Virus record (IMG/VR): IMGVR_UViG_3300001371_000004
Coordinates: 1-33,709 of that record
DNA: 33,709 bases
Source: a virus
Direction: 5' to 3' (one strand)
Position 1 is the stretch's first letter. Each line of letters opens with the position of its first letter. A program made the translations under genes and the position numbers. The notes beneath the pieces were generated by a model. The model was not told where the DNA came from. It searched no databases and saw nothing but the letters and a program-made list of their open reading frames with translations. Below are positions 1-33,709 of this stretch, piece by piece.

Positions 1-13
1 CTTCCCGCTTACC
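1..13. repeat. 13-bp terminal direct repeat, left copy (candidate cos end)
   Basis: Bases 1-13 (CTTCCCGCTTACC) are identical to the last 13 bases, 33697-33709. The left copy also forms one arm of an imperfect hairpin with 27-34 (CTTCCCG against CGGGGAAG). Genes run toward this junction from one side and away from it on the other on the same strand, so the ends join in the living molecule. The repeat may be a filled-in cohesive end or an assembly overlap; its GC-rich 13 bases upstream of lambda-type terminase genes favour the former. Confidence 0.8.
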
Positions 14-56
14 CGATAGAAATATACGGGGAAGGACCCATCCAAAATTTTAATAA

Positions 57-302
57 TTATCTGAATCTTCTCTTGCATTTCCTCCGTGGCCTCCATTTAT
101 TTAGCGCCAAATCATTGATTAGTCTTATTGGATGCATTGAAATTATATTAAAATTATCTAATCTTGAATAAACTGCCGAACTTGTGCATCCCTTCAATTG
201 CGAAACTTGCCGCACCGTTAAACCCTCGATAGTTCCGGCGTAATACTTAGTCGCATATTCAACTTGCTTTAACGTACGATTTATTTCACTCTGCTTTCTC
301 AT
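57..302 (-). CDS. small HTH-like early protein, last gene before the genome junction
   Basis: An 81-residue basic protein. Residues about 28-50 (LTVRQVSQLKGCTSSAVYSR) read like a helix-turn-helix in which a recognition helix follows a short turn, so DNA binding is plausible. The C-terminus is strongly basic (WRPRRKCKRRFR). Its ATG lies inside the 3' end of the replication initiator gene (17-base overlap), with no good ribosome binding site, so translation is probably coupled to that gene. It is the last gene of the early operon before the genome ends, beyond which the methyltransferase and terminase genes follow. I do not recognise the family. The HTH reading is inference from pattern. Confidence 0.55.
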   Translation of the reverse strand: MRKQSEINRTLKQVEYATKYYAGTIEGLTVRQVSQLKGCTSSAVYSRLDNFNIISMHPIRLINDLALNKWRPRRKCKRRFR

Positions 303-1425
303 ATTCTAAGCTTATTTCTTCGGTGATGAGTTGTTGCAATTCTATTTGTGCAGTTAGATATTTCTTGTTATTCAATAAAAAGTTTATTCTCTCAAAGTGA
401 TCGGCTCCGATACTATTACTGTGTATCGTGAGTATTTTTCTAATCTTCTCAACTGCCCACTCGATATATTTTTCATTCTGTTGTTGCTTCTTGCTTCTCT
501 CTATATCTGACTCCCTTAACTCTTCCTGCTTTCGTTGCTTATTATATTCATCCAAATACTTCTGCTTTATATTTCCGATGATACCACGGTTGCAATCTCC
601 CGACGTCCCTGCCAAATAAGGATACTTCAACTTATCTTTCCCAGATATAGCCCACGCTACTATTGCCTCGAGAACTATTGCCAATGCAGTTGATACCTTG
701 AATCTCTTATCGCCGTAAATATGCTTCTCCAAGTGTTCCTGCTCGGCGAGGTTAAACGAAGTACTTGGCATTCCTGTCATTCGTAATATCTGCTGCCATA
801 CCAACTCCATTACCTTCCCTCTATCGTTAACATCCTTCAAATTATTTACAATTTCTTTCACATTACTTGGAGAATTAATCTTATCATTATTAGTAGTAGT
901 AGTTATTGTTGTACTATTTGGTTTATATATTTGGTTTATATTTGGTAACGGTTGCTCATTTTGGGCAACGCCTTGCTCATTTTGAGCAACGCCTTGCTCA
1001 TTTTGGGCAAGGGTCTCGGAGCCTTGCTCATTTTGGGCAAGGGTCTCGGAGCCTTGCTCATTTTGGGCAAGGATTTTTCGCTTGTTTACAGTCAAATTAA
1101 AATTATCTTTAACCCACTTTTCAAGCGTTATTCCACGCGTGTACCACTTTGTCTTATCATCTTTTCGCTTATTGTAATTCCCGGATATCAACCAACCATC
1201 CTTTTCGAGTTCTATTAACCATCGCCCCAGGCTTTTAGAAGTCCAATAAGGAAACATCTTGCTAAATGCACGTGCGGAATTATACGTCCAGTATTTACCA
1301 TCGTAAAGATTTTTTTTATTCGCTTCATTCTTACATATCCAATAATCTATATGCTTCAGCAATATTGCTTTCGACACACCAATTTCTTGCGCAAGATAAA
1401 TATTAAATGAATGTTCAACTTGCAT
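286..1425 (-). CDS. phage replication initiator (replisome-organiser type) with internal origin repeats
   Basis: A 379-residue protein in three parts. Residues 1-110 look like a winged-helix domain of the phage replisome-organiser kind (the SKAILLKHIDYW and WLIELEKDGWL segments are typical). Residues about 120-155 are five repeats around AQNEQ, joined by GSETL or GV. After a Ser/Thr/Asn-rich linker, residues about 200-379 form a helical C-terminal domain that could recruit the host helicase loader or helicase. The start has a GGAGG site 5 bases upstream. No helicase, primase or polymerase gene is visible, so the phage probably borrows the host replisome. The repeats are origin-like iterons (see 952-1070), the same arrangement as the lambda O gene. 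The replication role is inferred from domain pattern and architecture. Confidence 0.75.
   Translation of the reverse strand: MQVEHSFNIYLAQEIGVSKAILLKHIDYWICKNEANKKNLYDGKYWTYNSARAFSKMFPYWTSKSLGRWLIELEKDGWLISGNYNKRKDDKTKWYTRGITLEKWVKDNFNLTVNKRKILAQNEQGSETLAQNEQGSETLAQNEQGVAQNEQGVAQNEQPLPNINQIYKPNSTTITTTTNNDKINSPSNVKEIVNNLKDVNDRGKVMELVWQQILRMTGMPSTSFNLAEQEHLEKHIYGDKRFKVSTALAIVLEAIVAWAISGKDKLKYPYLAGTSGDCNRGIIGNIKQKYLDEYNKQRKQEELRESDIERSKKQQQNEKYIEWAVEKIRKILTIHSNSIGADHFERINFLLNNKKYLTAQIELQQLITEEISLEYEKAE
841..950. other. AT-rich stretch beside the iterons, candidate DNA unwinding element
   Basis: Directly next to the iterons, on their gene-downstream side, about 110 bases contain only around a quarter G+C by hand count, with long A/T runs. 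This encodes the Ser/Thr/Asn-rich linker of the initiator. In lambda ori the AT-rich unwinding region lies on the same side of the iterons relative to gene O. Origin function is inference. Confidence 0.55.
952..1070. repeat. five 17-bp origin iterons inside the initiator gene
   Basis: Five copies of TTGCTCATTTTGGGCAA lie at 952-968, 973-989 (with A for one G), 994-1010, 1024-1040 and 1054-1070. Spacing is 21, 21, 30 and 30 bases, so the reading frame is kept. Each copy is a near-inverted repeat; the second is perfect (TTGCTC/GAGCAA around ATTTT). They are candidate binding sites for the initiator encoded by the same gene. In lambda, four iterons sit in the same place in gene O. Confidence 0.75.
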
Positions 1426-1435
1426 CAGTCCTCCG

Positions 1436-1711
1436 TTACTTTAATTCATCTAGTAATTTTTCTGACATCTGAATCACAATTTCAATCGCGTCTATGCTCT
1501 TAACAGATTTATGCAATTCAAAATCTACCAATCCGTGATTCCCGTCATCCAGTGAGAATGTCAGTCCAATCATCTTATACCCGGCGGTGCCGAGCGAAAG
1601 TGGAATGAAATGCTTTTTTGATTTCAACGCAAGAATTGTAGTGCAATATTTCTCATTCAACTTCGCCGTGATGTGCCGGTTCAAACCTTTTAAAAATATT
1701 TTGTAATGCAT
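1436..1711 (-). CDS. hypothetical early protein
   Basis: A 91-residue protein without membrane segment or recognisable motif; beta-rich in the middle (FIPLSLGTAGYKMIGLTFSL) with a helical C-terminus. Its ATG shares one base with the stop of the preceding gene (TGATG), with GGAGGA about 9 bases upstream, so the two are translationally coupled. It lies between a putative acidic-tailed protein and the replication initiator, so a replication-related role is possible, but nothing in the sequence proves it. Confidence 0.6.
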   Translation of the reverse strand: MHYKIFLKGLNRHITAKLNEKYCTTILALKSKKHFIPLSLGTAGYKMIGLTFSLDDGNHGLVDFELHKSVKSIDAIEIVIQMSEKLLDELK

Positions 1712-2244
1712 CAGTCATCGTCCTCCTCATTATCGAACATTTCCCGTTGGTCTCGTTCGCCCTCGATGTAGCCGATAGCCTTCTCCCGCAAATCTAACAG
1801 CAATTGCCTTCCTTCATTGCTTACCATATTCTTTTTATACCCCTCTGCTAACTTTGTATCATGAACCTCTAAACAAGCAAGTGGAGTGTTGTAACACACC
1901 GGACCATCTAACTCCGTACGTTTCATCTTCGTAATCAACTTAAATCCATCTGTCGTATCCGAGTAAGAATAATTCACACCCGTTACCTCAAAAAACTTTG
2001 CAAAATTTCCGAGTAATTTTTTCTTCTCTTCCTTACTTACCGGCAAATCCGTTAAACGACATGCCTCTTTTCCCAGCGCCGTAAAAATCCCAATGACCTC
2101 GGGAACCGGTCTGGCAGTTCCCTTTTCCTTGTCCTTATCCGTAGGTTTATACTCGACTGTTTTTTCACCACCCTTCGTTTTTTCAAGATAATGAACTAAC
2201 AATCCAGCCCCACCTTCCAGCAACTTTACTTTCGTGATTTTCAT
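1711..2244 (-). CDS. hypothetical early protein with acidic C-terminal tail
   Basis: A 177-residue protein with a strong start signal (AAGGAGGAATT before ATG). The N-terminal third is beta-rich and lysine-rich (KTKGGEKTVEYKPTDKDKEKG). The C-terminus ends in MFDNEEDDD. An acidic tail after a soluble domain recalls phage single-stranded DNA-binding proteins, but the usual aromatic tip is absent and I cannot see an OB-fold signature with confidence. It sits two genes upstream of the replication initiator, which would suit a replication accessory role. Family not recognised; the SSB idea is low-confidence inference. Confidence 0.6.
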   Translation of the reverse strand: MKITKVKLLEGGAGLLVHYLEKTKGGEKTVEYKPTDKDKEKGTARPVPEVIGIFTALGKEACRLTDLPVSKEEKKKLLGNFAKFFEVTGVNYSYSDTTDGFKLITKMKRTELDGPVCYNTPLACLEVHDTKLAEGYKKNMVSNEGRQLLLDLREKAIGYIEGERDQREMFDNEEDDD

Positions 2245-2265
2245 AATTCCTCCTTATTTAATTTT

Positions 2266-2502
2266 TTAATAATCAGCCCAAAAATTACCATTAAAATCTG
2301 CCAACATAGAAAGTTGTTCCTCCTTTTCTTCCTTCAAATTTGAATTATTAGAATTCTTAACTTCCAGCACCTTGCGTAAATTATCTATCTCCTCTTGCAT
2401 CTTGGCAATTTTATTTTTCGGAAAAAACAATCGCTTTAACTGAACGAAACTGTAAACAGCATAAAGCAAGATGATAATCGTTGCTATAAGCAAATAATTC
2501 AT
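2266..2502 (-). CDS. small membrane-anchored coiled-coil protein
   Basis: A 78-residue protein. Residues 3-19 form a single hydrophobic helix (LLIATIIILLYAVYSFV), followed by basic residues and a predicted coiled coil (about 34-60, rich in Glu/Lys/Leu). This gives an N-out, C-in or signal-anchor topology with a cytoplasmic coiled coil. The ATG overlaps the stop of the upstream gene (ATGA), so it is coupled to it. Membrane proteins in early phage regions often serve in superinfection exclusion or anchoring replication, but no specific role is shown here. Confidence 0.6.
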   Translation of the reverse strand: MNYLLIATIIILLYAVYSFVQLKRLFFPKNKIAKMQEEIDNLRKVLEVKNSNNSNLKEEKEEQLSMLADFNGNFWADY

Positions 2503-2810
2503 ACAATACCCATTTCATTGTAAATCTTTTTAGATACCGCTTCAAAATCAAAGACACGCGGTTGACTTACCACTCTTTCCCGATGCTTATGAATTAAACT
2601 TTCACGCTCACGAATTCTTTCTCGCAAACTCGCCAATTCTTCGTAGAAGAATCTCGGACGCTTCTCACCAGGCGGATAAAACGGCGTCAGCAATTTTGAG
2701 TCGACATAAATTTTTATAAATTTCCTATAATCACAACTCAACAGATGAGCCGCTTCTCTCCTATTCAGCAATATTTTATTTAAATCTTTCAATTCACCAC
2801 GCCATCTCAA
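2499..2810 (-). CDS. excisionase/MerR-like small DNA-binding protein (candidate)
   Basis: A 103-residue basic protein with TTG as first start. Residues about 12-50 (LNRREAAHLLSCDYRKFIK, then a wing-like PFYPPGEKRPRFFYEE) have the layout of a winged helix-turn-helix of the excisionase/MerR type: a two-helix motif, then a short beta hairpin with basic residues, then a helix. The rest is rich in Arg and Glu. It could be the phage excisionase, since an integrase is present and no other candidate is better. Stop and start codons overlap with the downstream membrane-protein gene. A second TTG at residue 7 is an alternative start. Confidence 0.5.
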   Translation of the reverse strand: MRWRGELKDLNKILLNRREAAHLLSCDYRKFIKIYVDSKLLTPFYPPGEKRPRFFYEELASLRERIRERESLIHKHRERVVSQPRVFDFEAVSKKIYNEMGIV

Positions 2811-3036
2811 ATTCCTGCCTCTGCAATACTTTACGCAATTCTGTTAAGCGAGCGTATTTAATTTTTAATCTTTCATATTTTTGCATTAGCTTTTTATTGT
2901 AATTCTTAGCGTCATAAAGCTTTAGCAAATTTTCATGAGTATGCTTGGCATACTCATCCACAGCGATCAGTTCATTTTCAGCATAAGGAAATAATCTCTT
3001 TGCCTCCTCGATAAGTTGAGCTTCTAAATTTTTCAT
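2794..3036 (-). CDS. hypothetical helical early protein
   Basis: An 80-residue, mostly helical protein, rich in Lys, Glu, Leu and Tyr, that may form a coiled coil over residues 35-75. I chose the ATG at 3036 over the GTG one codon upstream because AGAGG lies 7 bases before it. Its end overlaps the start of the next gene by 17 bases. No family recognised and no motif beyond the helical pattern. Confidence 0.5.
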   Translation of the reverse strand: MKNLEAQLIEEAKRLFPYAENELIAVDEYAKHTHENLLKLYDAKNYNKKLMQKYERLKIKYARLTELRKVLQRQEFEMAW

Positions 3037-3056
3037 CACATACCTCTTAATTATTT

Positions 3057-3407
3057 TTAATGACTTCTTTCAAATAAACTTATTTGTCCCGGCTCATCTA
3101 TTTGAAAAATTTGGCGAACAATACCGATTAATTTGTTCCCCGCCACATCGTGCTCATCGAATGCAATCCTCCTAAACCAAATACGTGGTGGATTAGATTT
3201 CCAACATACCGACTGAATATCCGGACCACTGATACCGCCACCCAGCCCGAATATCCGATTTAACCTTTCGTCAATCTCCTTATCGGTCGCTCCCGTATTC
3301 GCCATTATTTTCCAATTCTCTTCCGAACCGTAAACATGACAACACGCTCTTTTAACCGCATCTAAATGCTTTGCCGTCAATTCGCTCTTCTCTTTATTCC
3401 CTAACAT
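3057..3407 (-). CDS. hypothetical protein with C-terminal sliding-clamp-binding motif
   Basis: A 116-residue protein with AAGGAG 7 bases before its ATG. The body (DAVKRACCHVYGSEENWKIM) has no family I can name. Residues 108-112 read QISLF, four residues before the C-terminus and after a Gly/Pro turn. This fits the QxxLF consensus by which polymerases, MutS and other repair proteins bind the bacterial beta clamp. It suggests that the protein docks on the host replication clamp, to recruit or hinder it. The motif is seen; the interaction is inference. Confidence 0.6.
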   Translation of the reverse strand: MLGNKEKSELTAKHLDAVKRACCHVYGSEENWKIMANTGATDKEIDERLNRIFGLGGGISGPDIQSVCWKSNPPRIWFRRIAFDEHDVAGNKLIGIVRQIFQIDEPGQISLFERSH

Positions 3408-3408
3408 C

Positions 3409-3813
3409 TCACTTCTCCTTACAAGCCTTGAAAATATCCACCTGCAACCTTCCCATATCGACCAGCGTTTTTATGCAATTATTTATCGCACTCGCCTGCT
3501 TGATATAATCGGCATCCTTTTTCAACTTCTCGATGCTATTCATAATCTCGGACTTCAACTCAGCTACTTCATCCTTATTCACGAATACCGCAGCAGAAGC
3601 TTTAAGATTAATGGGTTTAACTATATCGGTAGTATCGACAGGCAAGAATTCTTTAAATTCCTTCTTCATTTCATTAACTGAAAACTTAAACCATCGGTGA
3701 TCCGTAACCAGCCAGACAATATCTCCATCGATTTTGAACGATAAAACTTTGTGATGATGTGCCTTGTAGATGAAGGTCTTCCCGACCATTCGTTGTAAAT
3801 TATCCTGTAGCAT
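3409..3813 (-). CDS. hypothetical early protein
   Basis: A 134-residue protein. Residues 1-60 appear beta-rich and contain a His cluster (KAHHHKVLSF); residues 75-134 are helical and may form a coiled coil. The ATG overlaps the end of the HNH gene by 14 bases, implying coupled translation. No cysteine or catalytic pattern points to an enzyme. Family not recognised. Confidence 0.55.
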   Translation of the reverse strand: MLQDNLQRMVGKTFIYKAHHHKVLSFKIDGDIVWLVTDHRWFKFSVNEMKKEFKEFLPVDTTDIVKPINLKASAAVFVNKDEVAELKSEIMNSIEKLKKDADYIKQASAINNCIKTLVDMGRLQVDIFKACKEK

Positions 3814-4516
3814 CTTTTATACCTTTTGCTAATTTTAATTCTAATCTTTTAAGTTCTAAAATTTCAGGATGCTTCAAAGCTTCCGCTCTTGCCTTTGCAT
3901 CACGCGGGTAGAGACGATATGCGATGTAGCGGTCGAAATCCAAATACCTTCCTTCAGCATAATAGCGCCGACGTGTAGCCGCTTCTTTTTCAATATTCCT
4001 ATTGCGATGTGAATTCTCCGCCCTACTCATCAGCACCAAATTCTCAATGTCGCAATTCAATGTGTTGCCATCCTTGAAAGCGATTATATGCCGCGGTGGA
4101 ATCTTGCCATGAACCTTCTCCCAATTATATCTGTTTAATAACATCCACTTAGCCTTGCTAATTCTAATATAAAGCGTCAACGTCTTATTATGTCGCCGAA
4201 GAGATATACAGCCATCATATTTTGTATTGTGTGGAATATTTCCCTTCTTAAATTGAGTCGCCTTATTAAACTGAAGCCCCTTCAATCCCTTGCTCCATGG
4301 CTCCTGCCCTTTTTGAAATTGCGAGCCCTTGATAAACCGTTCCCGCGCCACTGGCGATTGTCCGATACCAAGTCGCTTACACTTATTTCTTACAGCGACC
4401 TTAGAATAACCGAAATGACGTGCGAGTACGTTTTGGGGAATGCGGTCTATATTTTCCCGCAAATACCGCTCCTGCTCTTCCGTCCAGTTTATTCTTAACG
4501 CTCGCAATTTATTCAT
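3800..4516 (-). CDS. HNH endonuclease with NUMOD-like DNA-binding repeats
   Basis: A 238-residue protein. Residues about 9-52 form a Myb/SANT-like helix-turn-helix (NWTEEQERYLRENI ... YSKVAVRNKCKRLGI). Residues 60-100 carry repeats of the FxKGxxPWxKG type seen in NUMOD modules of phage endonucleases. Residues about 133-170 give the HNH core: W-x2-VHGKIPPRH-x3-FKDGN-x2-NC-x2-ENL. The family makes site-specific breaks and includes free-standing homing endonucleases. The gene lies beside a PP-loop cassette bounded by direct repeats (4509-4550 and 5484-5524), a pattern expected near homing events. The start overlaps a 36-residue ORF. Enzyme class is clear from motifs; homing is inference. Confidence 0.85.
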   Translation of the reverse strand: MNKLRALRINWTEEQERYLRENIDRIPQNVLARHFGYSKVAVRNKCKRLGIGQSPVARERFIKGSQFQKGQEPWSKGLKGLQFNKATQFKKGNIPHNTKYDGCISLRRHNKTLTLYIRISKAKWMLLNRYNWEKVHGKIPPRHIIAFKDGNTLNCDIENLVLMSRAENSHRNRNIEKEAATRRRYYAEGRYLDFDRYIAYRLYPRDAKARAEALKHPEILELKRLELKLAKGIKDATG

Positions 4517-4550
4517 CCAACACCCGTTTCATTACACTTCCTTCACTATA
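4509..4550. repeat. direct repeat of about 41 bp, copy 1
   Basis: TTATTCATYCAACACC followed by a TTCATTACACTYCCTTC block is shared with 5484-5524, differing at about five positions including one single-base gap. The two copies bracket the PP-loop gene. Copy 2 encodes the C-terminus of the 105-residue protein; copy 1 encodes the end of the 36-residue ORF in a shifted frame. Confidence 0.75.
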
Positions 4551-4619
4551 AAAATTTGGAATAGCAGTTAAAATATTGCCTGATAAAATATATTTGAATA
4601 ACTCAATTTCTATTTTCAT
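4509..4619 (-). CDS. 36-residue small ORF between PP-loop and HNH genes
   Basis: A short frame starting at ATG 4619 with GAGGG 5 bases upstream, encoding a mixed hydrophobic peptide (FKYILSGNILTAIPNFYS in the middle) and ending inside the start of the HNH gene. Its last 14 codons lie in the 4509-4550 repeat copy that matches the end of the gene at 5488-5805 in another frame. It may be a truncated remnant left by recombination, or a real coupling peptide for the HNH gene. Confidence 0.4.
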   Translation of the reverse strand: MKIEIELFKYILSGNILTAIPNFYSEGSVMKRVLDE

Positions 4620-4627
4620 TTTTCCCT

Positions 4628-5401
4628 CTATGCGATACTCGAACAAATACCGATACACTCTATTTCTTTTTCATCGTCTGTGTCGTAATATGATGACAAT
4701 TCCCTTCGTTCTATCCTTCCACGAAAGGTTGCAAGAGTTTCATCTTTGAAAAATGAGATGTCTTTGCCGAGATACTCTCTAATTTGTCTTTCTACTCGTT
4801 CTCGTTCCGCATAGACTTCTGGAAGTTTCTCGTAAAGAAGTTTCCACTGTTTTTTCCCCGCACGAACGCACCCACCAGAACAGTTATTGTGCAGAAATCC
4901 CAACCTGTAAAGAAGTGGCTCTTGAATTTTTGCCGTGTTTAGAAATTCGCTAATTTGTTGTTTGTTAATATTCTCTCGGATAATTGGAAAAGTCAACTTC
5001 GGCCATTTCCCCGTTTTTGCGGCAACATTTTGATAAACTCCAACAAGTCTAATCGCTCTATGCGCCTCATCAGCACCGATACCGAACACAAGTGTATCAC
5101 CATCTTTGTAGAACTTTTGCAATCGTTCGGCTTTTAAAATACGGGAACAGAAAGGCATACGGTTATTCGCCAAAGCGTTGTTGTCATAAAAAAGCTGCTC
5201 AGGACTACGACCATCAGAATCATATGTTATAGGATGATTGAAATATTTTGATAGTTCATCCATAAAACGGTACAAATCTGGATGTTCCCATTTTGTATCA
5301 TTAAAATATAAAACGACATCTTCTTTTGGATAGTTTTTCAATGCCCAGTCCGCACACCAAGCCGAAGCCTTACCGCCACTAATTGCTACTATGACACTCA
5401 T
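4628..5401 (-). CDS. PP-loop ATPase, PAPS-reductase family
   Basis: A 257-residue protein of the phosphoadenosine-phosphosulfate reductase fold. Residues 2-9 (VIVAISGGKAS) form the PP-loop (SGGxxS) that binds ATP pyrophosphate; an FNDT motif follows at about 35, and a CSGGC pattern at about 180 resembles the Cys/Gly segment of phage members. Family enzymes adenylate or reduce sulfur compounds, and relatives work in tRNA thiolation and DNA phosphorothioation (DndC). No Dnd partners are present, so phosphorothioation is not supported. The start at ATG 5401 is set by GGAGGG just upstream. The gene stands alone between direct repeats, suggesting that it came as a cassette. The exact substrate is unknown. 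Confidence 0.8.
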   Translation of the reverse strand: MSVIVAISGGKASAWCADWALKNYPKEDVVLYFNDTKWEHPDLYRFMDELSKYFNHPITYDSDGRSPEQLFYDNNALANNRMPFCSRILKAERLQKFYKDGDTLVFGIGADEAHRAIRLVGVYQNVAAKTGKWPKLTFPIIRENINKQQISEFLNTAKIQEPLLYRLGFLHNNCSGGCVRAGKKQWKLLYEKLPEVYAERERVERQIREYLGKDISFFKDETLATFRGRIERRELSSYYDTDDEKEIECIGICSSIA

Positions 5402-5406
5402 TCTAC

Positions 5407-5434
5407 CCTCCAATTATTAATTCCTAATTCTTAA
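5407..5434. repeat. 28-bp exact direct repeat, copy 1 (copy 2 at 5816-5843)
   Basis: The 28 bases starting CCTCCAATTATTAATTCC are exactly repeated at 5816-5843. On the minus strand each copy reads as 7-base AATTNNN units leading into a GGAGG ribosome binding site. Copy 1 serves the PP-loop gene and copy 2 the 105-residue gene. The repeat thus brackets the 105-residue gene and could support recombination between leaders. Confidence 0.85.
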
Positions 5435-5483
5435 AAGTTTATTTAATTTTACCCGTTGTATAGTCTCTTATCATAACTTCTAC

Positions 5484-5524
5484 TTATTCATTCAACACCA
5501 GCTTCATTACACTCCCTTCTATAA
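5484..5524. repeat. direct repeat of about 41 bp, copy 2
   Basis: Matches 4509-4550 with about five differences. Here the sequence encodes the last residues of the 105-residue protein (YRRECNEAGVE). See the entry at 4509. Confidence 0.75.
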
Positions 5525-5805
5525 TCCTCGATATCGACTGTTTGAATTTCCTTCGCTCCATTAAGAATATCTTTAACCTCTTTCTCTGAAGCCCACCAAC
5601 ATTCGCAACCATAAATCTTCTTACCACTATCGAGTTGAATACACGCATTTGATATTTTTTTTTCTTTTAATGACATTCCAAAAAATTTCACATCGTCCGT
5701 TTCGGGAACTAAATTACCGAGATATTTCCCATAGCCGAGAAACTGCACGACTCCTTCCTTACTTGACAATATAGCTCCTACTCTTTCATTAATCTTACGT
5801 CCCAT
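5488..5805 (-). CDS. hypothetical phage protein
   Basis: A 105-residue soluble protein with beta-strand-like segments (VQFLGYGKYLG, KKIYGCECWWASE) and an acidic C-terminus. It has GGAGG about 10 bases before ATG. The CECWW segment is unusual but only two cysteines are present there, so no metal site is evident. It is flanked by the two copies of the 28-bp leader repeat, so it behaves as a module. Family not identified. Confidence 0.6.
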   Translation of the reverse strand: MGRKINERVGAILSSKEGVVQFLGYGKYLGNLVPETDDVKFFGMSLKEKKISNACIQLDSGKKIYGCECWWASEKEVKDILNGAKEIQTVDIEDYRRECNEAGVE

Positions 5806-5832
5806 AAATAATAGTCCTCCAATTATTAATTC

Positions 5833-6045
5833 CTAATTCTTAATTGACGATAAGTATTCATCGATCATGCATAGCCGAAATGAATTCTCACCCTTGTATG
5901 CCTTACTTATATTCGCCAGCGTACATTCGAAATAATTAGCCAACATCTTCGGACTCACACCCAGCCGTTCAGCTCGATGACGAACAGCCATAGCATCCAA
6001 TTCTTTTCCCTTATCGATTATTTGCTTTTTTTGTTTGTAATTCAT
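5833..6045 (-). CDS. Cro-like helix-turn-helix regulator
   Basis: A 70-residue protein. Residues about 24-55 (RHRAERLGVSPKMLANYFEC then NISKAYKGENSF) fit a short helix-turn-helix of the phage Cro type. It lies on the early (leftward) transcript, opposite to the rightward repressor at 6627. This is the usual place for a Cro-like antagonist of the repressor, although a 63-residue frame at 6291-6482 is nearer to the promoter. Its stop codon lies within the 28-bp leader repeat. Ribosome binding site weak. Confidence 0.6.
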   Translation of the reverse strand: MNYKQKKQIIDKGKELDAMAVRHRAERLGVSPKMLANYFECTLANISKAYKGENSFRLCMIDEYLSSIKN

Positions 6046-6103
6046 ATTTTCAACTCTGTTAATTTTTTAATTTATTTCAACAATCATTTTTTATAGGTAT
6101 TTT

Positions 6104-6370
6104 ATGAGAACTCCAGAAAATTATCAGAAACTAAAATTCTATTACGACAGCAAAAGTAAAATCTACCACGTGCTCGAATTATTCGGCGATGAAATCGCCA
6201 GTCGCGAAAAATATAAAGAGCTCGCCGGGATGAATGCCATCCATTTTTACCTCATCCAAAAATATCGATGGCTACCATCCCAGGTAAAATCTATGAGCCG
6301 TGACGACATCCTACTTGTGCTATCTCAAGAGATATCCGGATGGTCTCCGCCAAAAAATTCTGGCGTATAA
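6104..6370 (+). CDS. hypothetical rightward protein inside the leftward early region
   Basis: An 88-residue protein with ATAGGT about 5 bases before ATG. Codon use (TTC, ATC, GCC, GAA, GGC) resembles other genes here, and the protein reads well (FYLIQKYRWLPSQVKSMSRDDILLVL). It runs opposite to all early genes and converges on the 63-residue frame at 6291-6482, overlapping it by 80 bases. Its W-x-P-x2-V-x2-MS-x-DDI segment vaguely recalls tail assembly chaperones, which would be out of place here. It may be a lysogeny-expressed accessory gene or antisense to the early leader. Function unknown. Confidence 0.55.
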   Translation: MRTPENYQKLKFYYDSKSKIYHVLELFGDEIASREKYKELAGMNAIHFYLIQKYRWLPSQVKSMSRDDILLVLSQEISGWSPPKNSGV

Positions 6371-6482
6371 TACCATCATTTAATTTCTTTGCATCGGACT
6401 TCATAAGAGCGAGCTTCGCTCTTAAATAATTTTTTCGATGCTCTGAAAAAGTCGTCGGTTTTTGTTCTTTAACATAGCTCAT
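6291..6482 (-). CDS. small protein, first frame of the leftward early transcript
   Basis: A 63-residue basic protein whose ATG has GAGAGGA 5 bases upstream and lies about 60 bases downstream of the predicted early start point. The N-terminal 40 residues (TTFSEHRKNYLRAKLALMKS) look helical and coding-like; the C-terminal part overlaps the opposite-strand gene at 6104-6370. It occupies the classical cro position but shows no clear helix-turn-helix. Either this or the rightward gene could be spurious; the strong ribosome binding site and promoter position support this one. Confidence 0.45.
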   Translation of the reverse strand: MSYVKEQKPTTFSEHRKNYLRAKLALMKSDAKKLNDGIIRQNFLAETIRISLEIAQVGCRHGS

Positions 6483-6539
6483 TGCGTCCTCTCTTTTTTC
6501 TGTGATGATAAATTAATTTTTCAAATAAGTTTATTTTCC

Positions 6540-6576
6540 GAATGTGTTAATATAACAAATTTAACATTCTTGTCAA
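6540..6576 (-). promoter_or_regulatory. early leftward promoter with overlapping operator
   Basis: On the minus strand, -35 TTGACA (6571-6576) and -10 TATATT (6549-6554) are 16 bases apart, a near-consensus sigma-70 promoter directed at the early genes. The -10 lies inside a perfect inverted repeat TGTTA-ATA-TAACA (6545-6557). A wider dyad GAATGT (6540-6545) / ACATTC (6564-6569) surrounds it. These are candidate operators for the divergent repressor at 6627. Sites seen; regulation inferred from layout. Confidence 0.75.
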
Positions 6577-6626
6577 GAAAAAAATTCACGAAACGAATAA
6601 TTTATTCATAAAAGGAATTTACATAA

Positions 6627-7061
6627 ATGATAACTAATAATTCAATTGGGCGAAGAATAAAAATCTTTGCAATGGAAAAATTTGGTGGTGTTTCAAAATT
6701 AGCCGAAAGGTTAAACATTAGACAGTCACAGCTTTCTCAATATATTATGGGTGTCAATCCCAATCTTAAAGTGTTAGGAAATCTTGCAAATCTCGGGTGT
6801 GATATGAATTGGTTATTAACTGGTAAAAAAGAAAAACAGATGTTAAAAAAAATTTCAGCATCAGCCGAAATTAATTTTATAAAAAAAGAAGTTGATTATT
6901 TGAAAGATGAGAATTCTAGTTTAAAAAAAATAGTTGAATTGCTCGAGAATAAAATCGAGACGCTCGAAGGCAAACAGCCAAAATTTAAAGAAGTGATAAT
7001 CGATGGGAAGGAAATCGCCGAACCAAAAAAGAAAAAAGATTTTTTTTTTAATAGCATGTAA
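6627..7061 (+). CDS. phage repressor, XRE-type helix-turn-helix with coiled coil
   Basis: A 144-residue protein. Residues 17-58 (GGVSKLAERLNIRQSQLSQY then GCDMNWLLTGK) form an XRE-type helix-turn-helix of the kind found in CI-like and Bacteroidota phage repressors. Residues about 75-110 form a coiled coil suited to dimerisation, followed by a short basic tail. No S24 peptidase domain is present, so RecA-induced self-cleavage is not expected; induction would need another route, such as an antirepressor. It is divergent from the early promoter, with operator-like dyads between. Start: AAAGGA 8-9 bases before ATG. Confidence 0.8.
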   Translation: MITNNSIGRRIKIFAMEKFGGVSKLAERLNIRQSQLSQYIMGVNPNLKVLGNLANLGCDMNWLLTGKKEKQMLKKISASAEINFIKKEVDYLKDENSSLKKIVELLENKIETLEGKQPKFKEVIIDGKEIAEPKKKKDFFFNSM

Positions 7062-7124
7062 TTAAATATTTTTTTTAGAAATATTCCATAGGTAGCATTT
7101 ACGCTTTTTAATCAAGGAGGTTTT

Positions 7125-7649
7125 ATGGAAACAAACACAGTAATAGCAATCGTTATGCTAGCAGCACTTGGTCTGTATATCATCAGCATCTTTTTCAGGT
7201 CGCCTTCCAAAAAAGCACCGAAAGATATATATGCAGATTTGCCTTCTTTCCCATCGGGGAAATATCTGAGCGGTCTCTCCACTTGCACCACACCGCAGGT
7301 TTTTACTCACATCGTATTCGTTCAAGACGCCATCAAAGTTATACGCAATCCTATTTACGGCTCGGATGAATACGGAACGATTCCACTTAAAAACATCGCC
7401 GATGTTAAAATAGAAAACAAAAGTAGTCTGGAACGGCGAATAACAGCCACGCGTCTTTTAACCATCGGCATCTTTGCCTTCGCCGCAAAGAAAAAGGAAA
7501 AAATCGAATTAAAATATCTGGTTATCGAATGCATCGATGGAAAATTCAAACGCGATGTCATCTTTGAATTTTCGGGGAAATCGGCGGTTACGCAATCTAA
7601 TACCTTGCTCAATGAAATAATAAAACACGTCAACGAATTGGAGAAATAA
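7125..7649 (+). CDS. membrane-anchored PH-like protein in the lysogeny module
   Basis: A 174-residue protein with AAGGAGG 4 bases before ATG. Residues 4-24 form one membrane helix, then a linker, then about 110 residues of beta strands ending in a helix (GTIPLKNIADVKIENKSSL, then YLVIECIDG, then a C-terminal LLNEIIKHV helix), the pattern of bacterial PH-like domains. A second hydrophobic patch (LLTIGIFAFAA, about 107-117) may be a membrane-dipping hairpin. It sits between repressor and integrase on the same strand and ends 2 bases before the integrase, so it is probably expressed in lysogens. A role in host surface change or superinfection exclusion is inference. Confidence 0.6.
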   Translation: METNTVIAIVMLAALGLYIISIFFRSPSKKAPKDIYADLPSFPSGKYLSGLSTCTTPQVFTHIVFVQDAIKVIRNPIYGSDEYGTIPLKNIADVKIENKSSLERRITATRLLTIGIFAFAAKKKEKIELKYLVIECIDGKFKRDVIFEFSGKSAVTQSNTLLNEIIKHVNELEK

Positions 7650-7651
7650 CC

Positions 7652-8665
7652 ATGGCATATTTATTTGAACGTAACGGAAAAATTTATATCGGTTGGTATG
7701 ACCGGCATTCTGGCAAGCGGTTAAAGAAAAAGACAAAATTCCCAACCACATCTTCCGGTTGGCGTGAAGCAAAAAATTTCAAAAAGAAGTTCGAGCATCA
7801 TCTCGACGATGAAAAATTCGCGATGCAATTCTCCCTCGCTATGGACCCTATCCCTACACTATCCACAGCGATGTTCGAATTCTACGATGCCAGAGATATT
7901 AAACCGAATACAAAAATAATTTATGAAGTCTGCTTAAAATACCTTATAAAAATTTGTGGGGATAAAAAGGTAAACCAATACAGAGAACGAGATTATCTTA
8001 AACTGCTTGCCCATTTTAATCAAGTCGGATTGGCGATAAATTCAATTAATACATATACTCGGCATATCCACATTATTTTTAATTTCTTTCAAAAGAAGAA
8101 TTATCTTAAAGAAAATATCTTTAGAATAACAAAAGCACTCGAAAAACCTGTGCTTATAATTCCGGCAAAGTCCATCGAAATAATTCTTAAATATTTCCGG
8201 GAGCATAACCTTCAGCAATACTACATTGTAAAATTTTTATACCTCTCGGGCTTCCGTAAATCGTCAGCCGTTAGCTTAACATGGGATTGTATCAATAAGC
8301 AACAGAACATAATTAACGTGCCGAATATCAAACGTGCTCGCATCGACATATTCCCCATAACCAAACAACTCGCTTCACTCTTCAAGGAAATGGGGAATCC
8401 GCAGACTAAAAAGCAAAAGATTTTCGGATACAAGGGAACCTATAGCTTATCGTTTTGGAAACGAGCGATGCAAAAATTGGGAATGAACCATACACTTCAC
8501 CAGCTTCGCAAGACGTTCATTACAAAATTAGTCAATTCTGGCATAAGCGTATATGATGCTTCATTTTTGGCGGGTCATAAAAATATTCGCACGACATTAA
8601 AATATTATACCGTTGCGGATGTCCAGCGAATGAAAGACGAGATTGAAAAGCGAGTGAAGTTCTGA
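7652..8665 (+). CDS. int: tyrosine-family integrase
   Basis: A 337-residue tyrosine recombinase that integrates and excises the phage at attP. The N-terminal arm-binding domain (residues 1-60, with WYDRHSGKRLKKKTKF) and SAM-like core-binding domain (about 65-155) precede the catalytic domain. Catalytic residues are visible: R202 (LSGFRKSS), H283 and R286 (HQLRK), H309 (AGH) and the nucleophile at Y318 or Y319. GGAGA precedes its ATG. The gene is complete, and attP with matching arm repeats follows immediately, so the recombinase and its site form an intact module. Confidence 0.95.
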   Translation: MAYLFERNGKIYIGWYDRHSGKRLKKKTKFPTTSSGWREAKNFKKKFEHHLDDEKFAMQFSLAMDPIPTLSTAMFEFYDARDIKPNTKIIYEVCLKYLIKICGDKKVNQYRERDYLKLLAHFNQVGLAINSINTYTRHIHIIFNFFQKKNYLKENIFRITKALEKPVLIIPAKSIEIILKYFREHNLQQYYIVKFLYLSGFRKSSAVSLTWDCINKQQNIINVPNIKRARIDIFPITKQLASLFKEMGNPQTKKQKIFGYKGTYSLSFWKRAMQKLGMNHTLHQLRKTFITKLVNSGISVYDASFLAGHKNIRTTLKYYTVADVQRMKDEIEKRVKF

Positions 8666-8670
8666 AGGAA

Positions 8671-8899
8671 TGTGTCCCTAATGTGTCTCATTTCAAAAGA
8701 AAAATTTTCGGAAGGAAATAATAAAAAGCCATAACTTATTTTAATTTAATAACTTAATTTTGTCGGAACGGGGGGATTTGAACCCCCGACCACTTGACCC
8801 CCAGTAATATCGAATATACCTTTTCATTATTTACAGCCCGCTTGCAAGGTTTTTTTTTCGCAATTCATACATTCTTCTTACACTTTGTGTCCCTAATGT
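8671..8899. other. attP attachment region: tRNA-derived core with flanking arm sites
   Basis: The core is a tRNA 3' half at 8763-8804. It is flanked by two exact direct copies of TGTGTCCCTAATGT at 8671-8684 and 8886-8899. Inside each copy two AATGTGTC-like elements repeat with 11-base spacing, giving four candidate arm-type integrase sites, two on each side. The region lies 5 bases beyond the integrase stop. Both arms together around one core mean an unintegrated attP rather than attL or attR. Confidence 0.8.
8763..8804 (-). pseudogene. 3' half of tRNA-Pro (GGG), attP core
   Basis: On the minus strand the sequence gives anticodon loop CTGGGGG, 3' anticodon strand TCAAG, variable loop TGGTC, T arm GGGGG-TTCAAAT-CCCCC, acceptor strand CGTTCCG, discriminator A, then CA. 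A G72 implying C1 is typical of tRNA-Pro, and anticodon GGG fits. No D arm or 5' half precedes it. Thus the phage restores the 3' half of a host tRNA-Pro on integration, with crossover likely in or near the anticodon loop. Confidence 0.8.
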
Positions 8900-8972
8900 A
8901 TCCCCACATTTTAAGGAAAATGTCTTAAATTTCTTACAAATTTAACTTAAAAAATTATTATGACTTTGTCAA

Positions 8973-9000
8973 CAAAAAATGCCCGGCAGAACCGGGCATT
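8973..9000 (-). terminator. intrinsic terminator of the leftward late operon
   Basis: On the minus strand AATGCCCGG-TTCTG-CCGGGCATT forms a 9-bp GC-rich hairpin, followed by a run of six T (from 8979 down to 8974, overlapping the stem end). It follows the stop of the last leftward gene by a few bases and keeps late transcription out of attP and the integrase. Confidence 0.9.
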
Positions 9001-9003
9001 AAA

Positions 9004-9171
9004 TTACTCGAACAATTTTTTCTTTCGTTTGACTTCCTTTTTAACCAACTCCGCTATCTTGCGCGAGAACGGCATCCATTCCATTTCGCAAATCTTCTCA
9101 AACTTTTCGAAGTCCTCGAAATCACGCTCGACAATATTCAGCGATTTTGTTCTACGTTTGAATTTGCTCAT
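9004..9171 (-). CDS. small ribbon-helix-helix-like protein, last gene of the late transcript
   Basis: A 55-residue basic protein starting at ATG 9171 with GGAGG 7 bases upstream. After a basic start (SKFKRRTKSLN), residues 13-50 (FEKFEKICEMEWMPFSRKIA, then ELVKKE) follow the spacing of Arc/CopG-type ribbon-helix-helix proteins: a beta strand, helix, Gly/Pro turn, helix. These bind DNA as dimers. It ends 4 bases before the terminator and next to attP, so a regulator or integration accessory role is possible. The fold is inferred from pattern only. Confidence 0.6.
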   Translation of the reverse strand: MSKFKRRTKSLNIVERDFEDFEKFEKICEMEWMPFSRKIAELVKKEVKRKKKLFE

Positions 9172-9229
9172 AATTAATCCTCCATCTTTTTATTATTATC
9201 AATTTCCCATGCCCTTGAAAATTCCCTCA

Positions 9230-9478
9230 TTAATAATAATGAATAATATGAGATAAATCGTGAGCCACTCTTTTTCCTTTCAGATAATAAGGTCTCACTC
9301 GTGATTTTACTTCTCCGAGTATAGCAAATAATATCACTTCAGGCAATTCACTATCATCACCATAACTTTCGATATCAATCGTCCCGCTCTCAATTGCCTT
9401 CTCGAAAAGTTTGTCAATCAATTCAACTTTACATTTCTTAACTTCTGCAAAACGTGTTCTCAAAATTTCTTCTGTCAT
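9230..9478 (-). CDS. hypothetical small protein
   Basis: An 82-residue protein with GGAG 7 bases before ATG. The first 40 residues are helical and charged; the centre is acidic (IDIESYGDDSELPEV) and the C-terminus contains RVRPYYLKGKRVAHDLSH. No motif of a known family is seen. It lies downstream of the lysis cassette, between two other small genes, in a position where phages often carry accessory genes. Confidence 0.5.
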   Translation of the reverse strand: MTEEILRTRFAEVKKCKVELIDKLFEKAIESGTIDIESYGDDSELPEVILFAILGEVKSRVRPYYLKGKRVAHDLSHIIHYY

Positions 9479-9531
9479 TTTTGAACTCCATTTTAATGAT
9501 TAATAAATTATTTAATTTGAACTGCGCACAC

Positions 9532-9726
9532 TTAAATTATTTTCTTTCCATTTTCAAAAATCGAAACACTCGCCGTAGCACCACTACTTTCGGCTTTCAG
9601 TACCAGCAATTTTACACGGCGATACAACTCGCTAATACTACCCGCTCTTACCGAACCAGCCAATCCTATTCCATCTACCGACTGGCTACAAATAATTTGT
9701 GCCTTAAAATTTTTCTTTCCGTTCAT
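9532..9726 (-). CDS. hypothetical small protein
   Basis: A 64-residue basic protein. I chose the ATG at 9726 rather than one five codons earlier, because GAGGA lies 8 bases before it. The protein has a beta strand, a helical segment (ISELYRRVKLLVLKAES) and a second strand (ATASVSIFENG), a compact alpha/beta pattern. No family recognised. The first gene after a 450-base noncoding stretch, it may have its own promoter there. Confidence 0.5.
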   Translation of the reverse strand: MNGKKNFKAQIICSQSVDGIGLAGSVRAGSISELYRRVKLLVLKAESSGATASVSIFENGKKII

Positions 9727-9741
9727 CTTTTTAGTCCTCAT

Positions 9742-10195
9742 TTTATTTTCAAAATTAATTAACTACTTATAAGTATGCAACTTCCGTGCCAAGCCAAGAA
9801 AACGCCTTTGTGCCACAGAAACCCCGATTTCAATTTTCCGAGTGCATACTTTTGTCAGCAGTATGTATTATTTATGCAACACTTTTGCAATGCTTTTGTA
9901 ATATTTCCACAACACAAATATAAATAATTGAAATTTAAAAATCAAATACTTTTTAAAAAAATAACATAATTTTTTTGAGTTAAATAAATGAGTTTTAAGA
10001 CACGTCTTTTTCAGCAATGTAGCACAGACGTGCTACATTGAAGTTTAAGAAACGTTAATTGTGGCTTTTATTCAGCGGTTTTTCTTAAAAACGACTTATT
10101 CTCGCACTTTTTGACCCTAAGTAATATACCAAATTTAAATAAAAACCTCGGGTGTGCAATCTGTGGCGTTTTTTTGATAGGTTTTTTGCAAGTTC
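9742..10195. other. intergenic region with a strong hairpin, no gene seen
   Basis: About 450 AT-rich bases without a convincing frame. The main structure is a perfect 11-bp inverted repeat, CAATGTAGCAC (10015-10025) and GTGCTACATTG (10030-10040) around AGAC. It is bracketed by two near-identical 12-mers, TTTAAGACACGT at about 9994 and TTTAAGAAACGT at about 10044. Short tandem CTTTTG-containing repeats lie near 9880-9900. It could hold a small RNA, a terminator for the lysis transcript, or regulatory sites. I see no clear promoter. Confidence 0.55.
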
Positions 10196-10717
10196 TCAAT
10201 CAATCTTTCGGCGTAGCCTAGTTAACCAGCCCTTACCGAATTTCTTGAATTTCCTTCTACTGCGATAATAAATTTCGAGTGCAAGAATATAGCGGATATA
10301 TAAATTGTCCTTATAATTATTTACTCCAGCCAGCGTTAGCGGTCCGAATATTCCATCCTGTTGAACGGCGACTATTTTTTGAAGAAGCTTCACTGCCCGG
10401 CGCTTCCCGATATTAACGCCCACATCGAAAAGTCTGATGGCGAGTTTCGCATCGATAATTTCGTCATAAAATTTATTCCAATACTTTTTTCTGTAAAAAT
10501 CTTTCGTCAGCGTGCGTGCCGTCAGCACGTCGCCTTTTTTTATTGCACGATAAACTTTCCAAAAAGTAACCGGATGATAATGTACAGCGATACCGAATAT
10601 AGTCATCCCGCCGATATCGTCCGGGTCATCAGAGAACCAGCCTTCATTTTCGCGTAAGAATAAATATGCCTTATCGAAGCGAGTGATTTCCAACTCTATC
10701 GGAAATGTCCTTCCCAT
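10196..10717 (-). CDS. endolysin, GH108-type N-acetylmuramidase
   Basis: A 173-residue muramidase that cuts peptidoglycan at lysis. The GH108 signature is visible at residues 22-43: RENEGWFSDDPDDIGGMTIFGIA, where E25 fits the catalytic glutamate and DP-DDIGG the following loop. The C-terminal half (about 110-165) matches the PG_binding_3 type (QDGIFGPLTLAGVNN). There is no signal peptide, so a holin is needed for access to the wall. GAGAGG precedes ATG. It ends the lysis cassette downstream of a spanin and membrane proteins. Confidence 0.85.
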   Translation of the reverse strand: MGRTFPIELEITRFDKAYLFLRENEGWFSDDPDDIGGMTIFGIAVHYHPVTFWKVYRAIKKGDVLTARTLTKDFYRKKYWNKFYDEIIDAKLAIRLFDVGVNIGKRRAVKLLQKIVAVQQDGIFGPLTLAGVNNYKDNLYIRYILALEIYYRSRRKFKKFGKGWLTRLRRKID

Positions 10718-10744
10718 TTGTTCCTCTCCAATTTTATTTAACTT

Positions 10745-11218
10745 TTAATTTTTTAACCATCTCCACAAAAAACCGATGAATAAAAGTAAACAGCCAATGA
10801 TAACCAGCCACTTTATATCATCCCAGAAAGTTTTTTTCTCGATATACTTTGTCGTGCGAATTGTGTCCCTGTCATAAATCACTTTCGGTTTAGTTTTTAT
10901 CTCCATCTCGAGCTTGCGCTTCAAGGCACTATAACGTATCCATAGACTCGCATTCTTTCGTTCAAGCTCCACGTTGAGGTTGCAATACCTTTCGAGAATA
11001 GATGCCGTATCACATTGTGGGGTTGGTTCGAAAATCAACGGCGAGTAATCATCGCCGACTATGCCCTGTGCATCTACATACTCGATAATTTTAATCGTGT
11101 CGGCAGGTACGATATGCTTCTCATCCCTTACTATCCTTTCCTCTAACTCCACACTCCCACAGCATCCAGCGATTACCAGCGATAAAATTATCGCTATCGA
11201 ATTTAATTTGTAATTCAT
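10745..11218 (-). CDS. candidate single-protein spanin (u-spanin) lipoprotein
   Basis: A 157-residue protein that probably joins inner and outer membranes in the last step of lysis. The start at ATG 11218 has AGGA 5 bases upstream and gives a lipoprotein signal: NYKLNS, a hydrophobic core, then lipobox IAGC with C19 as the lipidated residue. The middle (about 85-125) is a charged coiled-coil-like stretch. Residues about 133-152 form a C-terminal membrane helix followed by WRWLKN. N-terminal lipid plus C-terminal helix is the u-spanin layout (as in phage T1). A longer frame would run through the tRNA gene and is rejected. Placed directly upstream of the endolysin. Confidence 0.8.
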   Translation of the reverse strand: MNYKLNSIAIILSLVIAGCCGSVELEERIVRDEKHIVPADTIKIIEYVDAQGIVGDDYSPLIFEPTPQCDTASILERYCNLNVELERKNASLWIRYSALKRKLEMEIKTKPKVIYDRDTIRTTKYIEKKTFWDDIKWLVIIGCLLLFIGFLWRWLKN

Positions 11219-11244
11219 AATTCCTAATTCATAATTAATTATTG

Positions 11245-11316
11245 TGGTGAGGGCAGGACTCGAACCTGCAACCTCCGGCTTATGAAACCAGCGAGCTGCC
11301 ATTGCTCCACCCCACT
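11245..11316 (-). tRNA. tRNA-Met (CAT), initiator-like
   Basis: A complete 72-base cloverleaf: acceptor AGTGGGG/CCTCACC, D arm GAGC-AATGGCA-GCTC, anticodon stem CTGGT/GCCGG with loop TTCATAA, variable AGGTT, T arm GCAGG-TTCGAGT-CCTGC, discriminator A; CCA is not encoded. Two initiator hallmarks are present: an unpaired 1-72 position (A and C) and a purine-pyrimidine 11-24 pair (A-T). The TGGAGCA, GCTCG and CATAA blocks match E. coli tRNA-fMet. The third hallmark, three G-C pairs at the base of the anticodon stem, is partly kept (G-C, G-C, T-G). It lies between spanin and holin-like genes. Confidence 0.9.
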
Positions 11317-11321
11317 AATAT

Positions 11322-11636
11322 TTATTTCAGCCCTATCTTTCCACTACCCATTGATTTTAACTTTCCGATGATGGCTCTCCCCTTTTCTGTGTATATCAGA
11401 AAAACGAAAAGCCAAGTAAAAATAAATTGAATTATAGAATCTGCAATCGCTCCTTCCAAATTGTAGAAGACGAAAAACGATAGCACGGTATAAGCGAATG
11501 CGAAAAATAAAACAATCCCATCCTTGCTTCTGCCCTTCTTACAGAAGCCAAGCGTCTGAACCGCATATATTGACAGTGCGGTTAGTATCAGCGTAACGAG
11601 AAAAACTTCCCATTGAAAATATTTTAATAATTCCAT
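11322..11636 (-). CDS. three-helix membrane protein, candidate holin
   Basis: A 104-residue protein with three predicted membrane helices (about 11-29, 40-60, 67-84) and a short basic C-terminus (GKLKSMGSGKIGLK). Size, topology and position in the same transcript just before spanin and endolysin fit a class I holin, which forms inner-membrane holes to release the signal-less endolysin. AGAGG precedes ATG. Several other small membrane proteins follow upstream, so which one is the holin cannot be fixed from sequence. Confidence 0.6.
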   Translation of the reverse strand: MELLKYFQWEVFLVTLILTALSIYAVQTLGFCKKGRSKDGIVLFFAFAYTVLSFFVFYNLEGAIADSIIQFIFTWLFVFLIYTEKGRAIIGKLKSMGSGKIGLK

Positions 11637-11640
11637 TTTA

Positions 11641-11934
11641 TTACCTCTTTTTTATTCGGTTCAATGTTTGAATTACCGTGTCTTTAATTATCCGTGAAAA
11701 TAATTTCGTATCGGTCAAGTCGTCTTTAACTCGACTTATCCTATCTAGTATATCGACCTTCAATTCTGCAATATCCTTTTTTATATCTTCAAACCTATTG
11801 AGATAATTACTTCTGACCTCCTGAATATTTACTTCATTGGCATCTATACGTCCCCACATCTTCCGAAGTGTGAACATCATTCCGCTTGTCACTAAAAAAA
11901 ATAATGCCGAAACTATAATCTGAAAAGCATCCAT
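11641..11934 (-). CDS. membrane-anchored coiled-coil protein of the lysis region
   Basis: A 97-residue protein with one N-terminal membrane helix (about 4-22, IIVSALFFLVTSGMMF), a basic stop, then a long coiled coil (30-95, NIQEVRSNYLNRFEDIKKDI and on). This resembles holin-associated proteins of the XhlA kind or an antiholin. GAGGAG precedes ATG. Its start overlaps the end of the next upstream gene by 22 bases, so they are probably coupled. Exact role not shown. Confidence 0.6.
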   Translation of the reverse strand: MDAFQIIVSALFFLVTSGMMFTLRKMWGRIDANEVNIQEVRSNYLNRFEDIKKDIAELKVDILDRISRVKDDLTDTKLFSRIIKDTVIQTLNRIKKR

Positions 11935-12338
11935 AATTTTCTCCTCAATTTATTTCCTTCTTTATTTATTAAAAACATAACCAAGCCCAGCGTAAGCATA
12001 AATATAGCTTTCAAGCTCCACATCAACCAATCCCAATCATCGCCAGCATAGATGTCTAAAAAATAATTCAAGTACCTAAGAACGACGATGTAATAAATAT
12101 AAAACCTAGAAATTACCCGCAAGAATTCTTTTCGCTCGGGCAACAGTTGATAAATCAAAATTGCCAGCAATAAATTCTGAGTAACTTCACACCACAGCAC
12201 CGCTACCCAACGGCTTAATTCATCCGGGAGAATATGATTAAACATCGATAGAATAATAATACCGATGCTTATGAATAATATTCTATCCTCCCGTGGGACC
12301 ACCCGGAGGCTTGCCCAAAGCTTCTTCGATTTGTTCAT
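11913..12338 (-). CDS. four-helix membrane protein of the lysis region
   Basis: A 141-residue protein with four predicted membrane helices (about 21-37, 46-66, 80-97, 106-123) and basic ends (RVVPRE; KLRRKLW). It could be a holin or an accessory membrane protein. The start at ATG 12338 lies inside the 54-residue gene at 12283-12447. A GGGAGGA sequence about 45 bases further in is not followed by a standard start, so the N-terminus is uncertain. Family not recognised. Confidence 0.55.
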   Translation of the reverse strand: MNKSKKLWASLRVVPREDRILFISIGIIILSMFNHILPDELSRWVAVLWCEVTQNLLLAILIYQLLPERKEFLRVISRFYIYYIVVLRYLNYFLDIYAGDDWDWLMWSLKAIFMLTLGLVMFLINKEGNKLRRKLWMLFRL

Positions 12339-12447
12339 CTGTTAAACCTTGCCCTTCGTTACAACAATTTTTAAGTATGAATTCGAGCGCCCTTGTATGC
12401 CAAGCGATATGCTCGATTATATTTGTCTTTTCTTCATCCGTAAACAT
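12283..12447 (-). CDS. 54-residue small protein
   Basis: A short frame with GGAGGG 7 bases before ATG 12447. It encodes an acidic helical peptide (MFTDEEKTNIIEHIAWHTRA, later LTDEQIEEALGK) ending in a Pro/Gly-rich tail (KPPGGPTGG). Two adjacent cysteines lie in the middle. The downstream membrane-protein gene overlaps its 3' end in another frame. No family recognised; the strong ribosome binding site and coding-like composition support it as real. Confidence 0.6.
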   Translation of the reverse strand: MFTDEEKTNIIEHIAWHTRALEFILKNCCNEGQGLTDEQIEEALGKPPGGPTGG

Positions 12448-12449
12448 TT

Positions 12450-12674
12450 TTAACCCTCCAACATTTTTAATTTATTTTCTATGATTTCTACTCTTTCATT
12501 AACTGATTGATTTATAACCAATGCTTCCTTTACATCGTCGCCTATTTTATTTATTAACCCCTTTACATTTTTCTGCATCTCTGCAAATAATTTTCTTGTA
12601 TATAAAATTAACAGGATACCGAGTCCTGTTCCCAGCATGACAAAGCCAATTATTATAAAAATTACTATATCCAT
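12450..12674 (-). CDS. small membrane-anchored coiled-coil protein
   Basis: A 74-residue protein with an N-terminal membrane helix (about 3-25, IVIFIIIGFVMLGTGLGILL) and a coiled coil in the rest (NERVEIIENKLKML). GGGGA precedes ATG. It stops 2 bases before the next gene. It repeats the design of the 97-residue protein at 11641-11934 and may be a second holin-associated or structural membrane protein. Function unknown. Confidence 0.55.
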   Translation of the reverse strand: MDIVIFIIIGFVMLGTGLGILLILYTRKLFAEMQKNVKGLINKIGDDVKEALVINQSVNERVEIIENKLKMLEG

Positions 12675-12689
12675 TCATTTCCCCAATTT

Positions 12690-14207
12690 TTAATAACTTA
12701 TTCGCAGTGTTCTAGACGACACCCCTATTATTGTAATATCGTTATTGTTACTAACATTCATAACTTGGACTATTAACCTGTCCCCTGGATTTGCACGTTC
12801 GTCAAATAATAATGTAACCGGCTGATAAACTCCAGCACCTCGTCCACTAACAATAGATGTATAACCTGTCGCTCTATTTTGTGTTACGTTGAATCCCCGA
12901 AATTGAACATTATTATTCAAAGCGATAGTAAATCCAATAACATAAGTCCCCACATAATAACCATATTCCGTGACTATCAACGTATCATTGCTAGGTATGA
13001 ACCCATAGACACTTCGTCCCTGAAGCATGGTACCCTTTGCATTCGTTACCATTGCCCATTGATCTTGAGTTAAATCAATCACAATACTACTATCTTGACA
13101 TCCCGCTATAGCATGTAACGCATATGTATTAATTACTCTATCTGCATTGACTACTGGTACATTCATTGTATCGTGCACAGTTAGCGGACCGCCTCCGTAT
13201 AAATCTTGTATCGATGCAGACCTGAAATTTGCACTATCCGATGTTATATTCGTAGTAGCTCTTATATCGCCAGTTACATCGAGCTTGAAAGTCGGGGTCT
13301 GTCCACCAATCGCAACTCTATTACTGTTATCAATTACAATTGCATCAGTTGTACCGAAAGAAGCCGTCCTTGATATTTTGAAATAATCATCCGTTTTGTC
13401 AATTCCGATACCCCAATTTTGAGTTGTTAAAAAACTTAACTTCGGGTCGCCAGTTCCTACCTGCTCTATCGTCATCCCAGCATTACTACCTACATTGGCA
13501 TCATTCAAATAAAAATGAAACGGCGAACTTGGTACATCTGTCTTAAAACCTAAATAACCAGCAGACCAATCGTAAGTAAAGAATGGAGCAGAAAAATTAG
13601 CTCCCAGCCCTATTTGAAAGAAATCACCAAAAGCATTATTTACACCCGTTGAATAACTCTGTGTACCAGCTGTGTATGTTAACCTCGCATTATTTGAACC
13701 CTGCCCGACGATATTCACATTGTCTAACACGGTCACCGTGCTTCCTATCCTTCCGAGGGTATCGGTGTTTATTCTCGGTACGAATATCTCCGTTGCAGCT
13801 AAAAAGTTATTCAAGCCCTGTGCGACTGTATCGCCATTCTGGTCGACGATGTAACGAGTTGCCCTCGCAAATAATGAAGTATCGGCATAAAATGCAGAGT
13901 CCGCAACCCATGCGAAACCGAGTGTATCGCCACTCTCGGGGTTCATAAGGTAATACATCACAGCAACCGTATCACCCTTTTGCATGAGGGTGTATTTTTC
14001 ATAAGTGGAATAAGAAGCTAGACGTGGCGTCCAGCCCGTATCAGAAGGACTCGTTCCTACGCGGAATAAATACGTAGCTACCGAATTGTCCTGCTCTACC
14101 TGTGTGTATTTGTTATATGTAGGGTAAGAGGACTGCTGAGATGTCCATTCCGCTTGCCCGTATATTACACCCATAGCGAGCATGAATAAAAATATTATTC
14201 TTCTCAT
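12690..14207 (-). CDS. fiber-like protein with Sec signal peptide and TNF/C1q-like C-terminus (candidate receptor-binding protein)
   Basis: A 505-residue protein. Residues 1-19 look like a signal peptide (MRRIIFLFMLAMGVIYG then QAEW). Two repeats around SYxTYxKYT (about 27 and 66) each precede a beta segment, then a Gly/Thr/Asn-rich shaft with phrases common in fibers of this host group (IDNSNRVAIGG, LDVTGDIRA). The last 130 residues (DLTQDQWAM to RTLRISY) have strand spacing of a C1q/TNF-like jelly roll, a known receptor-binding head. GGAGG lies 9 bases before ATG. Location between tail hub and lysis genes fits a tail fiber, but a cleaved export signal would be odd for a virion protein. Confidence 0.7.
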   Translation of the reverse strand: MRRIIFLFMLAMGVIYGQAEWTSQQSSYPTYNKYTQVEQDNSVATYLFRVGTSPSDTGWTPRLASYSTYEKYTLMQKGDTVAVMYYLMNPESGDTLGFAWVADSAFYADTSLFARATRYIVDQNGDTVAQGLNNFLAATEIFVPRINTDTLGRIGSTVTVLDNVNIVGQGSNNARLTYTAGTQSYSTGVNNAFGDFFQIGLGANFSAPFFTYDWSAGYLGFKTDVPSSPFHFYLNDANVGSNAGMTIEQVGTGDPKLSFLTTQNWGIGIDKTDDYFKISRTASFGTTDAIVIDNSNRVAIGGQTPTFKLDVTGDIRATTNITSDSANFRSASIQDLYGGGPLTVHDTMNVPVVNADRVINTYALHAIAGCQDSSIVIDLTQDQWAMVTNAKGTMLQGRSVYGFIPSNDTLIVTEYGYYVGTYVIGFTIALNNNVQFRGFNVTQNRATGYTSIVSGRGAGVYQPVTLLFDERANPGDRLIVQVMNVSNNNDITIIGVSSRTLRISY

Positions 14208-14285
14208 CCATCACTACCTCCAGTCCTCTCTTATTAAAAATTGTTATTCTCGAATCTTCTATCGAGAGTTATTATTTAATCATTT

Positions 14286-14375
14286 CTAATTCACAATTCC
14301 TGCTCCAACAATCAGCATTACCAATGCTCCGATTATGAAGCCAAGCCAAAATATTTGCAACTGTTCCTTTGTCAT
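14286..14375 (-). CDS. 29-residue single-helix membrane peptide
   Basis: A very short frame with GAGGA 6 bases before ATG 14375. The peptide starts TKEQLQ and is then one hydrophobic helix (FWLGFIIGALVMLIVGAG) ending IVN. It lies in a 240-base gap between the two fiber-like genes, with nothing else seen there. It could be a membrane toxin, lysis regulator or leader. Only the membrane helix is supported. Confidence 0.5.
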   Translation of the reverse strand: MTKEQLQIFWLGFIIGALVMLIVGAGIVN

Positions 14376-14445
14376 TTTTTATCCTCTACTTTTTTATTGC
14401 ACCTTCCAAAAACACTTTCAAATTAACTTTTATTTCATTCTGTAT

Positions 14446-15429
14446 TCATGGATGAGTAGTACTCGTCTGAACTACTCCTGCATCGTTTATCCATTGATAC
14501 CACTTCGTTCCATTCGGGCTTCGTGAAAATGTGCCTGTTATATCCGTATCAGTTGTGCCTCTGAAAAAGCCAGCATCAACACCAAGCGCCCAAGTTATGT
14601 GCAATCTTTCCTGAGGTGTATTTATTCCAATACCAACATCGCCACCAAGCAAGTTAATATAATTAGGCGACTTTTTTATATCAATTAGGGTACCACCATT
14701 AGTTATTTGTATATTATTAGTTGATATAATATTATCTTCTATGTATAGGTTGCCATCTATATTAAGATTATTATTTATCTGTACATCACCATTAAAAGTT
14801 TGATTTTTCAAAAATGTATTTTTTTGATTTGTAGTCGCTATTACGCCTATCGAATCAGAACCGAAAGGGGCAAGCTTCCAATTATAATAAACTTTGCCTG
14901 TAAATGGATTAATCCAAATTTCACCAGCTTCGCCTGAAGGAGTAATGCCATTCCAATGCGGAATTTGTAATATACCTAATCCATCATCAAAGCTAAAAGT
15001 ACCCGTAATAGTTTTTGTTCCACCAATCGTTTGATTGCCCGTCGTATAAACTCCGTTCGTAACCGTCCCCGCGTTACCGGATATATTCCCAACAATAGTC
15101 GAACTAAAAGTCTTTATTCCACCAATCGTTTGATTGCCCGTCGTATAAACTCCGTTCACAACAGCTTCGGCATTATCCACTATGCCGTTATCTCCGACAT
15201 CGTAGACACTTCGCAGCATATAATCACCGCCCATCGCATTCCGAAAATCGCCAAAATTAATCCATCGTGTTCCCGCACACATTTGGTTGGTGCCGTAATC
15301 GTATAAAGACATTAAGAAAACATCCTTATCGCTCAACGTGTTAGTCGAATCATAATCACAGAACCGCGATCCGGTCTGTGCAAAAGTGCTCACAGCCAAC
15401 AGCGATAATAAAACAAAAATCTTTTTCAT
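14446..15429 (-). CDS. fiber-like protein with Sec signal peptide
   Basis: A 327-residue protein from ATG 15429, set by GGAGGA 5 bases upstream (an earlier start in the heptamer array is unlikely). Residues 1-18 form a signal peptide (KKIFVLLSLLAVSTFA then QTG). The body has beta-rich Asn/Gly/Thr repeats, including two copies of NGVYTTGNQTIGGxKT 33 residues apart, an NNNLNIDGNLYIEDN strand series, and GGDVGIGINTPQ near the C-terminus, a phrase typical of fiber and adhesin shafts. It lies next to the tail hub gene, so a tail fiber or an adhesin-like virion decoration is likely. Export signal noted as odd. Confidence 0.65.
   Translation of the reverse strand: MKKIFVLLSLLAVSTFAQTGSRFCDYDSTNTLSDKDVFLMSLYDYGTNQMCAGTRWINFGDFRNAMGGDYMLRSVYDVGDNGIVDNAEAVVNGVYTTGNQTIGGIKTFSSTIVGNISGNAGTVTNGVYTTGNQTIGGTKTITGTFSFDDGLGILQIPHWNGITPSGEAGEIWINPFTGKVYYNWKLAPFGSDSIGVIATTNQKNTFLKNQTFNGDVQINNNLNIDGNLYIEDNIISTNNIQITNGGTLIDIKKSPNYINLLGGDVGIGINTPQERLHITWALGVDAGFFRGTTDTDITGTFSRSPNGTKWYQWINDAGVVQTSTTHP
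15018..15157. repeat. 41-bp exact direct repeat within the fiber-like gene
   Basis: The 41 bases at 15018-15058 recur exactly at 15117-15157, 99 bases (33 codons) apart in frame. They encode the two NGVYTTGNQTIGG copies. Exact identity at silent positions suggests recent duplication or gene conversion in the fiber shaft. Confidence 0.85.
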
Positions 15430-15446
15430 AAGTCCTCCAATTTTAA

Positions 15447-15488
15447 TTTTTACATTTAACATTTTACGTTTAACCTTTAACTTTTAAC
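15447..15488. repeat. six-unit heptamer array upstream of the fiber-like gene
   Basis: Six consecutive 7-base units of the form (N)TTTAAC or (N)TTTTAC on the plus strand; GTTAAAN on the minus strand. The array fills the gap between the tail hub gene and the fiber-like gene. The same motif recurs at 23097-23124. See the finding on heptamers. Confidence 0.8.
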
Positions 15489-15495
15489 CCACTTC

Positions 15496-17637
15496 CTAAT
15501 CTTCGATCAAAAATTCCTCATCGTCTCCTTTGAGTGGCTCGAAATCGTCTCCTAATATAAGCATATAACTCCAGTCCCGTAATAGAGTAAGCTCTATAAT
15601 ATTATCGTTCGGCTCCCGTTTAACGACGCGGAACTTTACATTAGAATAATTATTGCCATTCATTTCTTGTAACTCATCCGTAGAGAGTTTAATTATTTCA
15701 CCCGTCAAAATGTTCGAGTCCTTCATCTCTACCGCTGCTTTTATAAGTTCCTGTGCCTGTGTTTGACGAATCTTTCTTGCAGCCAGCAGTTCATCGATAT
15801 AATCGTTCACCTCTGTCGGTGTTCCGCAATCGTCATTAATCCAAGTAGTGAACTGAATATCTTCTATCTGGTCATTGTATAAATTCGGTCCCTCGGCTAT
15901 TGTATCCACAACCATATTCAAGCGCGAGTATGCATCGTTATCCGTCAAACTTTTCGTAACATCGAACCTCTGCCAGTAAAGTAGCCAGCGTGTTTTGCGA
16001 CTCTTATAGTTCATATCCACAGAAGTCGAGTCGGCGATTATATTCGCTTCGTCAGTCAGCGTCTTATACGTAGATGGCATATCGCTTCGTTTCAAAATAT
16101 CGACCTTTCCCAATTCATTAACCCAAGATATGCAATCGGCAGCATTTACGCAATCATAATATATCTCGGAAATCTTCGTTTGTTTTACGATTACATCCGT
16201 ACTAAAATCTATCGGGAAACCCGCGGTTTCATAATCGTCGAACTTCGCCGTTCTAAAAGATGACGAAATTCCTCCATCGGTTAAAATCTTTTTCATCAAA
16301 GTGAATGGATTATCGGGTGCTTCTTTATAAAGCTTCCTTATCACCGTATCCACAGCGTGCCTATCTACATCCGTTTTGAACAATCCTCTCTGTGCGAATT
16401 CGATATATAATTCTTTTGCCGCATCGCTTTTAGTAAAATAATAAAATATTTCTTTCTCTATCATAATATAACCCGATGCGTCGAGGTTCGCGGTCGTATC
16501 TAATTTGATTGTCATGAACGTATTACTTAACCAGTACCAACCTAGTAATGGTATCCTTCTAAACCACGCTTCAGAACGAATGATTAAATCGGCATCGACA
16601 CCTGTATAACCAGCATCTGAAAATGTTGTGGGTGTACTCGGCCAGTCCGGCCAAATCTTCTTTACTTCGCCATCAGTTACGTTCTCTCTGTAAATATCAT
16701 AAGTAATAGTTCCGTAACCGGTAACAGCGGTCCAAGTTAAGTCCATCGTTTGAGAACCTCCCCAGGGGGTCACGGTATATTCAGTTCTATATCTCGTTAT
16801 AATTCTACCATTTGAATCCTTCGCGTAAACATACCAATAAAACTCCTTCCCGATGGGTAAGGAACCGCCCGAAGTTATTCCTCCTGATACATCGAATGAA
16901 TCTATAACAAAACCGACTACTCTGGCATAATCGCCATATTCAGAATTGAGCGTCTCTAAATCTGCTATACTTTGAACCTCGAGAAAAGTAAAAGGCACGG
17001 CGGTACTAGGATTGAAAGGATTTATATAAGCCAGTTTATTCACAAGATAAATCGGATATTCTTGCTCGGTTAATTTCTTAAGTATATCCGTTGCTTCGAG
17101 CGTTACCGTATCGTTATTTATTTCCACGTTTTCTAATATGCCTTGAAATTTCAAAACAAATTCACCCTCGGCAAGTCCATCATATCCTTCGTATCGCTTC
17201 ATCACCCTGCCCTTATAGTTTGGATTCCTCGCGAGCCATTTCTTCCAATACGTCCCTCTCGTTTTTCGCGTGTTATAATAGGGGTCGGTATCGATGTCGA
17301 GCTCGTCGGGCTCATCTTTAATAACCACTTTTACTCGTTGAGTTATAGATTTCTTCTCTTGAATTTCAGTCGCTAATTCGTTAAGCGATATAATATAAGG
17401 TCTCACTCCATCGAAAGGAAGTGGTTTATTTATATTCGTAAATTTATAAATCTTTGATGACTTTGTAAAGTTCGAGGTATCATGGCAAGTCGGATATGTG
17501 TTATAACATTCATGCCCTGGTGTTCCTGCTGCCGTGCATGGCGATGTGCCGTAAGTATTGGAACAGAAGTCTAACTCGATTACAATCAGGTCATACTTCG
17601 TTCTTGCGAGTGCCTGCCGTTTTTCATCATAACCCAT
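15496..17637 (-). CDS. tail hub / baseplate-type protein
   Basis: A 713-residue protein, the largest tail gene after the tape measure in order. The N-terminus (about 15-60) has a cysteine-bearing segment (ELDFCSNTYGTSPC, then CYNTYPTC) found in tail-tip proteins of phages and gene transfer agents. The middle contains a fibronectin-III-like domain (about 275-350, from FYWYVYAKDSNG), often carbohydrate-binding or spacing modules on tail tips. The rest is soluble and beta-rich. Position after the distal tail protein and before fibers fits the central hub. Exact family (phiJL001 Gp84-like) is a guess from the N-terminus. Confidence 0.65.
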   Translation of the reverse strand: MGYDEKRQALARTKYDLIVIELDFCSNTYGTSPCTAAGTPGHECYNTYPTCHDTSNFTKSSKIYKFTNINKPLPFDGVRPYIISLNELATEIQEKKSITQRVKVVIKDEPDELDIDTDPYYNTRKTRGTYWKKWLARNPNYKGRVMKRYEGYDGLAEGEFVLKFQGILENVEINNDTVTLEATDILKKLTEQEYPIYLVNKLAYINPFNPSTAVPFTFLEVQSIADLETLNSEYGDYARVVGFVIDSFDVSGGITSGGSLPIGKEFYWYVYAKDSNGRIITRYRTEYTVTPWGGSQTMDLTWTAVTGYGTITYDIYRENVTDGEVKKIWPDWPSTPTTFSDAGYTGVDADLIIRSEAWFRRIPLLGWYWLSNTFMTIKLDTTANLDASGYIMIEKEIFYYFTKSDAAKELYIEFAQRGLFKTDVDRHAVDTVIRKLYKEAPDNPFTLMKKILTDGGISSSFRTAKFDDYETAGFPIDFSTDVIVKQTKISEIYYDCVNAADCISWVNELGKVDILKRSDMPSTYKTLTDEANIIADSTSVDMNYKSRKTRWLLYWQRFDVTKSLTDNDAYSRLNMVVDTIAEGPNLYNDQIEDIQFTTWINDDCGTPTEVNDYIDELLAARKIRQTQAQELIKAAVEMKDSNILTGEIIKLSTDELQEMNGNNYSNVKFRVVKREPNDNIIELTLLRDWSYMLILGDDFEPLKGDDEEFLIED

Positions 17638-17642
17638 AAAAA

Positions 17643-18392
17643 TTATAGCACTCCGATAAATGATAAAGGTAATTGACTAACCAGATGTCCGTTGATAACC
17701 GGTCTGCTCATCTGTACATCCTGTTGAAATCTAACGAAAAATATATCGCCTGGCGAATTATCAAAATCCCACGCGAAGAAGAATGGTTTATAAAACTTCC
17801 CGTGAGCATTCCAAAATACATTGAAATAATCCTTAACCCATGCCCTCTCGATGTTAGAATAAACAGGTGCGGGTGCTACTTCATTATATCTAACATCCAC
17901 ACCGAGCAGATGCCCACCCTTTGAATACTCCTGCTTCGAGCGAGCCGTCTCGGGACTGGGAGAGTAAGGGGCATCGGGTGGGTACGGAAACTGCAACATA
18001 TCTCCCAGCACCAACACCCCTATTTGTGCGGACGAGCTTGAGGTTATTCTTATCTTCCAATATTTTGTGCGGTTGGTAAAATATTTCATTATAGGTGAAT
18101 TATCCGTTGGAACTATTGTAGTTTCTAGAGTATAAGGACCGCCGTAACTATCCGCATATTGAATCTGAATAGTCGCTCCGATACTTCCGAGATTATGTCG
18201 ATATATCCCTATACAATCAGCCGATTGCTTCGCGGCAGGGTCGGATATAATTTCCTGCGTCGCGGCAGATGTCGCCTTCCAACTGGTATATGGGCGTAAA
18301 TCCCACATCTGCTCTTTAGGAAATCCCGTCGCTTCGGATGTTACCGTCGGCGTTCCTACTAAAAAAATATTTTCATATAATATTATTGTCAT
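17643..18392 (-). CDS. distal tail-type protein with discoidin-like domain
   Basis: A 249-residue protein directly after the tape measure. Residues about 1-125 (TSWKATSAATQEI, then CIGIYRHNLGSIG, then YWKIRITSSSS) follow the strand pattern of F5/8 type C (discoidin) domains found in tail-tip proteins of environmental phages. The C-terminal half (NIERAWVKDYFNVFWNAHGK, then FFFAWDF) resembles tail proteins that join the hub. Its start lies directly after a heptamer array with a weak ribosome binding site. It probably forms the ring that links tail tube to hub. Confidence 0.65.
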   Translation of the reverse strand: MTIILYENIFLVGTPTVTSEATGFPKEQMWDLRPYTSWKATSAATQEIISDPAAKQSADCIGIYRHNLGSIGATIQIQYADSYGGPYTLETTIVPTDNSPIMKYFTNRTKYWKIRITSSSSAQIGVLVLGDMLQFPYPPDAPYSPSPETARSKQEYSKGGHLLGVDVRYNEVAPAPVYSNIERAWVKDYFNVFWNAHGKFYKPFFFAWDFDNSPGDIFFVRFQQDVQMSRPVINGHLVSQLPLSFIGVL

Positions 18393-18395
18393 AAA

Positions 18396-18416
18396 ATTCG
18401 TAATTCATAATTCATA
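18396..18416. repeat. three-unit heptamer array (ATTCATA type)
   Basis: Three 7-base units, ATTCGTA-ATTCATA-ATTCATA, lie between the tape measure stop and the distal tail gene start. The same family occurs at 11213-11233, 5413-5433 and 5822-5842. Confidence 0.7.
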
Positions 18417-18423
18417 ATTGCTT

Positions 18424-20223
18424 TTATGCGCCGTCTCCCCATGCCTTATTCAAATACGGAATCAAATCCCTCGCTACCCTGTCCTTATTCGCCGTATCGA
18501 ACTCGCCGTAGAAAGTTACATTCACCGTCATCTGCCGGTTATCGTTCGATGTCTGCGATGAAGCGGGTCCACTGGGCAGCGATGGAGGACTTGCACCGCC
18601 ACCCGAAGCGCGTGAACCCGGTTGCATTGATGCTATTCTTGCTATGTTGGCTATACCAGCGGCAATAACCGAAGCCGCTAGAATAAAATTAAATGGCGGT
18701 GGCGCAGATGCAAGAGCTTTATTCGCAGCGAGATAAGTCGCAACACCCGCCTCGGCAATTGAAAATGCTTTATATAAAGCGAAGGCTGCTTTGCTTTTTT
18801 CTCCCGACAATTGATAAAATGTATTCGCAGCATCTGCAAGGTTAGCAAATGTCTGTTGCCCAACTTCGGTTCTTAATAAATAAGTAGCCATTTCAAATTC
18901 ACTGACTTCGGCAATTCTCTCCATTTCACGTGCATGTTGTGCTTCTTTCAATTCCTCGAGTTGAAATCCCCCTTCAGGAATTACCGAAGGAACTTCGCCT
19001 GGTTTAGCTTCGATTTTACTAATCTCGAGTGTATCGAGTATCTTTTGTCTTTGAATTTCTAACTGCTCATTGATTAATGCGATTGCACCGGGTATCTCAC
19101 CGAATTGTTTTTTCAAATCTTCTGCCTTCGCTTCTATATCGTATATCTTCTGCCACATCGGTGTTAGCCCTGCCTTATCGATATCCCTCTGAATTGTAAG
19201 AGCCACCTTTTCCCATTGCTCATTGAGTTTTGCGAAACGTTTCTGTTCTTCCCCTGCTAGCTTTCTTTGCTCTTGTTCTAAAAGTCGTTGTTCTTCTGCT
19301 TGTGCTTGTAATAATGCCAATGTATCGCCATGCGCTTTCATCATATACTCGCCAAGGTCCTTATGTTCTTTTTTTAATTGCTCGACTATTGCAGATACCG
19401 GTGTCGCTGCATCGAGCATATCATTGAAGAAATTTATCACATCGGCACCGATTTCGACAAGATTGATTAACGCAGGTAATAAATGTTCTGTCAATGATAT
19501 CGCTACACCTTCCAGCGCACCTTGGGCTCTCGTCATCTCATCTTTTAAATATGCCGCATCCTTCGCCGTTTCGGTAGAAATCTCCAATCCCAAAGCTCTC
19601 GCTTCATCTTGCATATTTTTCAAACCCTCGGCTCCTCCGTTTAACATCGGAATTAAATCGGCACCCGCACGTCCGAATATCTCCATTGCTCTCGCGGTCT
19701 TCTCCGCACCATCTGGCATCTTACTGAACCTATCAGCGACATCGAGCAATACTTCATAAGTATCTCGCAATCCACCGTTAACATTTTGCACGGGAATTCC
19801 AAGCGTCTCGAATGATTCCTTCGCGGTCCCCATCCCTTTCGATGTATCCAACAAATTTCTCGATAACCGTTGCAATCCTTTTTCAAATACCTCGATTTCA
19901 GTGCTGGCAAGTTCGGCAGCAAAACGCAATGTAGATAAATTCTCAACCGATACGCCTGTACGTTGTGCCATCTTTTCGAGGTCTTCCATCGTATCGATTT
20001 GCTTCTTAATAGCGGCACCGACGGCGATAACGGCGGCTACTGCCACGGTCTGCCAATTAAGAAAACCAGATGTAATAGTTTTCAACGAGCCGACCATCCC
20101 TCCCGAGAAACCCTTTATACTTTTCTCGGCATTGCCAAGCTCCGTGCTTACACCTTGAATTGCACGTCTGGCGCTCGCATTGTCGCCTTTGAATTCTATT
20201 TTGCCTACTTTCGGTCCTGCCAT
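18424..20223 (-). CDS. tail tape measure protein
   Basis: A 599-residue protein that sets tail length and is ejected with DNA. The N-terminus (KIEFKGDNASARRAIQGVST) and the TVAVAAVIAVGAAI segment (about 58-72) are typical of tape measure proteins, as is the PhageMin_tail-like part (about 80-200, MAQRTGVSVENLSTLRFA). Long helices follow (290-400), then Ala-rich hydrophobic stretches (about 480-540) and a Gly/Pro/Ser-rich tail. At about 0.15 nm per residue this implies a tail near 90 nm. The ATG overlaps the chaperone stop (TAATG). Confidence 0.9.
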   Translation of the reverse strand: MAGPKVGKIEFKGDNASARRAIQGVSTELGNAEKSIKGFSGGMVGSLKTITSGFLNWQTVAVAAVIAVGAAIKKQIDTMEDLEKMAQRTGVSVENLSTLRFAAELASTEIEVFEKGLQRLSRNLLDTSKGMGTAKESFETLGIPVQNVNGGLRDTYEVLLDVADRFSKMPDGAEKTARAMEIFGRAGADLIPMLNGGAEGLKNMQDEARALGLEISTETAKDAAYLKDEMTRAQGALEGVAISLTEHLLPALINLVEIGADVINFFNDMLDAATPVSAIVEQLKKEHKDLGEYMMKAHGDTLALLQAQAEEQRLLEQEQRKLAGEEQKRFAKLNEQWEKVALTIQRDIDKAGLTPMWQKIYDIEAKAEDLKKQFGEIPGAIALINEQLEIQRQKILDTLEISKIEAKPGEVPSVIPEGGFQLEELKEAQHAREMERIAEVSEFEMATYLLRTEVGQQTFANLADAANTFYQLSGEKSKAAFALYKAFSIAEAGVATYLAANKALASAPPPFNFILAASVIAAGIANIARIASMQPGSRASGGGASPPSLPSGPASSQTSNDNRQMTVNVTFYGEFDTANKDRVARDLIPYLNKAWGDGA

Positions 20224-20555
20224 TATTTTTTCTTATTAAATTTTTTTGCCTTCTGAATTTCTATTTCGGAATTTATGAGCGCCAACTCCTGCCATTGCTC
20301 GTAAGTCAAATAATTCTGAATATTTATTCCACTATCGATAAAATTCTTAAACTCCAGCAATTGCAAAAAGTATGGAGCGAGTTCCTCGTCGTCTTCTTCA
20401 CCATACAACTCCGCTCTGAACTCCGGGTTATATTCGCATTGCGCACACATAACTTCCAATGCCTTTTCGCCGCTAGACCGCATGCACCCGGCACGCATCT
20501 CTTGGTTGCAGTCTTCTCTTACTGCTCGCTTGAGCCAGAGTCGGACTTGCTCTCT
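20223..20555 (-). CDS. tail assembly chaperone T-part, made by -1 frameshift
   Basis: This frame encodes 110 residues, read after a -1 shift at TTTTTTA from the upstream G gene, giving a 240-residue G-T fusion. The first 19 residues after the shift (REQVRLWLKRAVREDCNQE) precede the first ATG in this frame (20498), and no ribosome binding site exists there, so independent translation is unlikely. It contains a CAQCEYNPEF segment, an acidic stretch (YGEEDDEEL) and NYLTYEQWQELA. In lambda the corresponding gpGT binds the tape measure and tail tube during assembly. The order G, T, tape measure is the classical one. Confidence 0.85.
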   Translation of the reverse strand, partial: REQVRLWLKRAVREDCNQEMRAGCMRSSGEKALEVMCAQCEYNPEFRAELYGEEDDEELAPYFLQLLEFKNFIDSGINIQNYLTYEQWQELALINSEIEIQKAKKFNKKK

Positions 20556-20944
20556 AAAAAATCCTGCTTATCCTCCTGCTCCTCCGGCTCCACTGCCGAA
20601 GAATCGAAAACATATTCGCACAATAGCATAACCATGTGCGGGCATGCTTTTCTAATATGTTGCTTCCAATTCTCATCATAGTTCGGCGAACTGGGGTCTG
20701 TCGATAAAGGCTTACCCTCGTTTCCAAGATAACCTTCCTCGAAACCTTCCATTACCAACAGCCCATAGCGAAGTTTTACTTTCGAATCTTGCGTAACTTT
20801 CCGACCTCGCAATCTCATAATTTTGCTTTTGTACGATACTATTTCCTCGGCGGTCGGCGGTCTGAATGTGAAATAGCAATTTGCATTGTGAATCGAATCG
20901 AACAATAATACTTTCTGAATCTGGGGCTTGTTAATGTCGATCAT
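20519..20944 (-). CDS. tail assembly chaperone G-part
   Basis: A 141-residue protein, the lambda gpG analogue. The N-terminal 90 residues (FTFRPPTAEEIVSYKSKIMR) form the conserved domain of this kind; the C-terminus is acidic (EPEEQEDKQD). AAGGAGG precedes ATG, which overlaps the stop of the upstream minor tail gene. A slippery site eleven codons before the stop yields the longer G-T form. Both forms are needed in a fixed ratio for tail assembly in known siphophages. Family assigned by position, overlap and frameshift rather than by strong motif. Confidence 0.8.
   Translation of the reverse strand: MIDINKPQIQKVLLFDSIHNANCYFTFRPPTAEEIVSYKSKIMRLRGRKVTQDSKVKLRYGLLVMEGFEEGYLGNEGKPLSTDPSSPNYDENWKQHIRKACPHMVMLLCEYVFDSSAVEPEEQEDKQDFLESKSDSGSSEQ
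20555..20577 (-). promoter_or_regulatory. programmed -1 frameshift signal
   Basis: On the minus strand the heptamer T-TTT-TTA (20561-20555) is in the correct phase of the G frame for simultaneous slippage. An AGGAGG (20577-20572) lies exactly 10 bases upstream, the spacing that stimulates -1 shifting in E. coli dnaX. The -1 frame then stays open for 110 codons to the tape measure gene. Confidence 0.9.
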
Positions 20945-21498
20945 GACTGTCCTCCTTGTTTATTATAATAATAATCTATTGCGTTATTGAAAATCGGCTG
21001 AACCTTGTCAGCCACTAATTTATTTACTTTAGCCATTATAGTCGCACTCTCCATCATCTGCGGATAGCTCGGTCCGAACAATTCATCTATTGGTAATCTC
21101 GGAACTCTTCCGCTTCCTGCCTTCGCTCTAAAGAATACACCGACATGTCCAGATGGCATCGTTTGCTTAAACGCATGCACTAACGTCTTACTTCTGCCTT
21201 TGATTACGCTCACCGTCGTTCCGCTCTTGACTTGTCGCGACTTAAATTTCGCGAGTGCAATCCTCTTGCCTTTGCTAATTATCGTCGCTATAATTCTATT
21301 TTTATTCGCCTTATCGATTCGTGATTGCTTTTTTAAATCGCCGGTTTTAACCGTATATTTAACCTTCAGTTCTTTATTCACCATCGTCCTCGATTGACTA
21401 GCCAATGCGTTAACAGTAGCCACGCTCGCCTTATCGATAATCACCGGGTCGAAATCCTTCGCCAACTCCTTGAAATTCGATGTTACGTCTATTCTCAT
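20941..21498 (-). CDS. minor tail protein Z-like
   Basis: A 185-residue basic protein. The late segment LPIDELFGPSYPQMM (about 137-151) is a signature of prophage minor tail protein Z (GPZ family), as is the N-terminal DIRV-like region with VATVNALASQSRT. In lambda gpZ joins the tail tip and tail completion. Here it lies between the major tail protein and the chaperones, an order seen in many environmental siphophages. Its ATG follows the tail protein stop directly. Confidence 0.75.
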   Translation of the reverse strand: MRIDVTSNFKELAKDFDPVIIDKASVATVNALASQSRTMVNKELKVKYTVKTGDLKKQSRIDKANKNRIIATIISKGKRIALAKFKSRQVKSGTTVSVIKGRSKTLVHAFKQTMPSGHVGVFFRAKAGSGRVPRLPIDELFGPSYPQMMESATIMAKVNKLVADKVQPIFNNAIDYYYNKQGGQS

Positions 21499-21500
21499 TA

Positions 21501-22421
21501 TTAAACAAAATAAATTTGTATTTCATCGTTACCAGCTAATGGATGAGCGGAAAATTTTATTTCCTGTGTCAAAATATTCTCACGCTCTCCGAGTGCCGGT
21601 GGCTCGAGTATAACCTGACTTAAATACCAGCCACAGACTTTACCCGCACCAGAACCGACTTCGAATGCTATATCTATCTGTTCTGTGTTTTTAAAATAGT
21701 TCCAGTAATCTATGACAGGCGTAATCTCCGGGTCGAAACTTCCTTTCACTTCGCGCCCGCCGATAAAGTATTCACTGACACCACGTGCATTATTCGCATT
21801 CGGACGCTTATTAACCACGTTACCGATATCTACCGAAACTTTGGAAATTATAGGGAAAAGTGAATCATAGTCGAAATATGCATTCGCAAATATATTCGGA
21901 TAGCCTGTCTCGAACGTAGGTGTTGGCAATGCGGCAGTCGTCGGGGCTTCGTATAAACCGGTGAATTCGAAATCGAGTTTGCAAATTTCATTTACGGTAA
22001 AATCCGATTTGAATGTTCCCCTCGCACCGCGTAATTTATAAAGCTTCCCGTCCAGATAGTAATATATCGTAACCGATTCGGCGGTCGATTGTGTCGACAA
22101 GGGATTATAAGCCACAGATAATCCTGGGGCGATAACTTCAGCCATATTACATGCCCTTAAAAGAGCGCCTATCCGTGGAGGAACACCAGCAGAACCACTC
22201 GCTTTCAATTCCACAGAAAAACTAATCTTCTGACCTTCGTAAACATTCACACCACCGTACATCCCATACCAGGGCTTAACCGGATCGCGAGGTTTCTTTT
22301 CACCGGTTAGTTCGTACTTCAGTTCGTAAGCCAACATCGCATTGTTGGCGGGAGTCGGCAGGGCATCTACACCGTAAGTCGTTTCGACTTTCGCCAATAT
22401 AATCGCTTTCTTTGGATGCAT
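21501..22421 (-). CDS. major tail tube protein
   Basis: A 306-residue protein with GGAGGAATAATT before ATG. The N-terminus (KKAIILAKVETTYGVDALPT then PANNAML) is characteristic of large major tail proteins in siphophages; the body is beta-rich with the expected domain (VYEGQKISFSVELKASGS, then PRIGALLRACN). The C-terminal third may be a separate Ig-like outer domain. It forms stacked hexamers around the tape measure. Position between tail completion and chaperone genes supports it. Confidence 0.85.
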   Translation of the reverse strand: MHPKKAIILAKVETTYGVDALPTPANNAMLAYELKYELTGEKKPRDPVKPWYGMYGGVNVYEGQKISFSVELKASGSAGVPPRIGALLRACNMAEVIAPGLSVAYNPLSTQSTAESVTIYYYLDGKLYKLRGARGTFKSDFTVNEICKLDFEFTGLYEAPTTAALPTPTFETGYPNIFANAYFDYDSLFPIISKVSVDIGNVVNKRPNANNARGVSEYFIGGREVKGSFDPEITPVIDYWNYFKNTEQIDIAFEVGSGAGKVCGWYLSQVILEPPALGERENILTQEIKFSAHPLAGNDEIQIYFV

Positions 22422-22423
22422 AA

Positions 22424-22654
22424 TTATTCCTCCGCTTTATTATCTGTTTCAATTTTGTTCTTAGTTTCAGTTGAAACTTCGACGGGCTTAAGCATAGCAT
22501 CTTTATTCTTTTTTTCTTTCTCCCTTTTTTTCATCGCTTCGTCGTCTAAATTTTTTACGATATTGCCGTCCTTCGTTACTACGTAACTCCCCGGCTCCTT
22601 GCTACGCTTAAGATTTTTAATAAATTCTTTTGTAATCGCTTTTTCCTTTGTCAT
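22424..22654 (-). CDS. small lysine-rich tail-region protein
   Basis: A 76-residue highly charged protein (many Lys/Glu). Start at ATG 22654, with GGAG 6 bases upstream and ATGA overlap with the upstream stop; a TTG four codons earlier is less likely. A short KEPGSYVVTKDGN segment recalls small tail-associated proteins in other phages, but no domain is certain. It may be a tail-assembly accessory protein. Confidence 0.55.
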   Translation of the reverse strand: MTKEKAITKEFIKNLKRSKEPGSYVVTKDGNIVKNLDDEAMKKREKEKKNKDAMLKPVEVSTETKNKIETDNKAEE

Positions 22655-23091
22655 TCTTCGCTCCAATTTTTTGTTCTAAATTGAATTTGAATTAATACAG
22701 TTTCACCGAGCAGTCTATTCTCCTCCTGCTCCAGCACTTTATTTGTTTGAATAAAATTCGTATGTATCGCGTAACCATCCCACGTCAAATCCTCGCCGAT
22801 AAGTTTTAGCAAGTCTGCCTTCGCCTGACGAAGAACATCTATATCGCCCGAGATGATATTTATTTCGACTTGCATCAAATAAAGAACTAACGCATCGGGT
22901 CCCTCGGTCTGATTCGCTTCCTTAACCACAGCAGTATCCCGCACCTCATAAGCAGGCAATTCATTTAATCTGAAAGGAAAATTCGACCATACCACTACAT
23001 TGTTGCCAGCATTCGTATAATAACCATTCGCGATTGTTATCGTCGCCAGCCTATCGGCGATTGTATCGACTATTTCCTTTTCCTTTATCAT
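22651..23091 (-). CDS. tail terminator / completion-type protein
   Basis: A 146-residue alpha/beta protein. The N-terminal helix (EKEIVDTIADRLATI), strands (NVVVWSNFP, PAYEVRDTAV) and a central LVLYLMQVEINII followed by a helix match the lambda gpU-type tail terminator pattern. Its place between head-tail joining and major tail genes is typical. Start lies just downstream of a heptamer array; the array supplies a weak AAAGG site. Confidence 0.65.
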   Translation of the reverse strand: MIKEKEIVDTIADRLATITIANGYYTNAGNNVVVWSNFPFRLNELPAYEVRDTAVVKEANQTEGPDALVLYLMQVEINIISGDIDVLRQAKADLLKLIGEDLTWDGYAIHTNFIQTNKVLEQEENRLLGETVLIQIQFRTKNWSEE

Positions 23092-23096
23092 AATAC

Positions 23097-23124
23097 TTTT
23101 AACCTTTAACTTTTAACTTTTAAC
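23097..23124. repeat. four-unit heptamer array (TTTTAAC type)
   Basis: Four 7-base units, TTTTAAC-CTTTAAC-TTTTAAC-TTTTAAC, lie between two head-tail genes; the first unit includes the stop codon of the upstream gene region and the array ends 5 bases before the next start. Same motif as 15447-15488. Confidence 0.8.
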
Positions 23125-23431
23125 CCAAATACAAGATTAATAATGTAACTCCCTTCCCATCGGGTTGAATGTCTCTTATTTTGTAAGTCGTCGTATCGAT
23201 TTTTACCTGCATATTTTTTACAACTTCCGGAATCTGCGATGTCTGAACCCACATCACGGGACGGTAATTCTCCACTTCCACACCATCGGCGATTTCTACC
23301 AATGCGTACTCGCGGTCGTAGATGACGGCGATTTCCTTATTCAGCCCCGTGGGGTCTAAATATGCCACACTGGCGAGACTATCGGTGTCGGTCTGAAAAA
23401 AATCCTTATTAAAGTCGTCGAGGTCTATCAT
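23120..23431 (-). CDS. head-tail joining protein, lambda FII-like
   Basis: A 103-residue beta-rich protein (AVIYDREYALVEIADGVEVE, then PVMWVQTSQIP, then YKIRDIQPDGKGVTLLIL). The strand order and the C-terminal IRDIxPDGxGxTxLxL signature fit the gpFII / Gifsy-2 head-tail joining family. It would fill the space between neck and tail tube. Start overlaps the upstream stop (ATGA). Confidence 0.75.
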   Translation of the reverse strand: MIDLDDFNKDFFQTDTDSLASVAYLDPTGLNKEIAVIYDREYALVEIADGVEVENYRPVMWVQTSQIPEVVKNMQVKIDTTTYKIRDIQPDGKGVTLLILYLG

Positions 23432-23718
23432 CGTCTGGAAATCTTAAAGGCTTTTCGTGCGACTTCGTCGGCGGCTTCTACTTTTTCCGTACCCATCAAT
23501 TCCTTAGCATCCAGCGAATTAACTCCGAGCTCGAGTAAATCACCCGCATATACCGGCTTACCCTTCACAAAAAATTGCGGACTATTCGCTAATGCTTTTT
23601 TGATATCTTCCGGACTCAGCTTCTCGCCGTTATTCTTTTTTTCATTTTTCAATCGGCTTTCGACTTCCTTCACATCGAGCACCTTGAATTTCCCAATCAC
23701 TGCTTTTTGTAGTGCCAT
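23428..23718 (-). CDS. small head-region protein (candidate connector accessory)
   Basis: A 96-residue charged protein with GGAGG 9 bases before ATG. It contains PEDIKKALANSPQFFVKGKP and a C-terminal KAFKISRR. It sits directly between capsid and head-tail joining genes, the slot of lambda gpFI or a connector accessory. No certain homology is visible. A hairpin lies just upstream. Confidence 0.55.
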   Translation of the reverse strand: MALQKAVIGKFKVLDVKEVESRLKNEKKNNGEKLSPEDIKKALANSPQFFVKGKPVYAGDLLELGVNSLDAKELMGTEKVEAADEVARKAFKISRR

Positions 23719-23748
23719 TATTTTTATCCTCCAAAATTTTTAATGAAC

Positions 23749-23768
23749 TGCCGGGATTATACCCGGCA
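23749..23768 (-). terminator. hairpin downstream of the capsid gene (partial terminator or mRNA stabiliser)
   Basis: TGCCGGG-ATTATA-CCCGGCA forms a 7-bp GC-rich stem with a 6-base loop, 20 bases beyond the capsid stop. On the minus strand it lacks a directly following T run, so full termination is unlikely. Attenuation or 3'-end protection of capsid mRNA would suit a gene needed in large amounts. Confidence 0.6.
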
Positions 23769-23788
23769 TTTAATTTAAGTTATTTAGA

Positions 23789-25687
23789 TTAAGAAAAATT
23801 ATTTGTTATCGAGAAAGCACCGGGTTGCCTTACGGCGATATCGTGGCTTTGAAGTGCCGTTAAGATAATTGTTCCCGTGCGTTCTTTTTTCACAATGTAG
23901 ATATCGAGCACACCCCAGCTTCCGATTATCACTTGTGCGAAATTTCCGAAGAAGATATAACCAGCCGCTATTTGTTTTGTCGTCCAAATCGGATAGCCGT
24001 TCATCATATTGTCCATTACAATCATCTTTGAATCGCCAGACACTATTTGCCGACTTTTTAATGTTCCACGAATAGATGGAGTCGTTACGTAATAGAAATT
24101 TTCGGCTAATGCATTGGCATTATCTACATCCGTTTCATGCTCGACTGCCTTCGCGAAATTATAAGATGTACCATCCACAGCACCAATTCCGGTAGTACCA
24201 GCGATGCCCAGCGGTTGACCATTCGCTCCCGTTCCATGGAAACCCGCGAGGTCGAGTGCGAGCGCACAGACTTGAAGTACATCATCCCAAACAAGCATCT
24301 CGGCATCAGGTGAGGATTGCAATTGCAATCGTCGAGTAATATCTACACTCGCTCCACCGTCATGAGGGCTCATTAAAATTTGCCCGGTAGTCTGTGTGCT
24401 TTCGGTTACCGGGTCGCCTTCGTTAGCGAGCCAATAATAAGTAGATGCGCCAGTCCATTTCGGTATATCCACATTACCGACAAGACCGGTTAAATATCTC
24501 GCACCCATTCGAGTTAATAACATTTTATTTCTCAGCAACTCGATGAACGAACCAGCGAGATGGTCCGTTCCTACCAACTCCGCCCCGCTACCAACACCTG
24601 TCGCAGACATATCTTTCTTTCCGGAAAGTATCCCGACTTTCTTTCCAACTTGTATATCGTAAGGGATATACAAACCGCGGGGGGCTTCACCCAGATTTTT
24701 TTCGACTGCTTTTGAACATTCGATTTCAAATCCGGCGACCTCAGGTTTATGAGGATTGTGTAAAAATTCAATCGCTTTGAAAAGAGAATATCGCTTCTTC
24801 TCTTTCTCCGTCATATCGAGATTAGTAGGCGGTGTGTCGAGTGCTTTGTCTCCTTCCATCTTGTCGACAATATACCCTTTGAATTGTTCGACACTTACAC
24901 CCTTATCGAGTGCTTCTTGTACTTTTTCATCGGGAATATTATGCCTCTTGGCAAGCTCGCTAATCGTTTTAAATCGCTCCCGCTCGGCTTGCATTATTTC
25001 CTCGGGAGTCTTCTGAGTCTCTTTTTCTTTCGTATCCATATTTTCCTCCATAGTTTTAATTTGTGTTTTAGTTATGTCCTCACTTTTTTTGTTTGCTTCT
25101 TTAATTTTCTCATCGATGTACTTTTTCGTCTTCTCATCGACATCATCAGTATTCCTACCGACTCCGACCGTATCATCGGCAGGTATCGACACCAATGAAA
25201 TCTCCAGCGGCTCCCAATCGTAAGACCTATATGTTCTTATATTCTTATCCTTATCTTCCTTCTCCAGAACAATAGAATGAACTATATAGGCGAATGAAAT
25301 CTTTGTTCTTATCCCGTCCCGAACATCGTCCCACTCTTTTAGGGCTTCCTTATTATTTTCCGACTTAGAAAACCGAACCAACGCCCTTCCGATTTTATCA
25401 CCATCGATGCGTGCAGTCTTCTCCACTACCACACCGATTTGAATGCGCGAATTATGGTCGGATAAAAGTGCAGCATTGGAATTCAATCTATCGAGCCGCA
25501 CACTACTTTTTTTATGGTCGAGTATTTCCATACCGAACCAACGCTCGACAGGTTCTTCGCTTGAGAATGCGACTTCGACGGTTCTGTTTTCCTCATCAAT
25601 TTTTTCCCGATTAATTACGATTTCTCTTACCTGCGGTTTGCCGATAAGTTCACGTAATTTCTCGGGTAATTTTATGTTGTCATTCAT
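23789..25687 (-). CDS. fused prohead protease and HK97-type major capsid protein
   Basis: A 632-residue protein. Residues 1-180 are an HK97-family (U35) prohead protease: catalytic His in LLSDHN (about 78) and Ser in EISLVSIPADD (about 163). Residues about 185-290 form a charged helical delta/scaffold-like region. Residues about 300-632 are the HK97-fold capsid (GAELVGTDHLAGSFIELLRN, then ADIPKW-like DIPKWTG, then LDLAGFHGTGANGQPLGI). Cleavage would occur near the delta/capsid border. An internal start at 25039 may give capsid alone. Its ATG (25687) overlaps the portal stop; GTG one codon earlier is possible. Confidence 0.9.
   Translation of the reverse strand: MNDNIKLPEKLRELIGKPQVREIVINREKIDEENRTVEVAFSSEEPVERWFGMEILDHKKSSVRLDRLNSNAALLSDHNSRIQIGVVVEKTARIDGDKIGRALVRFSKSENNKEALKEWDDVRDGIRTKISFAYIVHSIVLEKEDKDKNIRTYRSYDWEPLEISLVSIPADDTVGVGRNTDDVDEKTKKYIDEKIKEANKKSEDITKTQIKTMEENMDTKEKETQKTPEEIMQAERERFKTISELAKRHNIPDEKVQEALDKGVSVEQFKGYIVDKMEGDKALDTPPTNLDMTEKEKKRYSLFKAIEFLHNPHKPEVAGFEIECSKAVEKNLGEAPRGLYIPYDIQVGKKVGILSGKKDMSATGVGSGAELVGTDHLAGSFIELLRNKMLLTRMGARYLTGLVGNVDIPKWTGASTYYWLANEGDPVTESTQTTGQILMSPHDGGASVDITRRLQLQSSPDAEMLVWDDVLQVCALALDLAGFHGTGANGQPLGIAGTTGIGAVDGTSYNFAKAVEHETDVDNANALAENFYYVTTPSIRGTLKSRQIVSGDSKMIVMDNMMNGYPIWTTKQIAAGYIFFGNFAQVIIGSWGVLDIYIVKKERTGTIILTALQSHDIAVRQPGAFSITNNFS
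25037..25049 (-). promoter_or_regulatory. internal ribosome binding site and start in the protease-capsid gene
   Basis: On the minus strand GGAGG (25049-25045) is followed by AAAAT and ATG (25039). The start is in frame and would give a 416-residue delta-plus-capsid product beginning MDTKEKETQK. The spacing of 5 bases is close to optimal. Lambda uses an internal start in gene C to make the Nu3 scaffold; here the capsid itself would be the extra product. Confidence 0.7.
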
Positions 25688-27264
25688 CACATCACCTTTA
25701 TTTGTTTTGCAATTTTTAATATTTTACTCTGGTCGTCTTCCAATCCTTCGCCGTCCGGGTCGTCCTGCTCGACATCTCCGAGTGAGTCGTCTGTTTCAGT
25801 ATTCCCTTTAGTTAAACCTCGCCTCTCGATTTCTTTCTTTTCATATTCCAACTGGTCGAGATGCTCGTGTAAATCGACACCTTTTTCGTCCAATATCTCT
25901 TGCAGTGTTTCGATATAATTTTCATTCGCCTTCACGTGAGCATTGATTTCCTTAAATGGCTCCAGTCCCTTCCATCGTCTGCCCGTCCATTTGGAATTAT
26001 TGAATTTATCATACTTCTCGATTGGCAATTTAACCGCATCCGTAAGCAATGCCATATCCAGCCACTCGGGAGTTATATCTTCGAGGAAATGTTCGATGAA
26101 CCATGCTTGAATAGCTTTCCAGGAATCCTGCTCATCATACTGCCCACCCTTGTATGCGGAGAAATTTATCGCGGCATAATCGTTAGCGAGTCGATTATAA
26201 TTTACATCGAACCCTGACGCGACCCCTTGCAGGATGGTATCGCGGAATGCTTTGTGTTGGTCACTCGGATATTTGGGATCGACGTTTTCATAAGTGTAAC
26301 CGTAGGGAACAATAAAGGTTTCGCCAGGCTCTCTATCCTGAATAATATTATTATCGCCATCCCTTTCGCCAGCGATGGAATCCTGGCTTGCATCTTCATT
26401 CTGCGTTAAAACATCAGAAGTCATCGCGGCTAATCTCGCATTGATAAGCGAACTCTCCTCGAAACCGAGCAACATTTTTAATCGTATCGCCACGGGTAAA
26501 AACCAAGTGATGCCACGCACTTGCGAAAAACTTTCACGCTTGAATAAATGGATGATGCGGTCGGCGGATATTCGCTCATATTCTTTCGAGGTCGATGGAA
26601 AATAATACATATCGCCTCCCGCCTTTACCTTCGTGAAATAATATGCGACCGGTTTTCTTGCCGGTGTGAACTCGATGCCCATCTGAATATAATTGCCATT
26701 GTCGAGTATTTTATTCAGGTTCACATCGCAATAGTCCGACTCGATTATTTGCAAGGCATATCCGAATTTGTTCTGGCTCGGCTTTTTAATTTTCTTTGCA
26801 AACACCTCGCCATCTACGGGAACGGTAGCGACCAGCAATCTGCACATTTCGTTGAACGAAATATTCTCCGTTACCGTGCAATACTTTTTCTTTTGCCACT
26901 CCTTCATCGCATCCTGTATCATATTATTTGCCATATTATCGAGTACCTTCTTGGTATTGCCTTCCTTATCCTTAACAAAATCCACAGCCTTACTGCGAAA
27001 TTTGAAACCTTCCGAACCAACGACATTAGCGGAGACCATCCGAGTGAATTTTCGAGCGTATGGGTCATCTGCTACCAATTGTCTTGCTCGTGCTCGACAC
27101 GTAACTAGCCCGGTGCGAATATCATTATTAAGAGCGGTGAGAGTACTTTTCCAATCGGCGGTTAATCTGTCGACCTTCGCCATCGCAAATCCACGCCCGA
27201 ACCTACCATAACTCCTGGAAGATTTACTCTTGAAAAGGTTTAATATTTTATCTACGAATTTCAA
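25687..27264 (-). CDS. portal protein, lambda type
   Basis: A 525-residue protein forming the DNA gate of the capsid. N-terminal YGRFGRGFAMAKVDRLTADW and the following RARARQLVADDPYARKF segment (about 55-75) are hallmarks of the lambda gpB family; later WFLPVAIRLKMLLGFEES and FDVNYNRLANDYAAINFSA are also typical. The start is TTG (27264), with GGAAGGA 6 bases upstream and overlap with the stop of the preceding gene. The C-terminus is acidic (DDSLGDVEQDDPDGEG) and ends with a basic IAKQIKVM. Confidence 0.9.
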   Translation of the reverse strand: MKFVDKILNLFKSKSSRSYGRFGRGFAMAKVDRLTADWKSTLTALNNDIRTGLVTCRARARQLVADDPYARKFTRMVSANVVGSEGFKFRSKAVDFVKDKEGNTKKVLDNMANNMIQDAMKEWQKKKYCTVTENISFNEMCRLLVATVPVDGEVFAKKIKKPSQNKFGYALQIIESDYCDVNLNKILDNGNYIQMGIEFTPARKPVAYYFTKVKAGGDMYYFPSTSKEYERISADRIIHLFKRESFSQVRGITWFLPVAIRLKMLLGFEESSLINARLAAMTSDVLTQNEDASQDSIAGERDGDNNIIQDREPGETFIVPYGYTYENVDPKYPSDQHKAFRDTILQGVASGFDVNYNRLANDYAAINFSAYKGGQYDEQDSWKAIQAWFIEHFLEDITPEWLDMALLTDAVKLPIEKYDKFNNSKWTGRRWKGLEPFKEINAHVKANENYIETLQEILDEKGVDLHEHLDQLEYEKKEIERRGLTKGNTETDDSLGDVEQDDPDGEGLEDDQSKILKIAKQIKVM

Positions 27265-27740
27265 TAGTAATCCTTCCTCGGAATATAGAACCAGAACTTG
27301 CCGGTCGTTAAAACATTTCCTGTAGCACCCTGAACGTAAAGCTTATAATACGGTGCCTTGAATGCCCAATCGGATGAACCACTTATCACACTTGTGGAAC
27401 TATCAGCCGTTCCTATCTGCTTGACTAAAAAATAAAGTGAGTCCGTATTTTCAAACGCACCGTAAATCGCCCAGCTTATTTTTTGTGTCGATGTCGTTCC
27501 ACCCCACAAATTTGCACCGTGATAAATCTTATTAGTGCTCGACAAATCGTCGTCGTATAAGTCTAGATTGAACGCATCGCTTTTCAGCACATCGGCGGTA
27601 GAATCGACGACGGCTTCGAATTTAATAATCAGCCCGCCGCGCAATTCGTTGAGCGTGGTGTTCGTCGTGAACTCGCTCGTCTGTGCATCCAATTGCACAG
27701 CGATAAAAAAGAACAGCATCATAAAAAAAAGTTGTTTCAT
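27261..27740 (-). CDS. predicted secreted protein within the head gene cluster
   Basis: A 159-residue protein from ATG 27740, chosen for GGAGGT 5 bases upstream. Residues 1-19 form a signal peptide (KQLFFMMLFFFIAVQLDA then QTSEF). The mature part is a small beta-rich domain (GLIIKFEAVVDSTADVL, KISWAIYGAFENTDSLYFLV, ending FWFYIPRKDYY), possibly Ig-like. It lies between a gpW-like protein and portal, where a capsid decoration or connector gene is expected. An export signal here is unusual; the leader could also be a membrane anchor. Function not known. Confidence 0.6.
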   Translation of the reverse strand: MKQLFFMMLFFFIAVQLDAQTSEFTTNTTLNELRGGLIIKFEAVVDSTADVLKSDAFNLDLYDDDLSSTNKIYHGANLWGGTTSTQKISWAIYGAFENTDSLYFLVKQIGTADSSTSVISGSSDWAFKAPYYKLYVQGATGNVLTTGKFWFYIPRKDYY

Positions 27741-27751
27741 AATTACCTCCA

Positions 27752-28288
27752 TTAAATAAATCTTGCTAAAACGCGACCGCCGGGTGGAAGTCCATCGGCG
27801 ATCCTTTCTTGTTTTAATTCGTCCTCATACATTCGTTTGAAATCTTTTTGTGCCTTTATTAAATCTGCGAGTGTTTCATATTTTAGCGACCTGCCCGCAA
27901 TGTTTATTTCCGTCGGCAATTTTGTCGCTTTACTTTTGATGAGCGCAGTTAGTGCATCTAGGATTTGTTTCGTTTCGGATCTTGTATCATAAGATGATAC
28001 GGAAAGTATATCGGGAAGAATTTCTATCGTGCCTTCGCCGACTTCGATTTTATCGGTTCCCTTAGTCACGTAAGCTAGCCAGGTGTATGTGCCCGCAGCA
28101 TAAGAGGCAGTAGTAGTCGCATCAAGCGTAGTCTTATGATTACCATCATCAGCCACAGAGATGATGTCGAGTGCACCATCGATGTTGATGAGTCGATACT
28201 TCAACACCCACGTCGGCGCGGGATAGTCGGCGAGTTCATCCGTGAACTCATAACTCAAACCAGCTTTTATTTCGGATGGGATATTCAT
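27752..28288 (-). CDS. gpW-like connector with N-terminal Ig-like domain (candidate)
   Basis: A 178-residue protein. Residues about 5-95 (SYEFTDELADYPAPTWVLKYRL, then AAGTYTWLAYVTKG) look like an Ig-like beta sandwich. Residues 110-178 are a helical part with IAGRSLKYETLADLIKAQKDF, ending DGLPPGGRVLARFI, typical of the short head-tail adaptor gpW-like proteins placed between TerL and portal. The N-terminal domain could display outward or help capsid docking. Ribosome binding site weak. Domain calls are by pattern only. Confidence 0.65.
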   Translation of the reverse strand: MNIPSEIKAGLSYEFTDELADYPAPTWVLKYRLINIDGALDIISVADDGNHKTTLDATTTASYAAGTYTWLAYVTKGTDKIEVGEGTIEILPDILSVSSYDTRSETKQILDALTALIKSKATKLPTEINIAGRSLKYETLADLIKAQKDFKRMYEDELKQERIADGLPPGGRVLARFI

Positions 28289-28330
28289 ATCATTTTTTTA
28301 TTTCTAAAAATTCCATCCACTAAAAAATAA

Positions 28331-28357
28331 GAATTTTCTTTTTACGCAAGAAAATTC
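28331..28357. other. perfect 10-bp inverted repeat
   Basis: GAATTTTCTT (28331-28340) and AAGAAAATTC (28348-28357) form a 10-bp stem around TTTACGC. On the minus strand a T-rich stretch (TTATTTTTTA) follows the hairpin, so it may be a weak terminator or attenuator in the 170-base gap between the 122-residue gene and the gpW-like gene. Confidence 0.6.
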
Positions 28358-28460
28358 GCCTAATTATTTCCAACTTATCGCCGTAAAGTATTGTATTGTA
28401 AGAAGTTACGATGGAGGGGTATTTGCGAGATTTTAAGGTATATTTTTATTTTTTTTGCAG

Positions 28461-28829
28461 CTAAATTTCTAACAGTTGTACCAATTCTTTTATTTCCTTT
28501 GCATAAGGAAGGTTCTTTAATTCGGTATAATTACGACAAGAATATTTATTGCTTATCTTGCTACTGCCCCCGATGTATTGGAAGTACTCGATAAGAATCG
28601 ACATTGAAAAATTTATGTTACGAAGAAAGCAAACAGAGCGTTCAACTTCAGCCATCATGTGTTTATTAAATTCCATTGGGATGACAAAATAATCATTCTT
28701 AATATTTCCCAACAAGTGATGACGTGTATAACCGGAGAATTTCAATCGGAAAAATTTTTCATACTTCCGAGATTTTTCCGGCTTCGGAAATGTATGCCGA
28801 TAAACTCTATATAAATTTATGCCGTTAAT
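28461..28829 (-). CDS. hypothetical protein after TerL, possible non-standard ATT start
   Basis: The frame is open for 122 codons from ATT at 28829, which overlaps the TerL stop (TAATT) and lies 5 bases after GGAGG. The first standard-type start is TTG at 28745 (94 residues), which has no ribosome binding site. The extra 28 codons (NGINLYRVYRHTFPKPEKSR and on) look coding. The centre, TRHHLLGNIKNDYFVIPMEF, has clustered His and an HNH-like flavour, but catalytic residues are not certain. Family not recognised. Position between TerL and head genes is a frequent site for small accessory genes. Confidence 0.55.
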   Translation of the reverse strand: MNGINLYRVYRHTFPKPEKSRKYEKFFRLKFSGYTRHHLLGNIKNDYFVIPMEFNKHMMAEVERSVCFLRNINFSMSILIEYFQYIGGSSKISNKYSCRNYTELKNLPYAKEIKELVQLLEI

Positions 28830-30799
28830 TAGAACCTCCAGCTATTAACATAATTTCTTTTTCGCATTTTAATTTTTTGTTTCGATTTCTTTTCTTCTTC
28901 CATTTCCTCGGTATCGGCTTTTCTCTTCACCGCTTCTCGGAGTCCCGTCCAGCTTCTCACACCGAGCCGTTCGAGTGCAGCCAAAGCATAAACTTCGCAA
29001 TCTAACCCCTCGTTGCGTGGACGAATCTTTACCCATTCATCTTTAACAGCCACACCTTTATTGAAGCGTGTAACTTTTTTTTCAGCGGTTAATTGTTTGA
29101 AATATTCCTCATCGCAATCTTCCCGACCTTTCGGGAAGTGCATATAACCTGGACCGTAGCTATCGATTGTAAGTCGTCCATAGATTGTATCCTTCGCCGT
29201 ATCCACACCGATAATAAATTGTGTGGCTTTATATTTATTCGCCTGTGAGGGGCGTCCGAGAATGGGACGTCCAGCTCCTGCATGTCCCTGCCCACAGAAC
29301 AAACCTCGTCTCTCTCGTTGCTTTACGAAGCGTTGGACTTGCGATGTCTTATATCTTGAATCTATAATAGCCGATGCAATTCTCATATTGAAACCGAGCT
29401 CATGCCGGAAAGTCGAGAATAAAAATGTCTCGAAATCGAACCATATATTCCCAGCCTCGGGAATATATGGAACATCGAGGTCGCCGTGAAAAATCTTATA
29501 CATAATAAACCACGACTCCTCGTACATTCCCCAGCCCTTAACCGCAACTTCAATTCTGTTCGGGGCTTCCTGAACATCGGCTCCAGCGGTTAATAATAGA
29601 ACACCTTCGGGAAGAAGGGTTGTAACTTCGCCAGTCTCCGCATCGGTAACTTTCGGATATGGTTCGCAACGCTTGAGCAATTCTTCACCCTCGACTTGTT
29701 TGCCTCTATCTTCCCATGTCTCACCAAGCACGGTATTGACAAACACCTGTAATTTATGAGGATTGCCCTTCGCAAGAATGAACTCGCGAGCGATATTATC
29801 CCACGATGCCTTCGGTAATGTCGAATAGAGTTCGTTGATAAAGAAGCCAGCGTGGTCTATTACTTCGGGATTTCCTTTTCGCCACTCTCCCTTTTCCAGC
29901 ATCAGATATTTATCGCGGTCATAGATATGAGCCCTACAATTCTTTCTGCTACATTCGTAATAAGTTTTAGCGAAATCGTAATTACCCTCGGCGATATGCC
30001 ATCCTTTTAAGTTCGCGAATACAAGTACTTGATACGTTCCGCACTCCGGACATGGTACAAAAAATTTCCGTTGGTCGGAAACTAAATATTCAAATTCAAT
30101 TCTCGAAAGGTCTTTGACCGTCGGAGTTGAAACTTGAATTAGCTTCGTCTCCATCCTGCCTTGCAAACGTTTGGCGATTAAACTTACTGTATCGCCTTCA
30201 TCTCCAGCGGTGAAAGGAATTCTATCGGCATCATCTACCATAACAACACCAGCGCTTTGGCTCGCTAAATTCGATACGGAATTCGAACCGAACATACTTA
30301 TAAATCCTCCAGGGAATGCTTTTTCCAGAACAGAATTATCAGCATCTTTTGTCTTCGCTTCCTTAACTCTGCCTTGAAGACGCTCGCTATCATCGAGCAT
30401 TTGTTTCAACTTCCTTTTGGAAAATTTCCGTGCGGCGTTATCGTTGGGGTATAAGACTAATATCGGGACTGGTTGCATATCGATTATGTAACCGATTATA
30501 TTAATCATCGCTTGTGTGAAGCCGGTCTGTGCGGATTTCCGAACCGTGATTTTCCGAATCAGCGGGTCGGTATAGACGTCCATGAATTCGTTGAGGTATT
30601 CAAACCCGGCATCGCTCCAAGGTCCATAGAACTCAGCGTCGGGTGGTCCTATTACTCGATTTCTTTTTGCCCACTCGCTTACGCTTAGCCGTTCCTTTGG
30701 CTTTACTACTCTTCGCAGATTGCTTTCGAGTAACTTCAGGTTCTTTAATATTATTCTCTCCGGTATCGGACTGCGATATATCTGTCGTTGCGAATTCAT
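28829..30799 (-). CDS. terL: terminase large subunit, lambda gpA type
   Basis: A 656-residue packaging motor. The ATPase has the deviant Walker A of the gpA family, RKSAQTGFTQ (87-96), and Walker B VVMVDDAD (185-192). A CPEC plus YECSRKNC zinc-like pair follows at about 242 and 275. The C-terminal nuclease contains AIIDSRY (about 480) with a catalytic Asp. It ends with a basic tail (KKSKQKIKMRKRNY). The gpA family cuts at cos sites with staggered ends. ATG 30799 overlaps TerS by 167 bases and has a poorly spaced ribosome binding site; a slightly later start cannot be excluded. Confidence 0.95.
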   Translation of the reverse strand: MNSQRQIYRSPIPERIILKNLKLLESNLRRVVKPKERLSVSEWAKRNRVIGPPDAEFYGPWSDAGFEYLNEFMDVYTDPLIRKITVRKSAQTGFTQAMINIIGYIIDMQPVPILVLYPNDNAARKFSKRKLKQMLDDSERLQGRVKEAKTKDADNSVLEKAFPGGFISMFGSNSVSNLASQSAGVVMVDDADRIPFTAGDEGDTVSLIAKRLQGRMETKLIQVSTPTVKDLSRIEFEYLVSDQRKFFVPCPECGTYQVLVFANLKGWHIAEGNYDFAKTYYECSRKNCRAHIYDRDKYLMLEKGEWRKGNPEVIDHAGFFINELYSTLPKASWDNIAREFILAKGNPHKLQVFVNTVLGETWEDRGKQVEGEELLKRCEPYPKVTDAETGEVTTLLPEGVLLLTAGADVQEAPNRIEVAVKGWGMYEESWFIMYKIFHGDLDVPYIPEAGNIWFDFETFLFSTFRHELGFNMRIASAIIDSRYKTSQVQRFVKQRERRGLFCGQGHAGAGRPILGRPSQANKYKATQFIIGVDTAKDTIYGRLTIDSYGPGYMHFPKGREDCDEEYFKQLTAEKKVTRFNKGVAVKDEWVKIRPRNEGLDCEVYALAALERLGVRSWTGLREAVKRKADTEEMEEEKKSKQKIKMRKRNYVNSWRF

Positions 30800-31226
30800 C
30801 CCTTATTTTATACAGTGCCTCTTTTATGATTGTTGCAATTTCACTTTTAGTTTTAGCCCTCAATAATTTATTCGCTTCTTTAATCAAAATAGCATCCAGC
30901 AATTTATTGTATGTACTGAATTGCTTAAACCACGAATCTTCTATCAAATCAACCGGAAGATATTTCCCAGCATTGACGAGAAATTCAAGTTCTTGTTTGT
31001 TCGCGAGTGCGATTTCTTTTCGTGCCTTCGCTTCACTATATCCTTCAGTATTGTTTTTATTTTTATTCTCTTCTTTGAGAAAACGAACGTACCAATTAAC
31101 ACATTCCTTAAGGTCATACTGCCCGTGCCCCTCCTTCGGAAAGCCACGTTCCTTCACCAGTCGATTTATCCATCGCGGTTCTACCAACAGCAAGTCTGCG
31201 ATTTGATTTAATGTTATTAATGGCAT
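30633..31226 (-). CDS. terS: terminase small subunit, lambda Nu1-like
   Basis: A 197-residue protein. Residues 4-32 (ITLNQIADLLLVEPRWINRL, then VKERGFPKEG) form the winged helix-turn-helix that binds cos in Nu1; the middle (65-135) is helical and includes the EARKEIALANKQELEFLVNAGKYLP segment typical of this family, and the C-terminus is extremely basic (about 165-197). It recognises packaging sites and hands DNA to TerL. The C-terminal 55 codons overlap TerL in another frame, so the basic tail may be only partly constrained. ATG overlaps the upstream radical SAM stop. Confidence 0.85.
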   Translation of the reverse strand: MPLITLNQIADLLLVEPRWINRLVKERGFPKEGHGQYDLKECVNWYVRFLKEENKNKNNTEGYSEAKARKEIALANKQELEFLVNAGKYLPVDLIEDSWFKQFSTYNKLLDAILIKEANKLLRAKTKSEIATIIKEALYKIRDEFATTDISQSDTGENNIKEPEVTRKQSAKSSKAKGTAKRKRVGKKKSSNRTTRR

Positions 31227-31966
31227 TTGTCATTTAAATTCTTATCAAGATAAATCATTAAATCTTTTTTGATATAAAAATTTTTGTTAGTAGCCCTCAG
31301 TAATTTTATTACTCTAAAAGCAAAATCTTTCCAATCGATATTCGATTTAATATGATTTAATTTGCCGACTTTATATTCATCTACACAGTGCAAGGTGCGA
31401 TATATCATTCTCAATGAAGCCTCGGGATAAATCACCGGCTCGATGGATGCCCACGTCTTTATGTCATTGTCTTTTAATATTTCGAGAGCCTCAACTCTTT
31501 CCAATGGCAACGCAGCACCCGGTTCATTTTCTAAACTCGAAGCGTTATCGTTAAACGTTAGCGATGCACCGACTTTAATTCGGTCACCAAATTGTTTGAA
31601 CAAATCTAAATCTTGTAAAATACGCTTACCCCCCTTCGATAGAATTGTTACTCGGATATTATTCGCCAGTAACAGTTTAAGAACTTTCCGTGTTAATTTT
31701 TTTTTATCGTTGTATTTACAATACGGGTCGCCAGTGAACATCATCAGCACTGGCTCATCGCAATTTTTATATTTGGTTACTTCTTTTTTTAATGTTGCGA
31801 TAACATCCTTCCTTTCGGTTACAACGTTATGATTATACTTGCGGTCTCTTGCAAATATTTTTGGCACATAACAATAGGAACATCCATGGTCACATCCACG
31901 GTAATGGTTAAGAGCCAGCGGTGAATATTCCATTGCTCTGCCTTTGGGCTTATAAATAATGCTCAT
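31217..31966 (-). CDS. radical SAM protein, SPL-like
   Basis: A 249-residue radical SAM enzyme. C24, C28 and C31 in CDHGCSYCYVP form the CxxxCxxC [4Fe-4S] cluster motif. Further motifs include MFTGDPYC, TILSKGG (SAM binding) and WASIEPV. The family includes spore photoproduct lyase and many phage members of unknown substrate, possibly DNA base modification or repair. GAGG precedes ATG. It lies between two terminase-like genes, in a module of DNA-active proteins along with the methyltransferase. Substrate unknown. Confidence 0.85.
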   Translation of the reverse strand: MSIIYKPKGRAMEYSPLALNHYRGCDHGCSYCYVPKIFARDRKYNHNVVTERKDVIATLKKEVTKYKNCDEPVLMMFTGDPYCKYNDKKKLTRKVLKLLLANNIRVTILSKGGKRILQDLDLFKQFGDRIKVGASLTFNDNASSLENEPGAALPLERVEALEILKDNDIKTWASIEPVIYPEASLRMIYRTLHCVDEYKVGKLNHIKSNIDWKDFAFRVIKLLRATNKNFYIKKDLMIYLDKNLNDKCH

Positions 31967-31973
31967 CTATACC

Positions 31974-32318
31974 TCATTCATTATATTCGTAGTCACTGTT
32001 GTTGGGCTTAGTATCTTCCGGTGGTTTTAACTTTAGCAAATTGTTTATTTCTTTTTGAATCCTTAAGCAGGCAGTATAGTCGTGGTCAGTAAGAGCATTT
32101 GCGAAAAGCCGATGCAATCGTGTGATAGATTTTCCAAACTCGACTCTCTTATCGAGTTGAGCTATTTTATTGTAGTAATACAGATTTGCTTCGTGAACAT
32201 ATTTATCGATTTCCTCTACTGATAAATCATGAGTTTCACTTAATGCCTTGCCAATTTCTTTAAGTGTATAACCTCGATAAATATATTCAATTGTTTTTTT
32301 TACAATTTGTTCATCCAT
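31974..32318 (-). CDS. second TerS-like helical protein
   Basis: A 114-residue helical protein. The N-terminus (VKKTIEYIYRGYTLKEIGKA) looks like a helix-turn-helix, while RLHRLFANALTDHDYTACLR then IQKEINNLLKL (about 67-97) matches the helical oligomerisation segment in small terminases of other phages. A separate Nu1-like TerS is present at 30633-31226, so this could be a duplicate packaging regulator or an unrelated DNA-binding protein. Start overlaps the methyltransferase end. The assignment is by pattern only. Confidence 0.5.
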   Translation of the reverse strand: MDEQIVKKTIEYIYRGYTLKEIGKALSETHDLSVEEIDKYVHEANLYYYNKIAQLDKRVEFGKSITRLHRLFANALTDHDYTACLRIQKEINNLLKLKPPEDTKPNNSDYEYNE

Positions 32319-33622
32319 ATTTTCTCGATATTAAATTTTCGATTAAGACATTTAATTTTAGCATTTGGAAAAAATTCTTTGTAGCGGCGAATTATAACGT
32401 CAATGTAAAATGGATCGTACTCCATCATATAACATCTGCGGTCGACATTATTCGCAGCGAGCAATGTACTACCACTGCCTCCGAATACATCGAGAATAAT
32501 ATCACCGACTTTCGAAGTATTTCTGATTGCACGGAGTGCAAGATTAATTGGCTTCTGCGTGGGATGAACATATTTACTCGTGTTATCTCTCATTTCGTAC
32601 CACACGTTTAAGTAGTCAACGAATGTCATTTTGTCCATATTCAGCCAAACGTTACGTTCTTTTGCAGTTAGTTTCCTATTATAATATGGTCGTTTGCCTT
32701 CCTTCCAAAAGAAACCAGCACGTTCATAACAATTATGATAAGTTCCATGCCCAAAAACGATACCATTCTTCAGCCAAACAATATCGGGTTGGATGCTATA
32801 ATTATTTATCCTAAAAACTGACTTGACGATATCTTCAAAACTTCCCCCCATCCAAAAATAAATTGGTGTTTTTGAAGCGGTGAATTTATATAAATTCTCA
32901 ACTACTGCCGCTATGAAATAATGATAACCGGTTAATGTCTTATCGTCTTCGAATGATTTGAGGTGTCCGTACTTGCCTTCGTCATAAGAATTGGCAGCGC
33001 TTGATTTATAATTAATATTGTATGGCGGATCCGTAAATACCAAATGTGCTCTGTTCTTCCCCAGCAATGTTTCATAACTCTTGCTCTGAGTTGCGTCCGC
33101 ACATAATAAAATATGCCTGCCGTCGATATCAAAGCAATCGCCAATTTTGCAATGCACTATTGCTTCTTTATTTTTAAGAATAGGTTCTTCGCTATTACCT
33201 TCCTTTCCGAAATCAACTTCGGGTTCTAAGGCACCATAATCATCAGCAATCTCATCTTCTTTAAAACCCCAGTCCAACAGGTCGTGCATTCCGAAATTGT
33301 GTACAAGTATATCCTTATCCATTTCCCCATGGTTTTTATTCAGACGAATATTTAATTCTTTTACTTCCTCATCGGTGAGCATTCGATTTGGAACCCAGCA
33401 AGCGATAATCTTCTTCCCGAGTTCCATTTCAATACTTCGGCGACTATGACCGCCGATGATTGTGTCGTCAAGATTAATTATAGGTTTTTCAATCAAAGTA
33501 AATTTTTTAATTGATTTTCGAATCTCTGAACGTTGCTCCTGGTTTGCCGTTTGCGGATTTTTAGAATAATCTTTCAAATCCTTTAAGTTTCTTTTTTCAA
33601 GATGCCAATCAAGTTGTTTCAT
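32300..33622 (-). CDS. ParB-like domain fused to beta-class DNA methyltransferase
   Basis: A 440-residue protein. Residues about 10-110 are a ParB/Spo0J N-terminal-like domain (SKNPQTANQEQRSEIRKSIK, then IIGGHSRRSIE). The catalytic part has motif IV DPPYNINY (about 196) before motif I FGGSGST (about 403), the order of beta-class adenine-N6 or cytosine-N4 methyltransferases. GGAGG is 5 bases before ATG. Such fusions are common near phage terminase genes and may protect phage DNA from host restriction or mark packaging sites. No restriction partner is present. Confidence 0.9.
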   Translation of the reverse strand: MKQLDWHLEKRNLKDLKDYSKNPQTANQEQRSEIRKSIKKFTLIEKPIINLDDTIIGGHSRRSIEMELGKKIIACWVPNRMLTDEEVKELNIRLNKNHGEMDKDILVHNFGMHDLLDWGFKEDEIADDYGALEPEVDFGKEGNSEEPILKNKEAIVHCKIGDCFDIDGRHILLCADATQSKSYETLLGKNRAHLVFTDPPYNINYKSSAANSYDEGKYGHLKSFEDDKTLTGYHYFIAAVVENLYKFTASKTPIYFWMGGSFEDIVKSVFRINNYSIQPDIVWLKNGIVFGHGTYHNCYERAGFFWKEGKRPYYNRKLTAKERNVWLNMDKMTFVDYLNVWYEMRDNTSKYVHPTQKPINLALRAIRNTSKVGDIILDVFGGSGSTLLAANNVDRRCYMMEYDPFYIDVIIRRYKEFFPNAKIKCLNRKFNIEKIWMNKL

Positions 33623-33696
33623 TTGAACCTCCTTTAATTTTTTTTAAAAAGAATAGAACTGCTATTTTCGGTTTCATAAAGTGAGCAATTTCCGAA

Positions 33697-33709
33697 CTTC
33701 CCGCTTACC
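33697..33709. repeat. 13-bp terminal direct repeat, right copy (candidate cos end)
   Basis: The last 13 bases equal bases 1-13. The 87 bases from the methyltransferase start to this end, and the 56 bases at the left end, hold no gene. Together they form the gap where a cos site would be expected upstream of the packaging genes. See the entry at 1-13. Confidence 0.8.

Follow-up and report, generated by a model that had tools for sequence, protein, structure and literature searches.

Introduction

The locus at positions 11245–11316 raises two linked questions, namely whether a temperate phage here carries its own tRNA for starting protein synthesis, and what is to be made of an anticodon stem that lacks one of the three G-C pairs described as conserved in initiators across all domains of life (PMC7949028). 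The DNA analysed, called the window in what follows, is a 33.7-kb IMG/VR virus record taken at its full length of 33,709 nucleotides; it comes from a temperate tailed phage, with recognised genes for integrase, large terminase, portal, major capsid, tape measure, and endolysin. A sequence-only reading had proposed an initiator-like tRNA-Met with a diverged anticodon stem and, possibly, an altered use of start codons. The initiator-like tRNA is borne out by ARAGORN, by Rfam, by identity elements, by two covariance models, and by comparison with cellular tRNAs, and the diverged stem, also supported, fits a pattern seen across viral initiators; altered start-codon use is the least supported of these ideas. 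As a single tRNA the gene is of moderate interest. What is new is the viral departure from a three-GC rule that is nearly unbroken in cellular start tRNAs.

The tRNA gene and its neighbourhood

A tRNA-Met(CAT) gene, found by ARAGORN at 11244–11316 on the minus strand and in the same direction as the late genes, is the only tRNA of the window. It matches Rfam RF00005 over 11316–11245 (minus) with 58 bits and an E value of 3.3e-10, so that the tRNA call is not a chance one. The gene is 72 nt long, does not encode CCA, and, read from the sequence, forms the cloverleaf AGTGGGG TG GAGC AATGGCA GCTC G CTGGT TTCATAA GCCGG AGGTT GCAGG TTCGAGT CCTGC CCTCACC A, followed by CAA. As had been noted earlier, the 1-72 end is mismatched (A1xC72; the E. 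coli initiator has C1xA72), the 11-24 pair is A11-U24, and the anticodon stem has two of the three G-C pairs (G29-C41 and G30-C40), the third being U31.G39. The other stem pairs are all standard (20/20), and further features are G2-C71, U32, A37, A38, and A73. Minimum-energy folding of the single strand gave no cloverleaf (z −0.91), a failure that is common for unmodified tRNAs, and was left out of the evidence.

The 5′ end of the tRNA lies 5 nt past the stop codon of a gene at 11322–11636 (minus), which encodes a small membrane protein of the late/lysis region with no Pfam or PHROG match, and this closeness means that the tRNA is probably cut out of a polycistronic late transcript. Directly downstream, 26 nt after the tRNA, starts the gene of a predicted lipoprotein (MNYKLNSIAIILSLVIAGCC; 10745–11218, minus), which has no family match and whose position and lipobox suggest a possible spanin component; the endolysin gene follows at 10196–10717 (minus; PHROG 315 lysis, E 9.8e-29). 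The tRNA is thus embedded in a late lysis operon, with which it is probably cotranscribed.

None of the 35 loci of the nearest terminase relatives has a tRNA detectable by ARAGORN, and among 15 whole records of such relatives tRNAs occur in one only, a distant one, which indicates that the tRNA is dispensable for this type of phage. A search of IMG/VR for an exact 28-nt pattern of the tRNA gave no match. Elsewhere in the window, a radical SAM protein (31217–31966, minus; 54% identity in the nearest relative, L007:1097-1909) adjoins the terminase small-subunit region as an unusual conserved passenger of the packaging region, and at the packaging end one protein (32300–33622, minus) joins ParB-like and DNA methyltransferase regions (PHROG 498 and 620).

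Initiator or elongator

The CAU anticodon, together with the presence of just two of the three G-C pairs, would also fit an elongator tRNA-Met or a tRNA-Ile2 (CAU, lysidine). These would be expected to have a pyrimidine at 11, a purine at 24, and a paired 1-72 end, and all nine CAU elongators of our reference set have C11-G24 (9/9); the window tRNA has instead the purine 11–pyrimidine 24 arrangement of initiators and the weak or unpaired 1-72 end associated with formylation. In its whole sequence it is also closer to initiators, because of two covariance models, trained on initiator and on elongator CAU tRNAs from reference genomes, the former gives it 70.7 bits and the latter 58.1, a preference of 12.6 bits. 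Controls from outside the training sets behaved as expected of their class, with 91.1/67.5 bits (initiator/elongator model) for an initiator of the likely host order (L475) and 60.4/76.6 for a phage elongator (L513), as did two elongators of the training set (L205, 71.7/87.5; L221, 68.1/85.2). The tRNA of phage BUCTxx99, at 69.6/70.0, is not separated by the models, which therefore count as support for the class and not as proof.

One initiator hallmark, the run of three G-C pairs at 29-41, 30-40, and 31-39, is incomplete in the window tRNA. Alphaproteobacterial genomes of the reference set have A29-U41 in their own initiators, so this motif is conserved without being absolute, and the tRNA is accordingly called initiator-type. 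Going by its identity elements and model scores, then, the window tRNA is of the initiator type; elongator Met and Ile2 identities, which we consider highly improbable, are rejected on the same two grounds.

Probable attachment site and likely host

The integrase gene (7652–8665, plus; PHROG 1 integrase, E 5.5e-40) adjoins a stretch at 8763–8804 (minus) that reads as the 3′ half of a tRNA-Pro(GGG) gene, is tRNA-like in both covariance models, and is the probable attP core; in an Rfam scan it gave nothing above a family cut-off. Among 296 Bacteroidota genomes, one (G324) has a tRNA-Pro(GGG) gene that contains the last 29 nt of this stretch exactly, and 7 of the 80 genomes of the same family contain a 37-nt match with two mismatches. 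The initiators of the order to which G324 belongs are characterised by A14-A15, U48, and an unpaired C1xU72, and their genes occur once per genome (57 matches, spread over 56 of the 59 genomes). Judging from the tRNA-Pro match and these initiator features, the host likely belongs in or near this order.

Several phage genes are preceded by clear Shine-Dalgarno motifs (GGAGG/AGGAGG), among them 286–1425, 1711–2244, 11641–11934, 21501–22421, and 32300–33622. Ribosomes of the class Bacteroidia disregard such motifs (PMC9976891), and their presence argues against a host in that class; it points to a host from outside it or else to an unusual phage. Scans of viral sequences and genomes for terminase similarity reached identities of at most 48% and pointed to no consistent host.

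The attachment site also bears on tRNA-dependent lysogeny, a mechanism (PMC10865867) by which a phage destroys a host tRNA gene, here that of tRNA-fMet, through integration and carries the replacement. That the phage is temperate, encodes an integrase, and has just one tRNA would suit it. The integrase, however, adjoins the tRNA-Pro(GGG) half, whose ~42 nt suffice to rebuild that tRNA; near the integrase there is no shared stretch of 10 nt or more with the fMet gene, which itself lies 2.6 kb off, among the lysis genes. An attP that can rebuild its own gene rules out this mechanism for tRNA-fMet, to which we give next to no credence. For the same reason, a reading of the tRNA-fMet as a relic of an att site was rejected: the gene is an intact, initiator-type one in a phage genome, and the attP is elsewhere.

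Divergence from the host-type initiator

The sequence-only reading had called for an alignment with the host tRNA-fMet, which was made with the consensus initiator of the likely host order. Over 73 aligned positions 58 are identical and 15 differ. Shared by the two are the CAU anticodon, A11-U24, an unpaired 1-72 end, G2-C71, G29-C41, G30-C40, G26, A37, A38, A73, A14-A15, and U48. The pairs 3-70 (U3-A70 in place of C-G) and 27-43 have changed on both sides and are still Watson-Crick pairs, 31-39 has changed on both sides from G-C to U.G, and 5-68 and 28-42 have become wobble pairs. Position 1-72 has gone from CxU to AxC, mismatched in both, position 32 from C to U, and the D loop is one base shorter. 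As far as this alignment goes, the structure is kept while the sequence has moved.

The 15 differing positions, and the lack of a tRNA in the closest terminase relatives, could also be taken to mean that a captured host initiator gene is drifting neutrally or decaying, with the altered stem as a product of relaxed selection. Such a gene would hardly be expected to show compensated double changes or to keep every stem paired save 1-72, and the same pattern, with G30-C40 retained, recurs in unrelated phages. Decay is thus an improbable explanation.

Anticodon stems of viral and cellular initiators

The frequency of such stems was read from an IMG/VR scan for the initiator core in which positions 29–31 and 39–41 were left unconstrained. 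At least 120 contigs matched, and 80 loci were read; relatives were not weighted, the scan order was assumed to be arbitrary, and some of the hits, those that encode CCA and resemble alphaproteobacterial sequences, probably stem from the host, at the edges of prophages. With these provisos, the full three-GC motif is absent from 61 of the 80 viral initiator-like tRNAs read among the at least 120 matches. Listed as 29-41/30-40/31-39, the stems of these 80 are A-U/G-C/G-C in 31, G-C/G-C/G-C in 19, and U-A/G-C/G-C in 16, the remainder having 31-39 changed (13, with base 31 altered in 12 of these) or 30-40 changed (1). The commonest change is therefore at 29-41 (47/80), G30-C40 is retained in 79/80, and C39 is kept in most.

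Cellular genomes are far more uniform. Base 31 is altered in 2 of 299 Pseudomonadota and in none of 198 Bacteroidota genomes, that is, in 2/497, compared with the 12/80 of the viral sample read among at least 120 matches (Fisher p 1.7e-9), a contrast that is understated because the cellular unit is the genome and not the gene. Both cellular cases (L496 and L497, in the Pseudomonadota genomes G447 and G454) have C31-G39 and A1-U72; L496 adjoins a phage-tail-like gene, and these two initiators may be prophage-borne.

A second IMG/VR scan required that 31 not be G and 39 not be C, with no requirement for pairing. In the 80 loci taken among the matches listed, 31-39 is C-G in 26, U.G in 25, A-U in 21, U.U in 6, and U-A in 2, and is thus still paired in 74/80 (binomial p ~1e-19, against 4/9 of the letter combinations). 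In 146 distinct viral initiator-like tRNAs from the matches listed, the window tRNA included, the stem pairs other than 1-72 are paired in 91–100%, with many two-sided changes, although the D stem was fixed by the scans themselves, as were 29-30/40-41 in the second. Across the same 146, 30-40 is G-C in 145 and 1-72 is paired in just 27%, a signature of formylation (PMC7949028). A mismatch at 1-72 is seen in 54/72 of the viral and 24/25 of the cellular initiators sampled; the particular mismatch A1xC72 was found in none of the 25 parsed cellular initiators and is present in the tRNA of phage Bipolarisk and in other viral tRNAs.

These counts suggest, tentatively and at somewhat less than even odds, that viral initiators form a recognisable class in which the three-GC rule is repeatedly abandoned, 29-41 and 31-39 varying with pairing kept while G30-C40 and an unpaired 1-72 stay constant, and in which the changes give either resistance to host nucleases that target initiators or a competitive edge for phage initiation. 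The window tRNA would be one member.

Proposed function

The explanation that we favour, with a probability of roughly two in three, is that the phage carries a working initiator tRNA of its own, descended from a host-type tRNA-fMet, that would supplement or replace the initiator pool late in infection. The stems other than 1-72, all paired and with double changes, the position in a late operon, the recurrence in phages, and the retained G30-C40 make a working initiator the most likely reading. The tRNA would be transcribed with the late lysis genes and trimmed from the transcript, receive its CCA from a host enzyme, and be charged with Met by the host MetRS, presumably with CAU and A73 as its recognition elements. 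Formylation would be enabled by A11-U24 together with the unpaired 1-72 end, and the retained G29-C41 and G30-C40 would place the tRNA in the P site. The benefit may be more initiation capacity late in infection, where the host probably has just one initiator gene.

Formylation requires an unpaired 1-72 and is helped by G2-C71, C3-G70, and A11-U24 (PMC7949028); the window tRNA has all of these but C3-G70, which is U3-A70 and counts against a working initiator. In the P site, A1339 and G1338 of 16S rRNA contact the pairs 30-40 and 29-41 (PMC11497404), both intact in the window tRNA, and the position of 31-39 outside this contact may explain its variability. Further points that would weigh against a working initiator are the absence of A1xC72 from the cellular set, the loss of the third G-C pair, the dispensability in relatives, and the indirect assignment of the host.

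The weakened closing pair might instead shift the choice of start codon, with more initiation at TTG, ATT, or AUA on phage or host messages, as the sequence-only reading had in part proposed by pointing to candidate TTG and ATT starts. Some of the TTG starts are credible, such as the TTG at 27264 of the portal gene, behind AGGAAGG; TTG is, however, a normal bacterial start codon, and other candidates, such as that of 4628–5401, have a better in-frame ATG. Anticodon stems of four base pairs, rare among bacterial tRNA-fMet (82/50,849), have been proposed to relax decoding (PMC13092985), but in the window tRNA U.G pairing still closes the stem, the anticodon is CAU, and bases 33–38 do not differ from those of ordinary initiators. 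Both pairs that A1339/G1338 read are in place as well, and the mutant that loses discrimination against CUG is altered at 30-40 and not at 31-39 (PMC11497404). Altered start-codon use is thus very unlikely.

A benefit of another sort, compatible with a working initiator, would be resistance to host ribonucleases by which tRNA-fMet is disabled, and the phage would keep the tRNA for that reason. In Shigella and Salmonella, VapC cleaves tRNA-fMet between A38 and C39 (PMC4105405), within the anticodon stem-loop (PMC7180214), and evasion of anticodon nucleases by phage tRNAs has been described before (PMC10264068). In the window tRNA this bond is flanked by the changes at 31, 32, and 39 while 29-41 and 30-40 are retained, a setting in which resistance is plausible but putative; the recurrent 31-39 change with pairing kept (74/80 loci) and the viral excess of altered base 31 point the same way. 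On the other side, according to PMC10264068, tRNA-fMet tends to be left out of phage genomes where it is a VapC target, C39 is mostly kept, and the 29-41 changes, away from the cut, are commoner in the unselected sample, so nuclease evasion cannot be the whole story. We regard it as plausible, if on balance unlikely.

A natural test of which pairs the ribosome needs is provided by the viral initiators, in which the pair that A1339 reads is kept and its neighbours vary. They could serve equally to ask whether phages shield initiation from host nucleases, given that the cleavage site of VapC-type toxins lies where the stem is altered.

Comparison with known phage initiator tRNAs

A phage-borne initiator tRNA is of an already known kind, and the earlier remark that phages usually carry elongator tRNAs was overstated in view of the at least 120 IMG/VR contigs with an initiator core, many named phages, and the tRNA-fMet genes published for Sinorhizobium meliloti prophages (PMC11476347, PMC12429752). 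In a literature of which the coverage was partial, no paper describing the altered anticodon stem of phage initiators was found. Initiator-type tRNAs were identified in Prevotella phage Lak-B8, Streptomyces phage Wakanda (A-U/G-C/C-G), Caulobacter phage Ccr5 (U-A/G-C/G-C), and Pseudomonas phage PaMx74 (G-C/G-C/G.U). That of Bacteroides phage LoVE (L504:1001-1076) has a full GC/GC/GC stem and the loop ATCATAG, with A32 and G38 for C32 and A38, which is another change at the VapC cut site. Two canonical tRNA-fMet genes in "Acinetobacter phage MD-2021a" (CAKLQH020000005.1, L498) were discarded, because their neighbours tpiA, secG, rimP, and nusA mark at least that part of the record as bacterial DNA.

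Like the window tRNA, the tRNA-fMet of S. meliloti prophages and the tRNA-Met of the Sinorhizobium phage phiLM21 (NC_029046, L505) are initiators and often the sole tRNA of a temperate phage; phiLM21 differs in its U29-A41/G-C/G-C stem, in the G-A at 1-72, and in host and phage type. The annotated tRNA-fMet of Stenotrophomonas phage vB_Sm_QDWS359 (ON331942, L506) is likewise a phage initiator with U32, but it has a canonical GC/GC/GC stem and C1xA72 and adjoins the terminase. Mycobacterium phage Bipolarisk (Bixzunavirus, L501) shares the initiator type and the A1xC72 mismatch, and differs in its full GC/GC/GC stem and in belonging to a tRNA array with a peptidyl-tRNA hydrolase gene nearby. There, the hydrolase gene (L501:93-467) and the initiator-type tRNA (1000-1076) may be functionally linked; initiators with a mismatched end resist this enzyme. 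The same stem variant occurs in the tRNA-Met of Stenotrophomonas phage BUCTxx99 (OR529408, L509), which has G29-C41, G30-C40, U31.G39, and U32 and a purine 11–pyrimidine 24 pair, but differs from the window tRNA in its A1-U72 end, in standing beside tRNA-Asn and tRNA-Gln, in being annotated just as tRNA-Met, and in scoring almost equally with the two models (69.6 vs 70.0 bits).
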